Shown here piece after piece: positions 1 through 64,000 of a DNA stretch of 64,000 nt. The translations under genes and the position numbers were made by a program. The DNA lies in contig NC_013947.1 of NCBI RefSeq assembly GCF_000024545.1, positions 2,542,001 to 2,606,000 of the forward strand, in the 5' to 3' direction. This DNA is from Stackebrandtia nassauensis DSM 44728. Its GTDB lineage: Bacteria > Actinomycetota > Actinomycetes > Mycobacteriales > Micromonosporaceae. Numbering within the stretch: position 1 is the stretch's first letter; each line of letters opens with the position of its first letter. The notes beneath the pieces were generated by a model. That model had not been told where the DNA came from. It did not search any database and saw nothing but the letters and a program-made list of their open reading frames with translations.

Positions 1-680
1 ACTGGCAGCACACCGACCTGCGCAAGAAGTACATCGACGACAAGAAGGTCGCCGTCAACGCGGGCACCACCGGCAACAAGGGACTGATCGGCTGGTACGT
101 GCCGACCTGGATGCTCAAGAAGTACCCGGGCATCGACGAGTGGAAGAACCTCAACAAGTACGCCAAGGACCTGGAGACCTCCGAGTCCAAGGGCAAGGGA
201 CAGCTGCTGTTCGGCGACAAGTCCTACGTCAGCAACGAAGAGGCGCTGATCGACAACCTCGGCCTCGACTACGAGGTCGTCGTCGGCGGCAGCGAGAACG
301 CCCTCATCGAGGCGGCCCAGCAGTCGGAGAAGCAGCAGGAACCGCTGCTGTTCTACTTCTGGGACCCGCACTGGCTGTTCGAGGACGTCGAGCTGACCCG
401 GGTCAAGCTGCCGGAGTACAGCGACGACACCACCCAGTGCCCCACCGACCCCAAGAAGGTCAAGTGCGACTACCCGGAGATGGACCTGGAGACCATCGTG
501 TCCAAGGACTTCGCCGACAACGGTGGTGACGCCTACAAGCTCGTGAAGAACTTCGAATGGACCAATGAGGACCAGAACTCGGTCGCACTGGACATTCTGA
601 AGAACGACATGAAGCCCGAGGAGGCGGCCGAGAAATGGGTCAACGCCAATAAGGACGTATGGAAGAAGTGGCTTCCGTAG
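1..680 (+). CDS. Glycine betaine/choline ABC transporter substrate-binding protein (3' part)
   Basis: The frame is open from the window edge (first full codon at base 3), so the 5' end is missing. About 225 residues remain. The sequence resembles the OpuAC/ProX-type periplasmic domain: aromatic-rich segments such as LIGWYVPTWML, LLFYFWDPHWLF and a C-terminal KWVNANKDVWKKWLP typical of these betaine binders. The role would be extracellular capture of glycine betaine or choline for an ABC importer whose other subunits lie upstream of the window. A choline-dehydrogenase-like oxidoreductase follows, which fits an osmoprotectant module. The family call is good; the exact ligand is inferred. Confidence 0.85.
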   Translation, partial: WQHTDLRKKYIDDKKVAVNAGTTGNKGLIGWYVPTWMLKKYPGIDEWKNLNKYAKDLETSESKGKGQLLFGDKSYVSNEEALIDNLGLDYEVVVGGSENALIEAAQQSEKQQEPLLFYFWDPHWLFEDVELTRVKLPEYSDDTTQCPTDPKKVKCDYPEMDLETIVSKDFADNGGDAYKLVKNFEWTNEDQNSVALDILKNDMKPEEAAEKWVNANKDVWKKWLP

Positions 681-698
681 CCTTAGGGTTCGACAGCC

Positions 699-739
699 GT
701 CGTGGTGCCGGTGGACGGTGAGATCACCGGCACCACGAC
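699..739 (+). terminator. 15-bp perfect hairpin after the betaine binding protein
   Basis: Bases 699-713 and 725-739 are perfect inverted repeats with an 11-base loop, 18 bases after the stop of the binding protein and 28 bases before the oxidoreductase start. There is no immediate T tract, although a TTTTC run follows at about 751-755. It probably ends or attenuates transcription between the transporter and the oxidoreductase. Confidence 0.6.
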
Positions 740-767
740 GATGAACGGGATTTTCAAGGGAGAAGCA

Positions 768-2423
768 GTGGCAGGCAAGATCTTCGACTTCATCATCGTG
801 GGCGGCGGCTCGGCGGGAAGCGCGCTGGCCAACCGGCTGTCGGCCGACCCGGACAACCAGGTCCTGGTCCTGGAGGCCGGACGGCCCGACTGGCTGTGGG
901 ACGTGTACGTCCACATGCCAGCGGCACTGTCCTTTCCGATCGGTTCGAAGTTCTACGACTGGAAGTACGAGTCCGATCCCGAGCCGCACATGAACGGCCG
1001 CCGCGTCTACCACGCGCGCGGCAAACTGCTGGGCGGCTCCTCCAGCATCAACGGCATGATCTTCCAGCGCGGCAACCCGATGGACTACCAGCGCTGGGCC
1101 GCCGACGCCGGCATGGACGCCTGGGACTACGCGCACTGCCTGCCGTACTTCAAACGCATGGAGACCTGCCTGGCCGACCCGGACAATCCCTTCCGGGGCG
1201 ACGACGGGCCGCTGAAACTGGAACGCGGACCCGCGCGCGGGCCGCTGTTCGACGCGTTCTTCGCGGCGGCGCAGCAGGCCGGGCACGAGCTCACCGACGA
1301 CGTCAACGCCTACAAGCAGGAGGGCTTCGCCGCCTTCGATCGCAACGTCTACAGGGGACGGCGGTTGTCGGCCGCCCGGGCCTACCTGCACCCGGCGATG
1401 AAGCGCCCCAACCTGACCGTCCTGACCGGAGCGACCGTCACCAAGATCGCCTTCGACGGCGACCGCGCCGTCGGCCTTGACGTGTGGCACCGCGGCAAAC
1501 TGCGCGGCGTGCGCGGCGGCGAGATCATCCTGTCCGGCGGCGCCATCAACACCCCGCAGCTGTTGCAGCTGTCCGGGATCGGCGACGAGACCCACCTGCG
1601 CGAGGCCGGGGTCGACACCCGGCTGCACCTGCCCGGCGTCGGCGCCAACCTCCAGGACCACCTCGAGGTCTACATCCAGCACGCCTGCACCCAGCCGGTG
1701 TCGATGCAGCCGAACCTGCAGCTGTGGCGACGTCCGTTCATCGGCGCCCAGTGGCTGTTCGCCCGCTCGGGTCCCGGTGCCAGCAACCACTTCGAGGCCG
1801 GAGGCTTCATCCGCTCCAACCCCGACGTGGCCTACCCGAACCTCATGTACCACTTCCTGCCGATCGCGATCCGCTACGACGGCACCGCGCCCACCCAGGG
1901 CCACGGCTACCAGCTGCACGTCGGCCCCATGTACTCCGACGCGCGCGGGCACGTGCGGATCCGCTCCACCAACCCGATGGAGAAACCCTCGATCCTGTTC
2001 AACTACCTGTCGACCGAACAGGACCGTCGCGAATGGGTGGAGGCGATCCGACGCAGCCGCGAGATCCTGGAACAGCCCGCCTTCGCCGACCTGAGCGGCG
2101 GCGAACTGTCGCCCGGCTCCGGCGTGGAGTCCGACGAGGAGATCCTGCGCTGGGTCGCCGACGACGCCGAGACCGCGCTGCACCCATCCTGCACCGCCAA
2201 GATGGGCACCGGCGAGGACGCGGTCGTCGACCCGGAATCGCTTCGGGTGCACGGCATCCAGGGACTGCGGGTCGTGGACGCCTCGGCGATGCCGTACATC
2301 ACCAACGGCAACATCTACGCGCCGGTGATGATGCTGGCCGAGAAGGCCGCCGACGCGATCCTCGGCAACACGCCGCTTCCGGCCGAGAACCTCGAGTTCT
2401 ACCGGGCGCCCGCCGCCCGATAA
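768..2423 (+). CDS. betA: GMC-family oxidoreductase, choline-dehydrogenase-like
   Basis: 551 residues if started at the GTG at 768, which has AGGGAG just upstream; an in-frame start at 702 would place the preceding hairpin inside the gene. The N-terminus has the FAD-binding Rossmann motif ([17 protein letters not shown]). GMC signature 1 ([13 protein letters not shown]) and signature 2 ([16 protein letters not shown]) are present. The C-terminal half has the expected catalytic His (LHPSC) and Asn (TNGNIYAP). GMC enzymes of this type oxidise choline to betaine aldehyde or other alcohols in the cytoplasm. The betaine transporter gene upstream supports choline. Gene symbol by family resemblance and context only. 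Confidence 0.8.
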
Positions 2424-2480
2424 CGCAGCCCACCGTCGTCCTCGGCCACGGACGGCCGGACGGATACCCGGGACCGGATC

Positions 2481-2684
2481 GTGGTGCGCGTCGGTTCCAG
2501 CACCGCGACCGTCGGGCGCACCCGGCTGATCGGTCCCGCCAAGGTGGAAAACTTCGGCGTCAGGTTCAAGGTCGGCGAGGGCTTCCGCGACGAGGTGACC
2601 ATCCTGGCCGGACGGCGCAACCTCCACCGTGAGGACCTGCTGGCGCAGCTGAACGCCTTCGACTGGCCGATGGAGTACACATAG
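2481..2684 (+). CDS. Small hypothetical protein
   Basis: 67 residues starting with tandem GTG codons, in the same frame as the preceding oxidoreductase and after its TAA stop. The reading frame stays open between the two stops, so this could be a separate small gene or a former extension of the oxidoreductase. The composition is protein-like (VGRTRLIGPAKV, RDEVTILAGRRNL, LAQLNAFDW), but I recognise no family. No convincing ribosome binding site is visible. A strong hairpin follows directly after the stop, which mildly supports a real 3' end here. Confidence 0.35.
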   Translation: MVRVGSSTATVGRTRLIGPAKVENFGVRFKVGEGFRDEVTILAGRRNLHREDLLAQLNAFDWPMEYT

Positions 2685-2685
2685 G

Positions 2686-2721
2686 CCCGCCCCGGTGGCA
2701 CGGGGGAACAACCGGGGCGGG
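2686..2721. terminator. 11-bp GC-rich hairpin between convergent genes
   Basis: Arms 2686-2696 (CCCGCCCCGGT) and 2711-2721 are exact inverted repeats with a 14-base loop. It lies between the small plus-strand ORF and the 3' end of the antiporter gene, so it may stop transcription from both sides. Confidence 0.6.
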
Positions 2722-2770
2722 GGCGCTGTCCAAGGCGACTCACACGTAAAAACCCTGGCGCGCTCAGGCC

Positions 2771-4363
2771 CTACCGGGACACGGAAACCCGGAGGCCTTC
2801 ACCATGGTGGTGAGCTAATGATCTTAGCCGAACATGTGACGTATGCCAATATATGGAGGCCCTTCGATGCGGGATTAACCGGCCATGTTCGCCGTGCCAT
2901 TTGGCAAGCTTTCCTTGCCGTCCCAAGGCTCGCAGCCGGTCCTCGGTGGCGGCGCGGGTGCCGGTGAGCGTCACGATCAGCAGCTCGTCACCGATGTGCA
3001 GCCGGTCGTTGGGCTCGGGCACGAACAGCCGCCCATTGCGGACGATGCTGTTGATGACGCTGGTCTCGGGCAGCCGCAGCTCGAAGATGTACAGTCCGTG
3101 CAGTTTGGACGACTTCGGGATGGTCACGGTCATCAGCGAGGCCCCGATGACGTCCAGCGGCGCCGCCTCGATCTCGACGTCGCGGGTCTGCTCCGGGTCG
3201 GCCAGTCCCAGGCCGCGCACCAGCGGTGCCAGACTCGGGCCCTGGATCAACGTGAACACCACGACCAGGACGAAGACGATGTCCAGCAGATACCAGGCAC
3301 CGGGCACTTCGGACACGACCGGGATGGTGGCCAGCACGATCGGCACCGCGCCTCGCAGTCCCGCCCACGAGATGACGGCCTGCTCCCGCCAGGACCGCCG
3401 AAACGGCAGCAGCGACACCGCCACCGACACCGGCCGGGCGATCAGCAGCATCACCGCCCCGATGACCAGCGCGGGCAGCACCACGGCGGGCAACCGGTCC
3501 GGGCTGACCAACAGGCCCAGCATCACGAACAGCCCGATCTGCGCCAGCCAGGCCGCGCCCTCGGCGAACGAGCGGGTCGCCGCCCGGTGGGGGAGCGGCG
3601 TGTTGCCCAGCAGCACGCTGGCGGCGTAGGCGGCGATGAAACCGCTGGCGTGCACCGCTCCGGCGGTCGCGAACGCCACCATGCCCAGGCCGACACTCAG
3701 CAACGGGTACAGGCCTGCGGCGGGCAGCGCGATCCGGCGGGCCATCTGCGCTCCCGCCCAGCCGATCGCCAGTCCGATGAGGACACCGATGAACAGTTCG
3801 TAGACCAGGTCACCCAACACGAACACCGGCCCCGCCGGGACGGCCGTGCTCAACAGCAGCACCAGGATCACCGTCGGCGCGTCGTTGAACCCGGACTCGG
3901 CCTCCAGCAGCCCCGCCACCCGGGGCGGCAGCGGCAGGTGCCGCAGCACCGAGAACACCGCCGCGGCGTCGGTCGACGACACGATCGCGCCCAGCAGCAG
4001 CGACGTCCGCCATTCCATGCCCAGCAGGTAGTGCCCGCCCAGCGCGATGATGCCGGTGCTGATCGCCACGCCCAGCGTCGCCAGCACCCCGGCGGGCAGC
4101 ACCAGCGTCCGGATGTCGGTCCAGCGCGTGGTCAGACCACCGTCGATGAGGATCAGCGCCAGCGCCACCATCCCCAGGTTCTGCGCCAACTGGGCGTTCT
4201 CGAACTTCACCCCCAGCACCGACTCGCCCAGCAGCACCCCCAGCGCGAGGAACGCCAGCAGCGCGGGCAGCCCGAACCGTCCCGCCAGCCGCACCGCCGC
4301 CAGACTCGCCAGCAGCGTCAGCCCACCGGCGAGTAGGACGATGTAGAGCTGGTCCAGGCTCAT
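2771..4363 (-). CDS. Cation/proton antiporter, CPA1 (NhaP2-like) with TrkA-C-like tail
   Basis: 530 residues with about 12 hydrophobic segments in the first 390 residues, including the CPA1-type conserved stretch around LLGAIVSSTDAAAV and AESGFNDAPTV (residues about 125-165). Residues about 400-475 form a soluble regulatory domain resembling TrkA-C (PLDVIGASLMTVTIP, HIGDELLIVTLTG). Proteins with this arrangement exchange K+ or Na+ for H+ across the membrane and use the cytosolic tail for gating. ATG at 4363 has GAGAGGA upstream. The tail ends in a basic, low-conservation stretch of about 40 residues. Ion preference cannot be told from sequence. Confidence 0.85.
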   Translation of the reverse strand: MSLDQLYIVLLAGGLTLLASLAAVRLAGRFGLPALLAFLALGVLLGESVLGVKFENAQLAQNLGMVALALILIDGGLTTRWTDIRTLVLPAGVLATLGVAISTGIIALGGHYLLGMEWRTSLLLGAIVSSTDAAAVFSVLRHLPLPPRVAGLLEAESGFNDAPTVILVLLLSTAVPAGPVFVLGDLVYELFIGVLIGLAIGWAGAQMARRIALPAAGLYPLLSVGLGMVAFATAGAVHASGFIAAYAASVLLGNTPLPHRAATRSFAEGAAWLAQIGLFVMLGLLVSPDRLPAVVLPALVIGAVMLLIARPVSVAVSLLPFRRSWREQAVISWAGLRGAVPIVLATIPVVSEVPGAWYLLDIVFVLVVVFTLIQGPSLAPLVRGLGLADPEQTRDVEIEAAPLDVIGASLMTVTIPKSSKLHGLYIFELRLPETSVINSIVRNGRLFVPEPNDRLHIGDELLIVTLTGTRAATEDRLRALGRQGKLAKWHGEHGRLIPHRRASIYWHTSHVRLRSLAHHHGEGLRVSVSR

Positions 4364-4441
4364 GGCATTCCTCTCATGGGGCTACATCGTCCAACACCCA
4401 GCGGTGGCGCTCCGCCGAAACACGGGCATAGGATCGCCTGC

Positions 4442-4993
4442 GTGAATGACGACGGCGCACAACCCGGTGGTCTTGGCATCCCCGACGGCCTGGAGCGGCT
4501 GTGGACGCCGCACCGCATGGCCTACATCAAAGGGGAGGGCAAGCCCACCGGAACCGACGAGGACCCCGTGGGTTGCCCGTTCTGCGAGATGCCGAAACTG
4601 GGCGACGAGGAGGGACTGATCGTGGCGCGCGGTGCGCTGGCGTTCTGCGTCCTGAATCTATATCCCTACAACTCCGGCCATCTCATGGTGTGTCCGTACC
4701 GCCACGTCGCCGACTACACCGACCTGGACGACGCCGAGGTCGCCGAGGTCGGTGCGATGACGCAGCAGGCGATGCGGGTGATCCGCTCCGTCAGCGGAGC
4801 CCATGGGTTCAACATCGGCCTGAACCAGGGCCGGGTGGCCGGGGCGGGCATCGCGGGCCACCTGCACCAGCACGTGGTGCCCCGGTGGGGCGGCGACGGC
4901 AATTTCATGCCGATCATCGCCCGCACCAGGGTGCTGCCGGAACTGCTGACCGACACCCGGGACCTGCTCTCGGGCGCCTGGGGCTCGGCCTAG
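4442..4993 (+). CDS. HIT-domain protein, diadenosine tetraphosphate phosphorylase-like
   Basis: 183 residues from the GTG at 4442 (an upstream in-frame ATG at 4376 would overlap the antiporter promoter region). The CPFCEM pair suggests a zinc site at the N-terminus, and the HIT motif GHLHQHVVPRW carries the nucleophilic histidine. The best match from memory is the mycobacterial Rv2613c type, an Ap4A phosphorylase that cleaves dinucleoside polyphosphates. In mycobacteria that gene is directly upstream of pgsA and pimA. Here the same neighbours are present but 4.5 kb away, with an unrelated block between. AGGA lies about 10 bases before the start. Confidence 0.85.
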   Translation: MNDDGAQPGGLGIPDGLERLWTPHRMAYIKGEGKPTGTDEDPVGCPFCEMPKLGDEEGLIVARGALAFCVLNLYPYNSGHLMVCPYRHVADYTDLDDAEVAEVGAMTQQAMRVIRSVSGAHGFNIGLNQGRVAGAGIAGHLHQHVVPRWGGDGNFMPIIARTRVLPELLTDTRDLLSGAWGSA

Positions 4994-5001
4994 GACGAGG
5001 G

Positions 5002-5018
5002 CCGGGGCCGCGCCCCGG
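5002..5018. terminator. 7-bp hairpin between convergent genes
   Basis: CCGGGGC at 5002-5008 pairs with GCCCCGG at 5012-5018 across a 3-base loop, in the 31 bases separating the HIT gene and the converging NmrA-like gene. Probably a bidirectional terminator. Confidence 0.45.
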
Positions 5019-5024
5019 TGACGG

Positions 5025-5921
5025 CTAGCCGCTGATCGCCGCCTTGATGCGCTCGGCGCCACCGGCAGCCAGCCAGCCCTCGAAGTCGAGCAGACCGGGG
5101 TGGAGCTCGCGGATCGCGGGAATGTCGGCGTTCCAGCCGTTCCCCTCAGTCCACAGTGTCCGAATATCGGCGATCTCGGGGCCCAGCCGCTCGGCCTCGG
5201 CCGCCGTGAACTGCTCGTACCGGATCTCGCGGCCGAGGGCGGCACTGATCGCCTTCACGGCGGCCACCGGCGTCGGCGCGTCCCCGGCCAGCTCCAGTGC
5301 CTTGCCGCCGTAGGTGTCCGGATCGGCGAAGGCCAGCGCCGCGATGGCGCCGACGTCGGCCACGGCGATGATCTGCATCGGACGGTCGGGATGGAACAGG
5401 TGCCGGTGAACCCCGTGGCGGATGCCGTCCACCGGCGACTCGCGGAACAGGTAGTTCTCCATGAACCGCACCGGCCGCAACAGCGTGTACCGCCTTCCAG
5501 TGGCCTTGATGTGTTCCTCGATGCGCTGTTTGCCGCTGGAGCCGGTCAGTCCGGCTCCGGTCGCCGTGGCGATCCCGGTGAACACGATGTGCTCGACCCC
5601 GGCGGCGGTGGCCGCGTCGACGAGGTCGGCACCGCGCCGGGTCTCCAACTCGACGTTCCAGCCCTGCGGTTCGTAGACGGCTGGCGGTACGGCGAACAAC
5701 CCGTACGCCCCCGCGCTGGCCGCCGCCAGCGACGCGGGATCGTCGAAGTCCCCGGTCACCAGGCTCGCCCCCGCCTCGGCGAGCGCGCCCGCGGTGCGCG
5801 CCTTCGCGTCGCGCACCAACGCGCGCACCCGCCAGCCGTCAGCCAGCAGCGCGCGGGCGGTGACACCGCCCTGCTTGCCGGTGGCGCCGGTGACGAGGAT
5901 GGTCTTGTCCTGCTTGCTCAT
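5025..5921 (-). CDS. NmrA-like NAD(P)-binding protein
   Basis: 298 residues from the ATG at 5921 (AGGAAAAAG upstream). The N-terminus has the Rossmann motif TILVTGATGKQGG of atypical short-chain dehydrogenases. The rest resembles NmrA/HSCARG-type proteins, which bind NAD(P) and act as redox sensors or quinone/NAD(P)H reductases. The usual SDR catalytic YxxxK is not evident. It is divergent from a TetR-family gene with a 106-base shared upstream region containing repeated ACCCGGTT boxes, so it is probably that regulator's target. Substrate unknown. Confidence 0.8.
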   Translation of the reverse strand: MSKQDKTILVTGATGKQGGVTARALLADGWRVRALVRDAKARTAGALAEAGASLVTGDFDDPASLAAASAGAYGLFAVPPAVYEPQGWNVELETRRGADLVDAATAAGVEHIVFTGIATATGAGLTGSSGKQRIEEHIKATGRRYTLLRPVRFMENYLFRESPVDGIRHGVHRHLFHPDRPMQIIAVADVGAIAALAFADPDTYGGKALELAGDAPTPVAAVKAISAALGREIRYEQFTAAEAERLGPEIADIRTLWTEGNGWNADIPAIRELHPGLLDFEGWLAAGGAERIKAAISG

Positions 5922-5948
5922 GAGTGCTTTTTCCTGTCTGAGTAGAAT

Positions 5949-5997
5949 CGGGTCGGTTAACCCGGTTGGCGACAATACGGAAAGACACACCCGGTTA
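5949..5997. promoter_or_regulatory. Candidate TetR operator, repeated ACCCGGTT boxes
   Basis: CGGGT (5949-5953) and ACCCG (5960-5964) form an inverted repeat centred on CGGTTA, and a second ACCCGGTTA occurs at 5989-5997. Both lie in the intergenic region between the NmrA-like gene and the divergent TetR gene, where an autoregulatory operator is expected. Confidence 0.4.
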
Positions 5998-6027
5998 TCC
6001 AGCTTCGACCAGGGGACGGCGTTACGA

Positions 6028-6807
6028 ATGTCCGAGCAGACAGTGCCCACCGTCGCGGGTGGCCTCTCCCGCGCCGACGCCCGCCGCAACCGCGCCAAGG
6101 TGCTGGCCGCCGCCCAACGGGCCTTCGCCGAGGAGGGCTTCTCGGTGTCGCTCGGCGAGATCGCCAACCGCGCTGGGGTGGGCGCCGGTACCGTCTACCG
6201 ACACTTCCCCAGCAAGGACGACCTGCTGGAAGCCGTTCTGTCGCAACGCATCGAGCGACTGACACGACTGGCCGACGAGTACGGCGACAGCGCCGACCCG
6301 GGAGCCGGGTTCTTCGCCTTCGTCGACGAGGTGCTGTCCTCGACGACCGGCAACAAGGACATGTGCGATCTGTTCGAGCGGCAGGACGGCTGGCCGCGAG
6401 CACTGCTGCTGACCTCGGGGCGCCGCTTCAACGACGCGCTGGAGCGGCTGCTGGCCGCCGCGCAACGCCACGGCGCCGTCCGCGCCGACATCGACAGCGC
6501 TGACATCCAGGAACTGTTCACCGGCCTGGTCGCGATGCGGCGGTACCGGGACGGAGCGGAGCTGCCGGGCCGGATGACACTGATCCTGATCGACACGCTG
6601 CGGGCCACACCCGCGTCCGTTATGAAAAGCGACACCGCCGCACATAATCGTGACGAAATCAATCGCGACACCGAAAAACATAACGCGACCGCACCGGCCT
6701 GCCCGGTGTGCGGAGGCCCGGTCCGCGCGTCGGCCGCCGGTCGCCCGGCCCGCTACTGCGGTGCCGCGTGCCGCCAGAAGGCGTACCGGCAGCGCGCCGC
6801 CGCCTAA
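6028..6807 (+). CDS. TetR-family regulator with C-terminal zinc-ribbon-like extension
   Basis: 259 residues from the ATG at 6028. Residues about 17-65 are a TetR helix-turn-helix (EIANRAGVGAGTVYRHF). The ligand-binding helical domain runs to about residue 195. A hydrophilic linker encoded by locally AT-richer DNA (about 6620-6690) leads into a cysteine-rich tail: CPVCGGP, then YCGAACRQKAYRQR. That CxxC/CxxxC tail is the kind seen in short stand-alone actinobacterial zinc-finger proteins, so this looks like a fusion. It probably represses the divergent NmrA-like gene. The signal sensed is unknown; the tail might add metal or redox sensing. Confidence 0.8.
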   Translation: MSEQTVPTVAGGLSRADARRNRAKVLAAAQRAFAEEGFSVSLGEIANRAGVGAGTVYRHFPSKDDLLEAVLSQRIERLTRLADEYGDSADPGAGFFAFVDEVLSSTTGNKDMCDLFERQDGWPRALLLTSGRRFNDALERLLAAAQRHGAVRADIDSADIQELFTGLVAMRRYRDGAELPGRMTLILIDTLRATPASVMKSDTAAHNRDEINRDTEKHNATAPACPVCGGPVRASAAGRPARYCGAACRQKAYRQRAAA

Positions 6808-6910
6808 CGGAATCGGCGGTGGGCCGACGGGATGCGACCCGCGCGCTTGCCCCCGCCGGTGTGAAGCCGTATCGTCGCTGCGGGAATCACCCTCCGCGAA
6901 AGGCTTTGCA

Positions 6911-7159
6911 GTGAACGACAAGAAGACGTTCGAAATGGACATCAACGGGGACGGCAAGCCGGACACCGTGCAGGTGGAGAAGAACGCCGACGGCAGCACC
7001 ACCTACCTGGTCGACACCGACGGGGACGGCAAGACCGACCTGCACGCCATCGACCACGACAGCGACGGTGTCATCGACGAGGTCCGCATCGACCGTGACG
7101 GTGACGGTGTCGCCGACGATCGGCTCGCCGACGACACCGGTGACGGCAAACTGTCGTAG
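6911..7159 (+). CDS. Small Asp-rich calcium-binding-type repeat protein
   Basis: 82 residues from the GTG at 6911 (GAAAGG upstream). It contains four DxDxDG-type loops: DINGDGKPD, DTDGDGKTD, DHDSDGVID and DRDGDGVAD, spaced 13-25 residues apart. These resemble the Ca2+-binding loops of thrombospondin type 3 or dockerin repeats. No signal peptide or membrane segment is visible, so it would stay in the cytoplasm unless exported by another route. Its stop codon abuts the stop of the converging EF-G2 gene with no spacer. Function unknown; Ca2+ binding is inferred from the loops. Confidence 0.7.
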   Translation: MNDKKTFEMDINGDGKPDTVQVEKNADGSTTYLVDTDGDGKTDLHAIDHDSDGVIDEVRIDRDGDGVADDRLADDTGDGKLS

Positions 7160-9316
7160 CTACTTTCGTTCCGCCGCTTCCTTCTTGACCTGTTCCGCCA
7201 GGTGTTTGGGCATCGGCTCGTACCTGATGAAGGTGCGGGCGAACACGCCCGAGCCCGCCGTCATGGCGCGCAGTTCGATGGCGTAGCGCACCAGTTCGGA
7301 GGCCGGGATCTCGGCGCGGATCACCGCGCGGTCCCGGTCGTCGGTCTCGGTTCCCAGCACCCGGCCCCGGCGGGAGGACAGGTCGCTCATGACCGCGCCG
7401 ACGTAGCCGTCGGACACGGTGATGGCGACGTGGTCGATGGGTTCGAGCAGGGTGAGCTGGCCGTTCTCGGCCGCGTCGCGCAGCGCCAGCGCGCCCGCCG
7501 ACTGGAAGGCCGCGTCGGAGGAGTCCACCGAGTGGGTCTTGCCGTCGTAGACGGTGACCCGGATGTCGATGACGGGGTAACCGGCGACCAGGCCGCGCTC
7601 CATCTGGGACCGCACGCCCTTCTCGACACTTTGGACGAACTGCTGCGGGATGACGCCACCGACGATCTTGTTGACGAACTCGAAGTTCTCGCCCTGGGTC
7701 AGCGGGTCGACGGAGATGTGGCAGATGCCGTACTGACCGTGCCCGCCCGACTGTTTGACGTGCCGTCCCATTCCCTTGGCCGTACCGGTGAAGGTCTCGC
7801 GCAGCGCGATGCGCACCGGTTCGGTGTCCACCTGGGTGCCGCCCGCGCGCAGCCGGTCCAGCACCACCTCGGCGTGCGACTCGCCCATGCACCACAACAC
7901 GATCTGGTGGGTCTCGGAGTTGCGTTCCAGCCGCAGTGTGGGGTCGGCGGCCACCAGCCGGGTCAGGTTCTTGGCCATCGCGTCTTCGTCGGCCCTGGTG
8001 GGTGCCGTGATGGCGATGGGCAGCAACGGTTCGGGCATCTTCCACGGCGCCATCAACAGTGGATTGGCCTTGGAGGAGATGGTGTCGCCGGTCTCGGCGG
8101 TGCCGGACTTGGTGATGGCGCAGATGTCACCGGCGGCGCACTCGGACACCTCGCGCAGGTCGGCCCCCAGCGGCGAGTACAGGTGGGTGACGCGTTCGTC
8201 GGCGTCGTGGTCGGGGTGGCCGCGCGCGCTGAGGCCGTGTCCGGAGATGTGGACGGCGGTGTCGGGACGCAGTGTTCCGGAGAACACCCGCACCAGGGAC
8301 ACCCGGCCGACGTAAGAGTCTACTGTGGTCTTGATGACCTCGGCCGCGAGTGGTCCGTTCGGGTCGCAGGTCAGCGGTTCCGCCGGGTCACCGTCCACGG
8401 TGGTGACGGTCGGTGCCGGGTGTTCGTCCGGGGCAGGGAAGCCGCCGCTGATGAGTTCCAGCACCGCGTCCAGCCCGACCTGGGTGGTGGCGTTGACCGG
8501 TACCACCGGGTGGAAGCTGCCCCGGGCCACGGCGGTCTCCAGGTCGTCCACGAGCGTGTCGGTGTCGATGTCCTCACCGGACAGATAGCGGTCCATGAGG
8601 GTCTCGTCCTCGCTCTCGGCGATGACGCCCTCGATGAGTTCCCCCCGGGCCTCGGCGATCGCGGTGACGTGCTCGGCGTCGGGTTCCCGGGTCTGCGGTG
8701 GATGCCCCTCGGAGTAGTCGAAGACGCGCTGGGTGATCAGTCCGATGAGGCCGGTGACGTGGGCACCGGAGTCGTCGTGCAGCGGCAGGTAGGCGGGCAG
8801 GACGCCGTCGCCGAACATGCGGCGGCACAGCGCCAGCGTCTCGTCGAAGTCCGCCTGCGGGTGGTCCAGCCGGGTGATGGCCACCGCGCGGGGCATGTTG
8901 ACCGCCGCGCACTCCTCCCACAGCTGCTGGGTGGCCGCGTCCAGGCCGTTGACCGCCGAGACCACGAACAGTGCCGCGTCGGCGGCCCGCAGGCCGGCGC
9001 GCAGTTCCCCGACGAAATCGTGGTACCCGGGGGTGTCGAGCAGGTTGATCTTCAGGTCGCCGAAACGCAGCGGCGCGCACGCCACCCCCACGGAACGCTG
9101 CTGCGCGATGGCGGCGGGGTCGTGGTCGCACACGGTGGTGCCCTCGGTGATGTCTCCGGCGCGCTCGATGGTCCCGGTCGCGGCCAGCAGCGCCTCGGCG
9201 AGGGTTGTCTTTCCCACTCCGGCGTGGCCGACCAACGCCACGTTGCGGACCTTGCCGGGTTCGGTTGCCGCCGGTGCGGGACCGGCGGTACCCCTCTCAC
9301 GGTTCTTTTGGGACAT
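7160..9316 (-). CDS. fusA2: Elongation factor G-like protein (EF-G2)
   Basis: 718 residues from the ATG at 9316, preceded by GGAGG at 6 bases. The GTPase domain has the P-loop GHAGVGKTT (about residues 29-37) and DTPGYHDF. The guanine-specificity motif reads TRLD rather than the usual NKxD. EF-G domains II-V follow, with a conserved-looking C-terminus (YVGAVMSDLSSRRGRVLG). This fits the actinobacterial EF-G2 group, whose mycobacterial member binds GTP but does not replace EF-G in translocation. It is a single gene between the Asp-rich ORF and the divergent pgsA. The divergent 220-base gap (9317-9536) shows no structure I can name. Confidence 0.85.
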   Translation of the reverse strand: MSQKNRERGTAGPAPAATEPGKVRNVALVGHAGVGKTTLAEALLAATGTIERAGDITEGTTVCDHDPAAIAQQRSVGVACAPLRFGDLKINLLDTPGYHDFVGELRAGLRAADAALFVVSAVNGLDAATQQLWEECAAVNMPRAVAITRLDHPQADFDETLALCRRMFGDGVLPAYLPLHDDSGAHVTGLIGLITQRVFDYSEGHPPQTREPDAEHVTAIAEARGELIEGVIAESEDETLMDRYLSGEDIDTDTLVDDLETAVARGSFHPVVPVNATTQVGLDAVLELISGGFPAPDEHPAPTVTTVDGDPAEPLTCDPNGPLAAEVIKTTVDSYVGRVSLVRVFSGTLRPDTAVHISGHGLSARGHPDHDADERVTHLYSPLGADLREVSECAAGDICAITKSGTAETGDTISSKANPLLMAPWKMPEPLLPIAITAPTRADEDAMAKNLTRLVAADPTLRLERNSETHQIVLWCMGESHAEVVLDRLRAGGTQVDTEPVRIALRETFTGTAKGMGRHVKQSGGHGQYGICHISVDPLTQGENFEFVNKIVGGVIPQQFVQSVEKGVRSQMERGLVAGYPVIDIRVTVYDGKTHSVDSSDAAFQSAGALALRDAAENGQLTLLEPIDHVAITVSDGYVGAVMSDLSSRRGRVLGTETDDRDRAVIRAEIPASELVRYAIELRAMTAGSGVFARTFIRYEPMPKHLAEQVKKEAAERK

Positions 9317-9536
9317 GGTGACCTCCGCAGTAATCGTCGGTGTGCGGTATGCCCTTGATCACACACCCTCTCGGAGATGATCACAAGGCCGTCGGCCAAT
9401 TTATTTGACCGTCGGTATGGTGTCGGGGCTTCACTCGGTCACGCCGGATATCGTGGGGCGCGCGGACGCGTCGGAGTCCGGTGTGGCCCGACACGGATGC
9501 GTCCACTGTCTCAAGCAACCGCGATGAAAAGGCGAA

Positions 9537-10154
9537 ATGGCGAAGTTTCTCAGCGTGTCGGCGCGGGCTGGCGTGGCCAAGGTGCTCGACCCGGTCGGCG
9601 CGTGGCTGGTTCGCCACGGCATCTCGGCGAACACGGTCACGCTGGTGGGTACCGGCGCCGTCGTCGCGGGTGCCGCGTTCCTGGTGACCCGGGGGGAGTT
9701 GCTGTGGGGACTGGTGGTCATCACCGTCTCGGTGTTCACTGATCTGCTGGACGGATCGATGGCGCGCACCCAGGGCAAGCCGAACCGCTTCGGCGCCCTG
9801 CTTGACTCCACGATGGACAGGGTCGCGGACGGGGCGATCCTCGGCTGCCTCGCCTACTGGCTGGCCGTGTCCGGGCAGCCCGTGTCCGCCACCGCCTGCG
9901 TGATCAGCCTGGTCGCCGCCCAGACCATCTCCTACGTCAAGGCGCGTGCCGAGGGGTTGGGCGCCAGCTGCGAGGTGGGTGTCGCCGAGCGAGCCGAACG
10001 GCTCATCATCCTCGGCGTGGGCACCCTGTTGTGGCTGTTCGGGGTACCCTACGCGCTGGCCATAGCACTGTGGATCCTGGCCGCGGCGACGGTGTTCACG
10101 GTCGGGCAGCGGATCTGGCACGTGCGGGGGCAGCTGAACGGGGAAGCGTCGTGA
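9537..10154 (+). CDS. pgsA: Phosphatidylinositol phosphate synthase (CDP-alcohol phosphatidyltransferase)
   Basis: 205 residues with several membrane helices. The CDP-alcohol phosphotransferase signature D-x2-DG-x2-AR-x8-G-x3-D-x3-D is complete (DLLDGSMAR ... GALLDSTMDRVAD). In actinobacteria this enzyme joins CDP-diacylglycerol and inositol-1-phosphate at the membrane to start PI and PIM synthesis. The ATG at 9537 has AAAGG at the right distance. Its stop overlaps the GTG start of the acyltransferase, and pimA follows, the classical PIM gene order. The assignment to PI-phosphate rather than phosphatidylglycerol-phosphate synthase rests on this context. Confidence 0.9.
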   Translation: MAKFLSVSARAGVAKVLDPVGAWLVRHGISANTVTLVGTGAVVAGAAFLVTRGELLWGLVVITVSVFTDLLDGSMARTQGKPNRFGALLDSTMDRVADGAILGCLAYWLAVSGQPVSATACVISLVAAQTISYVKARAEGLGASCEVGVAERAERLIILGVGTLLWLFGVPYALAIALWILAAATVFTVGQRIWHVRGQLNGEAS

Positions 10155-11053
10155 AGGACAGGCTCGTCGACGCCGGTTTCGGCCTGGCGTGGCGTGCCGT
10201 GCGGGCACTGCCCGAGTCCGCCGCCGAGCGGATCTTCCGTCGCATCGCTGACCGGGTCTGGCGATCCGACGGCGACGGGGTGCGGCGACTGCGCTCCAAC
10301 CTGCGGCGGGTGGTCGGCCCCGACACCCCCGCTGACGAACTGGAGACGCTGACGCGCGACGCGATGCGCTCCTACTGCCGCTACTGGATGGAGACGTTCC
10401 GGCTGCCGTCCTACAGCCGCTCCGACATCCTGCAACGCTTCACCCTGGACGGCTGGGAGGTCTTCGACGAGCACCGCGAGGCCGGAACCGGTGTGGTTTT
10501 GGCGATCCCGCATTCGGGTAACTGGGATCTGGCCGGAGCCTGGGTATGCGCCCGGGGCTGGCCGCTGACCACCGTCGCCGAGCGGTTGTCCGTCGACGGG
10601 GTCTACGAGAAGTTCCTCGACTTCCGGCGCGGGCTGGGCATGGAGATCCTGCCGCACACCGGCGGGGAGCGCCCGGCGCACGTCGTGCTGGCCCAGCGGG
10701 TCGCCGCCGGGCACATCGTCCCGCTGGTGGCCGACCGCGACCTGACCGAGCAGGGCGTCGAGGTGGACTTCTTCGGCGGCAAGACCCGGATGCCCGGCGG
10801 CCCCGCCTACCTGGCGTTGCGCACCGGCGCGCCACTGTACACAGTGGTGCTACGTTATGACGGTCCGAGGCACTGTTATGGCAAGATCGAAGGCCCCATC
10901 GAGTTCCCGGCCACCGGACGGCTGTCCCACCGCATCGCCGCCGGAACCCAGGCGGTCGCCGACGCCTTCGCCGCCGGTATCGCCGCCCAGCCCGCCGACT
11001 GGCACATGCTGCAACGGCTGTGGCTCGACGATCCCGCCACCCCCGGTTCGTGA
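10151..11053 (+). CDS. Phosphatidylinositol mannoside acyltransferase
   Basis: 300 residues from the GTG at 10151, which overlaps the pgsA stop by four bases (GTGA). It has the HtrB/LpxL-type acyltransferase motif H-x4-D in PHSGNWD, and the later conserved VADRDL and FFGGKTRMPGGPAYLAL blocks. In the PIM locus of mycobacteria this position is occupied by PatA, which acylates the 6-position of the PimA-added mannose. The same activity is expected here, at the inner face of the membrane. Translational coupling to pgsA and a 12-base gap to pimA indicate one operon. Confidence 0.9.
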   Translation: MKDRLVDAGFGLAWRAVRALPESAAERIFRRIADRVWRSDGDGVRRLRSNLRRVVGPDTPADELETLTRDAMRSYCRYWMETFRLPSYSRSDILQRFTLDGWEVFDEHREAGTGVVLAIPHSGNWDLAGAWVCARGWPLTTVAERLSVDGVYEKFLDFRRGLGMEILPHTGGERPAHVVLAQRVAAGHIVPLVADRDLTEQGVEVDFFGGKTRMPGGPAYLALRTGAPLYTVVLRYDGPRHCYGKIEGPIEFPATGRLSHRIAAGTQAVADAFAAGIAAQPADWHMLQRLWLDDPATPGS

Positions 11054-11065
11054 ACGGGGACGGTG

Positions 11066-12223
11066 ATGGCAATGAAGATCGGCATCGTCAGCCCCTACTC
11101 CTTCGCCCACCCCGGCGGCGTCCAGGGCCATATCCGCGACCTGGCCGAGACCCTCATCGAGACCGGGCACGAGGTCAGCGTCCTGGCGCCGGGTGACCGC
11201 GACGAGGAAGTGCCGTCCTATGTGGTGTCGGCCGGTCGTGCCATCCCGGTGAAGTACAACGGTTCGGTGGCGCGGCTGTCCTTCGGGCCGCTGGCCGCCA
11301 CCCGGGTCCGGCGTTGGTTGCGCCGCAACGACTTCGACGTCCTGCACGTCCACGAACCACTGTCGCCGAGCCTGTCGCTGCTGGCCTGCGTGCTGGCCCG
11401 CAGCCCGGTGGTGGCGACGTTCCACACCGCCATGCCCCGGTCGCGGGCGCTGGCGGCCGGACGGGGCATCGCCCAACTGGTGCTGGAGAAGATCACCGCC
11501 CGTATCGCGGTGTCGGCGCACGCCCGCCGCCTCCAGGTCGAACACCTCGGCGGCGGCGCCACCGAGATACCCAACGGCGTCAAGGTGAGCCGGTTCGCCG
11601 AGGCACCACCGCTGCCGGGCTGGCCCGGCGACGGCGGCTGCCTCGGATTCGTGGGACGCTTCGACGAACCCCGCAAGGGCTTCGCGATCCTGCTGGACGC
11701 GTTCGCCGCCCTGGTGCCCGAGCATCCCGGGCTGCGGCTGTTGGTCCTGGGACCCGGTGACACCGACAAGGCCGTCGCCGGGCTCGACCCGGAGGTACGC
11801 GGCCGGATCGACTTCCTCGGGATGGCCTCCGACGAGGTGAAGGCCCGGATGCTGCGCAGTGTGGACATCTACGTCGCGCCCAACACCGGCGGCGAGTCCT
11901 TCGGCATGATCCTCACCGAGGCGATGGCCGCCGGAACGCCCATCGTGGCCAGTGACCTCAACGCCTTCCGTCGCGTGCTCGACGACGGCGCGGCCGGAGC
12001 CCTGTTCCCGGTCGGCGACGCCGACGCGCTCGCGGAGACGATCGCGAAGCTGTTGCCCGACAACGAGCTCAAGAAATCCTATGTGGCCAAGGCGGACGAA
12101 CTGCTGCCCGACTTCGACTGGTCCAACGTGGCCGAACGCGTCCTGGAGGTGTACACCGCCGCCGTGGAGGCCACCGGCGGAACCGCCGCCCGGGAAACCC
12201 CGCCCGCGCCGGTCCCGCTGTGA
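11066..12223 (+). CDS. pimA: Phosphatidylinositol alpha-mannosyltransferase
   Basis: 385 residues from the ATG at 11066; an adjacent GTG (11063) and a later ATG (11072) are alternatives. It is a GT-B, GT4-family enzyme: N-terminal GGVQGHIRDLA acceptor-side loop, GRFDEPRKGF sugar-nucleotide region, and the C-terminal E-x7-E type motif (GESFGMILTEAMAAG). PimA transfers mannose from GDP-mannose to phosphatidylinositol on the cytosolic membrane face, the first mannosylation of PIM synthesis. It follows pgsA and the PIM acyltransferase in one operon. Confidence 0.92.
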   Translation: MAMKIGIVSPYSFAHPGGVQGHIRDLAETLIETGHEVSVLAPGDRDEEVPSYVVSAGRAIPVKYNGSVARLSFGPLAATRVRRWLRRNDFDVLHVHEPLSPSLSLLACVLARSPVVATFHTAMPRSRALAAGRGIAQLVLEKITARIAVSAHARRLQVEHLGGGATEIPNGVKVSRFAEAPPLPGWPGDGGCLGFVGRFDEPRKGFAILLDAFAALVPEHPGLRLLVLGPGDTDKAVAGLDPEVRGRIDFLGMASDEVKARMLRSVDIYVAPNTGGESFGMILTEAMAAGTPIVASDLNAFRRVLDDGAAGALFPVGDADALAETIAKLLPDNELKKSYVAKADELLPDFDWSNVAERVLEVYTAAVEATGGTAARETPPAPVPL

Positions 12224-12248
12224 CCGCCTGCGCTTAGGCTTGACCACC

Positions 12249-12731
12249 ATGTGGTGGCTGGCGGTGGTCGTCGGCGCTGTGGCCGTGGTCGCGACCTACC
12301 TGACCTGGACGGCGGCGCGCGTGGAGCGCCTGCACGCCCGCGCCGCCACCGCGTCGGCCGCGCTGGCGGGCCAGCTCGACGCCCGCGCCAAGGCCGCCCT
12401 CGCGCTGGCCGACGCCGAGGCCGAGCACCTGGGGCGGCTGGCCGAAGCGGTCCGGGTCTGCGCCCACGTGGCGCTCGAATCGCTGCCCGACGCCCGCGAG
12501 GCCGCCGAGAACGATCTCACCCAGGTGCTGCGCGACCTGCCGATCGACGCCGACAGTCCAGCTCTGGACGACCTGCACGCCGCGGGCCGTCGGGTCCAGG
12601 TCGCCAAGCAGGTTCACACCGACGTCGTCCGCGACGCACTGGCGGCGCGCACGACCCGTGCGGCCCGGCTGCTGCGGGTGTCGCGCAAACTGCCCCGCCC
12701 GCACTACTTCAACATCGACGACCCCCGCTAG
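12249..12731 (+). CDS. Hypothetical single-pass membrane protein
   Basis: 160 residues. The first 20 form one hydrophobic helix (WWLAVVVGAVAVVATYLTW). The rest is an alanine- and arginine-rich helical region likely to be a cytosolic coiled coil (about residues 28-130), ending in a conserved-looking PRPHYFNIDDPR. It begins 25 bases after pimA and is probably co-transcribed. I do not recognise a named family; the shape recalls LemA-like membrane proteins, but the match is not good enough to assign. A partner role in PIM synthesis is only suggested by position. Confidence 0.7.
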   Translation: MWWLAVVVGAVAVVATYLTWTAARVERLHARAATASAALAGQLDARAKAALALADAEAEHLGRLAEAVRVCAHVALESLPDAREAAENDLTQVLRDLPIDADSPALDDLHAAGRRVQVAKQVHTDVVRDALAARTTRAARLLRVSRKLPRPHYFNIDDPR

Positions 12732-12751
12732 CTGGCGGCTGGTCAGCCCGC

Positions 12752-14686
12752 TCACTCCTCGACGGCCAGGCCGTCGTCGATCTTGAGCGACAGGTGGTTG
12801 TCCACCGAGAAGTACGGCTGCACACGCCGCCGTTTCGGGCTCCACCAGCGCGGGAGCCGGTGCGGGCCCTTGCGCTGCGCAACGTCGTCCAGCACCTTGC
12901 CCACCGGCAGCTCCCGCTGCCCGTCGAGCAGACGTATGTCCCACAGCCGGGTGCCCTCGGCGCTGACCGTGAGCAGGTCGGTGACGTCCACGCGCACCGT
13001 GAACGTCGAGGCGTCCACCGACACCGAAGCCGGGTAGCGGGCTGCTTCGGCGTCGCGCGAGACGACCTCGGCCGTCAGCTCGCCGGACGGCCGACCCACC
13101 AGCTCGCCGGTGGCCCGCACCTCGGAGCCGTGCCACGACACCGCGTCGACCTCCGGGTAGACCGGCGAGCGCCACACGCGCAGCGCCAGCACACCGTTGC
13201 GGGAGAACGGCACCACCACCGCGGCCGGGGCCGCGCTCGGGCGGCTGTCCACCAGGACGCGGGTGTCGATCCGGTCGGCGGCCAGCTTGGCGTCGTCCAC
13301 GAACACCGTCCAGATGCCCTGACTCAGCCCCGCCAGGAACGCCGCGTCGACGATGATCTCGCCGTCGACCGCCTCGGGCAGTTCCACCGCGTTGCCCCGG
13401 CGCATGAGCTTGGCCGCCCCCTCGGGCAGCCGCAGCGCCACGCGCTCGAACGACTCCGCCCGGCACGATCCGGCGACCTGCTCGCTCACGCGAGTCCCCG
13501 CCTCGTGGGTGGGGGACAGGGCGCGGCGTTTCGCCTTGGCCAGGTCGGTGAACAGTCGCTCGTAGCGGGCCGCGACGCTGTCGGGGCGGTAGCGTTCGGC
13601 GGTGTCCAGCGCCGCCTTGGCCATCGCGCCACGGGCCTCCGGGTCCTCGATGAGCGTGGTCACCGCCGCGGCGAAGGCCGCGTCGTCGCCGACCGGGGTG
13701 AGCAGGCCGTCGGCGCCGTTGCCGATGATCTCGGCGGGCCCGTGTGGACAGTCGGTCGCCACCACCGGCAGCCCGCAGCTCATGGCCTCTACTATGGTCA
13801 GTCCGAAGGCTTCGAAATCGGACGTGACCGCCGCTATCGAGCCCTTCACGAGCTCGGCGTCCAGCGGCGTGCGCGCCCCCATGAGCATCACGCTGTCGTT
13901 GAGACCCAGCTCGGCCACCAGTTCCCGCAACTCCGCGGACTGCTTGCCGTGCCCGTAGATCCGCAGCCGCCAGTCCGGGTGCCGCCCGACGATCCGGGCG
14001 AAGGCCCGCAGCAGCACATCGAAGCGCTTCACCTGCTCCAGCCGTCCGGCCGCGATGATCAGCTTCGTGTCCCCGTCGGCGGGCGACAGCGGCGTTTGCG
14101 GCACCGAGTTGGGGATGTGGCCGACCTTCGCCGCCACCTTCGGCATGCCGCGCCGGTACTGCTCGGCGTCGGCTGCCGACACCGTCACCAACGCGTCGAG
14201 CGCCTTGTACGTCTTGTACAACCGCCGGGCCAGCCGACGACCGTGGTGGTCGAGCGACAGATGCTCCTGCCCCACCCGCACCGCCGAGGTCGGGGCGAAC
14301 TTCGCCAGATAGACGTTGAGCCCCGGACGGGTCCCCACGATCACGTCGGCGTCGCAGTCGCGCAACGCCACCGCCACCCGCGCGTCGGCGAGCCGGTGGT
14401 ACTGGGCCGCGCGCGGCTCGGTCGGCGGGAACACCTTCGACGGCCGCTGCGCCAGCGTCGCCTCCGAGACGGTCAACGGCTCCGGCTCGGCGTCGGTGCG
14501 CACGTCGACCAGCGTCCGCACTGTCAACCGCGGATCCAGCGGGAACAGCGGTTTGCTGCGGCGCCGGAACACCGACACGATCTCGACGTCGTGGCCACGG
14601 TCCAGCAGCGCCGAGGCCGTGTTGAGGGTGGTGCGAATCGTCCCGCCGAGGCTGTACAGCGAATGCACGAGGAACGTGATCTTCAC
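12752..14686 (-). CDS. GT4 glycosyltransferase with C-terminal beta-rich domain
   Basis: 644 residues from the GTG at 14686, where the Rossmann strand begins (KITFLVHSLYSLGGTIRT). Upstream in-frame starts add a basic, non-conserved 58 residues. Residues about 1-390 form a GT-B fold with AAGRLEQVKRFDVLLRAFA and the donor motif EAFGLTIVEAMSCG. Residues about 400-640 form an extra domain with repeated short beta-strand patterns. The overall plan resembles teichoic-acid or cell-wall polymer glycosyltransferases that carry a C-terminal beta domain. The product is unknown. It is divergent from pdxS and converges on the pimA operon. Confidence 0.8.
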   Translation of the reverse strand: MKITFLVHSLYSLGGTIRTTLNTASALLDRGHDVEIVSVFRRRSKPLFPLDPRLTVRTLVDVRTDAEPEPLTVSEATLAQRPSKVFPPTEPRAAQYHRLADARVAVALRDCDADVIVGTRPGLNVYLAKFAPTSAVRVGQEHLSLDHHGRRLARRLYKTYKALDALVTVSAADAEQYRRGMPKVAAKVGHIPNSVPQTPLSPADGDTKLIIAAGRLEQVKRFDVLLRAFARIVGRHPDWRLRIYGHGKQSAELRELVAELGLNDSVMLMGARTPLDAELVKGSIAAVTSDFEAFGLTIVEAMSCGLPVVATDCPHGPAEIIGNGADGLLTPVGDDAAFAAAVTTLIEDPEARGAMAKAALDTAERYRPDSVAARYERLFTDLAKAKRRALSPTHEAGTRVSEQVAGSCRAESFERVALRLPEGAAKLMRRGNAVELPEAVDGEIIVDAAFLAGLSQGIWTVFVDDAKLAADRIDTRVLVDSRPSAAPAAVVVPFSRNGVLALRVWRSPVYPEVDAVSWHGSEVRATGELVGRPSGELTAEVVSRDAEAARYPASVSVDASTFTVRVDVTDLLTVSAEGTRLWDIRLLDGQRELPVGKVLDDVAQRKGPHRLPRWWSPKRRRVQPYFSVDNHLSLKIDDGLAVEE

Positions 14687-14924
14687 GCGTCCGCACCGTC
14701 CGTCCAGTAGCGATTGTGGCTTTCCGCGGACCACTGTAACCGAACCTCTTGCGCCAGAACGCATGGAAAACGCCGCGACGGCCACACCTGGCCAAGCCCG
14801 CCACGCCGACTCCCAGGGTGACGAAGAACGCAGCTCACGGGGCCGGTGACCCGTGACCACGCGGCGTGCCCGAGTTTAGGATTGCCTAGTCGATAAACCT
14901 CGCAAGCCCTCAAGGAGTGCCGTC

Positions 14925-15833
14925 GTGTCCAGTGAACAGACTTCGCAAGCCAAGGCCACGGGCACCGCACGCGTCAAGCGCGGCATGGCCGACATGCTCA
15001 AGGGCGGCGTCATCATGGACGTCGTCACGCCCGACCAGGCCAAGATCGCCGAGGACGCCGGCGCCGTCGCCGTCATGGCGCTCGAACGCGTCCCCGCCGA
15101 CATCCGGGTGCAGGGCGGCGTGGCCCGCATGAGCGACCCCGACATGATCGACGGCATCATCTCCGCCGTCTCGATCCCGGTGATGGCCAAGGCCCGCATC
15201 GGCCACTTCGCCGAAGCCCAGGTGCTGCAGAGCCTCGGCGTCGACTACATCGACGAGTCCGAAGTGCTCACCCCCGCCGACGAGGCCAACCACATCGACA
15301 AGTGGCCCTACACGGTCCCGTTCGTGTGCGGCGCCACCAACCTGGGCGAAGCGCTGCGCCGCATCGGTGAGGGCGCGGCCATGATCCGCTCCAAGGGCGA
15401 GGCCGGTACCGGCAACGTCGTCGAGGCCACCCGGCACATGCGCCAGATCCGGGCCGACATCAAGCGACTCACCACACTCGACTCGACCGAGCTGTACGCG
15501 GCCGCCAAGGAACTGCGCGCCCCGGTCGAACTGGTCGCCGAGGTCGCCGAGGCGGGCAAGCTGCCGGTCGTGCTGTTCACCGCGGGCGGCATCGCCACCC
15601 CGGCCGACGCGGCCATGATGATGCAGCTGGGCGCCGAGGGCGTCTTCGTCGGCTCGGGCATCTTCAAGTCCGGCGACCCGGCCAAGCGCGCCGAGGCGAT
15701 CGTCAAGGCCACCGCCTTCCACGACGACCCGTCGGTGATCGCCAAGGTCAGCCGCGGCCTGGGCGAGGCGATGGTGGGACTGAACGTGGACACGCTGCCC
15801 GCCGAGCAGCAGTACGCCAAGCGTGGCTGGTGA
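14925..15833 (+). CDS. pdxS: Pyridoxal 5'-phosphate synthase, PdxS subunit
   Basis: 302 residues from a GTG with AAGGAG 8 bases upstream. The (beta/alpha)8 enzyme is recognised by [27 protein letters not shown], the Schiff-base lysine in VMAKARIGH, and [13 protein letters not shown]. PdxS makes PLP from ribose 5-phosphate, glyceraldehyde 3-phosphate and ammonia supplied by PdxT. No pdxT follows directly, which is unusual; it may be elsewhere. pdxS near pimA is the actinobacterial arrangement. A strong terminator hairpin lies 15 bases after the stop. Confidence 0.95.
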
Positions 15834-16306
15834 ACCCCGCGTAACTTCCGAACGAGCCGCTGTTTGGCGGCTCGTTCGGCCTTCCGGCGTTCCCGGTCGC
15901 GTTGGTGGGCACGGTCGAGGCACCACTGCCGGGTCTCGGCGCGGGTCATAGCCGAGATGATGAGGATCGAGAGGACGACCGAGGGAAGGCTCTGGTAGCC
16001 GCCGCCCGAATTGACCAGTTCGAACAGGACCGTCGCCAGCCCGAGCGAACACAGGACGACGACGGTGATCCGCGCCCAGTTGTGGCCCCGGGTGAGTGCG
16101 ACCGTGGCCGTGCCGAAGACCGCCGCGCAGAGCAAGAACATCACCGCGGAGACGGCGGCGAGGGGCGACCGCTGCTCCTCGGCGGCCATGGCGTTGAGCA
16201 GCAGGGTGACCACGCTCAGCAGGCACAGCAGCCCGACCTGGACCCACAGGATGACGATGGCCACCGTGACGTTTCTGGGCCTGGCGAGTCCCGGTTTGCG
16301 TTTCAT
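15308..16306 (-). CDS. Small multi-pass membrane protein; frame runs on antisense into pdxS
   Basis: The convincing part is the first 150 or so residues from the ATG at 16306 (to about 15850): four hydrophobic helices ([66 protein letters not shown]) and a basic tail. No stop occurs until 15308, so the formal ORF of 332 residues overlaps the 3' 526 bases of pdxS in antisense, and the pdxS terminator encodes part of its tail. The distal half is probably not functional protein, or the gene has lost its stop. No family recognised; similar small actinobacterial membrane proteins are common. Confidence 0.55.
15849..15878 (+). terminator. 12-bp hairpin terminator after pdxS
   Basis: CGAACGAGCCGC (15849-15860) and its exact complement (15867-15878) enclose a 6-base TGTTTG loop, followed by GGCCTT. 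It is the best candidate factor-independent terminator in this part of the window. The converging minus-strand ORF is open straight through it. Confidence 0.75.
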
Positions 16307-16604
16307 GGGTGTTCCCTTCCCGACGAGCACATTCGTGCCCCCGTGAGTGCCGGTACGGGGAGACATCTTTGGTAAAGAAGTCAAGTATTGGTGCGGTTCA
16401 ATGTATGCGGGACGGTCGCCGCCGTCCACGATGTGGCCTGTTTTGACCGTTAGCTGCCGTTGGGCCGGGTCTTCCGGCTCGGCGGACCGCGGCTGTCGGC
16501 CACCCGACTGTTCAGGGGACACCGGGTCCGGGCAAAAGGCATATGGTGAGAGTTGTCCCGGTTTTCGACGACGATGATCGATCGCTAGGAAGGGGCGAGG
16601 CGTC

Positions 16605-17564
16605 ATGTCATTGCATTCCCTGGCGGCCACGGTTATCTCCACGGCCGTCCTGTCGGCGGGGGCCACCACAGTGGTCAACAGAATGGTCGGTAACCGAAGG
16701 GGGCGAATGCGGGGTCATCCCGGTGCTCCAACGCCACCGACGCCCGGGACGGAACGCCCCGGGCAGACCGCCATGGCCACCGGTCCGTCCTGGAACGAGG
16801 GCGACCTGGACGGGCTCACCGAACCGGAGCTGGAACGTTTGGGCGGCAAGGCCTGGCGCGAGGGCGACTACGCGCTGGCCGAGCGCGAGTACCAGCTGGC
16901 CGTGGTCCGGGCCGCCACTCCCGCCGCCAAGGCCCGGGCGCTCAACAACCTCGGCACCACCTACGACAGGATGGGCCACGGCGACAAGGCGCTGGCCAGC
17001 TTCACCCGTGCCGTCGACGTGTACCGGGCCGTCGGTGAACGGCACGGCGAGGCCGAGGCACTGACCAACCTGGGGTTGGCGCTGGGAAAGCAGGGCCAGC
17101 GCGATCAGGCCACCACGCATCTGAGCGACGCGCTGCGGTTGCACCTCGACAACGGGGACCGGTTCGGGCAGGCGACGGTTCTGTCCATCATGGCTGAACT
17201 CGATCGGGCCAACGGTGACCTGGACGCGGCGCTGGCGACGCATCGCCAGGCCCTGGAGATCTACTGTGAACTGTCGCGGGCCGATGCCGAGTCCACCTGT
17301 CTCAACGACTGCGCGACCACGCTGCTGGCGATGAACCAGGTTCAGGCCGCGCTGACCGCGTACGCCAACGCCCTGGCGCTGGCGCAGCTCGTCGGGGCCG
17401 ACGGTGAACGGGCTCGCGCCCACGACGGCATCGCCAGAATCCTGTTCTCCCAAGGAGACCGCACCGGGGCCCGCACCCACTGGTCCTCGGCGTGGCGGTT
17501 GTTCCAGGACAGCGACAAGGACAGCGCCGAGGCGGTGGCGGTCCGGTTGCGGCAGTTGAACTGA
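16605..17564 (+). CDS. TPR-repeat protein
   Basis: 319 residues from an ATG preceded by AGGAAGGGG. The N-terminus is weakly hydrophobic (VISTAVLSAGATTVV) and could anchor it. Residues about 75-310 contain six or so tetratricopeptide-type helical hairpins (ALNNLGTTYDRMGHGDKALASF, ALTNLGLALGKQGQ and similar). TPR arrays mediate protein-protein contacts, and in actinobacteria this type is common in regulatory or signalling proteins. Partner unknown; neighbours give no clue. The 298 bases upstream (16307-16604) hold the divergent promoter region and nothing else I can name. Confidence 0.75.
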   Translation: MSLHSLAATVISTAVLSAGATTVVNRMVGNRRGRMRGHPGAPTPPTPGTERPGQTAMATGPSWNEGDLDGLTEPELERLGGKAWREGDYALAEREYQLAVVRAATPAAKARALNNLGTTYDRMGHGDKALASFTRAVDVYRAVGERHGEAEALTNLGLALGKQGQRDQATTHLSDALRLHLDNGDRFGQATVLSIMAELDRANGDLDAALATHRQALEIYCELSRADAESTCLNDCATTLLAMNQVQAALTAYANALALAQLVGADGERARAHDGIARILFSQGDRTGARTHWSSAWRLFQDSDKDSAEAVAVRLRQLN

Positions 17565-17584
17565 GGCGTCGAGCCAGTGACGGC

Positions 17585-18964
17585 TCAGGTCGCCAGTGAG
17601 TCCAACAGCGCCGCGACGCGTTCGACATCGGTTTCGGTGGTGCGCCAGTTGCTGAAGGCCGCCCGCAACCCCGGCACACCCTTGTAGACCGTCGGGGTCA
17701 GGAACGTCTCGCCGCTGGCCGTGATCGCCGCGTTCAATTCGTGGACGCGTTGCGGGTCACCGGCGGCGGTGAAGCACACGACGTTGAGGCGCACCGGTGC
17801 CAGCAGCCGGTACCCGGGCGAGGCGTCCAGGTGTTCGCCCAGTCGGCGGGCCAGCGCGATGTCGCGGCGGACGATGTCGGCGTGACCCGCGCGGCCGTAC
17901 GCGGCCAGCGTGAACCACACCGGCAGGGCCCGCAGCCGCCGGGAGTTCTCCGGGGTCAGGTGCACCGGGTCGGGGTTGTCGCCCAGGGGGCCGAGATAGG
18001 CGGCCGCGTTGCGGAACACCTGTGCTTGCAGGTCGCGGCGGCGCGTGAACTGGACCGCGCTGTCGTAGGGGACGTTGAGCCACTTATGCAGGTCGACGCA
18101 GATCGAGTCGGCGGCGTCCAGGCCCGCCACCCGGTGCGCGTGTTCGTCGTCCAGGGCGGCGAAGGCGCCGAACGCGGCGTCGACGTGCAGCCAGAACGGA
18201 TAGCGTCGCCGCAGATCCGCGATCGCGGTCAGGTCGTCGAAGTCGACCGTGTTGACGGTGCCCGCGTTGGCCACCACGATCGCGGGGCGGCCGGACAGGG
18301 CTTCCAGCTCGGCCGCGAGCGCGTCGACGTCGACCGCCTCCCGGTCGGCGAGCGTCGGTACCGTCCGCAAAGCCTTGCGCCCCATACCGAGTATCGCCAT
18401 CGACTTGACGATGCTCGAGTGTGGGCTTCCCGACAGCACCGGCAGTTCGCCCAGCGCCGCGAGGCCCGCTTCGGCGACGTCGACGCCGAGTTGTTCGCCC
18501 GCCCACTGGCGGCCGAGGGCGAGACCGACGAGGTTGGACATGGTCGCGCCGGATACGAAGCTCGCGCCGTGGTCGGGCGACAGACCGAACAGGTCGGCCA
18601 GCCAGCGCAGCGCCTCGGCCTCGAAGCCGACCGCGCTGGAATCGGTGGCGGTGGTCGGGTTCTGGTCGAACACGCTGGTCAGCCAGTCGCCCGCGATCGA
18701 GGCCGGGGTGGCGCCGCCGGTGACGAACCCCAGGTAGCGGGGCCCGGCGCTGCCGGAGAAGCCCGGTTGCCAGCGGTCGGCGAAGTCGCGCAGTGCCGCG
18801 TCGGTGCCGATGCCGTCCGCCGTCAGATCGCGGCCGGGCACCGTCTGGTCCGGCTTGGCCACCGGGCGGTCGGCGAGGCCCTCGGCGACGGTGGCGGCGT
18901 GGTCGTGGACCTGGCCGAGCAGGTCACGCAGCTGACGGGATTCCTCGGCGAGCCTGGGAAACAT
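17585..18964 (-). CDS. Group II PLP-dependent amino acid decarboxylase
   Basis: 459 residues from the ATG at 18964. The fold-type I decarboxylase pattern is clear: FVSGATMSNLVGLA (PLP phosphate side), HVDAAFGAF (aspartate to the pyridine nitrogen) and DLHKWLNVPYDS with the Schiff-base lysine. Enzymes of this group decarboxylate aromatic amino acids, glutamate or diaminobutyrate. No neighbour identifies the substrate. No clear ribosome binding site; a GTG further upstream is possible. It is 20 bases from the converging TPR gene. Confidence 0.85.
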   Translation of the reverse strand: MFPRLAEESRQLRDLLGQVHDHAATVAEGLADRPVAKPDQTVPGRDLTADGIGTDAALRDFADRWQPGFSGSAGPRYLGFVTGGATPASIAGDWLTSVFDQNPTTATDSSAVGFEAEALRWLADLFGLSPDHGASFVSGATMSNLVGLALGRQWAGEQLGVDVAEAGLAALGELPVLSGSPHSSIVKSMAILGMGRKALRTVPTLADREAVDVDALAAELEALSGRPAIVVANAGTVNTVDFDDLTAIADLRRRYPFWLHVDAAFGAFAALDDEHAHRVAGLDAADSICVDLHKWLNVPYDSAVQFTRRRDLQAQVFRNAAAYLGPLGDNPDPVHLTPENSRRLRALPVWFTLAAYGRAGHADIVRRDIALARRLGEHLDASPGYRLLAPVRLNVVCFTAAGDPQRVHELNAAITASGETFLTPTVYKGVPGLRAAFSNWRTTETDVERVAALLDSLAT

Positions 18965-19094
18965 GCTGCGACAATAGCGGTAGCTTTCCCGGTTCAGCCG
19001 TGACGATGAGGCAGTGGTGGTGGATCTCATCGACGCGGTGTTCGGCCGAGTAAAGTGGATTCGATTCAGCGATTACTGTAATCGGAGGGTCGGT

Positions 19095-19535
19095 ATGTCC
19101 GACGAAACCCAGTCTCTTTACCAACTCATTGGACATGAACGACTACAGCAGACAGTCAACCTGTTCTACACTTCAGTCCTCAAAGACCCACTCCTGCAAC
19201 CGTTGTTCGGCGATGGCCACCCCACCCACGTTGAACACCTGACCGCGTTCCTGGCCGAGGTCTTCGGCGGACCGCCCCGCTACACCGACGAGCTGGGTGG
19301 TTTCGCGACGATCTTGAAGGCGCACCGGGGATTGAACATCACCGACGAACAGCGAGCCCGGTTCATCGAGCTGTTCGACCTGGCGATGGTCCGCACCGGT
19401 CTCGGCAACGACGACACGATTCGTATGACCCTCAACGAATACCTGTCGTTCGGTACCGAGGTGGCGCAGATCAACTCGTTCGCGACGACGGACGCCGAAC
19501 TGCATCCGTGCCAGGAGGTGCCGCGCTGGCCGTAG
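19095..19535 (+). CDS. Truncated haemoglobin (group II-like)
   Basis: 146 residues from an ATG with GGAGGG 5 bases away. The pattern LYQLIGHERLQQTVNLFY ... DPLLQPLFG ... AFLAEVFGGPPRY ... LKAHRGLNI fits the 2/2 globin fold, with His in AHRGLNI as proximal haem ligand. These proteins bind O2/NO and often detoxify NO or peroxide, or donate electrons. The 3' end overlaps the converging membrane-protein gene by 65 bases. Group assignment within the family is tentative. Confidence 0.82.
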   Translation: MSDETQSLYQLIGHERLQQTVNLFYTSVLKDPLLQPLFGDGHPTHVEHLTAFLAEVFGGPPRYTDELGGFATILKAHRGLNITDEQRARFIELFDLAMVRTGLGNDDTIRMTLNEYLSFGTEVAQINSFATTDAELHPCQEVPRWP

Positions 19536-19890
19536 CCGCCGAGCGGGAAGCCAGCAGCGCCAGTACTCCCGTCGCCACCACCCCGATGCCGCCCGACACC
19601 GGCTGGAAGAGCGTCAGCGGAACGCCGATCACGAGCAGATAGACCCCGACCTGGACGGGGAGTCTGCCGGTGGTGCGGATACCCATGCGCGCCAGCGAGA
19701 TGACCACCAGCAGCGCGACGCCGCCGATGAAGAACCACACCGTCGCGTCGCGCGGCGGGTGGTCGAGGCGGGTGTCGAACCAGCCGGTGGTGACCACGTC
19801 GATCCAGGGCGTCAGGGTGACGGCGGCGAGGAAGTGCAGGGTCATCAGGACGCAGCACAGGCTGATGATCCAGCGGTCGACGGTTCTCAT
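19471..19890 (-). CDS. Small membrane protein, DUF6463-like
   Basis: 139 residues from the ATG at 19890 (AGAGG upstream; an alternative ATG lies at 19905). Four hydrophobic helices: WIISLCCVLMTLHFLAAV, TVWFFIGGVALLVVISL, VGVYLLVIGVPLTLF and IGVVATGVLALLA. This resembles DUF6463 proteins, which are often beside TetR genes. It is divergent from a TetR gene, and nested palindromes lie between them. Function unknown. Family match is from memory. Confidence 0.6.
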   Translation of the reverse strand: MRTVDRWIISLCCVLMTLHFLAAVTLTPWIDVVTTGWFDTRLDHPPRDATVWFFIGGVALLVVISLARMGIRTTGRLPVQVGVYLLVIGVPLTLFQPVSGGIGVVATGVLALLASRSAATASAAPPGTDAVRRPSSRTS

Positions 19891-19921
19891 GGGAATGCCT
19901 CTCATATCGTCCGTACGGTGC

Positions 19922-19951
19922 CGTATGGTTTCACCATACGCTAGCGTATGG
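19922..19951. promoter_or_regulatory. Nested palindromic TetR operator overlapping the start codon
   Basis: CCATACGCTAGCGTATGG (19934-19951) is a perfect 18-bp palindrome and contains the ATG at 19948. CGTATGGT (19922-19929) also pairs with ACCATACG (19933-19940). A bound TetR dimer would cover the start of its own gene and sit close to the divergent membrane-protein promoter. Confidence 0.65.
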
Positions 19952-20922
19952 AGATGGCGAAGGACGGGAACCGACTCGGCCCCGACGACTGGGCCGACGC
20001 CGCGCTGACGGCGCTGGCCACCGGCGGGCTGGCCGCGGTGGCCGTCGAGCCGCTGGCCAAGCGGCTCAACACGACCAAGGGCAGCTTCTACTGGCACTTC
20101 AAGAACCGCGACGCGCTCATCGCGGCGACGATGCGGCGCTGGCAGGACATCGGCACCGAGCAGATCATCGACGCCGCCCAGGCCGAACCCGATCCGGTGC
20201 GGCGGCTGTACCGGCTGCTCGAGGAGGTCATGGGGCACAGCGCCACCGGACGGGTGGAGCTGTCACTGCTGGCCTCGGCCGAGCACCCCGCGATCGCGCC
20301 GGCGCTGCGCGACATCGGCGCGCGCCGGATCGCGTACGTGGGGGAGCTGTTGCGCGACATCGGGATCCCGGCGGACGAGGCCCGACGGCGGGCGGTCATC
20401 GCGGTGAGCATCTACCACGGGTTCAACCAGCTGACCCATGCGGCGGCCGACGCGCTGCCGGGAACCGAGGCGCAGCGCCGGGCGCTGGTGGGGTCGGCCG
20501 TCGCGGGGCTGCTCGCGGGCTATGCCGACGAGCGGGTGGAGTTAAGCGGCGAGTCGCGGCGGTGTTGTCGGCCTTGGGCGGCGGCACGAGTTGCCGTGGC
20601 CAGCCGTGCGTCTGTGCGGGCTAGCGGCAAGCAGCGAGCGTGCCGTTACCGCGGCAAGCCGCGACCGTGCTTCTTACCGCGGCAAGCTGCGGCCATGTTT
20701 CCTACCGCAGCAAGCTGCGACCGTGCTTCTACCGCAGCAAGCTGCGGAACTTGCTCGGCAGTGCCGCCGCCGCGTCCTTGTCGAGCAGCCAGCGGGTGTT
20801 GGTGGCTCCCGCGACGGCCGCCGCCGGGGCCTGCTTCGGCCCGGCGCCCGACATGGCCAGCGCGACCGCGTCGGCCTTGCCGCCGCCCGAGGCGATCAGC
20901 CACACCTCGTCGGCGCTGTTGA
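19948..20922 (+). CDS. TetR-family regulator with run-on C-terminus
   Basis: Residues about 10-55 form the helix-turn-helix (LAKRLNTTKGSFYWHFKNRDALIAA), and the conserved TetR body ends near residue 200 (AVAGLLAGYADERVEL, about base 20540). The frame then continues 120 residues through a repeat region and 194 bases antisense to pgl, giving Arg/Cys/Pro-rich sequence that looks non-coding. The true stop was probably lost, or the tail is tolerated. The start at 19948 lies inside the palindromic operator; the ATG at 19954 is an alternative. Probably represses itself and the divergent membrane protein. Confidence 0.7.
   Translation: MEMAKDGNRLGPDDWADAALTALATGGLAAVAVEPLAKRLNTTKGSFYWHFKNRDALIAATMRRWQDIGTEQIIDAAQAEPDPVRRLYRLLEEVMGHSATGRVELSLLASAEHPAIAPALRDIGARRIAYVGELLRDIGIPADEARRRAVIAVSIYHGFNQLTHAAADALPGTEAQRRALVGSAVAGLLAGYADERVELSGESRRCCRPWAAARVAVASRASVRASGKQRACRYRGKPRPCFLPRQAAAMFPTAASCDRASTAASCGTCSAVPPPRPCRAASGCWWLPRRPPPGPASARRPTWPARPRRPCRRPRRSATPRRRC
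20621..20756. repeat. Four 28-bp hairpin repeats derived from the pgl 3' end
   Basis: Units at 20647-20674, 20675-20702, 20703-20729 and a partial one at 20730-20751 share the plan TACCGCGGCAAGCTGCG plus a CCGTGCTTCT-like spacer; a degraded unit precedes them at 20621-20646. Each holds a short inverted repeat (CCGC-GCAA-GCGG type), so each can form a hairpin. The last unit encodes the pgl stop region, so the others look like duplications of that 3' end. They may act as a multi-hairpin terminator between the converging TetR and pgl genes. Confidence 0.7.
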
Positions 20923-21502
20923 TCGTCGGGAAGGTGAGCGTGATGCGGCGCGGCGGCGGTTTCGGGGCGCCCCGTACCGCGACCACCGGCCGGTTCTCGT
21001 AGACGGCGGGTTGCTCGGGGAACACCGAGGCCACGTGGGCGTCCTCGCCGACGCCGAGCATCACCACGTCGAAGTGCGGGTGCTGCTGGTGACCCGGACG
21101 CGACGCGGCCGCCAGCTCGGCGGCGTAGCGGGCCGCCGCGGCCTCGGGGTCGTCGCCGTCGGGTCCGTCGCTGGCGGGCATCGGGTGGACGCGGGCCGGG
21201 TCGACCGGCAGCTTGGCCAGCAACGACTCCCGGGCCTGGGTCTCGTTGCGGTCGGGGTCGCCCGCGGGCAGGAACCGCTCGTCGCCCCACCAGAAGTCCA
21301 CACGCGACCAGTCGATGGCGTGCCGGACCGGGCTGGCGGCCAGCGCCGAGTGGAAGCGGGCCGCGATCCGGCCGCCGGTGAGCACGATCGAGGCCTCGCC
21401 GCGTTCGGCCTGGGCGTCGATGATCGTGGTGGCCAGCCGCGCCGCCACCGACTGGGCGAGCACCTCCGCGTCCGGGTGGACGGCGACACTGGCGGCGGTC
21501 AT
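20729..21502 (-). CDS. pgl: 6-phosphogluconolactonase
   Basis: 257 residues from an ATG preceded by CAGGAGT. The SugI/lactonase pattern is present: IVLTGGRIAARFHSAL, FWWGDERFLPAGDPDRN and VVMLGVGEDAHVASVFP. It hydrolyses 6-phosphogluconolactone, the product of Zwf, in the oxidative pentose phosphate pathway. It is the last gene of tkt-tal-pgi-zwf-opcA-pgl. The C-terminal residues SKFRSLLR are encoded by the last unit of the hairpin repeat. Confidence 0.93.
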   Translation of the reverse strand: MTAASVAVHPDAEVLAQSVAARLATTIIDAQAERGEASIVLTGGRIAARFHSALAASPVRHAIDWSRVDFWWGDERFLPAGDPDRNETQARESLLAKLPVDPARVHPMPASDGPDGDDPEAAAARYAAELAAASRPGHQQHPHFDVVMLGVGEDAHVASVFPEQPAVYENRPVVAVRGAPKPPPRRITLTFPTINSADEVWLIASGGGKADAVALAMSGAGPKQAPAAAVAGATNTRWLLDKDAAAALPSKFRSLLR

Positions 21503-21563
21503 GCTGACTCCTGTTCGACGTCGGCCGACCCGGTCACGGGCCGGAACAGCCTCGCGGCGGCGG

Positions 21564-22520
21564 TCATCGCGCCACCACGTCGGCCCCGCACAGCCGGTCC
21601 TCGCCGGTGCAGGTGCCCAGCGCCGCCTGGTACGGCTGGTCGGGGTCGAGGTGACGCAGCTCCTCGGCGAGCAGTTCGCCGAGGGTGCGGCCGTTGATGG
21701 TCTGGGTGCGGTCCGGGAAACCGGTGCGACGCAGCACCGTCGTCCCGGCCCGGTCCCGGTCGATGGCGATCTCGTCGCCGTTCTCCAGCGTGAACGACAC
21801 CCCGCCGATGCCCGGCAGGTGCTCGCTGTTGCGTTCCACCTCGGTGTCCTGGATCGTCGGCGTGACACCCAGCCGGCTGCCCAGCCAGCCCGCCAGCAGC
21901 GCCGCCGACGGGTCGGCGGCCGAGGCGGTGATCGTGACCGACTTGGCCGGGGCCGTGGCGGTGTCGAAGGCGCTGGCGATCAGCGACCGCCAGTAGGTGA
22001 TCCGGGTCCAGGAGATGTCGGTGTCGCCGGGGGTGTAGTCGCAGGCCCGCACCCGCAGCGCCTCGACCGGATCGGCGGCCAGGGCCGCGTAGGTGATGCG
22101 GCGTTCGGCGAACGCTCCCAGCGGGTCGGCGCCGGTGACCTGCGGCGGCGGTACCAGCCAGCAGGTCACCACCGGCACGTCCGGCGCCAGCAGCGGCATG
22201 ACCACCGACTCGGCGTGCTGCGACAGCGGACCGTGCATCCGCATCACGATCGCCTCGCACGGGCCCAGCCGACCACCGACGACGATCTCGGCGTCCAGAC
22301 GCGGCTCGTCGCGCTCCAGGTCGCGGCGCAGCACGATCAGCAACCGGCACGGGTGCTGCTGCGAGGCGACGGTCAGCGCGGCCTCGGCCTCGCGCTCGTC
22401 CTTCTCGTCGACGATGACGACGAGGTTGAGGGCCAGGCCGCTGGTGCCGCCGCTGGACTGTCGTTCACTGTGAAGTGCGGCGGCCACGTCGGTGGCGGTG
22501 GTGTCCCACAAGGCGATCAT
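21564..22520 (-). CDS. opcA: Glucose-6-phosphate dehydrogenase assembly protein OpcA
   Basis: 318 residues, matching the actinobacterial/cyanobacterial OpcA length and pattern (LNLVVIVDEKDEREAEAAL, CEAIVMRMHGPLSQHAESVVMPLL, TDISWTRITYWRSLIAS). OpcA binds and activates Zwf. It lies 18 bases after zwf in the operon, the usual order. GGGAGA precedes the ATG. A gap of 61 bases separates it from pgl. Confidence 0.93.
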   Translation of the reverse strand: MIALWDTTATDVAAALHSERQSSGGTSGLALNLVVIVDEKDEREAEAALTVASQQHPCRLLIVLRRDLERDEPRLDAEIVVGGRLGPCEAIVMRMHGPLSQHAESVVMPLLAPDVPVVTCWLVPPPQVTGADPLGAFAERRITYAALAADPVEALRVRACDYTPGDTDISWTRITYWRSLIASAFDTATAPAKSVTITASAADPSAALLAGWLGSRLGVTPTIQDTEVERNSEHLPGIGGVSFTLENGDEIAIDRDRAGTTVLRRTGFPDRTQTINGRTLGELLAEELRHLDPDQPYQAALGTCTGEDRLCGADVVAR

Positions 22521-22538
22521 CTGTGTTGTCTCCCTTGA

Positions 22539-24074
22539 TTACGCGCGGCGCCAGGACCGGTCGTCGATGTCCATCATGTTCTCCGCGGCCTGCGGTCCCC
22601 AGGTTCCCGCCGGGTACGGCGACGGCTTGCGCCCGGCCCAGAACTCCTCCAACGGGTCGATGACGGCCCAGCTGGCCTCGACCTCGGCGGCGTCGGGGAA
22701 CAGGGTCTTGTCGCCGAGCAGCACGTCGCGGATCAGCCGCTCGTAGGCCTCCGGCGACGACTCGGTGAACGCCTCGCCGTAGTGGAAGTCCATCGAGATG
22801 TCGCGCAGCTCCATCCCGGTTCCGGGCACCTTGGAGCCGAACTTGACGGTGATGCCCTCGTCGGGCTGCACCCGGATCACCAGCTGGTTCTGTCCCAGCG
22901 TCTCGGTGTCGTAGTCGTGGAACGGCAGGTGCGGTGCCCGTTTGAAGACCACCGCGATCTCGGTGACCCGGCGTGGCAGCCGTTTGCCGGTGCGCAGGTA
23001 GAACGGCACTCCGGCCCAGCGGCGGTTCTGCACGCCGAGCTTGACGGCCACGAAGGTCTCGGTGGTGGAGCCGTCGGCGATGTTGTCCTCGGCCAGGTAG
23101 CCCCTGACCTTCTCACCGGCGACCCAGCCCTCGGAGTACTGGCCGCGCACCGCGTAGGTCTCCAGGTCCTCCGGCAGCGTGATCGCGCGCAGCACCTTCA
23201 GTTTCTCGGTGCGGATCTCGTCGGCGGCGTACCCGACCGGCTCCTCCATCGCGGTCAGCGCCAGCAGTTGCAGCAGGTGGTTCTGGAGTACGTCGCGGGC
23301 GGCACCGGCGGAGTCGTAGAACCCGGCCCGGGAACCGATCCCGACGTCCTCGGCCATGGTCAGCTGCACGGAGTCCACGTAGTGCGAGTTCCACACCGGC
23401 TCGAACAGCGCGTTGGCGAACCGCAGCGCCATGATGTTCTGGACGGTCTCCTTGCCCAGGTAGTGGTCGATACGGAACACGTCCTCGGCGGTGAACACGT
23501 CGTCGACGACGTCGTCGAGTTCGCGCGCCGACTCGAGGTCGTTGCCGAACGGCTTCTCCACCACGACCCGACGCCAACCGCCCGACACGCTGTTGTCGGC
23601 GGCGCCGGTGCGTTCCAGCTGCCGCAGCACCGTCGGGAACGCGCCCGGTGGGATCGAGAAGTAGAACGCGGCGTTGCCGGGAATGGCGTGGGTGTCCCGC
23701 AGTTCGTCCAATGTGGCTGACAGGGTGTCGAAGGCGGCGTCGTCGTCGAACGAACCGGGCACGAACTTGAAGTTGCCCGCCAGCCGGTTCCACACGTCCT
23801 CGCGCCACGGCGTGCGCGCGTGCGCCTTGGCCGCGTCGCGGGCCAGCTCCTCGAACTCGCCGTGGTCCCAGTCGCGGCGCGCGAAGCCCAGGATCACGAA
23901 CGCCGCCGGCAGCTGGCCCCGGTTGGCCAGGTCGTACACGGCCGGGATCAGCTTCTTGCGGGCCAGGTCACCGGTGACCCCGAAGATCACCAGGGCGCAC
24001 GGTTCGGGAATGTGCGGCAGCCGCCGATCCTGCGGGTCCCGCAGCGGATTGGCGATACTGGACGTTGCGGTCAC
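22539..24074 (-). CDS. zwf: Glucose-6-phosphate 1-dehydrogenase
   Basis: 511 residues, full family length. NADP site near the N-terminus (ALVIFGVTGDLARKKL), catalytic block RIDHYLGKETVQNIMALRFAN, and the C-terminal half intact. It oxidises glucose 6-phosphate to the lactone and makes NADPH. The start overlaps the pgi stop by four bases (ATGA), so the two are translationally coupled. OpcA, its activator, follows. Confidence 0.96.
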   Translation of the reverse strand: MTATSSIANPLRDPQDRRLPHIPEPCALVIFGVTGDLARKKLIPAVYDLANRGQLPAAFVILGFARRDWDHGEFEELARDAAKAHARTPWREDVWNRLAGNFKFVPGSFDDDAAFDTLSATLDELRDTHAIPGNAAFYFSIPPGAFPTVLRQLERTGAADNSVSGGWRRVVVEKPFGNDLESARELDDVVDDVFTAEDVFRIDHYLGKETVQNIMALRFANALFEPVWNSHYVDSVQLTMAEDVGIGSRAGFYDSAGAARDVLQNHLLQLLALTAMEEPVGYAADEIRTEKLKVLRAITLPEDLETYAVRGQYSEGWVAGEKVRGYLAEDNIADGSTTETFVAVKLGVQNRRWAGVPFYLRTGKRLPRRVTEIAVVFKRAPHLPFHDYDTETLGQNQLVIRVQPDEGITVKFGSKVPGTGMELRDISMDFHYGEAFTESSPEAYERLIRDVLLGDKTLFPDAAEVEASWAVIDPLEEFWAGRKPSPYPAGTWGPQAAENMMDIDDRSWRRA

Positions 24075-25675
24075 GACTCTCCCAGTTCCTTGGCCGCGGC
24101 CAGCAGCTGTGCCACCCCGGCGTCGCGATCGGACAGGTGCAGGTGCAGCAGTGGCCGCTGCCGGTCCCGCAGCGCGCGCCGGTCACCGGCGGCCTGCGCG
24201 GCCTGGAGGCCACCGAAGGTGTAGTCGCGGCCGGGGACCTCAAGGTCCGCCGCCGAGTCCCCGGTGATCTGCAGGAAGACGCCGGTGGGACGCCCTCCCT
24301 TGTGGAACTGGCCGGTGGAGTGCAGGAACCGGGGACCCCAGCCGAAGGTCACCGGCGTTTGAAGCAGCTCGGCCAGCAGGGCACGCGTCTCGGCGGTCGC
24401 GGAGTCGGCCTCACGGTCGAGATAGGCCATGATCGCCAGATAACCGTCGGAACGAACCTGCCCGGTCAATTCGATCAGCGCGTCGACCACGGTGGACGCG
24501 TTCGTCCCGTACACCGCGATCGCGCCCTCGGTGAAGTCCGGCGTCTCGGTGTCCAGGCCCGATTCCAGGATGGCCTTGGTGTTGTTCTTGGACTCGGTGA
24601 CGTTGGGCTGGTTGAACGGGTCGATGCCGATCAGCCGTCCCGCGTAGGCCGTGGCCAGCTCCCAGCACAGGAACTGCGCGCCCAGCGGGCCGTTGACGGC
24701 CACGTCGGGCGCGTTGAGCTGCGAACCACCCGAGGCGGAGGACTTGGAACCGCCCACCAGCGACGACAGCACCCCCGGCCCGTGCAGACCGGGCGCGACC
24801 GGCGACTCGACGACGACCGGCAGCACGCCCTTGCCGTCCTTGCCGGTGGACTCGGCGATCAGCTGCTCGGCCCAGTCGCCCAGACCCACGATGCCGCTGC
24901 CGTCGTCGGCGATGGCGATCGTGTCGCGGCTGGCCAGCACCGCGCCCAACAGCAGCGCCGGGTTGTCGGGCTGCTCGGCCGGGATCGACGCGGCGAAGGC
25001 CGCGGCCTCGTCGAGCAGGTCGGTGATGTTGACCCCGGCCAGCGCAGCGGGCACCAGCCCGAAGGCCGTCAGTGCCGAATACCGGCCGCCCACGTTCGGG
25101 TCGGCCAGGATCACGGTCGCGTTCATGGCCTTGCCCAGCTGCTCCAGCGGCGAACCGGGGTCGGTGACCACGACGAAGTGCTTGCCGACGTCCTTGATCC
25201 CGGCGTCGGTGAACGCCTGCGCGTAGGCGCGGCGGATGCTCTCGGTCTCGACGGTGCCACCGGACTTGCTGGACACCACGACGACGGTGGCGGCCAGGTC
25301 CTCGGCGAGCGCGGCGCTGACCTGGCCGGGGTCGGTGGTGTCCAGAACGGTCAACGGCACGTCGAGGGTGCGGCAGATGACCTCCGGCGCCAGCGAGGAA
25401 CCGCCCATACCGGCCAGCACCACCCGGGTCAGTCCCTCGCCGCGCAGCCGGGTCCGCAGTTCATCCAGCGTGGACACCAGGGAGCGGCTGCGGGTGAAGG
25501 TGTCGATCCAGCCCAGCCGGATCGCGGCCTCCTCGGCGGCGTCCGGTCCCCACAGACCGGCATCCGCCGCCGCCAGTTTCGCCGGTACCTCCGCCGAGGT
25601 CAGCGTCTGCAACGCCGCGGAAGCGTCTACCGTGGTCGTGACCGCCAGCCCTCCGGCGGTGTCCATGCGGATCAT
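24071..25675 (-). CDS. pgi: Glucose-6-phosphate isomerase
   Basis: 534 residues from an ATG that overlaps the tal stop (ATGA) and has AGGAGT 8 bases upstream. Sugar-isomerase (SIS) domains with [15 protein letters not shown] and [17 protein letters not shown]. It interconverts glucose 6-phosphate and fructose 6-phosphate, feeding hexose phosphate back to Zwf. Having pgi inside the pentose phosphate operon supports cycling of fructose 6-phosphate from transaldolase and transketolase. This is the shorter actinobacterial variant that sits next to tal. Confidence 0.92.
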
Positions 25676-26787
25676 CGATTCGACTCCTGAGTCTTGTCCA
25701 GCGCGGTGCTCACCGTCGCCAGCAGATCATTCCAGCTGTCGGCGAACTTCTCCACGCCCTCGCGCTCCAGCGTGTCGATCACGTCGTCGTAGTCGATCCC
25801 GGCCGCCGCCAGGTCGTCCAGCACCTGCCGCGCGTGCGCGTAGTTGCCGGTGACGGTGTCGGGCTTGGTCTCGCCGTGGTCGGCGAAAGCCTCCATCGTG
25901 GCCTGCGGCATCGTGTTGACGGTGCCGGGCACGATCAGCTCCTCCACGTAGAGGACGTCGCTGTAGGCCTTGTCCTTGGTGCCGGTCGACGCCCACAGCG
26001 GACGCTGCGCCTTGGCGCCGGCCTGCTCCAGCGCCCGCCAGCGGTCGGAGTCGAAGGCCTGCTCGAAGGCTTGGTAGGCCAGCCGCGCGTTGGCCACGGC
26101 CGCCTTGCCCTTCAGCTTCGGGTCGGCTCCGGCGGCGTCCAGCCGCTTGTCGATCTCGGTGTCCACCCGGGACACGAAGAACGAGGCCACCGAGGCCATG
26201 ACCGACAGGTCGTGGCCGTTCTTCTTCGCCTTCTCCAGGCCGTCGAAGAACGCCTCCATGACCTTCTGGTACCGCTCCAGGCCGAAGATCAGGGTCACGT
26301 TGACGCTGATGCCCTCCGACAGCACCTCGCTGATGGCGGGCAGTCCCGCCTCGGTCGCGGGGATCTTGATGAACAGGTTGGGACGGTCCACCTGCCACCA
26401 CAGCGCCTTGGCCTCGGCGATGGTGCGCTGGGTGTCGTGCGCCAGCCGCGGGTCCACCTCGATGGACACCCGGCCGTCCTGGCCGCCGGTGGCGTCGTAG
26501 ACGCCGCGCAGCTCGTCGCAGGCCCAGCGGATGTCGTAGGTGGTGATGGCGCGGGCGGCCTCGTCGACCGAGACCTTGCGCAGCGCCAGCTCCGACAGCT
26601 GGGTGGCGTAGTCGTCGCCGGACGACAGTGCCTTCTCGAAGATGGTCGGGTTGCTGGTGACGCCCACGACGTGGTCGGAGTCGCGCAGCTGCTCCAGGTT
26701 CCCGGAGGTCAGTCGCTGTCGCGAGATGTCGTCCAGCCACACGGCCACACCCGCGGCCGACAGTTCCCCAAGTCGGTCCTTGCTCAT
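25672..26787 (-). CDS. tal: Transaldolase
   Basis: 371 residues from the ATG at 26787, with AAGGAG 8 bases upstream; a GTG three codons earlier is less likely. It has the family blocks [13 protein letters not shown], Schiff-base lysine in [12 protein letters not shown], and [15 protein letters not shown]. It transfers dihydroxyacetone units between sedoheptulose 7-phosphate and glyceraldehyde 3-phosphate. Overlaps pgi; 12 bases after tkt. Confidence 0.95.
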
Positions 26788-26799
26788 TGTCGACACTCC

Positions 26800-28887
26800 T
26801 TAGTGGTTGTTGACGTTGTCGAGGCTGCGCTTCGCCGCGGTGACGACGGCCTCGGCGGTGACGCCGAATTCCTCGTAGATGCGCTCGTAGGGCGCGCTCG
26901 CGCCGAAGTGCTCGATGCTGACGCTCGCGCCGTCGTCGCCGACCAGGTGCCGCCACGGCATGGCGATCCCGGCCTCGACGCTGACGCGGGCCTTGACGTT
27001 GGGCGGCAGCACGCTGTCGCGGTAGGACTGCTCCTGGGCGTCGAACCACTCCAGGCACGGCATCGACACCACGCGGGTGGGGATGCCCTGGGCCTGCAGC
27101 GTCTCGCGCGCCTGAACCGCCAGCTGCACCTCGCTGCCGGTGCCCACGAGGATCACCTGCGGCTTGCCGCCGTCGGCCTCGGCCAGCACGTAGCCGCCGC
27201 GCACCGTGCCCTCGGCGCTGCCGAACTCGGTGCGGTCCCAGGTGGGGACGTTCTGCCGGGTCAGCGCCAGGCCGGTGGGCCGGTCGGTGTGCTCCAGCGC
27301 CTGCCGCCACGCCCACGCGGTCTCGTTGGCGTCGGCCGGACGCACCACGTCCAGGCCCGGCATCGCGCGCAGCGCCGCCAGGTGCTCGATGGGCTGGTGG
27401 GTCGGACCGTCCTCGCCAAGCCCGATCGAGTCGTGCGTCCACACGAACACCACCGGCAGCTGCATCAGCGCCGCCAGCCGTACGGCTGGCCGCATGTAGT
27501 CGCTGAACACCAGGAAGGTGCCGCCGTAGGGGCGGGTGCCGCCGTGCAGCGCGATGCCGTTGCAGATCGCGCCCATGGCGTGCTCGCGGATACCGAAGTG
27601 GAGCGTGCGCCCGTACGGGTTGCCGGGGAACTTCTTGGTCGCCCGGGCCTCGGGCAGGAACGACGGCTCACCGTCCATCGTGGTGTTGTTGCTGCCCGCG
27701 AGGTCGGCCGAACCGCCCCACAGCTCCGGCAGCGTGTCGGCCAGCGCCGACAGCACCTTCCCGGACGCGGCGCGGGTGGCCACGCCCTTGGCGTCGGGCT
27801 CGAACACCGGCAGCGACTTCTCCCACTCCGGCGGCAGCTGACGACGCGACACGCGTTCGTACAGTTCGGCGCGCTTCGGGTTGGCCTGCGCCCAGGCGTC
27901 GAAGTCCGACTGCCAGCGCTCGCGCTCGGCGCGGCCCCGGTCGACGGCGCCGCGGGTGTGCCCGATGACCTCGTCGGTGACCTCGAAGGACTGCTCCGGG
28001 TCGAAGCCCAGGATGCGTTTGGTCTCGGCGGCCTCGTCGGTGCCCAGCTTGGAGCCGTGGATGCCGCCGGTGTTCTGCTTGTTGGGGGCGGGCCAGCCGA
28101 TGATGGTCTTCAGCGAGATGAACGACGGCTTGTCGGTGACCCGCTTGGCCTTCTCGATGGCCTGGTACAGGGCGTCGACGTCCTCGGCGTGCTTGCCGCC
28201 GGGCCGCCAGTCCACGGTCTGGGTGTGCCAGCCGTAGGCGGCGTAGCGCTCGTTGACGTCCTCCGACAACGCGATGTTCGTGTCGTCCTCAATGGAGATC
28301 TGGTTGTCGTCGTACAGGACGATCAGGTTGCCCAGGTCCTGCACCCCGGCCAGCGCGCTGGCCTCGTGGCTGATGCCCTCCTCGATGTCGCCGTCCGAGC
28401 AGACCACGTACACGTGGTGGTCGAAGGGGGAGGTGCCCGGCGCGGCCTCGGGGTCGAACAGCCCGCGCTCGCGGCGCGCGGCCATCGCCATGCCCACGGC
28501 GGTGGCGATGCCCTGGCCCAGCGGACCGGTGGTGGTCTCCACACCGGCGGTGTGCCCGAACTCAGGGTGACCGGGCGTGCGCGAACCCCACTGCCGCAAC
28601 GACTTCAGATCGTCCAGCTCCAGGCCGAAACCGGCGAGGTACAGCTGGATGTAGAGCGTAAGGCTCGAATGTCCACACGAAAGGACGAACCGGTCCCGTC
28701 CGGCCCAGGCCGGCTCGGAGGGGTCGTGACGCATCACCCGCTGGAACAACAGGTACGCGGCCGGGGCCAGGCTCATCGCCGTCCCCGGGTGACCGTTTCC
28801 GGCCTTCTCCACCGCGTCCACGGCCAGTACCCGGGCCGTATCCACCGCACGTCGATCCAGGTCTGTCCACTCCAGGGACTTAGCCAC
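26800..28887 (-). CDS. tkt: Transketolase
   Basis: 695 residues from the GTG at 28887 (GGAGG about 9 bases upstream); upstream starts would add a non-conserved basic stretch. The family blocks are intact: [42 protein letters not shown], the TPP-binding region CSDGDIEEG ... LYDDNQIS, and the pyrimidine-domain [16 protein letters not shown]. It exchanges two-carbon ketol units in the non-oxidative pentose phosphate pathway. First gene of the six-gene operon. The 202 bases upstream separate it from divergent ctaB. Confidence 0.96.
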
Positions 28888-29089
28888 GAAAATCCGCCTC
28901 CTCAACAACTTGTCTACATTTCCGTCCGCCAGGCATGACCATACCCATCCAGAACATCTCAACAGTCGTTGCCGCGAGATATTTGCCCGCACCCGACAGT
29001 CTCCTCCGCCACACCCTCATCACCCGCTCGAACCACATCGCCCAACCCCGGCAGTGGCGCATTCACATCGCCGCATACCCTCTACGACG

Positions 29090-30115
29090 ATGCGTAGAAA
29101 CCCGACGGCCGCAGCCGGAGTGACGGTCCCCGTCCACCGGATCGCCGAAAGCCCCACGCGGCCGATCATCATCGACACCGGCCGCCAAGCCCCCGCGCCC
29201 GAAACCGCGCCGACGCCACGGCGCGGCACCGGTGCCGCCGCGGTACTCAAAGCCTATGTGGCACTGACGAAGCCGCGCATCGTGGAGCTGTTGCTCATCA
29301 CGACCGTCCCGGCGATGCTGCTGGCCGCGCGCAAGGCCACCGGCGGTCTGCCCGAGGTGTGGACGGTCGTGGCCGTCGTCATCGGCGGCGCGCTGGCGGC
29401 GGGCAGCGCCAACGCGCTGAACTGCTTCCTCGACCGCGACATCGACCAGCTGATGCGCCGCACCTCCCGGCGTCCGCTGCCGCAGCACACCGTCTCGCCG
29501 CGCAGCGCGCTGGTGTTCGGTCTGGTGCTGGGCGTGGTGTCGGTGACCGCGATCGGACTGGTCACCAACCTGCTGGCCGCCGGGCTGACGCTGGCCGCCA
29601 TCGCCTACTACGACCTGATCTACACGCTGTGGCTCAAACGCACCACCGCCGCCAACACCGTGTGGGGCGGAGTGTGCGGTGCCGCGCCGGTGCTGATCGG
29701 CTGGGCCGCCGTCACCGGCGGGCTGAGCTGGGAAGCCTGGATCCTGTTCGCCGTCGTGTTCTTCTGGCAGCCGCCGCACTTCTGGGCACTGGCCGTCAAG
29801 TACAAGGACGACTACGCCGCCGCCGGAATCCCGATGCTGCCCGTGGTGGCCTCGGCCCGGCGGGTCGGACTGGAGTCCGTCATCTACGCCTGGCTGACCC
29901 TGGTGTCCTCGCTGGCGCTGTGGCCACTGGCCACCACGCCGTTGTACGGCATTGTCGCCGCGGCCACAGGATTGATGTTCTGTGTCGAAGCCCACCGGAT
30001 GCACGGCCGGGCGCGACGCGACGAGGACCTCAAACCGATGCGGCTGTTCCACTGGTCGACCAGCTACCTGACCTTGCTGTTCGTGGCGCTGGCCGTCGAC
30101 TCGTTCCTGATCTAG
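29090..30115 (+). CDS. ctaB: Protoheme IX farnesyltransferase
   Basis: 341 residues with a disordered N-terminal 50 residues, then nine or so helices of the UbiA prenyltransferase fold. Key motif N-x3-D-x3-D (NCFLDRDID), then [17 protein letters not shown]. It makes haem O from haem B and farnesyl diphosphate for aa3-type cytochrome oxidase; ctaA, the next enzyme, is 6 kb away. No ribosome binding site is visible before the ATG, so a leaderless transcript or the GTG at 29120 are alternatives. Divergent from tkt, the usual actinobacterial arrangement. Confidence 0.93.
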
Positions 30116-30134
30116 ACCCGGTACGGTGCCTGTC

Positions 30135-30995
30135 ATGCCGACAGTCGCCATTGTCACCTGCGCCGAACTGCCCGACTTGGACAGTGACGAGACGCTGCTC
30201 CTGGAACCGCTGCGCGCCCGCGGCGTCGACCCGGTCGCGGCGGTGTGGAACGACCCGGCCGTCGACTGGGACTCCTTCGACGCGACCGTGGTGCGCTGCT
30301 CCTGGGACTACTCGCGCCAACGGGGCCGGTTCCTGTCCTGGGCGCGCACGGTGCCGAGGCTGCACAACCGGGCCGGACTGCTGGAGTGGAACACCGACAA
30401 GCGTTACCTCGGCGACCTGGCCGGGGCCGGGGTACCGGTCGTACCGACGACCTGGCTGCCGCCAGGCACCCACGTCGAACTGCCGGACGCGGGGGAGTGG
30501 GTCCTCAAACCGTCCATAGGGGCCGGTAGCCGGGACGCGGGTCGCTACCTCATGGGCGACGTCGCGCAGCGCGAGCGCGCCTGCGAACTGGTGTCGCGGC
30601 TGCACGCGGGCGGCGCCACCGTCATGGCCCAGCCGTATATGGACGATGTGGACGTCAACGGCGAGCGGGCCCTGGTCTACCTGGACGGGGTCTTCTCGCA
30701 CGCCGTCCGCAAGGGCGCGATGCTCGACGGCCCCTACGAGGGCGACGTCGAGCTGTTCAAGGCCGAGACCATCGCCCCGGCGACGGCCACCGAGGCCGAA
30801 CTGGCGCTGGGCAAGATCGTCATGGACACCATCGAGGGCGAGCCGCCGCTGTACGCGCGCGTCGACGTGGTGGGCACCGACGCCAACCTGTTGCTGCTGG
30901 AACTGGAGCTGACCGAACCGTCGCTGTTCTACACCCACAGCGAGGGCGCGGCCGAGCGGATGGCCGACGCGATCGCCGCGAAACTGGCGGCTTAG
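30135..30995 (+). CDS. ATP-grasp domain protein, RimK-like
   Basis: 286 residues from the ATG at 30135. The first 85 residues are a pre-ATP-grasp region with VVRCSWDYSRQRGRF, common in uncharacterised actinobacterial ATP-grasp proteins. ATP-binding follows (WVLKPSIGAGSRDAGRY, MAQPYMDDVDVNGERALVYLDG), and Mg-binding residues near YARVDVV and LLLLELELTEPSLF. Such enzymes join a carboxylate to an amine or thiol using ATP. Substrates unknown. It starts 19 bases after ctaB and overlaps the converging sigma-factor gene by four bases. Confidence 0.75.
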   Translation: MPTVAIVTCAELPDLDSDETLLLEPLRARGVDPVAAVWNDPAVDWDSFDATVVRCSWDYSRQRGRFLSWARTVPRLHNRAGLLEWNTDKRYLGDLAGAGVPVVPTTWLPPGTHVELPDAGEWVLKPSIGAGSRDAGRYLMGDVAQRERACELVSRLHAGGATVMAQPYMDDVDVNGERALVYLDGVFSHAVRKGAMLDGPYEGDVELFKAETIAPATATEAELALGKIVMDTIEGEPPLYARVDVVGTDANLLLLELELTEPSLFYTHSEGAAERMADAIAAKLAA

Positions 30996-31990
30996 CGTCC
31001 CGGCCAGACCGGCGGCAGACCGAACGTCGCGGTCAGGTCGGCACCGCCGCCGAAGACGTGCACGTGGCTGATGCCCTCCTGGGAAACGGTGAGGACACCG
31101 ATCCCGAAGGCGCGGTGGATCCCGTCGGCGCTGCGGACGTAGGCGGCCACGGCGGGCTGGCCGTTGGCGGCGGTCGGCAGCATCCGCCAGTCACCACACC
31201 GGCCGATGACCGTTCGCAGGTAGCCCAGGCAGGTCGCGCGGCCGGAGAACCAGGTGCGGGTCCCGACCAGCTCGATCGCGGCGTCGGCGCGCAGTGCCCG
31301 CTCCAGGGCGGCGGTGTCGGCGTTCTCGAATCCGGTGATGTACTGCTCCAGCAGTTCCCGGGTCCGCGGCTCGGTGGGCTCCCGCAGGGGTTCGCCCTTG
31401 GGGTCGACGTCGTCGAGCCGGGCGCGGGCCCGTTGCAGCGCGCTCTTGACTGCCGCGGTCGTGGTGTCGAGCATGGACGCGACCTCGGCGGCCGGGAAGG
31501 CCAGCACCTCCCGCAACAGCAGCACGGCCCGCTGCCGGGCGGGCAGGTACTGGAGACTGGCGATGAGCGCGAGTCTGAGTCCCTCCCGCGCGGTCACGAC
31601 CGTCGCGGGATCGGCCGAGCGGGGGGCCACCTGGGCGTCGGGTATCGGTTGCAGCCAAGCGATCCCGGGTTCGGCCGGGCGAGGCGGGGTCGTGGCGTCC
31701 TCGGCGGGCGCGCCCAATCCCGAGGGCAACGCCCGCCGACCGCGCTGCTCCAGCGCGGTCAGGCAGACGTTGGTGGCGATGCGGTACAGCCAGGTTCGCC
31801 ATGACGACCGTCCCTCGAAGTCGCGGCGGGACCGCCAGGCCCGCAGAAAGGTCTCCTGCACCAGGTCCTCGGCCTCGTCCGCCGAACCGACCATGCGGTA
31901 GCAGTGCGCCAGCAACTCGCGCCGGTACGGCTCCAGCCGGTGCGCGGCGTCGCCAGGCCCGGATTCGGCACGCGCCGGGTCGGTCGTCAT
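30992..31990 (-). CDS. ECF sigma factor with SnoaL-like domain (SigX5/SigG type)
   Basis: 332 residues from the ATG at 31990 (GAGGGG upstream). Sigma region 2 (YRRELLAHCYRMVGSADEAEDLVQETFLRAWR) and region 4 (LPARQRAVLLLREVLAFPAAEVASMLDTT) are clear. Residues about 210-330 form a C-terminal SnoaL/NTF2-like domain (LEQYITGFENADTAALERALRADA), which in this ECF group acts in place of an anti-sigma factor. The WLQPIPD linker is typical. It may direct transcription of the adjacent esterase, whose start lies upstream on the same strand. Confidence 0.85.
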   Translation of the reverse strand: MTTDPARAESGPGDAAHRLEPYRRELLAHCYRMVGSADEAEDLVQETFLRAWRSRRDFEGRSSWRTWLYRIATNVCLTALEQRGRRALPSGLGAPAEDATTPPRPAEPGIAWLQPIPDAQVAPRSADPATVVTAREGLRLALIASLQYLPARQRAVLLLREVLAFPAAEVASMLDTTTAAVKSALQRARARLDDVDPKGEPLREPTEPRTRELLEQYITGFENADTAALERALRADAAIELVGTRTWFSGRATCLGYLRTVIGRCGDWRMLPTAANGQPAVAAYVRSADGIHRAFGIGVLTVSQEGISHVHVFGGGADLTATFGLPPVWPGR

Positions 31991-32003
31991 CGTTCCCCTC
32001 GCT

Positions 32004-32930
32004 TCAGGACCCGGATCCGGCCTGGTCCCGGCCGTCGGTGAGGTCCAACTTGGAGCGTACCCAGTCGGCCATCCTGCGGATCGCGTCGTCGGCCTCGGGA
32101 ACGCGACCGGCGCCCATCTGGAAGGTGTGCAGCATGTCGTCGAAGACGTCGAGCCGGACGTCGACACCGGCCCGGCGGGCGTGGTCGGCGAGCAGTCGGG
32201 CGTCGTCGAGCAGCCCCTCGTCACCGCCCGCCTGGATGTACATCGGTCCCAGCCCGGACAGGTCCGCGTGCAACGGGTTGGCGTGCGGGTCGCGGAGGTC
32301 GCCGTCGGGTCCCAGGTAGACGCCCGCCAGCATTTCCACGGTCTCCTTGTGGAAGTAGGGTTCCCGGGGCCGATTGGTCTCATAGGACTTGCCGCCGACC
32401 TCCATGTCCACCCACGGCGAGAACGGCAGCGTCGCCGCCGGGACGGGCAGGCCCTGCTCCCGGGCCCGCAGTTGGGCGGTTATGGACAAGCCGCCGCCAG
32501 CCGAGTCACCGGTGAAGGCGATGTGCCCGGCGTCGAATCCCTGTTCGAGCAGCCAGCGGTAGCCGGCCACCGCCTCGTCCACCTGCGACGGAAACACGTG
32601 CTTGGGGGCGAGGTGGTATCCCAGGAGCAGCGCCCGCACCCCGGCCGCCTTGGCGAGGTGGCCGAACAGTTTGCGGTGCGAGTAGATCGAGCCGCCGACG
32701 AAACCACCGCCGTGCAGGCACAGCAGCACCCTGTCGGCGGCGCTGTTCTTCGGTATCGCCCACATCGCGGGCAGCCCGGCCGCCTCGATCTCGAGGTAGT
32801 CCACCTCGCGGGGTTCGGCGGTCAGATTCCCCCAGGACTCGTTGTCCGGTTGCGGGCCTCGGGGTTCGTCCCAGGCCTTGCGTACTGACTGCCAGTGTCT
32901 TTTGATCGTTTCCGACTCTTGGCTCGGCAT
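32004..32930 (-). CDS. Alpha/beta hydrolase, hormone-sensitive-lipase family esterase
   Basis: 308 residues. Oxyanion motif HGGGF, nucleophile elbow GDSAGG, aspartate in AGGDEGLLDDAR and histidine in DMLHTF, all in order. Enzymes of this family cleave short acyl esters, lactones or amides. AGGAGA lies 8 bases before the ATG at 32930. Thirteen bases separate its stop from the sigma-factor start, so both are one operon. Natural substrate unknown; no signal peptide. Confidence 0.85.
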   Translation of the reverse strand: MPSQESETIKRHWQSVRKAWDEPRGPQPDNESWGNLTAEPREVDYLEIEAAGLPAMWAIPKNSAADRVLLCLHGGGFVGGSIYSHRKLFGHLAKAAGVRALLLGYHLAPKHVFPSQVDEAVAGYRWLLEQGFDAGHIAFTGDSAGGGLSITAQLRAREQGLPVPAATLPFSPWVDMEVGGKSYETNRPREPYFHKETVEMLAGVYLGPDGDLRDPHANPLHADLSGLGPMYIQAGGDEGLLDDARLLADHARRAGVDVRLDVFDDMLHTFQMGAGRVPEADDAIRRMADWVRSKLDLTDGRDQAGSGS

Positions 32931-33009
32931 CGCCGGTTCTCCTTTTCCGCGTCGACTGTCGATCAGGTAGACCGGCGGAAGCCGAAAAGGAATCGCGGCA
33001 TGGCGCGTG

Positions 33010-33804
33010 TCACACGACGCGCAGCGACCACAGAGCGCTGGTCAGCAGCACGCCCAGGCCGTTGGTGGCCCAGTGCAGGCCCATGGGGGCCAGCAGGCTG
33101 CCGGAGCGTCGGCGTACCTCGCACAGCAGCCAACCGGCGGCGCCGGTGAACGCCACGACGGCGGCCACCATGATGACGCGGGCCAGCAGGCCGGGGCCGA
33201 CGATCGAGGCGACCAGCTTGTTGGCGCCCATGGCCAGCGACGGCAGTACGTGCCACAGTCCGAAAAGGACCGATGAAACGGAGATCGCGAGGGTGACGCC
33301 CTTGCGCTTGCCGAGCACACCCATGAGGACGCCCCGGAACGCGACCTCCTCCAACGCGATGGTGCCCAGCGGGATGAGCACGAAGCCGGTGAGCAGGGCG
33401 GTGCCGGTGCCGAGCTGGTAGCGGGAGTCGACGAAGGCGTCGCGGGTGAGGGGGAGCAGGGCGCCGATCAGGTAGACGGCCGCGACGGCGGCGATGGCCA
33501 GGCTGGCCCACTTGAGGCCCTTGCCCCAGGTGCGGCGGGACAGGCCGAGGTCGTGCCAGGTCAGTCCGTGCCAGCGGGCCAGCACGATCAGGGCGACGGC
33601 CACCAGGGGTTCGACGACGACGCCGGTGCCGCCCGGTCCGATTCTATTGAGGACCGTGACGGCGGCCAGCGAGCCAAGAATGACCATGAGGACGGCCAGC
33701 AGTCGCCGATTGCGGGACAGCTTCCCCCAAACGGTGGAGGGGGTCCGAAGCGGGTCCAGGCGTGGAGTCGGGGCTGGGAGGCCACCTGGCGGGGTAAGTG
33801 ACAC
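33010..33804 (-). CDS. CPBP-family intramembrane metalloprotease
   Basis: 264 residues with about seven hydrophobic segments. The CPBP (CAAX protease and bacteriocin-processing) motifs are intact: IALEEVAFRG with the glutamate pair, FGLWHVLPSL, and the late histidine in GLHWATNGLG. Members are membrane glutamic/metalloproteases or self-immunity factors for peptides. Start is a GTG with no obvious ribosome binding site. Nothing around it shows a substrate. Confidence 0.85.
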   Translation of the reverse strand: MSLTPPGGLPAPTPRLDPLRTPSTVWGKLSRNRRLLAVLMVILGSLAAVTVLNRIGPGGTGVVVEPLVAVALIVLARWHGLTWHDLGLSRRTWGKGLKWASLAIAAVAAVYLIGALLPLTRDAFVDSRYQLGTGTALLTGFVLIPLGTIALEEVAFRGVLMGVLGKRKGVTLAISVSSVLFGLWHVLPSLAMGANKLVASIVGPGLLARVIMVAAVVAFTGAAGWLLCEVRRRSGSLLAPMGLHWATNGLGVLLTSALWSLRVV

Positions 33805-33831
33805 GCCGGACGACAGTACGCGACCCAGCCC

Positions 33832-33921
33832 GCACTGTCATCCCCCGATCGACGATGGCTCGCGCTGTCATCCCCCGATCGACGATGGCTGGCACTGCCA
33901 TCCCCCGATCGACGACGGCGC
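33832..33921. repeat. Three 30-bp tandem repeats
   Basis: Three consecutive 30-base units begin at 33832, 33862 and 33892 and share TCATCCCCCGATCGACGATG with few changes. Each contains CGATCG. They fill part of the 212 bases upstream of the CPBP gene and downstream of the CGNR gene. In the plus direction one frame would encode repeated CHPPIDDG, but no gene is supported. Confidence 0.75.
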
Positions 33922-34016
33922 TGACCCTGTTGGGTCCAACCGATGGCTTGGCGGATGTCCGGGCCACCGACCTCCTCCCCACTTTTGACGGTAGGTCGGT
34001 TTGGCTGAGGGCGCGC

Positions 34017-34574
34017 TTAAGCGGCCTTGGCGAGGCTTAAGTCGGCTTGTGCGGGCTCGCGGTGGCGGGCGGTGTAGGCGCGGGTCTTGGCGCGGTTGCC
34101 GCACACCCGCATCGTGCACCAGCGGCGGGTGCGGCTGCGGCTGCCGTCCCAGAACACCCACAGGCACGCGTGGTCCGGGCACTGCTTGAGCCGGATCCAC
34201 TCGCCCGACGCCACGGTGACCGCCCAGTCGCGGGCGACGCGGGCCAGCGCCGTTTCGGCCAGCAGCGGGTCGTCGGGGACCGGGTCGGTGCCCAGTCGCG
34301 CGTACAGCGGGACCCCGCGTAGGACGTGCTCGGCGGCGGCGATGAGGTCGGTGTCGGCGTCGCCGTTGTTGTTGAGCAGCAGGCGTTCTCGCAGCCCCGC
34401 GCGCAGGGTGAGGATCGGTTCGCTGGCCTCGCCGGTGGGCAGGCCGTTGTCGCGCAGCCAGGTGTCGAGGCCCGCGCGGGTGGCCAGTTTGTCGGTGCGG
34501 TCCTCCACGTCGACGGTGTTCGCGAAGTCCCGGATGAAGGCGGTGGCCGCCGAAGGTTCGACCATGTCTTCCAT
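34017..34574 (-). CDS. CGNR zinc-finger transcriptional regulator (ABATE domain)
   Basis: 185 residues. The N-terminal ABATE-type region (FIRDFANTVDVEDRTDKLATRAGLDTWL, split here as two blocks: FIRDFANTVDV and LDTWLRDNGLP) is followed by a C-terminal zinc finger: CPDHACLWVFWD, then RRWCTMRVCGNRAK. These proteins bind DNA through the treble-clef finger. A divergent MFS exporter and an 8-bp-arm palindrome in the 48-base gap suggest it controls the pump and itself. ATG at 34574; a second ATG follows three codons later. Confidence 0.85.
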   Translation of the reverse strand: MEDMVEPSAATAFIRDFANTVDVEDRTDKLATRAGLDTWLRDNGLPTGEASEPILTLRAGLRERLLLNNNGDADTDLIAAAEHVLRGVPLYARLGTDPVPDDPLLAETALARVARDWAVTVASGEWIRLKQCPDHACLWVFWDGSRSRTRRWCTMRVCGNRAKTRAYTARHREPAQADLSLAKAA

Positions 34575-34582
34575 CTAATCAC

Positions 34583-34609
34583 ATAGACGGTTATATTCAC
34601 ACCGTCTAT
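34583..34609. promoter_or_regulatory. Palindromic operator between CGNR regulator and MFS pump
   Basis: ATAGACGG (34583-34590) pairs with CCGTCTAT (34602-34609) around an 11-base AT-rich centre. TATTAT at 34610-34615 follows directly, about 7 bases before the MFS GTG at 34623, consistent with a -10 box giving a leaderless MFS transcript under direct repression. Confidence 0.6.
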
Positions 34610-34622
34610 TTATTATGATGGT

Positions 34623-35894
34623 GTGAACGGAACCGAGATGACCGCTGTAGCCCCGCCCCTGGCCCCCACCCCTGTCTCCTACCCGCGCCGCAACGTCCCC
34701 GTCCTGGTCGGCTTCACCGCGCTGACGAACCTCGCCGACGGTGTCCTCAAGGTCGCGTTGCCGCTGCTGGCCGTGACCGTCACCAGCTCGCCCGGCCAGG
34801 TCGCCGCCGTCGCCGTGGCCCTGTCGCTGCCGTGGCTGCTGGCCTCGCTGCACGTCGGTGTCCTGACCGACCGCGTCGACCGCCGCCTGCTGCTGAGCCT
34901 CGCCAACGCCGCCCGGCTGCTCGTCGTGGCCGGGCTGCTGTTCGCCGTCGTCACCGGCGCGCTGACCATGCCGCTGCTGTACGCCGTCGCGGTACTCATC
35001 GGAGTCAGCGACGTGGTCGTGTCCACCGCGTCGGCCGCCCTGATCCCCAACGCGGTCGCGCCCTCGGGCCGCCTGCGCGCCAACGCGTGGATCACCGGCG
35101 CCGAGACCGTCGCCAACGAGTTCGCCGGACCCGCGCTCGGCGGGCTGCTCATCGGCTTGGGTGCGGCCCTGTCGCTGGGTGCCACGGCGGCGACCTACGC
35201 CCTCGGCGTCGGGCTCATCGCGCTGCTCGCCGGACGATTCACCCCGGTCCCCGTCGCAACCGACCAGCCCCGTTCCGTCAACGGCGACATCCGCGAGGGA
35301 CTGCGGTTCCTGTGGCACCACCGGCTGCTGTGGACGATGACGATCGCGGTGTCCGTCATGATCACCGGCTGGAGCGCCTGGCTGGCGCTGCTGCCCACCT
35401 TCGCCACCGGCGAGCTCGGACTGGGAGCCACCGGTTACGGGCTTTTGTTGAGCGCCATCGGAATCGGGGGTGTGGCCGGGGCAGTGCTGGCCGGGCCGAT
35501 CAATCGGCTCATCGGCACCCGGATGACGCTGCTGGCCGACATCTTCGGCACCATCGCGATGCTGGCGCTGCCCGCCTTCGTCGACGAACCGTGGCTGATC
35601 GGCGCCGCGGCGTTCGCCGGTGGCATGGGCGGCACGCTGTGGTCGGTCACCAGCCGCACGATCGGCCAAAACGCGGTGCCCGACGAGCTGCGGGGCCGCT
35701 ACCTGGCCACCGCCCGCGTCATCGGCTGGGGCACGATGCCCGCCGGTGCCGCGCTGGCCGGAGTGCTGGCCGAACTGTGGGGGCCGCGAGTGGCCTTCGC
35801 GGTGTTCGCGCTGGCCGCGGCGACCCTGATCGTCCCGTTCCTGCGCGTCGTGACCCCACAAGCGCTGGCCAAAGTGGAAGCCGAAGCCCGATAA
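34623..35894 (+). CDS. MFS transporter (drug-exporter-like)
   Basis: 423 residues with about 12 hydrophobic helices; the conserved loop between helices 2 and 3 reads [13 protein letters not shown]. Pattern matches the actinobacterial MFS_3/enterobactin-exporter-like group. It likely exports a toxic or natural product. The start could be the GTG at 34623 (leaderless, see operator) or the ATG at 34638. A CGNR regulator is divergent. The heptanucleotide array begins 9 bases after its stop. Confidence 0.85.
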
Positions 35895-35902
35895 TCCGCT
35901 GG

Positions 35903-36189
35903 TGCGGTCTGCGGTCTGCGGTCTGCGGTCTGCGGTCTGCGGTCTGCGGTCTGCGGTCTGCGGTCTGCGGTCTGCGGTCTGCGGTCTGCGGTCTGCGGTC
36001 TGCGGTCTGCGGTCTGCGGTCTGCGGTCTGCGGTCTGCGGTCTGCGGTCTGCGGTCTGCGGTCTGCGGTCTGCGGTCTGCGGTCTGCGGTCTGCGGTCTG
36101 CGGTCTGCGGTCTGCGGTCTGCGGTCTGCGGTCTGCGGTCTGCGGTCTGCGGCCTGCGGCCTGCGGCCTGCGGCCAGCGGCCAGCGGCC
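35903..36189. repeat. 41-unit heptanucleotide array (TGCGGTC)
   Basis: Thirty-five perfect TGCGGTC units run from 35903 to 36147, then four TGCGGCC (36148-36175) and two AGCGGCC units (36176-36189), after which the period fades. This fills almost all of the 308-base gap between the MFS stop and the converging ctaA stop. Seven is not a multiple of three and the unit has no stop in any frame on the repeat itself, so frames read straight through, but I see no gene in it. The near-perfect purity suggests recent expansion by slippage or unequal exchange. Confidence 0.97.
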
Positions 36190-36202
36190 AGCGCGGGGCG
36201 TC

Positions 36203-37132
36203 CTAGGCCGTCGCCTCGGCCGTCACCCGCTCGGCGGCCGGACGTTGCCGCACCTCCAGGCTGGGGGCCAGCCGTTCCCGCATCGGGACGCCGACCCACA
36301 GCACCGTCAGCCACAGCACCGCTGCCCCCAACAGGTGCGCTCCCACGAGCGGGGCGGGCAGGTCGGTGAAGTACTGGACGAAACCGATGAGCCCCTGGGC
36401 CGCGATGACGCCGATCAGCACCCACACCCGTCGGCTCGCCGCCGCCGGGGCCCCTGCCACCCGCAGTGTGAACACCAACCCGATCGTCACGCCCACCAGC
36501 AGGAACACCAGGTCGGCGTGCGCCTGGGAGATCAGCTCGGTGTCCAGGCCGGAACGCGGGGAGTCCTTGTCGCCCGCGTGCGGGCCCGCGCCGGTGACCA
36601 GGGTGCCCACGAACAGCACCGCCACGGTGACACCCACCAGCACCCACCACAGTGAACGCACCGGCTTCGGTACCGTGAGCCGCACCTCACCGTCGGGTTC
36701 GCCCGCTCGCACCCACGCGACCAGTGCCGCCGCCAGGATCGCGATCGACACCAGGAAGTGCACGCTGACCATCCACGGCGACAGATCGGTGCCGACCGTG
36801 GCCGCCCCGATGAACGCCTGCACCGCCACCGCGACGCCGATGAACCCGGTCAGCCACACCAGTGAGGCGCGTTTGGGTTTGCGCAGCAGCGCCGCCACGA
36901 AGGTCACGATCGCCACCAGCGCCACGATCGCGCCGAACAGCCGGTTGCCCCACTCGATCGCGCCGTGCATCCCCATCTCGGGGGTCGCGTGGAAGGTGCC
37001 GGGCGCGCAGTTGGGCCACGAGGGGCAGCCGAGCCCGGATCCGGTAAGCCGGACCGCGCCCCCGGTGACCACGATGGCAACGTTGACGATGATGTTCGCT
37101 AGGCTCAGGCGCCGCACCCATTTCGGTGACAC
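36203..37132 (-). CDS. ctaA: Haem A synthase (COX15/CtaA)
   Basis: 309 residues from the GTG at 37132. Eight helices with the haem-ligand histidines in pairs: [30 protein letters not shown] and [10 protein letters not shown]. The CPSWPNC pair matches the extracellular loop of this family. It oxidises haem O (made by CtaB) to haem A. No ribosome binding site; TAATCT 9-14 bases before the GTG could be a -10 box for a leaderless message. Divergent from a TetR gene. Confidence 0.92.
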
Positions 37133-37274
37133 GTTGTAGAAGATTACTGGTAGCGCCCGGATACCCGGCTGCTGGCACAACGCGTTCCATCTGACCGGGT
37201 ACGAAGGGCCGCACCTTGCCGGTACGGTACGCCGGTCGCTGCGTACGGTTACCTGGCAGGAGGACCTGGACTTC

Positions 37275-37871
37275 ATGGAAGACAACATCGAGACGACCGG
37301 CGACGACTGGTCGGCGCGCAAACGCGAGCTCCTGGAGAAGGCCGTCGAGTACGCCTCCGAGCACGGCATCACCGAGACCTCACTGCGTCCGCTGGCCGCC
37401 GCGATCGGCAGCAGCCCCCGGGTGTTGCTGTACCTGTTCGGGTCCAAACAGGAACTGTTCGTCGAGATCTTCACCATCTGCCGGGAACGGCAGTTCAACC
37501 TGCTGCTGGGAGCCCTGGAGGCCACCGACGACACCGCCGAGGCGCTGTGGCACCTGTGGAAGTCGTGGCTGGCCGATCCCAAGCGGCGGGCGCTGATGCG
37601 ATTGTTCTTCGACAACTACGTCCACTCGATGTACGGCCACGAACCGTATCGGGAATTCGGGCCGAAGAGTGTGGACCAGTGGCTGGAGGCGCTGGAGCCG
37701 ATGGCTCCCGACGGCCCGCCCGCCCGCCGTTCGGCGACGTTGACGCTGGCGGTGCTGCGGGGTCTGCTGCTGGACATCCTGGCTACCGGCGACACCGAAC
37801 GCGTCGACGACGCGTTGCGATCTTTCTTGTGGCCAAACGGAAGTGAACGTAAAGACAGCACAATAGACTGA
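37275..37871 (+). CDS. TetR-family regulator upstream of the nine-gene operon
   Basis: 198 residues from an ATG with AGGAGG upstream. The helix-turn-helix is in residues about 30-60 (LAAAIGSSPRVLLYLFGSKQELF), with the usual TetR helical ligand domain after it. It ends 86 bases before the M20 hydrolase, and a 16-bp palindrome lies just before that gene. The simplest reading is a local repressor of the following operon, sensing its substrate or product. Regulatory target is inferred from position. Confidence 0.82.
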   Translation: MEDNIETTGDDWSARKRELLEKAVEYASEHGITETSLRPLAAAIGSSPRVLLYLFGSKQELFVEIFTICRERQFNLLLGALEATDDTAEALWHLWKSWLADPKRRALMRLFFDNYVHSMYGHEPYREFGPKSVDQWLEALEPMAPDGPPARRSATLTLAVLRGLLLDILATGDTERVDDALRSFLWPNGSERKDSTID

Positions 37872-37930
37872 TCTTGCGAATCCTGTAATCGACCGTAGAC
37901 TCGACCCGCGAAAGCTGTTACGCTCTCCAC

Positions 37931-37946
37931 TGAAACGAACGTTTCA
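37931..37946 (+). promoter_or_regulatory. TetR-type operator before the nine-gene operon
   Basis: TGAAACGAACGTTTCA is an inverted repeat of 7-base arms around AA, 12 bases before the ATG of the M20 hydrolase and just ahead of its GGAGG. Bound repressor would block the leader of the whole operon. Confidence 0.6.
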
Positions 37947-37957
37947 CTGGAGGCGAC

Positions 37958-39250
37958 ATGAATAGCCCCGATGCCTTCCCGGACGCGACCGCGGTCGTGA
38001 CACCCCCTTCCGGACCCGAACCCCACGACGATCCCGACGCGCTGTTTCGGCGGTGCTCAGCGGCGATAGCGGACCTGACACCGGATCTCATAGCCTGGCG
38101 TCGTCACCTGCACCGCCACCCCGAACTGTCCTTCGAGGAGCACGACACCGCCCGGTACATCCGGCGGCTGTTGCACGACTTCGGCCTGGAAGTCAGCTCT
38201 CCCAACGAGACCAGCGCCATGGGCGTGCTGCGCACCGGCCGCCCCGGCGCGGTGGTCGCCCTGCGCGCCGACATCGACGCCCTCGCCGTGCGGGAGGACA
38301 CCGGGCTCGAATACGCCTCCCACGTCGACGGCGTCATGCACGCGTGTGGCCACGATGGACATATCGCGGCCATGCTTGGTGTCGCCCAAGCACTCCAGCG
38401 CATGCGGGAGTCGCTGACCGGCGAGATCCGGTTCATCTTCCAGCACGGTGAGGAGCAGGTGCCCTCCGGCGCGCTCGACACCATTGAATCGGGGGTGCTG
38501 GAGGATGCCGACGTGGTGCTCGGCCAACACCTGTGGGTGCCGCTGGAGGCCGGGAAGGTGAGCGTGCGCCCGGGCCCGGTGATGGCCAGCACCGACTACT
38601 TCGACATCACCGTCACCGGCAAGAGCGGGCACGCCGGGATGCCGCACCAGACCATCGATCCGGTCGCGGTGGCCGCCCAGATCGTCACCAACATCCAGCA
38701 CCTGGTGTCGCGCACGTCCGACCCCCTCAACCCGCTGGTCGTGTCCGTCACCGGCATCCACACCGGCGGCGCGCCCAACGTGGTGCCCGGCGACGCGTCG
38801 GTGTACGGCACCATCCGCACCCTCGACGAGGAGGTGCGCGCCTGGGTCGTCGAACGGCTCAAGGACATCGTCGACGGGGTCGCGCGGGCCCACGAGGCCA
38901 AGTCCGCCACCGAGATCCGCTTCGGGCCACCGGTCGTCCACAATGACGAGAAGGTGACGGCGCTGCTGGCCGACTCGGTCCGCCGCCAGCTCGGCGAGGC
39001 CGCGCTGGTGTCGATCCCGCCGGTCATGGGCGGCGACGACTTCTCGTACTACCAGCAGCGGGTGCCCGGCGCCTACCTGCTGGTCGGGGCCGGAACCCCC
39101 GACGCCGACAACGCGCCCCACCACCATCCGAAGTTCACACTGGACGAAAGCGGCATCGTCAACGGCGCCCGGGTACTGGCCGACGCCGTCGTCGCCCTGT
39201 GCCGTCCCGGCGCCGAACCGCTTCACCCCGAGGCGGGTGAATCCCCGTGA
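37958..39250 (+). CDS. M20-family amidohydrolase (hippurate/IAA-amino-acid hydrolase type)
   Basis: 430 residues; GGAGG lies 5 bases before the ATG. Metal-binding residues of M20D enzymes are present: CGHDGH, HGEEQ and the later ALV...GGDDF with HHHPKF. The dimerisation domain (about residues 215-330) is intact. These enzymes hydrolyse N-acyl amino acids or small peptides in the cytoplasm. It is the first gene of a nine-gene operon with transport and amino-acid-building enzymes. It may release an amino acid from an imported conjugate, or hydrolyse the pathway product (self-protection or maturation). Confidence 0.85.
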   Translation: MNSPDAFPDATAVVTPPSGPEPHDDPDALFRRCSAAIADLTPDLIAWRRHLHRHPELSFEEHDTARYIRRLLHDFGLEVSSPNETSAMGVLRTGRPGAVVALRADIDALAVREDTGLEYASHVDGVMHACGHDGHIAAMLGVAQALQRMRESLTGEIRFIFQHGEEQVPSGALDTIESGVLEDADVVLGQHLWVPLEAGKVSVRPGPVMASTDYFDITVTGKSGHAGMPHQTIDPVAVAAQIVTNIQHLVSRTSDPLNPLVVSVTGIHTGGAPNVVPGDASVYGTIRTLDEEVRAWVVERLKDIVDGVARAHEAKSATEIRFGPPVVHNDEKVTALLADSVRRQLGEAALVSIPPVMGGDDFSYYQQRVPGAYLLVGAGTPDADNAPHHHPKFTLDESGIVNGARVLADAVVALCRPGAEPLHPEAGESP

Positions 39251-39480
39251 AGCTGCGCATCGCGATCACCAGCCTGCCGTTCATCGGCCTGCTGGTGGGC
39301 ATCCACTTCGCCAACCGCGCCACCCCGTACGTGCTGGGCCTGCCGTTCATCGTCTTCTACGTCGCGTTCTGGGTCGTGATGTGCGCCGTGCTGATGGGGC
39401 TGTTGACCTGGCTCGACGACCGCGCCGAACGCAAGGCCCGCGAGACATCGGCCGCCGACGCGGGACGTGATGCCGTATGA
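39247..39480 (+). CDS. DUF3311 small membrane protein
   Basis: 77 residues, two hydrophobic helices (ITSLPFIGLLVGIHFA and PFIVFYVAFWVVMCAVLMG) and a charged tail. It overlaps the upstream gene (GTGA) and the downstream symporter (ATGA). DUF3311 proteins are commonly encoded directly before sodium:solute symporters and are assumed to be accessory subunits. Confidence 0.85.
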   Translation: MKLRIAITSLPFIGLLVGIHFANRATPYVLGLPFIVFYVAFWVVMCAVLMGLLTWLDDRAERKARETSAADAGRDAV

Positions 39481-41030
39481 GCCCGCAGCTGATCGCGGTC
39501 ACGGTCGCCTGCGTCGCGGTCCTGGTGCTGGCGATACTGGCCCGACGCGGCCGCGACGCCAACCTCGAGGAATGGTCGATCGCCGGACGCGGCTTCGGCA
39601 GCCTGTTCGTGTTCCTGCTGATGGCGGGGGAGATCTACACGACGGTCACCTTCCTGGGCACCAGCGGATACGCCTACAGCCTCGGCGGTCCCGCCGTCCA
39701 CATCATGGCCTACGCGTGTCTGGCCTATGTGATCTCCTACTGGCTGCTTCCCCCGGTGTGGCGGTACGCCCAGCGCCACAAACTGGTGTCCGCTGTGGAG
39801 CTGTACGAGCACCTGTACGCCAGCCGCCTTGTCGGTGTCGTCGTCGGCGTCGTCGCGGTCGCCGCCCTGGTGCCGTACCTCGCCGGGCAACTGCGCGGCC
39901 TGGGAGCGATCGTCTCGCACACCTCGGGCGGCGCGGTGTCTCCCACCCTGGCCATGATCGTCGGCACCGTCGTGCTGTGCCTGTACGTCATGATCTCCGG
40001 CATCCGCGGCTCGGCGTGGACGGCCGTGGCCAAGGACCTGCTCACCCTCGGCATCGTGCTGTTCCTGGGCATATACCTGCCGCTGCACTACTTCGGCGGC
40101 TACGGCGAGATGTTCCGGCAGATCCAGGAAATCAACCCCGAACACCTGACCCTGCCCGCCGACGGACTGTCGCCGACCTGGTTCAGCACCACGGTCCTGT
40201 TGATGTCACTGGGTTTCTTCATCTGGCCGCACACCATGGGCGCCGCCCTGACCGCCAAGGACGCCCGGGTCTTCCGCGTCAACGCCACCGTCTCGCCGAT
40301 CTACAGCCTGCTGCTGCTCTTCGTCCTGTTCGTCGGCTTCGCCGCCGTGGTCAGGATTCCCGGGCTCGGCGCCGACGAGACCGACCTGGCGCTGCTGCGA
40401 CTGTCCTCGGCCACCTTCGACGACTGGCTCATGGGACTGGTCAGCGTCGCCGGCCTGTTGGCCGCACTGGTGCCCGGCGCGGTCATCCTCATCGCGATGG
40501 CCACCACCATCGCCCGGGTCTTCTTCCGGGCCTGGCGCCCCGACGCCCCCGCCAGCCAACTGAACCGCCTGGCGCGCAACGCGGTGCCGGTCATCGCCCT
40601 GGCCGGGTTCGCCGTCGCCGTCGGCGAGGGCAAGACCGTGGTCACCCTGCTGCTACTGGGCTACGCCCTGGTCACCCAACTGCTCCCGGCACTGGTCGGC
40701 GCCCTGCTGCCGGGCCCCAGCCCCACCCGGGCCGGAGTGATCGCCGGAATCACCACCGGCGTCGCCGTCGTCATCGTCCTGAGCGTCACCACCACCGCCG
40801 TATCGGCCTCCAGCACGCTCGGCAGCGCCTTCCCGAACATCGGTCCACCATGGAGCAGCGTCAACCTGGGCCTGGCCGCGCTGCTCGTCAACATCGCCGT
40901 GACCCTCGCGGTCAGTGTCGCGACCCGTTCCCGGCCCCACTCCCAACCCGACAACATTCCCACCGCTACTTCGAGCCCAGTCCAGGAGCGACTGACTTCT
41001 GGTTCGCACTCTCCCAGTCAGAGGACGTGA
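39477..41030 (+). CDS. Sodium:solute symporter (SSS family)
   Basis: 517 residues with about 13 hydrophobic helices. SSS features: [20 protein letters not shown] near the N-terminus, and the long run of helices to residue 470. The last 45 residues are polar. Such carriers import amino acids, sugars, acetate or vitamins with Na+. It is coupled to DUF3311 and its stop overlaps the kinase start (TGATG). Substrate unknown; in this operon, an amino acid or peptide precursor is plausible. Confidence 0.87.
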
Positions 41031-42028
41031 TGACTAGCTTGATGGCAACGTGCGACGTCACCGACGACGCTCGCCGCGCACCCTTCGACACCTTCCCCCT
41101 CCACCAACCCCTCGTCGGCCGCCGTTTCGGTCACGGACAGTCCATCGGACACCACGGCGAGCTGCTACAGGGCACGTTCGAGGACTCCGACGGCCTGCGC
41201 CACCGGGCGCTGGTCACCCTTCCACTGCCGGGCCTGGTGACTCACGCGTATTTCCATCCCGGTCCGGGCGCACCCGGACGGGTCACGGTGAAACCGGCCT
41301 GGAAACGCAAGGCCGCCGCCGCGGCCGAACTGATACTGAGCCGGTACCTGCCCACCGCGTCGGGCGAACTGGTGATCCACGGGGCCGGAGCCCAGCCGGG
41401 ACTCGGGCTGGGTTCATCCACAAGCGACGTCACCGCCGCCCTGCGGGCCGTCGCCGACTGTTACGCGCTGCCGGTGACCGCCGCCGACCTGGCCCGGCTG
41501 GCCGTCGAAGCCGAGGGCGCCTCCGACTCGGTGATGCTGGACTCCCAGGTCGTCCTGTTCGCGCACCGCTGCGGGCACGTCCTGGAATCCTTCAACCGGC
41601 TGCTGCCGCACATCGTCGTCGTCGGCTGCGACACCGACCCCGACCGGGGCGGGGTCGACACCCTCGGCTTCCGGCCCCCCGAACACACCGCCGCCGAGAT
41701 CGGCGAGTTCCGCTGTCTGCTGGGACTGTTGCGGCACGGCCTGTCCACGGGCTCGGTGTCCCTTCTGGCCAAGGTCGCCGAGGCCAGCGCCCGCATCAAC
41801 CAGCGCTACCTGCCGACCCGGGAGTTCGACAACCTGAGCACCATCGCCCGCGAGACCGGCGGGCTCGGCATCCAGGTGTCGCACAGCGGCACCGTCGCCG
41901 GGATCCTCTTCGACGGCTCGGTTCCCGGAGCCGTCAGCCGCGCCGAGGACTGCCAGCGGATCCTGCGCAAACGCGGCTTCGAGGACCCGTGGGTGTTCCA
42001 CTCGCACTCCGTTAAGGACGGTCGCTGA
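41030..42028 (+). CDS. GHMP-family kinase, PduX (L-threonine kinase)-like
   Basis: 332 residues, starting in the TGATG overlap with the symporter stop. Residues 34-48 (GHGQSIGHHGELLQG) match the N-terminal PduX block, in which CGELIQG is typical. Residues 123-133 (PGLGLGSSTSD) form the GHMP ATP loop. The C-terminal SGTVAGILFDG is the third GHMP motif. PduX-type enzymes phosphorylate the hydroxyl of L-threonine (or L-serine). With the next two genes this would activate the hydroxyl for beta-replacement. Substrate choice between Ser and Thr is not resolved. Confidence 0.8.
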   Translation: MTSLMATCDVTDDARRAPFDTFPLHQPLVGRRFGHGQSIGHHGELLQGTFEDSDGLRHRALVTLPLPGLVTHAYFHPGPGAPGRVTVKPAWKRKAAAAAELILSRYLPTASGELVIHGAGAQPGLGLGSSTSDVTAALRAVADCYALPVTAADLARLAVEAEGASDSVMLDSQVVLFAHRCGHVLESFNRLLPHIVVVGCDTDPDRGGVDTLGFRPPEHTAAEIGEFRCLLGLLRHGLSTGSVSLLAKVAEASARINQRYLPTREFDNLSTIARETGGLGIQVSHSGTVAGILFDGSVPGAVSRAEDCQRILRKRGFEDPWVFHSHSVKDGR

Positions 42029-43062
42029 TGAAGCACTTCGCGTTCGCCGACATCGGTGAGGCACAACGGCTGCCCCGGATCGTGTGCCTGGGGCCCCGGA
42101 CGTACGGGGTGGTCTTCTCGCTGATGAAGCTGCTGCCCGCCTGGTACATCCTGTCCTCGGCCGCCAAACGCGGCGAGCTGGGCACCGACACCGTCATCGT
42201 GGAGACCACCTCGGGCACCTTCGGCCTGGGACTGGCGATGCAGACCGCGCTGTCGGGACACCAGCTGATCCTCGTCGGCGACCCGGCGATCGACAAGCGG
42301 CTGCGGGACCGGCTGGAGGGCATGGGCGCCCAGGTGGAGATCGTCACCGAACCCGCGAAACACGGCGGCATCCAGCAGGCCCGGCTCGACCGGGTCGCCG
42401 AGATCCGCGCGCAGCACCCGGACTCGTACTGCCCGGACCAGTACGCCAACCCCGACAATCCGCTGTCCTATTCGTACGTCGCCGAGGTGATCGCCGAGTC
42501 CGTCGGACAGGTCGACTGCCTCGTCGGCCCCATCGGGTCGGGCGGTTCGATGTGCGGCACCACCCGCCACCTGCGCACCGCCTTCGGTGACATGCGGGCG
42601 ATCGCCGTCGACACCCACCACAGTGTCATCTTCGGTCAGGCCGACGGCCACCGTGGCCTGCGCGGCCTCGGCAACAGCCTGATGCCCGCCAACGTCGACC
42701 ACGGCGTCTTCGACGAGGTGCACTGGATCGGTGAGGCCGACGCCTACGCCGCCTCCCGGCGACTGCTGCGCGGCCACGCCCTGTTCACCGGCCCCACCAG
42801 CGGCGCGGCCTTCCACGTCGGACGCTGGTGGGCCAACGCCAACCCGGACGCCACCACGGTCATCATGTGCCCCGACGAGGGCTACCGCTACCAGGACACC
42901 GTCTACAACCCACACTGGATCGCCGAACGCGGACTCGACGGCCCCGTCTCGTCGGAACCCGACACCGTCGCCACCCCGGGCGACGGCGTCGGCGCCTGGT
43001 CCCGGTTCGACTGGGGCCGAAGGCAACTGGCCGAGGTCCTCGCCGCGAACGGAGCCCGCTGA
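42028..43062 (+). CDS. Cysteine-synthase-like PLP enzyme (fold type II)
   Basis: 344 residues; overlaps the kinase stop. Compared with cysteine synthase and SbnA, Lys34 (FSLMKLLPAW) takes the place of the PLP lysine of NPxGSVKDR, residues 59-66 (ETTSGTFG) match the substrate-carboxylate loop ExTSGNTG, and GPIGSGGSMCG matches the PLP-phosphate loop. Fold type II enzymes catalyse beta-replacement. Given a phospho-threonine or phospho-serine from the kinase, an amine such as aspartate could be the nucleophile. The C-terminal 60 residues are longer than in plain cysteine synthase. Confidence 0.82.
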   Translation: MKHFAFADIGEAQRLPRIVCLGPRTYGVVFSLMKLLPAWYILSSAAKRGELGTDTVIVETTSGTFGLGLAMQTALSGHQLILVGDPAIDKRLRDRLEGMGAQVEIVTEPAKHGGIQQARLDRVAEIRAQHPDSYCPDQYANPDNPLSYSYVAEVIAESVGQVDCLVGPIGSGGSMCGTTRHLRTAFGDMRAIAVDTHHSVIFGQADGHRGLRGLGNSLMPANVDHGVFDEVHWIGEADAYAASRRLLRGHALFTGPTSGAAFHVGRWWANANPDATTVIMCPDEGYRYQDTVYNPHWIAERGLDGPVSSEPDTVATPGDGVGAWSRFDWGRRQLAEVLAANGAR

Positions 43063-44495
43063 TGCACAACACCGGCCGCGTGACCAGCACGCTGACGGCC
43101 ACCGCGCGGCGCATCGTGTTCGGCGAGACCGTCGACGCCGACATCGACGCCGAACTCGGCCCCATCTCCGAAGTGGACATGGCGCACTGCGTCGCGCTCG
43201 CCGAACGCGGCCTGATCCCGGCCGACCGGGTGCGGGCACTGCTGGCGCACATCACGGCCCTGCGCTCCTGCGACTTCGCGCCGCTGCGCGGCCGCGAGGC
43301 ACCCCGGGGCCTGTTCATGCTGTACGAGAGCCACCTCAGCGACACCATCGGCGCCGAGGCGGGCGGCAGCCTCCACACCGGCCGGTCCCGCAACGACCTC
43401 AAGGTGGCGGTGCTGTCGCTGCGGCTGCGCGAACGGCTACGGCAACTGACCGGCGAAACCCTTCGGCTGCAAGCGATCCTGCTGTCGCGGGCGCTGCGGT
43501 ACGGCGGCGTCGTCATGCCGGTGTACACCCACTACCAACCCGCCGTGCCGGTCACCTACGGCCACTACCTGCTGGGCATCGCCACCGCCCTGGACCGGGA
43601 CCTCACCGCCCTGTCCCAGGCGGCGGCCGGACTGGGCACCAGCCCGCTGGGCGCCTGCGGCGTCGGCGGCACCGACCTGCCGCTGGACACCGAACGGGTG
43701 GCGCACCTGCTGGGATTCGACGCCACCGCTCCCAACAGCATCGACGCGGTGGCCTCGCGCGACACCGCGCTGCGGGCACTGTTCGCGGCCACGTCGCTGT
43801 CGCTGACCACCAGCAGGCTCGCCACCGACCTGCAACTGTGGAGCACCCAGGAGTTCGGGCTGCTGTGGTTCCCCGACGACCAGGTCGGCATCAGCTCGAT
43901 CATGCCGCAGAAGCGCAACGTGTTCCTGCTGGAGCACATCAAGGCCAAACCCGCCGTGGTGTCCGCCGCCGCGCAGACACTCGTCATGGCCGCCAAGGGA
44001 ACCCCGTTCACCAACTCGATCGAGGTCGGCACTGAGGGTGTCAGCGGACTGTGGACCGGCCTCACAGCCACATTGGACGCCGTCGTGCTGTCCAGGCTCC
44101 TGGTGGGGGCCGGGGAGCCGGTGACCGGACGGATGGCCCAGTGGGCGCGGGATGGCTGGACCACAGCCACCGCCATGGCCAACCGCCTGGTCCGCGACGG
44201 CGTGCCGTTCCGGCAGGCCCATCACCGCATCGGTGACCTCGTCCGGGCCGCCGGAACCGACGGCCCGCCGCCCACCTCGCCCTCGCCGACCGACGTCGTC
44301 GAGCAGACCGAGTACGGCGGCGGGCCCGGCCCCAAATCCCTTGACCGGCAGTACGAGTCACTGCGCACCGCCTGGACGCGGCACGCGGCGTCCCACCTGG
44401 ACTGGGGCGAACGGCTGCGGGCCCGCCGCACCGAACTCGCCGAGGCCGTCGCCGCGCTCATCGAAACCGGAACCCACCCTGGAGGACAACCGTGA
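43062..44495 (+). CDS. Argininosuccinate lyase homologue
   Basis: 477 residues, overlap of TGATG with the preceding gene. Family blocks: LHTGRSRND, YTHYQPAVPVTYG (T-H-x-Q) and the mobile signature loop SSIMPQKRN, with the catalytic serine. After MPQKRN the usual proline is replaced by valine. These lyases release fumarate by anti-elimination. Beside a PduX-like kinase and a cysteine-synthase homologue, it would remove fumarate from an aspartate adduct, leaving a 2,3-diamino acid, the logic proposed for diaminobutyrate in uridyl-peptide antibiotics. It is not in an arginine operon. Confidence 0.85.
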   Translation: MHNTGRVTSTLTATARRIVFGETVDADIDAELGPISEVDMAHCVALAERGLIPADRVRALLAHITALRSCDFAPLRGREAPRGLFMLYESHLSDTIGAEAGGSLHTGRSRNDLKVAVLSLRLRERLRQLTGETLRLQAILLSRALRYGGVVMPVYTHYQPAVPVTYGHYLLGIATALDRDLTALSQAAAGLGTSPLGACGVGGTDLPLDTERVAHLLGFDATAPNSIDAVASRDTALRALFAATSLSLTTSRLATDLQLWSTQEFGLLWFPDDQVGISSIMPQKRNVFLLEHIKAKPAVVSAAAQTLVMAAKGTPFTNSIEVGTEGVSGLWTGLTATLDAVVLSRLLVGAGEPVTGRMAQWARDGWTTATAMANRLVRDGVPFRQAHHRIGDLVRAAGTDGPPPTSPSPTDVVEQTEYGGGPGPKSLDRQYESLRTAWTRHAASHLDWGERLRARRTELAEAVAALIETGTHPGGQP

Positions 44496-45724
44496 ACTCC
44501 GCCCAGCTGGTGCTCGTGGAGAGCAACACCACCGGCACCGGCCGTCTCTTCGCCTCCAGCGGACGCGCCCTCGGACTGCGTCCGGTGCTGCTGGCCGCCG
44601 ACCCGTCCCGCTACCCGTACGTGATCGAGGACGGCCTGGAGTGCATCACAGTGGACACCTCCGATCCCGCCGACGTGCACGCCGTATGCGTCGGACTCGA
44701 CAAACAGGCGCCGATCGCGGCGGTGCTGTCCAGCAGCGAGTACTTCGTGGCCGCCGCGGCCCGACTGGCCGCCGAGTTCGGGCTCCCCGGCCCGGCACCC
44801 GAGGCCATCGAACGCTGCCGTGACAAGACCGCGCAGCTCAAGGCCCTGGACGGCGCCGTCGCCGTGCCCCGCTACGCCGAATGCGCCACCGCCGAGGCAG
44901 CCGAGACCGCCGCGAAGGAACTGGGCGGCGACGTGGTCGTCAAACCCTGCCTGGGCTCGGGCTCCGAGGGAGTGCGCGCCTGCGCCGACCCCCGGGAGGC
45001 CGCCGACTGGGCCGCGACGCTGCTTGCCAAGCGCCACAACGAACGCGGCGCCCCGATCGAACCACGGGTACTGGTCCAGGAACGCGTCGACGGCCCCGAG
45101 TACTCGGTGGAACTGCTCGACGGTGAGGTCGTCGGCATCACCGCCAAACACCTGGGCCGACCGCCGTTCTTCGTCGAGACCGGACACGACTTCCCGGCCG
45201 CCCTGCCGCCGGACCGCGACGCGGCGATCGCCGCGTCCGCCCGCGCCGCCGTCGCCGCCCTCGACCTGCTGACCGGCCCCGCCCACGTCGAACTGCGCTA
45301 CGGCGCGGACGGTCCCGTGCTCATCGAGGTCAACCCCCGGCTGGCCGGGGGCATGATCCCGCAGCTGGTCAAGCTCGCCACCGGCTTCGACCTCATCACC
45401 GCCGTGGTGGCCGGGGCCTCGGGTGCGCCCGCCCGCCCCGAGGACCTCGCCGGACACCACGCCGCCATCCGGTTCCTGGTCCTGGACCGGGACGGCACCA
45501 TCACCGCCGTCGACGGTGTCGACAACGCCTGGGAAACCCCCGGCGTCGTGGAGGTCGCGATGATCGCGCGACCCGGCGAGGACCGCGCTCGACACCACTC
45601 GTTCCGGGACCGGCTCGGCTACGTCATCGCGATCGGCGAGACCACCGCCGACGCCGCCACCGCCGCCGAGGCCGGACGCGACGCCGTGCGCGTCGCACTC
45701 GCCGAAACGGGAGAGACACCATGA
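44492..45724 (+). CDS. ATP-grasp ligase (L-amino-acid ligase/biotin-carboxylase-like)
   Basis: 410 residues from a GTG with GGAGG upstream, overlapping the lyase stop. N-terminal Rossmann-like region (LVLVESNTTGTGR). ATP-grasp core at about residues 110-310 with VVVKPCLGSGSEGVRAC, VLVQERVDGPEYSVELL and the Mg-binding HVELRY ... LIEVNPRLAGGM. The C-terminal domain resembles that of carboxylate-amine ligases making dipeptides (as BacD or DdaF do). It probably joins the diamino acid to another carboxylate. Partner acid unknown. Confidence 0.83.
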   Translation: MNSAQLVLVESNTTGTGRLFASSGRALGLRPVLLAADPSRYPYVIEDGLECITVDTSDPADVHAVCVGLDKQAPIAAVLSSSEYFVAAAARLAAEFGLPGPAPEAIERCRDKTAQLKALDGAVAVPRYAECATAEAAETAAKELGGDVVVKPCLGSGSEGVRACADPREAADWAATLLAKRHNERGAPIEPRVLVQERVDGPEYSVELLDGEVVGITAKHLGRPPFFVETGHDFPAALPPDRDAAIAASARAAVAALDLLTGPAHVELRYGADGPVLIEVNPRLAGGMIPQLVKLATGFDLITAVVAGASGAPARPEDLAGHHAAIRFLVLDRDGTITAVDGVDNAWETPGVVEVAMIARPGEDRARHHSFRDRLGYVIAIGETTADAATAAEAGRDAVRVALAETGETP

Positions 45725-46479
45725 GCCGACTGCGGGTGGCGATCCTGCGCGCCGACGACCACCACCACCGCTATCTGGAGTGGACACTGCGCTCGGCCTT
45801 CGACGTCGTCTTCGTCGCGGTGGAACCCGGCGGCGAGAAGGTGCGCCGCATGTGGACCAACCGCCGCTACCGCAACTACTTCTACAACCGTTACCACGAC
45901 CTGCGACGCCGCTGGAGCGGCAAGGACCGCTACCGCCGCGAGTACTTCCGTCACGGACCGGCACTGCCGTCCACCGTGGAGACCGTGCCCGCCGTCAACT
46001 CCGAACCCGTGGTCACCGGATTGCGCCGCGCCGCCGCCGACGTGACCGTGGTGATCGGCTGCTCGATCCTCAAGAACGACGTCCTGGCGGCGGCGGGAGC
46101 CCCCATCGTCAACCTCCACGGTGGATTCCTGCCCGACTACAAGGGCAACCACTGCGTGTTCTTCGCGCTGTACAACGGCGAACCCGACAAGGTCGGCGTC
46201 ACGATCCACCACGTCAACGCCGGAGTCGACGCCGGTGACCTCATCGAGGTCGTCCGCCCGCCCGTCCACGGCGGCGAGACCGCCGAGCACCTGTACTGCC
46301 GCTCGGAGAAGATCGCCATCAACCGGCTGGTGCGGCACCTGCGGCGGCTGGAGGCCGGTCACGCACTGCCCGCGCACCCGCAGCCCAAACGCGGCCGCAA
46401 CTACCTCACCCGGGATCGCGGCCCCAGCCACGACCTGCGGATGTGGTGGCGTTCCCGGTTCAAAGCGGCCCGGACATGA
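45721..46479 (+). CDS. Formyltransferase-like protein (formyl_trans_N fold)
   Basis: 252 residues, ATGA overlap with the ligase. The catalytic N-x-H of 10-formyl-THF transferases is seen in VNLHGGFLPDYKGNH, and the later aspartate in HHVNAGVDAGDLI. The N-terminal 110 residues are atypical and very basic and aromatic (RRYRNYFYNRYHDLRRRW). It is shorter than methionyl-tRNA formyltransferase and lacks its C-terminal domain. It may formylate an amine of the product or a similar hydroxylamine/amine group. One-carbon donor inferred from the family. Confidence 0.78.
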   Translation: MSRLRVAILRADDHHHRYLEWTLRSAFDVVFVAVEPGGEKVRRMWTNRRYRNYFYNRYHDLRRRWSGKDRYRREYFRHGPALPSTVETVPAVNSEPVVTGLRRAAADVTVVIGCSILKNDVLAAAGAPIVNLHGGFLPDYKGNHCVFFALYNGEPDKVGVTIHHVNAGVDAGDLIEVVRPPVHGGETAEHLYCRSEKIAINRLVRHLRRLEAGHALPAHPQPKRGRNYLTRDRGPSHDLRMWWRSRFKAART

Positions 46480-47411
46480 GCACCCGCACCGACTCCCGCA
46501 CCACGCCCGCCGCCCCCGGCGACGGCATCGTCTCCCACGCCGCCGGAATGGCCGCAGGCAGCGGCGCCTACGTCCTGTTCGGACTGCTGGCGCTGTACTG
46601 GCCGCTGCTGGAACCCGCCGGGGCCCTGGAGATCCTGGCCCACCGGATCGTGTGGTCGCTGCTGTTCGTGGTGGCGCTGCTGGCCGTCACCTCCGGCCGC
46701 AAGGCGTTCAAGACCCTGCGCGGCAACCGAAAAGCGCTGTACTACCTGGTCGCCGCCGGATGCCTGGTCGGCGCGAACTGGGGCTTCTACATCTGGGCCG
46801 TCAACAACAACCACGTCGTCGAGGCCGCCCTGGGCTACTACATCAACCCGCTGTTCAGCACGCTGCTGGGCACGCTGCTGCTGCGCGAACGGCTGCACCG
46901 CGCCCAGTGGGCCGCCATCGCCATCGCCGGGAGCGGCGTGCTGTGGCTGGCGATCGCGGCGGGCAGCCCGCCCTGGATCGCGCTGGCGCTGGCGGGCACC
47001 TTCGGCTGCTACGGCCTGGCCAAGAAACAGGCGAACCTCCCGGCCATGGAGTCGCTCGCCGTGGAGACCGCGACGCTCGTCCTGCCCGCGGCGGCGTTCC
47101 TGGTGTTCCTGTCCGCGCAGGGCACCGGACACTTCGGGGCCGACACCGGCCACAGCCTGCTGCTGGCCTCCAGCGGCCTGGCCACGGCGGTGCCGCTGCT
47201 GCTGTTCGGTTTCGCCGCCACCCGGATCCCGCTGACGGCCGTCGGCATGCTCCAGTTCCTCACCCCCACCATCCAGTTCCTCATCGGGGTGTTCGGGATG
47301 CACGAGACCGTCGGTGAGGCGGGCCTGGGGCCGTACGTCCTCGTGTGGATCGCCGTGGCGATGTACGTGGTGTGCGATGTCCGGATCCGGCGGCGCGCCG
47401 CGGCGGGATAG
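46476..47411 (+). CDS. RarD/EamA-family membrane transporter
   Basis: 311 residues from the ATG at 46476, which overlaps the preceding stop (ATGA). Ten hydrophobic helices with two EamA halves; the blocks GLLALYWPLLEPAGALEILAHR (GLLALYWPLL and ILAHRIVWS) and GANWGFYIWAVNNNHVVEAALG are those of RarD. RarD-type proteins are assumed to export small metabolites. As last gene of the operon it is the natural candidate exporter of the product. Confidence 0.85.
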   Translation: MSTRTDSRTTPAAPGDGIVSHAAGMAAGSGAYVLFGLLALYWPLLEPAGALEILAHRIVWSLLFVVALLAVTSGRKAFKTLRGNRKALYYLVAAGCLVGANWGFYIWAVNNNHVVEAALGYYINPLFSTLLGTLLLRERLHRAQWAAIAIAGSGVLWLAIAAGSPPWIALALAGTFGCYGLAKKQANLPAMESLAVETATLVLPAAAFLVFLSAQGTGHFGADTGHSLLLASSGLATAVPLLLFGFAATRIPLTAVGMLQFLTPTIQFLIGVFGMHETVGEAGLGPYVLVWIAVAMYVVCDVRIRRRAAAG

Positions 47412-47522
47412 ATACGTCACTGCCCGAGGTCCCAGGCGTGCGCGCCGGCGCGCACCCGCATAATATGCGGCGGAAGTGCCCCAGGTCACCCACCCCGGGT
47501 TGGCGTGCCCGACCGAAATAAG

Positions 47523-47536
47523 CAACACTGGGGTTG
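47523..47536 (+). promoter_or_regulatory. SufR-type operator CAAC-N6-GTTG
   Basis: CAACACTGGGGTTG at 47523-47536 matches the CAAC-N6-GTTG inverted repeat I recall for cyanobacterial SufR. It ends on the first base of the sufR GTG start, the position expected for autorepression of the sufR-suf operon. Confidence 0.6.
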
Positions 47537-48270
47537 TGGAATACCAAGCGACCCGGCAGCCCACCGGCTGCGCCACCCCGGACGGGGACACCCGTCAGCG
47601 GGTCGCTCGGCTGCTGCTCGAAAACGGCAACACCACGGCCCGGGACCTGGCCGACGCGCTGGGAATCTCCCAGGTCGCGGTGCGCAAACACCTCGACGCC
47701 ATGACCGCCGAAGGGCTGGTCGACTTCCAGGAGCCCGACGCATCGGCTCCCGGCCGCGGCCGCGGCCGTCCCGCGCGCACCTACCGGCTCACCGCCGCCG
47801 CGCGCGACAGTTTCGGCCACCACTACGATGACCTGGCCACTCAGGCGCTGCGCTGGATCTACCAGCACGGCGGCCCGGCCGCGGTGGCCGCATTCGCCGC
47901 CGAACAGGTCTCCCGGCTGGAGGAACGCTGCCGCACCGCCATCGACGGCACCGAGGACGACCCGTTGGCGCGCGCCGCGGCCCTGGCCGAGGCGCTGTCG
48001 GCGGAGGGCTACGCGGCCACCACCAACGTCATCGCCGGGGGCGGACAGCTGTGCCAGCACCACTGCCCGGTCTCACACGTCGCCGCGGAGTTCCCGCAGC
48101 TGTGCGAGGCCGAGACCGCCGTGATCTCGCGGCTGGTGGGGCACCACGTGCAGCGACTGGCCACCATCGCCAACGGCGACGGGGTCTGCACCACCTACAT
48201 CCCGGGCCCCGCGCGCGGGGCGACGACTTTGCCCATCATCGACAAACCACGACAGGTGAGGACATCATGA
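47536..48270 (+). CDS. sufR: SUF operon repressor SufR
   Basis: 244 residues from the GTG at 47536. N-terminal winged helix ([26 protein letters not shown]). The C-terminal domain holds the Fe-S cysteines in [16 protein letters not shown] and PQLCEAE. SufR binds a cluster and represses the suf operon when Fe-S supply is adequate. The stop overlaps the sufB ATG. Gene order matches the mycobacterial Rv1460-Rv1466 block. Confidence 0.93.
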
Positions 48271-49700
48271 CCGACACCACCAAGGCCGCTCCGCTGAGCC
48301 AGGAGGAGACCCTGGCCACGCTCGAGAAGTACGAGTACGGCTGGGCCGACTCCGACGCGGCCGGGGCCGCCGCGCAGCGCGGACTGTCCGAGGCGGTCGT
48401 GCGGGACATCTCCGCCAAGAAGGACGAGCCACAGTGGATGCTCGACCTGCGCCTGAAGGGTCTGAAGCTGTTCGGCAAGAAGCCCATGCCGGGCTGGGGC
48501 GCCGACCTGAGCGGCATCGACTTCGACAACATCAAGTACTTCGTGCGTTCCACCGAGAAGCAGGCCGCCTCCTGGGAGGACCTGCCCGAGGACATCAAGA
48601 ACACCTACGACAAGCTGGGCATCCCCGAGGCGGAGAAGCAGCGGCTGGTCGCGGGTGTGGCCGCCCAGTACGAGTCCGAAGTGGTCTACCACAAGATCCG
48701 CGACGACCTCGAGGAGAAGGGCGTCCTGTTCCTGGACACCGACACCGCGCTCAAGGAGCACCCGGAGATCTTCCAGGAGTACTTCGGCTCGGTCATCCCG
48801 GTGGGGGACAACAAGTTCGCATCCCTGAACACCGCGGTGTGGAGCGGCGGCTCGTTCATCTACGTCCCCAAGGGCGTGCACGTGGACATCCCGCTGCAGG
48901 CGTACTTCCGCATCAACACCGAGAACATGGGCCAGTTCGAGCGGACCCTGATCATCGTCGACGAGGGCGCCTACGTGCACTACGTCGAGGGCTGCACCGC
49001 CCCGATCTACTCCTCCGACTCGCTGCACTCGGCGGTCGTGGAGATCATCGTCAAGAAGGGCGGCCGGTGCCGCTACACGACCATCCAGAACTGGTCGAAC
49101 AACGTCTACAACCTGGTCACCAAGCGGGCCGTCGCCGAAGAGGGCGCCACCATGGAGTGGGTCGACGGCAACCTCGGCTCCAAGGTCACCATGAAGTACC
49201 CCGCCGTCGTCATGACCGGCGAGCACGCCAAGGGCGAGGTGCTCTCCGTGGCCATGGCCGGTGAGGGCCAGCACCAGGACGCGGGCGCCAAGATGACGCA
49301 CGCCGCGCCGCACACGTCCTCGTCGATCATCTCCAGGTCGATCGCCCGGGGCGGCGGCCGCACCTCCTACCGGGGTCTGGTGCAGGTCAACGAGGGCTCG
49401 CACCACTCGAAGTCCACGGTCAAGTGCGACGCGCTGCTGGTCGACACCATCTCGCGCTCCGACACCTACCCCTACGTCGACGTCCGCGAGGACGACGTCC
49501 AGATGGGACACGAGGCCACGGTCTCGAAGATCTCGGACGACCAGCTGTTCTACCTGATGAGCCGCGGCCTCACCGAGGACGAGGCGATGGCCATGATCGT
49601 GCGCGGCTTCATCGAGCCGATCGCCAAGGAACTGCCGATGGAGTACGCGCTGGAGCTCAACCGGCTGATCGAACTTCAGATGGAAGGCGCGGTCGGCTAA
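48267..49700 (+). CDS. sufB: Fe-S cluster scaffold SufB
   Basis: 477 residues, full length. ATG overlaps the sufR stop and has AGGTGAGGA upstream. Characteristic SufB stretches: [21 protein letters not shown] ([24 protein letters not shown]), VEGCTAPIY and [13 protein letters not shown]. SufB with SufC and SufD assembles new Fe-S clusters. Unlike the mycobacterial copy, no intein interrupts it. Confidence 0.97.
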
Positions 49701-49746
49701 CCCTGACCGGACGCTCACACGACAAGTAGGAGAGAAGAGACCACCG

Positions 49747-50931
49747 TTGACCACTGAAGCCATGGCGCGCCCGCATTCCCACGGCGCCACGCCGCCGGAG
49801 ATCGTTCCGCCCAAGACGAAGTCGCAGCTGCTGCGATCCTTCGACGTCGCCGACTTCCCGAAGCTGAACGGCCGCGAGGAGGACTGGCGGTTCACGCCGC
49901 TGCGCCGCCTGCGGGGCCTGCACGACTCCAGTGCCGAGCCCGCCACCGCCGCGCCGAAGCACGAGCTCAGCGCCGCCTGCGAGGGTGTCACCGTCGAGAC
50001 CGTCACCAAGGCGGACAAGCGGATCGGCTCGGTGCTGACCCCGTTCGACCGGGTCAGCGCCCAGGCGTTCACCTCCGCCTCCGAGGCCCTCATGATCGCG
50101 GTCGACCGCAACAAGGTCGTGCACGTGCCGGTGGTCGTCGAGGTCAAGGGCAAGGGCGCCGACGGCGCGTCCTACGGCCACACCTTCATCGACGTGGGGG
50201 AGTCGGCCGAGGTGACCGTGATCCTCGACCACACCGGTTCGGCCACACTGGCCGACAACGTCGAGATCAACGTCGGTGCCAACGCGCACCTGACCGTGGT
50301 CAGCATCGCCGACTGGGACCGCGACTCGGTCCAGTTGCAGCACCAGAAGGCCCGCATCGGCCGTGACGCCTCGCTCAAGCACGTGGCCGTCACACTCGGC
50401 GGTGACCTGGTGCGCCAGTACCTGTCGGCCGAGTTCGCCGGTCCGAACGCCTCGATCGACGCCTACGGTCTGTACTTCGCCGAGGGCGGACAGCATCTGG
50501 AACACCGTCAGCTCGTTGACCATGGTGTGCCCGACTGCCGCAGCAACGTCAACTACAAGGGCGCCCTGCAGGACGCCGACGCCCACACCGTGTGGGTCGG
50601 TGACGTCCTGATCCAGGACGTGGCGACCGGAACCGAGACCTACGAGATCAACCGCAACCTGGTGCTCTCCGACGGGGCCCGCGCCGACTCGGTGCCGAAC
50701 CTGGAGATCGAGACCGGTGAGATCGTCTCGGCCGGACACGCCTCGGCGACCGGCCGCTTCGACGACGAGCAGCTGTTCTACCTGCAGTCACGCGGCATCC
50801 CCGAGGATGAGGCGCGGCGGCTGGTGGTGCGCGGCTTCTTCGACGACCTGCTGCGGCAGGTCCCGGTGGAGTCGCTGCGCGAGCGGCTGCACGACGCCAT
50901 CGAACGCCGGCTGGACAGGGTGGACGCATGA
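49747..50931 (+). CDS. sufD: Fe-S cluster assembly protein SufD
   Basis: 394 residues if started at the TTG at 49747; the ATG at 49762 is a shorter option. GGAGAG lies about 12 bases before the TTG. SufD pattern: SFDVADFPKLNGREEDWRFT (REEDWRFTPLRRLRGLH), QLVDHGVPDCRSNVNYKG, and the C-terminal SRGIPEDEARRLVVRGF. It pairs with SufB and SufC. The 46-base gap after sufB is the longest in the operon. Confidence 0.95.
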   Translation: MTTEAMARPHSHGATPPEIVPPKTKSQLLRSFDVADFPKLNGREEDWRFTPLRRLRGLHDSSAEPATAAPKHELSAACEGVTVETVTKADKRIGSVLTPFDRVSAQAFTSASEALMIAVDRNKVVHVPVVVEVKGKGADGASYGHTFIDVGESAEVTVILDHTGSATLADNVEINVGANAHLTVVSIADWDRDSVQLQHQKARIGRDASLKHVAVTLGGDLVRQYLSAEFAGPNASIDAYGLYFAEGGQHLEHRQLVDHGVPDCRSNVNYKGALQDADAHTVWVGDVLIQDVATGTETYEINRNLVLSDGARADSVPNLEIETGEIVSAGHASATGRFDDEQLFYLQSRGIPEDEARRLVVRGFFDDLLRQVPVESLRERLHDAIERRLDRVDA

Positions 50932-51281
50932 CGGAGGACGGATTCGTGCGCGTGTGTGCGCAAGCCGAGCTGCCGGTCGACGAACCGGTGCGTGCCGAGA
51001 TCGACGGCACGCCCATCGCGCTTGTCAACACGACCGAGGGCGTCTTCGCCATCTACGACGAATGCTCGCACGCGGCGGTCGCGCTGTCCGAGGGCGACGT
51101 CGAGGACTGCACGCTCGAATGTTGGCTGCACGGATCGCGGTTCGACCTGCGCACGGGCAAGCCCACCGGCCTTCCGGCAACGGTTCCGGTGGACACCTAC
51201 CCCGTGGAGATCCGCGACGGCGACGTGTACCTCGGCCTTGCCCCCAAGAAGTTAACTAGATCGGGAGAAATTCTTCAATGA
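50928..51281 (+). CDS. Rieske-type ferredoxin of the SUF operon
   Basis: 117 residues, ATGA overlap with sufD and its own stop overlapping sufC. Rieske ligands C-x-H and C-x2-H are present (DECSHAAVAL and ECWLHGSRFDL), so a 2Fe-2S cluster is expected. Such small non-haem ferredoxins are common in actinobacterial suf operons and may supply electrons for cluster assembly. Confidence 0.93.
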   Translation: MTEDGFVRVCAQAELPVDEPVRAEIDGTPIALVNTTEGVFAIYDECSHAAVALSEGDVEDCTLECWLHGSRFDLRTGKPTGLPATVPVDTYPVEIRDGDVYLGLAPKKLTRSGEILQ

Positions 51282-52057
51282 GCACACTTTCCATTCGCGA
51301 CCTCCACGTGTCGGTGAACACCGGTGAGGGCGAGGTCAAGGAGATCCTCAAGGGCGTCGACCTGACGATCAACTCCGGTGAGACTCACGCCATCATGGGC
51401 CCCAACGGGTCCGGCAAGTCCACTCTGGCCTACTCGATCGCGGGTCACCCGAAGTACGACATCACCGGCGGCTCGGTCACCCTCGACGGTGAGGACGTCC
51501 TGGCGATGTCGGTGGACGAGCGCGCCCGCGCCGGCCTGTTCCTGGCCATGCAGTACCCGGTCGAGGTGCCCGGCGTGTCGGTGTCGAACTTCCTGCGCAC
51601 CGCCAAGACCGCCCTGGACGGCGAGGCGCCGAAGCTGCGCACCTGGATGAAGGACCTCAAGGGCGCCATGAGCGACCTGCAGATGGACGACTCCTTCGCG
51701 CAGCGCAACGTCAACGAGGGCTTCTCCGGCGGTGAGAAGAAGCGCCACGAGATCATGCAGCTGGAGCTGCTGAAGCCCAAGATGGCCATCCTGGACGAGA
51801 CCGACTCCGGCCTCGACATCGACGCGCTGCGCGTCGTGTCCGAGGGCGTCAACCGCGCCAAGGCCGAGACCGGCTCCGGTGTCCTGCTGATCACGCACTA
51901 CACCCGGATCCTGCGCTACATCAAGCCGGACTTCGTGCACGTGTTCGTCGGCGGCCGGATCGTCGAGGAGGGCGGCCCCGAGCTGTCGGAGCGGCTGGAG
52001 TCCGAGGGCTACGAACGCTACGTCGCGGGTGCTGGCGCGGCCACGGTCGGGGAGTGA
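51278..52057 (+). CDS. sufC: SUF ATPase SufC
   Basis: 259 residues. ABC ATPase with Walker A (GPNGSGKST), signature (GFSGGEKKRHEI) and Walker B (PKMAILDETDSGLD), the last being the SufC-specific form. It drives conformational change in SufBCD. ATG overlaps the Rieske stop; sufS follows. Confidence 0.97.
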   Translation: MSTLSIRDLHVSVNTGEGEVKEILKGVDLTINSGETHAIMGPNGSGKSTLAYSIAGHPKYDITGGSVTLDGEDVLAMSVDERARAGLFLAMQYPVEVPGVSVSNFLRTAKTALDGEAPKLRTWMKDLKGAMSDLQMDDSFAQRNVNEGFSGGEKKRHEIMQLELLKPKMAILDETDSGLDIDALRVVSEGVNRAKAETGSGVLLITHYTRILRYIKPDFVHVFVGGRIVEEGGPELSERLESEGYERYVAGAGAATVGE

Positions 52058-52061
52058 CGTC

Positions 52062-53351
52062 ATGAGTGCCGTATCGGCTCGTCCCGAGGGCGTACCGGAC
52101 CTGGACGTCGACAAGATCCGGGCTGACTTCCCGATCCTGTCGCGCCAGGTCAACGGCAAACCCCTGGTGTACCTGGATTCCGGCAACACCTCGCAGAAGC
52201 CGCGCGCGGTCATCGACGCGATGAGCTCCTTCGCCGAGCAGCACAACGCGAACATCGCCCGCGCGGTCCACACCCTGGGCACCGAGTCGACAACGGCCTA
52301 CGAGGGCGCGCGCGCCAAGGTCGCGTCCTTCATCGGCGCGCCCAGCGTCGACGAGGTCGTGTTCGCCAAGAACTCGACCGAGGCGATCAACCTGGTCGCC
52401 TACTCGATGCTGGCCGCCAGCCTGGAACGCGGCGGCGACCCCAGGTTCAAGCTCGGCCCCGGCGACGAGGTCGTGATCTCCGAGATGGAGCATCACTCCA
52501 ACATCGTCCCGTGGCAGCTGTTGTGCGAACGCACCGGCGCGACGCTGAAGTGGTTCGGCATCACCGACGCCGGTCGCCTCGACGAGTCGAACCTGGAAGA
52601 ACTGGTCACCGAGCGCACCAAGATCGTGTCCTACGTGCACATGTCCAACATCCTGGGTACGGTCAACCCGGTCGCGCGGATCTCGCAGCGCGCCCGCGAG
52701 GTCGGCGCCCTGGTGATGCTGGACTGCTCGCAGTCGGTGCCGCACCTGCCGGTGAACGTCGCCGACCTGGGCGTGGACTTCATCGCCTTCACCGGACACA
52801 AGATGTGCGGCCCGACCGGCATCGGTGTCCTGTGGGGCAAGGGCGAACTGCTGTCGGTCATGCCGCCGTTCTTGGGCGGCGGCTCCATGATCGGCACCGT
52901 CACGATGGAGAAGTCGACCTTCGCCGCACCCCCGGCACGCTTCGAAGCCGGTACTCCGCCGATCATCGAGGCCGTGGGACTGGGCGCCGCCGTCGACTAC
53001 CTGTCCAACCTGGACATGCGCGCCGTGCAGTGGCACGAGAAGGAACTGACCGCCTACGCACTGCCCAAACTGGAGACGGTTCCGGGCCTGCGCATCATCG
53101 GCCCGAGGGTCCCGGTGGGACGCGGCGGCTGTATCTCGTTTCACATGGAGGGCATCCACCCGCACGACGTCGGCCAGGTACTGGACTCCGAGGGCGTGCA
53201 GGCCCGGGTCGGCCACCACTGCGCCAAACCGGTGTGCGCCCGCTTCGGAATACCCGCCGCCACCCGGGTGTCGTTCTATGTCTACACGACCCAGGACGAG
53301 ATCGACGCGCTCGTGGCCGGGCTGGAGAAGACACGGAAGGTGTTCGGTTGA
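52062..53351 (+). CDS. sufS: Cysteine desulfurase SufS
   Basis: 429 residues from the ATG at 52062 (GGAG 8 bases upstream). PLP lysine in FTGHKMCGPTG, and the catalytic cysteine loop RVGHHCAKP. It takes sulfur from cysteine as a persulfide and passes it to SufU. Stop overlaps the sufU start (TGATG). Confidence 0.96.
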   Translation: MSAVSARPEGVPDLDVDKIRADFPILSRQVNGKPLVYLDSGNTSQKPRAVIDAMSSFAEQHNANIARAVHTLGTESTTAYEGARAKVASFIGAPSVDEVVFAKNSTEAINLVAYSMLAASLERGGDPRFKLGPGDEVVISEMEHHSNIVPWQLLCERTGATLKWFGITDAGRLDESNLEELVTERTKIVSYVHMSNILGTVNPVARISQRAREVGALVMLDCSQSVPHLPVNVADLGVDFIAFTGHKMCGPTGIGVLWGKGELLSVMPPFLGGGSMIGTVTMEKSTFAAPPARFEAGTPPIIEAVGLGAAVDYLSNLDMRAVQWHEKELTAYALPKLETVPGLRIIGPRVPVGRGGCISFHMEGIHPHDVGQVLDSEGVQARVGHHCAKPVCARFGIPAATRVSFYVYTTQDEIDALVAGLEKTRKVFG

Positions 53352-53821
53352 TGCTGGACGAGCTGTACCAGGAGGTCATCCTGGACCACTACCGCTCCCC
53401 GCACGGCAAGGGACTGCGGGAGCCGTTCGAGGGCGAGACGCACCACGTCAACCCGACGTGCGGCGACGAGATCACGCTGCGGGTACACCTCGACGGCGAC
53501 ACTGTCGCCGACGTGTCCTACGACAGCGTCGGCTGCTCGATCTCGCAGGCCTCGGCCAGCGTCCTGTACGACCTGGTCAACGGCAAGTCCGTGGACCAGG
53601 CGATGTTCGCGCTCGACGAGTTCTCCCGGCTGATGACCGGCAAGGGCGAGACCGAGCCCGACGAGGACGTCCTGGAGGACGCGGTGGCCTTCGCCGGGGT
53701 CTCGAAGTTCCCGGCCCGGGTCAAGTGCGCACTGCTGTCGTGGATGGCGTTCAAGGACGCCGCGATCCGCGCCGGAGCCAAGACCACAGCCGAGGCTACA
53801 TCTGGAGAAGCCAATGACTGA
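53351..53821 (+). CDS. sufU: Sulfur-relay protein SufU
   Basis: 156 residues. Zinc/sulfur-transfer cysteines in NPTCGDEI, VGCSISQAS and VKCALLSW. In Gram-positive-type SUF systems SufU accepts persulfide sulfur from SufS for SufBCD. Coupled at both ends: TGATG with sufS and an 8-base overlap with sufT. Confidence 0.95.
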   Translation: MLDELYQEVILDHYRSPHGKGLREPFEGETHHVNPTCGDEITLRVHLDGDTVADVSYDSVGCSISQASASVLYDLVNGKSVDQAMFALDEFSRLMTGKGETEPDEDVLEDAVAFAGVSKFPARVKCALLSWMAFKDAAIRAGAKTTAEATSGEAND

Positions 53822-54203
53822 AACCGAAACGACCGAGCCCGAGACGACCGAGCCCGCCGTCAAGACCAGCGACAAACCCAAGGCGTCGGTCGAGGACATC
53901 ACCGAGGCGATGAAGGACGTCGTCGACCCGGAACTGGGCATCAACGTCGTCGACCTCGGTCTGCTGTACGGCGTTCACGTCGACGACGACCGGGTCGCCA
54001 CCCTCGACATGACCCTGACCTCGGCGGCCTGTCCGCTGACCGACGTCATCGAGGACCAGACCCGCTCGGCCCTGACCACCGGCCCCGGCGGCGGTCTCGT
54101 CGACGACATCCGCATCAACTGGGTGTGGATCCCGCCATGGGGTCCCGACAAGATCACCGACGAGGGCCGCGACCAACTGCGGGCACTCGGCTTCAACGTC
54201 TGA
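53814..54203 (+). CDS. sufT: SufT (MIP18/DUF59 family)
   Basis: 129 residues. An acidic N-terminal 25 residues (ETETTEPETTEP) precede the DUF59 core: DVVDPELGINVVDLGL and MTLTSAACPLTDVI with the conserved cysteine. DUF59 proteins help mature Fe-S proteins. Last gene of the suf operon; three bases separate it from the converging phosphodiesterase. Confidence 0.93.
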   Translation: MTETETTEPETTEPAVKTSDKPKASVEDITEAMKDVVDPELGINVVDLGLLYGVHVDDDRVATLDMTLTSAACPLTDVIEDQTRSALTTGPGGGLVDDIRINWVWIPPWGPDKITDEGRDQLRALGFNV

Positions 54204-54206
54204 GAC

Positions 54207-55211
54207 TCACAACCGGGGTGCGACCACCTCGATGCTGTTGGTCCACACCATCCCGGTGAAGTCCTCGGGTATGCGACGGAGGGATTCGGCACTGTCGAAT
54301 CCCTCCGAGTGCTCTCCGCTCCCGGCCACCAGCACCACCCGGGTGCCGACGCTGGCCATCCGCTCGCCGAAGCGGTGCGGCCAGCCCCACAGCCACGGCG
54401 CGTAGCTCTCGGGGATGTGCAGCTGGGTGTTGCGGCAGGACGCGGGCACCGTGCCGATCCAGCTGAGCCCCTCGTACCAGCCCAGGCACTCCATCATCAG
54501 CGCCTTCGACATCACCCGCAGCTTCGGCATCTTCTCCCGCAGCGCCGCGATCGGCTTGTCGCCCCCGTACACGGTGATGGCACGCAGTCGCTTGTCGCTG
54601 AGTGTGGACAGTCGTTTCGCGAGCAGTTCGCCCTCGGCGGGGTCGTCGCTCTTGATGTGCAGCAGCAGTTCCTGTGACCCGAACTCGTCGAACACCTCGT
54701 CCAGGGACGGCATCATGCCGACTCCCTTGCCCCGGAACGGGAAGGTCTTGCCGCCGTCGGCGGTGTAGCCGTAGCCGATGTCGAGCTTCCGCAGCTGCGC
54801 CATGGTGAGGTCGCGGGTCTTGCCGCTGGCTTCGGTGCGGCAGTCCAGTTCCCAGTCGTGGAACACCGCGAACTGGTCGTCCTTGGTCATCTGGACGTCC
54901 AGCTCAACCTGGTCGGCCCCGGCGTCGAAGGCCGCCTTCATGCTGCGGATGGTGTTCTCGAGGTAGTCGTGGCGGGGCTCGTTGATGCGTTCGGCGGTGC
55001 AGGTGTCGGAATCCACACCGGACATGTCGAAGGTCTGCGACATGCCGCGGTGCGCCAACAGCTGTGGAGCGTCGCCGCCGGGGAAGGCCAGCAGGGACGT
55101 GTTGTTGACGAAGACGAAACCGGCCAACAGCAGCAGCGCGATGCCGGTGATCTTCAGTTTCCGGAACCGGGGTTTGGTCGTCTTCGAAGCGGGGAGGCTG
55201 TCTTCGGACAT
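54207..55211 (-). CDS. Membrane-anchored glycerophosphodiester phosphodiesterase
   Basis: 334 residues from the ATG at 55211; an in-frame GTG at 55241 would add ten residues. One N-terminal helix (ITGIALLLLAGFVFV) anchors or secretes it. GDPD motifs: LAHRGMSQTF, ENTIRS with ELDVQMTKDD, and FHDWELDC. It would hydrolyse glycerophosphodiesters from lipids or teichoic acids outside the membrane. A hairpin GTGTCACCC/GGGTGGCAC lies at its start. Slightly unusual is the long Cys-containing insert after the HRG motif. Confidence 0.85.
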   Translation of the reverse strand: MSEDSLPASKTTKPRFRKLKITGIALLLLAGFVFVNNTSLLAFPGGDAPQLLAHRGMSQTFDMSGVDSDTCTAERINEPRHDYLENTIRSMKAAFDAGADQVELDVQMTKDDQFAVFHDWELDCRTEASGKTRDLTMAQLRKLDIGYGYTADGGKTFPFRGKGVGMMPSLDEVFDEFGSQELLLHIKSDDPAEGELLAKRLSTLSDKRLRAITVYGGDKPIAALREKMPKLRVMSKALMMECLGWYEGLSWIGTVPASCRNTQLHIPESYAPWLWGWPHRFGERMASVGTRVVLVAGSGEHSEGFDSAESLRRIPEDFTGMVWTNSIEVVAPRL

Positions 55212-55258
55212 TCGAGAAGCGTGCCACCCCAAGGGTGACACGCTTCGGCGGGTCGAAC

Positions 55259-55459
55259 CTAGTAGGTCGTGGTGTCGCTCGGCTGCTCGTAACCTTCGAG
55301 TTCGCTGCTGTCGTCGCTACCGTCGACATCCATCCCGTCGTAGGTGGTGGTGTCGTCCGGGAGCGGCTCGTACCCGCCCGAGTCGCTGCCGTCGACATCC
55401 ATCCCGTCGTAGGTGGTGGTGTCGTCGGCGACGTACGGTTCGGTGAGGTCGTCAGGCAT
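55259..55459 (-). CDS. Small acidic protein with duplicated DDTTTYDGMDVDGSD unit
   Basis: 66 residues, ATG at 55459 with GGGAGA 5 bases upstream, so it is probably translated. The 15-residue unit DDTTTYDGMDVDGSD occurs twice, 23 residues apart (a 38-base DNA repeat at 55320-55357 and 55389-55426), and the protein ends in a third, truncated DTTTY. It is strongly acidic and lacks Lys, Arg and Cys. I do not recognise a family. Repeated T-rich/D-rich units resemble omega-ester (graspetide) precursors, but no dedicated ATP-grasp maturase lies beside it. It starts 46 bases after a GH84 enzyme's opposite strand and precedes the phosphodiesterase. Confidence 0.65.
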   Translation of the reverse strand: MPDDLTEPYVADDTTTYDGMDVDGSDSGGYEPLPDDTTTYDGMDVDGSDDSSELEGYEQPSDTTTY

Positions 55460-55594
55460 GGTGGTCTCCCTGTGAGTTCTAGCTGGTCAGCGGGCTAACC
55501 CTAGCGAATGCCGCCCGCGCGGGCACGTAAACCGAACAAAACCGAACGGGCCCACGCCTGGACATCGTCGCCGGGTTTCGGAAGAGTGCGCGTA

Positions 55595-57340
55595 ATGCAG
55601 AGACATCTCATCGTCACGGCAGCGGTCGTGCTCATCCTCGGCGCTTCGGTGACGACCGCTCTGGCCCTGCCCGGAGACGACGCCGACCGGTTGATCACCG
55701 GACCGGCCTCCGACCCGGCGGCCGAGAAGGTGGCCCGCGACGCGCTGGCGGACCTTCCCTCGGATGTGGTGGTGCGCATCGGTACCCGGCACACCGATGC
55801 GAAACTCGCCGCCGAGGGCTTCGAGATCCGCGTCGAGTCGGGCGAGATCCTGCTCGACGGCGCCGACGCGGCCGGTGTCTTCTACGGCGCGCAGGAGCTG
55901 CGGGAGCGCGCCCGCTCGGGCCGCCTGGACGACGGGGTGATCCGGCAGGAGCCGTCCATGCGCTACCGGGGCCTCATCGAGGGCTTCTACGGCACGCCGT
56001 GGACCCACGCTGAGCGGCTCGACCTGATGGACTACCTCGGCAGCCACCGGATGAACACCTACGCCTACGCGCCCAAGGACGACCCGTACCACCGGGAGAA
56101 GTGGCGCGAGCCCTACCCGGCCGACAAGCTCGCCGAACTGGGGGAGCTCGTCGAACGCGCCCAGGCCAACCACGTGGACTTCGCGTTCGCGCTGTCGCCG
56201 GGACTGTCGATCTGTTACACCTCCCAGGACGACTACGACGCCCTCATCGCGAAGTTCGACTCGCTGTACGACCTCGGGGTGCGGCAGTTCAACATCCCGC
56301 TGGACGACATCGACTACGACACCTGGCACTGCGACGGCGACGCCGAGGAGTACGGCAGCGGCCCGGCCGCCGCCGGACGGGCCCAGGCCGAACTGCTCAC
56401 CCGGGTGCAGACCGAATGGGCCGCGAACAAGGACGGCGTCGCCCCGATGCAGATGGTGCCCACCGAGTACTTCGACAACGAGGACTCCCCGTACAAGGAA
56501 GCCCTGCGCGACATGCACTCCGACGTCGTCGTCATGTGGACCGGCGTCGGCGTGATCCCCACGACCATCACCCGCGAGCAGGCGGCGCGGGCCCGCGAGG
56601 TCTTCGGGCACGAGATCCTGATCTGGGACAACTACCCGGTCAACGACTACATCGCCGGACGGCTCCCGCTTGGCGCCTACACCGGACGCGAGAACGGCCT
56701 GTCGGCCGAGGTCAGCGGCGTCATCTCCAACCCGATGAACCAGCCCGAGGTCAGCAAGGTGGCGCTGTACTCCTTCGGCGAGTACGGCTGGGACGACGAG
56801 TCCTACCAGGCGGAGGAGTCGTGGGAGCGGGCGTTGTCCGAGGCTGCCGGGGGATCGGAGGAGGTCGTCGACGCCCTGCGGCGCTTCGCGGATCTCAACC
56901 AGTACGACGAGACCCTGCACCAGGAACCGGCTCCGGAACTGGCCGCCGCCCTGGACGCGTTCTGGGAGGCCTGGGACGCCGGGGACCACGACGCCGCCGC
57001 TGAGCGGTTCGACGCGGTGCTGGCCGACCTGGCCGCGGCGCCCGACGTGATCCGCGAGGGCGCGGCCGACCCGGCCTTCGCCGAACAGGCCAGGGCCTGG
57101 CTCGACGCGGCCGAACTGTGGGTCTCGGCGATGCGGCACTCGCTGACCGGCATGGTCCGGGAGGTCAACGGCGACCCCGAGGGCGCGTGCGAGGCGATCG
57201 CCGAGGCCACCTCGGATGTGGAGGCGGCCAAGGAGATCCGCGACGACCGCGAACCGCACTCCACGACCCACCCCCGTATCGCCGACGGCGTCGCCGACGC
57301 CTACATCGACGCCGCCGCCGGACACGCGGGCTGCGGCTGA
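55595..57340 (+). CDS. Secreted GH84 beta-N-acetylglucosaminidase
   Basis: 581 residues from the ATG at 55595. Signal peptide (LIVTAAVVLILGASVTTALA). An N-terminal hexosaminidase-associated domain (to about residue 120) is followed by the GH84 barrel: RGLIEGFYGTPWTHAERL, YAYAPKDDPYHREKWR and the catalytic aspartate pair in PLDDIDYDTW. The C-terminal 150 residues are a helical domain. GH84 enzymes remove GlcNAc by substrate-assisted catalysis, including from O-GlcNAc protein and glycosaminoglycans. It converges on the RiPP-like operon with 15 bases between. Confidence 0.9.
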   Translation: MQRHLIVTAAVVLILGASVTTALALPGDDADRLITGPASDPAAEKVARDALADLPSDVVVRIGTRHTDAKLAAEGFEIRVESGEILLDGADAAGVFYGAQELRERARSGRLDDGVIRQEPSMRYRGLIEGFYGTPWTHAERLDLMDYLGSHRMNTYAYAPKDDPYHREKWREPYPADKLAELGELVERAQANHVDFAFALSPGLSICYTSQDDYDALIAKFDSLYDLGVRQFNIPLDDIDYDTWHCDGDAEEYGSGPAAAGRAQAELLTRVQTEWAANKDGVAPMQMVPTEYFDNEDSPYKEALRDMHSDVVVMWTGVGVIPTTITREQAARAREVFGHEILIWDNYPVNDYIAGRLPLGAYTGRENGLSAEVSGVISNPMNQPEVSKVALYSFGEYGWDDESYQAEESWERALSEAAGGSEEVVDALRRFADLNQYDETLHQEPAPELAAALDAFWEAWDAGDHDAAAERFDAVLADLAAAPDVIREGAADPAFAEQARAWLDAAELWVSAMRHSLTGMVREVNGDPEGACEAIAEATSDVEAAKEIRDDREPHSTTHPRIADGVADAYIDAAAGHAGCG

Positions 57341-57355
57341 CCGCCCTGGGTCACG

Positions 57356-58627
57356 TCATTCGACGGTTGCAACCCGGAAGGCGCACAGCTCGGCGAGCAG
57401 CTCCCGGCAGTGCTCGCGCTCGGGTTCGCCGACGGCGTCCAGCAGCTCGGCGACCGTCGCCGGGGTGGCGTTCGCGTCGAGCCGGTCCAGCAGCGCGGTG
57501 ATCGCCTTCGGCGACGGTCGGGCCGAGGCGGTGTGGCCGTTGCCCGAGCACAGCGCGGTGGCGTCGTCAGCCCGGGCCCACAGCACGGTCGCGCCGGGCG
57601 CGCGCCGCAGCCGGGTGGCGTCGGTCAGCTCCGGCCGGGGCACGGGATCGGGAACCGGACGGAAGCCCCCGGCGGTGTACCGGTTCAGGGTCACCGCCAG
57701 TCGGCGCTCACCCTCCCAGGACCGCTCCAGCAGGGACACCGCTTGGTCCATGCCCTGCCGCAGCGCGAGCGGGAGGCCGGTGGCGGCGTCGGCCGGATCG
57801 ACGAAGGGATCGACGTCGATCGGCGGCATCCGGGTTTCCAGGTAAGCGTCGGGGTCGGTCAGGGCCGAGGCGGGAAGGTCGGTGAGCAGGTCGGTCATCT
57901 CGAACTCCACCCGGCGGCCCTCGCGCGGCACACCCACGTTGACGCTGGTCGCCGGTTCGCTGCCGACGGTCTCGCCGACGTGGAAGTGACTGGCGGGCCA
58001 GTACATCAGCTGACCGGGCCCGGCCTCGGCGGCGATCGAGGTGTCGAGGTAGCGCGCGTAGTCGAGGATGGTGCTGGCGTCGTGGGACCAGGGACGGTGG
58101 GGCCACATCCGCATCCGTTTGCGTCCGGACAGGACGTACATGAAAGTGCCGAACCGATCCTTGTGGACTCCCACCGGGGAGTGCTCGTAGTTTCCGTGGA
58201 ACAGCGTGGTGATGGCGCTCGTCATCGGCAAACCGACCCGTTCCCACAGCGGATGGAAGAAGGCGCGCTGCCGGTCCCACATGTCGGGGTTGTGCGGATG
58301 GAACCCGGCGATGACCAGCGCGTGCCTCTCGCCGTCGAGCGCCGTGGTGACCCGCGCCGCGTAGGAGTCGAAGTCGGTGTCCGACGCGCACGGGACCCGG
58401 CCCCGCGCCGTCAGCAGTCGCCTGCCCTCGCAGGTCAGCCGGACGATGTCGGGGATGACGTCGGCGGCACCGGGTGCGCTGGCGGTGATCGCCGCGCTCA
58501 GCGCCTCCTCGGCGAGGAACGGTGCCCGCGGGACCCGGCGGTACAGAACCGGCGCCCGATCCCAGTACTTCTCGGCGAACACGTCCCAGTCGAGAGTGTC
58601 CTCGACGGCGACGGAGGTTTCGGTCAT
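57356..58627 (-). CDS. JmjC/cupin oxygenase with intact iron ligands
   Basis: 423 residues from the ATG at 58627 (GAGGAG 6 bases upstream); the longer upstream frame lies inside the neighbouring gene. The JmjC-type core carries His155-x-Asp157 (VGVHKDRFGTF) and the second-strand histidine in YWPASHFHVGE (214/216), the 2-His-1-carboxylate iron triad. The C-terminal 80 residues look like a small helical winged domain (ITALLDRLDANATP). Such enzymes use Fe(II) and 2-oxoglutarate for hydroxylation or demethylation. As last gene of the RiPP-like operon it probably oxidises the peptide. Confidence 0.82.
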   Translation of the reverse strand: MTETSVAVEDTLDWDVFAEKYWDRAPVLYRRVPRAPFLAEEALSAAITASAPGAADVIPDIVRLTCEGRRLLTARGRVPCASDTDFDSYAARVTTALDGERHALVIAGFHPHNPDMWDRQRAFFHPLWERVGLPMTSAITTLFHGNYEHSPVGVHKDRFGTFMYVLSGRKRMRMWPHRPWSHDASTILDYARYLDTSIAAEAGPGQLMYWPASHFHVGETVGSEPATSVNVGVPREGRRVEFEMTDLLTDLPASALTDPDAYLETRMPPIDVDPFVDPADAATGLPLALRQGMDQAVSLLERSWEGERRLAVTLNRYTAGGFRPVPDPVPRPELTDATRLRRAPGATVLWARADDATALCSGNGHTASARPSPKAITALLDRLDANATPATVAELLDAVGEPEREHCRELLAELCAFRVATVE

Positions 58628-59766
58628 GGTGTCTCCTCGACGATCTCGATGGCACGCAGTTCGCGCAACCGGTCCAGCAGCGGCCCGGCGCCGTTGTCCT
58701 GGCCGTCGGCGTCCCGGCACAGTTCGGCCACCTCGACCGAATCGTTGCCGCGCAACCGATCCAGCACCAATCCCGGTGTCGGCCCGGCCACACTGAAGGC
58801 CATACCGTTGACCGCCCACAGTTGCTGGTCCGGTTCCTCGCCGGGCAGCACCAGCACCGGGACGCGCGCCCGCACCCGCTGTTCGAGACGCAGCGGTGGT
58901 GGTTCGGCGGGGTCGGGAACCGGATCGAGACCCGCCGCGCTGGCCCGGCCCGCCCACCACACCCGGCTGAGCCGTTCGGCCTCGGCGCGGTAGTCCGCGC
59001 GATGCGGAGGTCGTTGCGGGGCAACGGTTTCAGCGGGGAGCTTGAGTTCCTCGCCGTCTGTCGGTGGTGGGAAGGACAGTTCGGGCACCGGTTCGTCCAG
59101 TTCGGCGGCCTCGGCGGCGACGACCCGGCTGATCAGCCTCACCGCGTCGGCGGTGGGCAGTCGCCGGTCGACGGGGATCCGCAGCCGCAGCGACAGACTC
59201 GCCGTCGAGGAGCGCAGCGCGGCGGTTCCCGCCGCCGGAATCCGCACCACATCCCCTTCGGACAGTTCCTGCTCGGTTCCGTCGTCCAGCAGTGTTACGC
59301 GTCCGTCCAGCACGAACACCAGGTTCAGGTGGGACGCCTCGGATTCGCACAACCCGACGTCACCGGCGGCGACGATCAACTCGGAGGCCACCGGCAGGAC
59401 GGGCATGCCCACGATCGACCACAGTGGCGTCAGTTGCTCGCGGACCCGGTGCCACAGCCGATAGTCGGTGAACAGCGGCTCGACGGCCCGCAGCCGCCAG
59501 TTCGCCGCCCGCGACGACAGCCGGTCCCGGTAGCCGTCGAGGTCGGAATCGCCGGACGACGGCAGCCGGTCACCCGGCGCGGATATCAGCTCGCCGTCGG
59601 CGTCGAAACTCACCGAGGGCAGCGCGTAGTGCCGCATTCCCCGCAGGTACGGCTCGCAGGCGGTGCGCAGCACCGTGAAGGCGAGCCCGGGGTCCACCGC
59701 CGGTCGCGCGTGCGATTCCACCGCGCAGCCGTGGTTCCAGTTCGCGGCGATTGTCGTCCAGGTCAT
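58624..59766 (-). CDS. JmjC/cupin paralogue with lost iron ligands
   Basis: 380 residues, overlapping the next gene by four bases (ATGA). Architecture matches its downstream neighbour over the full length, including the LDRLRELRAIEIVEE-like C-terminus. In the core, the strand that should read H-x-D reads VGLCESEASHLNLVFVL, and the second-histidine region reads VVRIPAAGTAALRS, so all three iron ligands appear absent. It is best read as a non-catalytic partner that binds substrate or forms a heterodimer. AGGA-type GGAG overlaps the stop of the dehydratase gene. Confidence 0.8.
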   Translation of the reverse strand: MTWTTIAANWNHGCAVESHARPAVDPGLAFTVLRTACEPYLRGMRHYALPSVSFDADGELISAPGDRLPSSGDSDLDGYRDRLSSRAANWRLRAVEPLFTDYRLWHRVREQLTPLWSIVGMPVLPVASELIVAAGDVGLCESEASHLNLVFVLDGRVTLLDDGTEQELSEGDVVRIPAAGTAALRSSTASLSLRLRIPVDRRLPTADAVRLISRVVAAEAAELDEPVPELSFPPPTDGEELKLPAETVAPQRPPHRADYRAEAERLSRVWWAGRASAAGLDPVPDPAEPPPLRLEQRVRARVPVLVLPGEEPDQQLWAVNGMAFSVAGPTPGLVLDRLRGNDSVEVAELCRDADGQDNGAGPLLDRLRELRAIEIVEETP

Positions 59767-59778
59767 GAGGCGGCTCCA

Positions 59779-62082
59779 TCACTGTGGTTGGCGGGTCGGC
59801 GTCGCGGGGTCGAAACGGTCGCGTATCCGTCGCGTGTATTCGTCGAGACTGGACAGCCCCATCGCGGCCCGGGCGGCGTCGACGCCCTCCGGATCGGCCA
59901 GCGGGCAGGGCACCAGTTCGCCGTCGCGGCGTTCGAACTTCGTGCCGTAACGCTGCGGGACTCCCTCGGCCAGGCACAGCGAATCGGTCACGTAGGCCAC
60001 ATCCGGCAGCTCGGCCCGGCCGTCGAGGGCGGCGGCCTCCAGTTCTCGCAGGCAGCGACGCCGGAACTCAAGCGCCCCGTCGACGTGCTGCAACAGCCGG
60101 ACGGCCCCGGCGGCGGCCTCGGTGCCGACCATCTCGGCCGTCGGCCAGCCGTGTTCGTCCACAACGGTCTCCAGCCACGCGATGGCCTCGGCGCCCAGTT
60201 CCGACAGTTGCGCCTCCAGCTCGGTGTCCGACCGGCCACCATCCACCCAGGACGATCGCAGCACCGCGTCGGCGTCGTCGATGCGGCACAGCCGTTCGGC
60301 GATCTCGTCGAGCGGTTCGGGTTCGGTGAGCTCGGCGACCTTGACGCGATTGGTCTCGGCGTCCCAGGAGTAGATCAGCCGGGCGTCGAATTCCGGCCAG
60401 TCGACGGCGACTTCGCTGGCGCCGACACGAACCCCGGCGGCGCGAGGCAAAGCCGGTGTCGCGGCGTAGTCCAGCGCACCCCGAAGCGTCATGCCCAGCC
60501 CGCCCAGGTCCCAGTCGGCGACCGGCGGCCACTCGGTCGCCAGCTGGTCATCGGTCAGCTTGGGATCGTCGACCGGTCCATCGATGGTGGACATTCGATC
60601 GTCACCGATGGCGGCGAAGTAGTACGGCACGTCACCGGCATCGAGCTGGCCGCGCTCGGACTCGGCGAGATCGGACGGCAGCGGTGCGTTCGCCAGCAGC
60701 CGATCGGCCAGCGTCGTGTAGTAGTCACCGGTGTCGCGGGGCAGCACCCGGGCGAACACGCCGTCGCGGTGCTCACGCGCGAACGCGCCGATCTCGTCCC
60801 GGTCCCGGCACAGGACCGCCCACAGGTCGAAGGCGCCGCGTACGAAGTGCGGCAGGTAGGGGCCGTAACCGAACCGACCGGCGGCATCGGACACGACGGT
60901 GTCGGTGACGCTTCTCGCCCAGGACCGCCGCGACCGCACCAGCTCCAGGCCCTCGTCGGTCTGCCGGAAACAGACCGGCAAGGCGTCCACGCCACACAGT
61001 CGCGGCCGGTTCTCGAAGCCGACATGGTGGTGCGGACCGGATTCGGCGGTCAGGCCGGTCTGGAACAGATGGTCGACCGGCCGCCCGAACACCTCAACAT
61101 CCACAATGTAATGGCGCGTTCCGGTTTCGCCCGCGCGCCGTCCGGCCAGCAGGTTCCCATCGATCAGGTCCGCGATACCGAAGGCCATGGCCGCAGCGAC
61201 AAGGGCCCCGGCGCGACTCCACAACTCGGGACAGTCCGACTCCGCCACGACCGGCCCGGACACCGTCAGGCCGTGTTCGCGGTGGATCGGCCGCCGGGGT
61301 GCGGCTTCGATCCATTCCTGCCACAACCGACTGTCGACGCCCTCGCCGCGCCGCTGACACCGCAGCGTCGGCAACTCGATCTCGGGGCGGTTCGTCAACC
61401 GGTTGAGCAGCGCGAACACCGAGTCCGGGACTTCGCCTCCGGTGTCGGCGGTCAGGAACAGCGCCTCGCCGCACGCCGGACGGGCCTTGTACGCCACCGC
61501 CGTCCCGTCGGCACTGACCAGCCGCAGCACCCGGCGACCGGCGTTGTGCGTCTCGTCGCCATGCGCGGTCAGCTCCACGATGCGACCGGACGCCCCAAAG
61601 TACCGATCCAGATCCCCGCGCCACTCGGTGCACAGCCGGGCCAGGAACACATCGAGGTGCGTCAGCCAGTCGGCGATCCGGCGGCGGCAGAACGCGTCCA
61701 GGTCCGGCAGCCTGTCGGCCGCGCACACCGTGAACAGCTCGGTGAAGACCGCGCCGAACAGCCCGTCGTTGTCGAGGCTCAGCACCTCCGGGTCGATGAC
61801 ATCGGCGTTTCGGGCACCTGCCCGCTCGCACCAACGGGTCGCGGCATCCAGGGCGTCCACCAGCGGAGCGAACGCCGGAGCCGACAACGCGGCGGCCAAC
61901 ACCGTCGCGTCGGCTTCCCCCGACAACCGCCGGACCTGTGACACGTGGGTCCCGACCTCGGCGGCCACCGGCGGGAACAGCCCGCCCCGGCGGCCGTGTG
62001 ACACCGCCTCGACGACCTGGTTCGCGGTGGCGCCCAACGGGTTCGCCGAACCCGGCGCGGGCCGCCAGCTGAGATTGTCCAT
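59779..62082 (-). CDS. LanM-type dehydratase-like protein (DUF4135) with DUF6624-like tail
   Basis: 767 residues from the ATG at 62082, with AGGAG 5 bases upstream; an in-frame GTG at 62112 has none. Residues about 90-500 match the lanthipeptide dehydratase: GDETHNAGRR (176/179), AYKARP (Lys199), DLIDGN (305-310), VDVE (328) and LPRDTGDYY (449-). The catalytic-loop DLHxEN is DLIDGN, so the usual histidine is Ile307. No LanC cyclase domain follows. Instead residues about 590-755 resemble DUF6624 (EHGWPTAEMVG, VPQRYGTKF). Likely a kinase/lyase dehydrating Ser/Thr of the adjacent peptides. Confidence 0.78.
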   Translation of the reverse strand: MDNLSWRPAPGSANPLGATANQVVEAVSHGRRGGLFPPVAAEVGTHVSQVRRLSGEADATVLAAALSAPAFAPLVDALDAATRWCERAGARNADVIDPEVLSLDNDGLFGAVFTELFTVCAADRLPDLDAFCRRRIADWLTHLDVFLARLCTEWRGDLDRYFGASGRIVELTAHGDETHNAGRRVLRLVSADGTAVAYKARPACGEALFLTADTGGEVPDSVFALLNRLTNRPEIELPTLRCQRRGEGVDSRLWQEWIEAAPRRPIHREHGLTVSGPVVAESDCPELWSRAGALVAAAMAFGIADLIDGNLLAGRRAGETGTRHYIVDVEVFGRPVDHLFQTGLTAESGPHHHVGFENRPRLCGVDALPVCFRQTDEGLELVRSRRSWARSVTDTVVSDAAGRFGYGPYLPHFVRGAFDLWAVLCRDRDEIGAFAREHRDGVFARVLPRDTGDYYTTLADRLLANAPLPSDLAESERGQLDAGDVPYYFAAIGDDRMSTIDGPVDDPKLTDDQLATEWPPVADWDLGGLGMTLRGALDYAATPALPRAAGVRVGASEVAVDWPEFDARLIYSWDAETNRVKVAELTEPEPLDEIAERLCRIDDADAVLRSSWVDGGRSDTELEAQLSELGAEAIAWLETVVDEHGWPTAEMVGTEAAAGAVRLLQHVDGALEFRRRCLRELEAAALDGRAELPDVAYVTDSLCLAEGVPQRYGTKFERRDGELVPCPLADPEGVDAARAAMGLSSLDEYTRRIRDRFDPATPTRQPQ

Positions 62083-62124
62083 ATCGCTCCTATGGCCGCC
62101 GGTATCCGTCACGGCGGGGGAGAG

Positions 62125-62169
62125 GTCCCTTCCCGGGAGGCGGAGAGGTTGTTCGTCCCGGGAAGGGAC
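62125..62169 (-). terminator. 14-bp perfect hairpin between precursor genes and the dehydratase
   Basis: GTCCCTTCCCGGGA (62125-62138) pairs with 62156-62169 over a 17-base loop, starting 6 bases after the second precursor stop and ending 43 bases before the dehydratase start. No T tract follows on the minus strand. It could attenuate transcription or protect the precursor mRNA end, giving more peptide than enzyme. Confidence 0.65.
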
Positions 62170-62175
62170 GGTTCA

Positions 62176-62292
62176 CTACGGAGCGCAGTAAGCGGCGGCG
62201 GTGCAGGTGGCGCGCGACGGCTTCGTCGCGGGACGCTTGCGTTCGACGGCGCCCAGCATCGACTCCAGCTTGGCCTTGTTCGACTGCTTCAC
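62176..62292 (-). CDS. Putative RiPP precursor peptide 2 (38 residues)
   Basis: Starts with GTG at 62292; GGAGG (62299-62303 region) lies 6-7 bases upstream. Sequence: VKQSN, then KAKLESMLGAVER, KRPATKPSRAT, and CTAAAYCAP at the C-terminus. The KAKLESMLGAVER block and PATKP are shared with precursor 1, 22 bases upstream in the operon. The conserved leader with a variable tail that keeps a CT(x)n-YC frame is the pattern of a modified peptide: Thr after the first Cys can be dehydrated, and two Cys are available for rings. Family unknown to me. Confidence 0.8.
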   Translation of the reverse strand: MKQSNKAKLESMLGAVERKRPATKPSRATCTAAAYCAP

Positions 62293-62314
62293 GTTGTCCT
62301 CCAGTCGGGTGGGA

Positions 62315-62428
62315 TCAGACGCAGTAGATGCGCGTGCAGCTCGATTTCGCGGGCTTGGTCGCGGGAACCCTGCGCTCGACGGCGCCGAGCATCGACTCCA
62401 GCTTCGCCTTGGACTTCTTCTTCTCCAT
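62315..62428 (-). CDS. Putative RiPP precursor peptide 1 (37 residues)
   Basis: ATG at 62428 with GGAGG 5-6 bases upstream. Sequence: MEKKKS, KAKLESMLGAVER, RVPATKPAKSS, and CTRIYCV. The leader (13 residues identical to precursor 2) is predicted helical and may bind the dehydratase or the JmjC pair. The tail has Ser29, Ser30, Thr32 and Cys31, Cys36 as possible modification sites. Both peptides lie upstream of the dehydratase and cupin genes on the same strand. Too short for standard gene finders. Confidence 0.82.
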   Translation of the reverse strand: MEKKKSKAKLESMLGAVERRVPATKPAKSSCTRIYCV

Positions 62429-62564
62429 CGGAACCTCCGGGGTTGGTTTCGGGAAGTTCGGTAACGGCTACCGATGCGGCGAAGCCTAACTTCCACCGGG
62501 GGTGTTCGGGAGTGGCACTTTGGAGCCGCGATCGGCGCGAGTCTACAAGGGGCTTATTGGGATC

Positions 62565-62581
62565 GGCGTTGGCGCAACGCC
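62565..62581 (-). terminator. Weak hairpin after the MarR gene
   Basis: GGCGTT (62565-62570) pairs with AACGCC (62576-62581) over a 5-base loop, 27 bases after the MarR stop. The region 62429-62607 otherwise only holds the presumed precursor promoter; I see no clear -10/-35 pair. Confidence 0.3.
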
Positions 62582-62607
62582 AGCGCGCGGCGGGTCCGTC
62601 GTCGGGG

Positions 62608-63087
62608 TCAGGCCGTTTCGGCTGCTCGAATCCGCGCCAGCACCCGGTCGGCCACCGAGCGCAGGGTGTCGATCTCCTCATCGGACAGATGGTCGACGAA
62701 GTATCGCCGCACCGCCGCGACGTGGCCGGGAGCGGCCATCTCGATGGCCTCGCGTCCGGCCGGGGTCAGGCGGGCCATGGTGCCCCGGGCGTCCTCGTCG
62801 CAGTCCTCGCGCACGATCAGGCCCCGCTGTTCCATGCGGCGCAGCTGGTGGGCCAGGCGGCTGCGGTCCCATTTGGCCTCGGTGCGCAGTTCCCGGGCTC
62901 GCAGTCGGCCGTCGGGGGACTCCGACAGCGGCACCAGGATCGCGTAGTCCGCGCCCGACAGGCCGGAGTCCCGGGCGAGTTCGCGATCCAGTGCGGAGGT
63001 CAGGTCGATGTGCATCTGGCGCCAGGTGCGCCACAGGCACTGTTCGCGGTCATCCAGCCAGCGGGGGTCGGTCATGATCACCACCAT
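62608..63087 (-). CDS. MarR-family regulator
   Basis: 159 residues from the ATG at 63087, or 155 from the ATG at 63075. The winged-helix MarR core spans residues about 35-120 (LRTEAKWDRSRLAHQLRRMEQRGLI and TPAGREAIE). It is divergent from yceI, and two near-identical 18-bp operators lie in the 83-base gap. It probably represses both until a phenolic, oxidant or other ligand binds. Its start region touches the first operator closely. Confidence 0.88.
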   Translation of the reverse strand: MVVIMTDPRWLDDREQCLWRTWRQMHIDLTSALDRELARDSGLSGADYAILVPLSESPDGRLRARELRTEAKWDRSRLAHQLRRMEQRGLIVREDCDEDARGTMARLTPAGREAIEMAAPGHVAAVRRYFVDHLSDEEIDTLRSVADRVLARIRAAETA

Positions 63088-63094
63088 ATCCGGT

Positions 63095-63112
63095 TTGTTG
63101 ACACATCAGCAA
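63095..63112. promoter_or_regulatory. MarR operator, copy 1
   Basis: TTGTTGACACATCAGCAA is an imperfect inverted repeat with the same plan as copy 2, 8 bases upstream of the MarR start. Probable autoregulatory site. Confidence 0.6.
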
Positions 63113-63125
63113 ATCTTCGCTAACA

Positions 63126-63143
63126 TTGCTGACACGTCAGCAA
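63126..63143. promoter_or_regulatory. MarR operator, copy 2
   Basis: TTGCTGACACGTCAGCAA has perfect 8-base arms around AC and lies 27 bases before the YceI start. The two copies are 31 bases apart, start to start, i.e. about three helical turns, so two dimers could bind one face. Confidence 0.7.
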
Positions 63144-63170
63144 AATGCTGGGATTTCACGAGGAGGACCC

Positions 63171-63734
63171 ATGAACACCACCGCCATCGACCCGACGCTG
63201 TCCGGCACCTACGTCGTCGACCCGACCCACAGCCGCTTCGGCTTCGTGGCCCGCCACGCCATGGTCACCAAGGTCCGCGGCAGCTTCCCCGAGTTCGAGG
63301 CCACCGGCTTCCTGAACACCGACGACCCCACCAGCTCGACCGCCGAGGTGACCCTCCAGGTCGCCAGCGTCGACACCGGCAACGAACAGCGCGACGGCCA
63401 CCTGCGCACCAACGACTTCTTCGACGCGCCCAACCACCCGCAGATCACCTTCCGCAGCACCAGCGTGGAGGACAGGGGCGACAACGAGTACCGCCTCAAC
63501 GGCGACCTGACCATCAAGGGCGTCACCAAGCCCATCTCGGTCGACCTGGAGTACACAGGCACCGCCCTCGACCCCTACGGCAACCGCCGCATCGGCCTTG
63601 AGGGAACCGCCACCCTCAACCGCCGCGACTTCGGTGTCAACTTCCAGGCCGCGCTCGAGACCGGCGGCGTCCTGGTGTCGGACAAGATCAACCTCGAGTT
63701 CGACATCTCCGCCATCCAGCAGAAGCCCGAGTAG
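63171..63734 (+). CDS. YceI-family protein
   Basis: 187 residues from the ATG at 63171 with GAGGAGG 5 bases upstream; an upstream in-frame ATG overlaps operator 2. The lipocalin-like YceI barrel is recognised by YVVDPTHSRFGFVARHAMVTKVRG (DPTHSRFGFVARHAM), DFFDAPNHPQITFRS and the C-terminal LEFDISA. Members bind polyprenoid chains or other lipophiles. No signal peptide, so it is cytoplasmic. Controlled by the divergent MarR in many actinobacteria. Confidence 0.92.
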   Translation: MNTTAIDPTLSGTYVVDPTHSRFGFVARHAMVTKVRGSFPEFEATGFLNTDDPTSSTAEVTLQVASVDTGNEQRDGHLRTNDFFDAPNHPQITFRSTSVEDRGDNEYRLNGDLTIKGVTKPISVDLEYTGTALDPYGNRRIGLEGTATLNRRDFGVNFQAALETGGVLVSDKINLEFDISAIQQKPE

Positions 63735-63751
63735 GCCCCCATCGCACGGGC

Positions 63752-63797
63752 GTGGTGGTGCGCGGGCACCGGGAGGGGAGTCCGCGCACACCACCAC
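63752..63797 (+). terminator. Hairpin terminator after YceI
   Basis: GTGGTGGTGCGCGG (63752-63765) pairs with CCGCGCACACCACCAC (63782-63797) with a two-base bulge and a 16-base loop, 18 bases after the stop. No T tract. Confidence 0.5.
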
Positions 63798-63842
63798 CCA
63801 ACGGATATCGTCAACCGACCGTCCGTGGCGAAAGGCTGAACG

Positions 63843-64000
63843 TTGTCCACCAACCGTCCGGCCGCAGGCGGCGGCCGCGAGATCATCGTCACCGTGCAGC
63901 GGTTCGGCAAGTGGATCGACGGTTTCGACACCCGCCACACCGTCACCGGCGCCACCCTCGGCCTGTCGGGCCTGCGCGTCACCGCCGAGGACGGGAGCCT
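63843..64000 (+). CDS. Unidentified protein, N-terminus only
   Basis: A TTG at 63843 with GAAAGG 7 bases upstream opens a frame that stays open to the end of the window (52 residues). The visible part includes VQRFGKWIDGFDTRHT and GLSGLRVTAEDG. The RW/W..GFD.RH pattern recalls the start of actinobacterial Vms1-like release factors (acVLRF1), but the fragment is too short to decide. Confidence 0.4.
   Translation, partial: MSTNRPAAGGGREIIVTVQRFGKWIDGFDTRHTVTGATLGLSGLRVTAEDGS

What the first reader, a model, noticed from the sequence alone, without database searches (positions are those of the whole stretch)
57356..62428. Undescribed-looking RiPP operon: twin mini-peptides, LanM-like dehydratase without cyclase, JmjC pair
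Seen: two 37-38-residue ORFs with shared leader and CT..YC tails, a DUF4135 dehydratase-like protein with no LanC domain, then two JmjC/cupin paralogues, all on one strand with tight spacing. Known: DUF4135 domains dehydrate Ser/Thr in lanthipeptide synthesis; JmjC/cupin enzymes hydroxylate with iron and 2-oxoglutarate. I recall no characterised class with this set. Inference: Thr/Ser dehydration, Cys ring closure and oxidation of the core.
Basis: partly seen in the sequence, partly recalled or inferred. Interest (0 to 1): 0.92.

Follow-up and report, generated by a model that had tools for sequence, protein, structure and literature searches.

The report
New dehydratase-oxygenase modified peptide gene cluster
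A small bacterial gene set, two tiny peptides plus a lanthipeptide-type dehydrating enzyme of unusual build and an iron-oxygenase pair, recurs intact in distant relatives and looks like an uncharacterised way of making modified peptides.

Summary
On the minus strand lie two precursor peptides (A1, A2), a dehydratase (E), a degenerate cupin (J2) and a JmjC oxygenase (J1). E has a LanM-type DUF4135 domain keeping seven of nine studied CylM catalytic residues, an eighth as Glu for Asp. I found 30 loci with an E relative (one a second locus in the same genome); 29 have E-J2-J1 in that order and a precursor just upstream. All 35 precursors end in [S/T]-C-x(3-5)-Y-C, though the scan required neither S/T nor Y; the motif was absent from antisense and downstream controls. 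J1 keeps its iron triad; J2 has lost it. In one clade a separate LanC follows J1, exactly where precursors carry two more cysteines. Best reading: a lanthipeptide-like RiPP pathway that dehydrates the invariant Ser/Thr, probably closes a thioether with a Cys, and oxidises the core. The chemistry, the oxygenase target and the role of DUF6624 are inferred, not shown. My literature searches found no described system with this set. New variant of a known kind.

The parts
62315..62428 (-). A1 precursor peptide, 37 aa, core SSCTRIYCV
   Evidence: ORF with GGAGG site; family motif [ST]C-x-YC in 34 of 34 precursors of the first 28 triad loci
62176..62292 (-). A2 precursor peptide, 38 aa, GTG start, core ATCTAAAYCAP
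62125..62169 (-). Strong hairpin with 14-bp arms between A2 and E, probably setting the precursor:enzyme ratio (inference)
   Evidence: z -3.8 against mononucleotide shuffles; z below -2 in 17 of 28 loci at the same place
59779..62112 (-). E: LanM-type dehydratase (DUF4135) fused to DUF6624, no LanC domain; likelier start ATG 62082
58624..59766 (-). J2: cupin/JmjC paralogue without the metal triad; presumed inactive partner or leader-binding protein
57356..58627 (-). J1: JmjC_2 2OG/Fe(II) oxygenase with C-terminal winged-helix-like domain; ATG overlaps the J2 stop

Best explanation
The five genes are a minimal, lanthipeptide-like RiPP pathway. The leader (roughly [L/V]D-x-V-[L/I]-G-x-[L/V]-E-x-E-x-P) recruits the enzymes, probably through the winged-helix (RRE-like) domains of J1/J2 or through E itself. 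E phosphorylates the one invariant Ser/Thr, just before the first Cys, and eliminates phosphate to give Dha/Dhb. A Cys, most simply the last one, adds to it to form a (methyl)lanthionine ring; in most lineages this happens without a dedicated LanC (spontaneously, or helped by E/DUF6624), while one clade has a LanC together with two more Cys. J1, with J2 as inactive partner, oxidises the core; the invariant Tyr, or the Cys next to it, is the likeliest site. Shown: gene set, synteny, motif, catalytic residues. Inferred: the reactions, their order, and the product.
For: E-J2-J1 plus precursor in 28 of 29 E-homologous loci from genome searches (for the loci; 22, 59 for J2 and J1; 52, 77 for precursors) and in a 30th, Nonomuraea gerenzanensis, found afterwards. 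Precursor motif 34 of 34, controls 0. CylM-equivalent residues over 27 sequences: H254, K274, D347, N352, D364 and R506 identical in 27 of 27; T512 in 26, Ser in 1; D252 is Glu in 27 of 27 (roles from passages of PMC4550811). Foldseek puts CylM (E 1.8e-4) and LicM2 (E 4.9e-3) first. J1 triad 14 of 14; nearest solved relatives, weakly, are ribosomal protein hydroxylases. A LanC follows J1 in 13 of 28 triad loci and a LanC profile finds none in the fetched stretches of the other 15; all 14 precursors of the 13 LanC loci have two extra Cys and 0 of 20 precursors of the other 15 loci do. In 151 genomes the J1 profile at E<=1e-12 hits only triad loci (9 genomes; 11 candidates scored per genome at most).
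Against: No chemistry is shown. The CylM H349 position is not conserved (His in 2 of 27), though CylM H349A keeps activity. The LanC/extra-Cys link is one clade, so one evolutionary event. The LanC-less majority has no obvious cyclase. No transporter or protease recurs as a shared neighbour in the 15 stretches compared. The E model is moderate (mean pLDDT 54, TM to CylM only 0.21) and the J1 model poor (41).
Confidence: 0.7

Rival explanations
1. Dehydration happens but no thioether forms in the LanC-less majority: the two Cys make a disulfide (or stay free, or bind a metal) and the product is a Dha/Dhb-containing, oxidised peptide; lanthionine rings exist only in the LanC clade.
For: 15 of 28 triad loci show no LanC in the fetched stretch; two Cys are always kept; extra Cys occur exactly with LanC.
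Against: Cyclisation without a dedicated LanC is reported for class V lanthipeptides (passages of PMC12328550), so absence of LanC does not exclude rings. DUF6624 could assist.
Confidence: 0.3
2. E works downstream of J1: J1 beta-hydroxylates the invariant Tyr (as its ribosomal-hydroxylase relatives do to Arg or His; recalled), and E phosphorylates and eliminates that new hydroxyl to give dehydrotyrosine, to which a Cys may add.
For: Tyr is invariant and never Phe or Trp (34 of 34); J1 is as strictly retained as E.
Against: Ser/Thr before the first Cys is equally invariant and is the normal LanM substrate; no precedent known to me.
Confidence: 0.1
3. E is only a peptide kinase or a scaffold, and the product is a phosphorylated, hydroxylated signalling or metal-binding peptide.
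For: No exporter or protease recurs (15 stretches); the H349 position has changed.
Against: The elimination residues R506 and T512 are kept in 27 of 27 and 26 of 27; the LanC clade implies dehydro residues.
Confidence: 0.1
4. Not a peptide pathway: the small ORFs are chance and the enzymes act on another substrate.
For: None found.
Against: Precursors in 29 of 29 triad loci with the strict motif; controls 0.
Confidence: 0.02

Closest known systems
Class II lanthipeptide synthetases (LanM, e.g. CylM, LicM2)
   Same: DUF4135 lipid-kinase-type dehydratase with matching phosphorylation and elimination residues
   Different: No LanC domain; DUF6624 instead; far below the TIGR03897 cut-off (22.4 against 304 bits); short precursors (about 37-60 aa, starts guessed) with a TC..YC core; a JmjC pair beside it in 29 of 30 loci
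Dehydrazoles (CcaM, LanMbC; PMC10676384)
   Same: DUF4135 dehydratase in an unusual RiPP context
   Different: There DUF4135 is fused to a zinc-free class III cyclase domain and paired with YcaO (passages); E has no such domain and no YcaO was seen among the eight window proteins scanned
Class V lanthipeptides (LanK/LanY, some without LanC)
   Same: Ring formation reported with or without a dedicated LanC (passages of PMC12328550)
   Different: Dehydration there uses separate LanK kinase and LanY lyase; here a single LanM-type domain
JmjC oxygenases in RiPP pathways (BipG of biphenomycin, PMC12707348)
   Same: JmjC 2OG/Fe enzyme hydroxylating a precursor peptide (passages)
   Different: The gene list in that passage names no LanM-type enzyme and no second JmjC; the target there is ornithine
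Graspetide clusters with DUF6624 (groups 18, 20, 23, 42; PMC13097080)
   Same: DUF6624 in RiPP clusters, flagged there as a possible undiscovered enzyme class (passage)
   Different: Those clusters have a graspetide synthetase; DUF4135 does not occur in that paper's text

Membership tests
Class II lanthipeptide synthetase (LanM) | DUF4135 dehydratase with catalytic residues | tested here: met
   H349 position not conserved, D252 is Glu
Class II lanthipeptide synthetase (LanM) | Fused zinc-dependent LanC-like cyclase domain | tested here: not met
   No PF05147 in E; only DUF4135 and DUF6624 in 13 of 13 aligned sequences
Class II lanthipeptide synthetase (LanM) | Score above the NCBIfam TIGR03897 cut-off | tested here: not met
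   22.4 against 304 bits for the window protein
Lanthipeptide | Precursor with leader and Ser/Thr plus Cys core, beside the enzyme | tested here: met
Lanthipeptide | (Methyl)lanthionine in the product | not testable with these tools
   Needs MS or NMR
Dehydrazole | DUF4135 fused to a class III-type cyclase domain | tested here: not met
   No such domain in E
Dehydrazole | YcaO partner in the cluster | tested here: inconclusive
   None among the eight window proteins scanned; YcaO was not searched for across the loci
Class V lanthipeptide | Separate LanK kinase and LanY lyase | tested here: not met
   The operon's enzymes are E, J2 and J1; one DUF4135 protein holds both residue sets. LanK/LanY models themselves were not searched
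Graspetide | ATP-grasp graspetide synthetase in the cluster | tested here: not met
   No ATP-grasp hit in the operon proteins
JmjC 2OG/Fe(II) oxygenase (J1) | HxD...H metal triad in a JmjC domain | tested here: met
   H155, D157, H216 in 14 of 14; PF08007 matched by 14 of 14 at E<=0.01, the window protein (17.3 bits) below the curated cut-off of 22
JmjC 2OG/Fe(II) oxygenase (J2) | HxD...H metal triad | tested here: not met
   0 of 14 rows have H and D at the J1 columns, 2 of 14 the distal His; stray HxD strings elsewhere in 6 of 14
RRE-containing RiPP enzyme | beta3-alpha3 winged-helix leader-binding domain | tested here: inconclusive
   J1 C-terminus predicted as strands then three helices, but the model is poor; 1 of 14 hits ROXA-like_wH at 0.0037

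The most novel reading that the evidence does not exclude
A RiPP class of its own in which DUF6624, fused to a LanM-type dehydratase, is a catalytic domain that replaces LanC (closing the ring on the Dha/Dhb before the first Cys), a JmjC/pseudo-JmjC pair oxidises the invariant Tyr or Cys, and a true LanC was added only once, later, with two more cysteines. The separate DUF6624 proteins would then be a wider family of RiPP enzymes.
Probability: 0.22. Interest if true: 0.88.

Novelty: new variant of a known kind. Interest (0 to 1): 0.7.

Why it matters
It gives a compact, easily cloned system (peptide plus three enzymes) in which one can ask how LanM-type dehydration works without its own cyclase, what DUF6624 does (also reported in graspetide clusters), and how a JmjC enzyme and its inactive twin act on a RiPP. 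The clade that has a LanC together with two more Cys is a natural experiment on how ring-forming enzymes are recruited. The short, invariant TC...YC core makes the family easy to mine.

Tried and rejected
Chance small ORFs: rejected by the control scan. Ordinary class II lanthipeptide synthetase: rejected because E lacks LanC and scores far below TIGR03897. LanC supplied in trans in the window's genome: possible but unsupported; the two LanC hits similar to the operon LanC sit beside class I LanB genes, one is part of an ordinary LanM, one is a 417-aa LanC-like protein whose neighbours I did not scan, and two weaker hits (near 557 kb and 631 kb) were not examined. An exporter, protease or regulator as part of the module: none recurs in three or more of the 15 stretches compared (ORFs of 100 aa or more). 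The 14 Streptomyces-like stretches were not in that comparison. Single loci do have such neighbours, e.g. an M28-family peptidase protein upstream in L003; gene calling was crude. J1 structure: model too poor to search with. Fold of DUF6624: predicted mostly helical with good local confidence, but only generic helical-repeat and designed matches appeared in a second look limited to Foldseek's own hits; this shows neither a known nor a new fold. J2-J1 without E: one genome, G589, where J1 by eye lacks the HxD residues, read as a remnant. L045: a DUF4135 protein without DUF6624, J2, J1 or a precursor found, counted as the one exception. L044: E lies in pieces (apparently frameshifted), and so do the LanC matches of L044 and L080; L044 is kept in the synteny and precursor counts but left out of the E alignment and tree. 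L006's precursor was missed by the first leader pattern and caught by the wider one. L005 is from a metagenome-assembled genome of Lysobacterales, so its host is less sure. L040's J1 ORF is short and lacks the C-terminal domain. In L106 three upstream ORFs fit the bare Cys pattern and one has the motif. Promoter scan: nothing. PHROGs: no hit. Literature: searches in an open-access library (the tool states that no bioRxiv preprints are held and most subscription journals are missing) gave no paper describing this set; publication elsewhere is possible.

Full report
WHAT IS THERE. The window lies at G000:C1:2542001-2606000 of a single-contig 6,841,557-base genome, by length probably Stackebrandtia nassauensis (recalled). 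On the minus strand, in order: A1 (62428-62315), A2 (62292-62176), a hairpin with 14-bp arms (62169-62125), E (62112-59779, likelier start 62082), J2 (59766-58624) and J1 (58627-57356), the last two overlapping by four bases. A MarR-type regulator lies upstream on the same strand and a beta-N-acetylglucosaminidase is convergent downstream; neither recurs in the 15 stretches compared.

THE OXYGENASE PAIR. J1 has the JmjC triad H155-x-D157...H216 in 14 of 14 aligned sequences; its nearest solved relatives by profile, weakly, are the ribosomal L16 arginine hydroxylase (2.9e-5) and NO66 (0.01). J2 is a paralogue (cross-matches). In a joint alignment 0 of 14 J2 rows have His and Asp at the J1 metal columns and 2 of 14 have the distal His. 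The J1 C-terminus looks winged-helix-like (strands then three helices in a poor model; 1 of 14 members hits ROXA-like_wH weakly). PMC12710340 (passage) reports RRE-like folds fused to JmjC domains of the same Pfam family in fish and algae, with bacterial homologues in RiPP-like contexts, so a leader-binding role is plausible but untested.

CONSERVATION. E relatives with the DUF4135 part were found at 29 loci by genome searches: 2 in this genome, 3 in named genome contigs (two Streptomyces, one Lysobacterales MAG), 10 in relatives (most other matches there are DUF6624 alone), 2 in a class sample (3 of 394 genomes with a match, own included) and 12 more in the genus of one of these (13 of 392). 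A family search (8 of 354, own included) added none, and a phylum sample (1 of 198) found only the own genome. So the module is rare and patchy. Of these 29, 28 have J2 and J1 directly downstream; the exception, L045, is a shorter DUF4135 protein without DUF6624. A 30th, in Nonomuraea gerenzanensis, was found later and also has the triad. Pairwise distances of E, J1 and J2 correlate at 0.975-0.987 over 27 loci (351 pairs, not independent). A J1 profile in 151 genomes hit only triad loci, 9 genomes. In 101 genomes of the second genus a J2 profile hit 3: two triads and one J2-J1 pair without E whose J1 by eye lacks HxD.

THE PRECURSORS. I first saw the peptides by eye, then wrote a scan of up to 2.5 kb upstream of E for ORFs ending in two nearby Cys and holding a loose leader pattern. 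It gave 34 peptides in 28 of 28 triad loci. All 34 end [ST]C-x-YC-x(1-4) (Thr 23, Ser 11), although the scan asked for neither S/T nor Y. The spacer is 3-5; the one 6 printed (L060) becomes 3 if its inner SC is taken. They fall into 20 groups at 60 percent identity over the last 30 residues. With the same scan on the antisense strand, and on both strands downstream, the loose pattern gave 2, 2 and 2 hits and the strict motif 0. Many have GGAG-type sites before the start, judged by eye. The Nonomuraea locus adds a 35th with the motif. Right after the last precursor stop many loci have a hairpin whose sequence differs between lineages; z is below -2 in 17 of 28 and positive in 2 (mononucleotide shuffles, so approximate). 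Such hairpins between a peptide gene and its enzymes are common in lantibiotic operons (recalled).

THE LANC CLADE. In 13 of 28 triad loci a LanC-like protein follows J1 (Pfam PF05147 tested on one); a LanC profile finds none in the fetched stretches of the other 15. The zinc motifs WCYG and CHG are both present in 11 of the 13; the other two are broken into pieces and were read only as fragments (L044 neither, L080 CHG only). These 13 loci are the ones whose 14 precursors carry two extra Cys; the 20 precursors of the 15 LanC-less loci have none. The LanC loci form one clade on the E tree (SH-aLRT 93, one change, L044 left out), so this is one event. The Nonomuraea locus, not used in finding the pattern, has both LanC and four Cys. 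This supports dehydro residues as the product of E, and suggests that the LanC-less form does not depend on a dedicated LanC.

MECHANISM. Most likely: leader binding; phosphorylation and elimination at the invariant Ser/Thr; Cys addition giving a (methyl)lanthionine ring (spontaneous or E-assisted; LanC-catalysed in one clade); oxidation of the core by J1 with J2 as inactive partner, at the invariant Tyr or neighbouring Cys. Anatomy and conservation are shown; each chemical step is inferred. My confidence is about 0.95 that this is a RiPP pathway, 0.75 for dehydration, 0.5 for a thioether in the LanC-less form, and 0.6 for oxidation of the core by J1.

KNOWN OR NOT. E is not a class II lanthipeptide synthetase by the usual definition (no LanC, far below TIGR03897), nor a dehydrazole-type fusion, nor is the operon class V (no separate kinase and lyase). 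Ten library searches found no description of the combination. Papers were seen as search listings, and as passages only for PMC13097080, PMC10676384, PMC12710340, PMC4550811, PMC12707348 and PMC12328550. I rate it a new variant of a known kind, with a real chance that the chemistry is new.

Noticed in passing
G000:C1:3588066-3592773 (L006:7929-12714): A second, about 40 percent identical copy of the whole module with its own precursor (core KGTCAGFYCLPPS) in the same genome; a PhyH-family oxygenase protein follows on the same strand at L006:13032-14936.
   Followed up: partly
L006:4910-7414 and L041:4540-5985: NB-ARC (AAA/TPR) regulator-like proteins near two of the loci, matching each other.
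   Followed up: no
L105:7793-10218: J2-J1 pair without E or a precursor seen, in a genome of the genus of G341; J1 by eye has lost its HxD residues, as if decaying.
   Followed up: partly
L043:3817-5646: An FAD/NAD-binding protein (PF13454) overlaps the end of J1 by four bases and may be an extra tailoring enzyme there.
   Followed up: no
L016-L035: Other DUF6624 proteins, mostly short, are common in relatives and share the QHAD (a few MHAD), DR and GTQ motifs; function unknown.
   Followed up: partly
L081, L082, L083 (own genome): The genome also holds an ordinary LanM with LanC and two LanB genes with LanC beside them.
   Followed up: no
L044 (G121:C53): The E gene and the LanC gene lie in several frames, apparently frameshifted, while the precursor ORF is open.
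   Followed up: no
window 62608-63087: A MarR-type regulator directly upstream on the same strand could control the operon.
   Followed up: no
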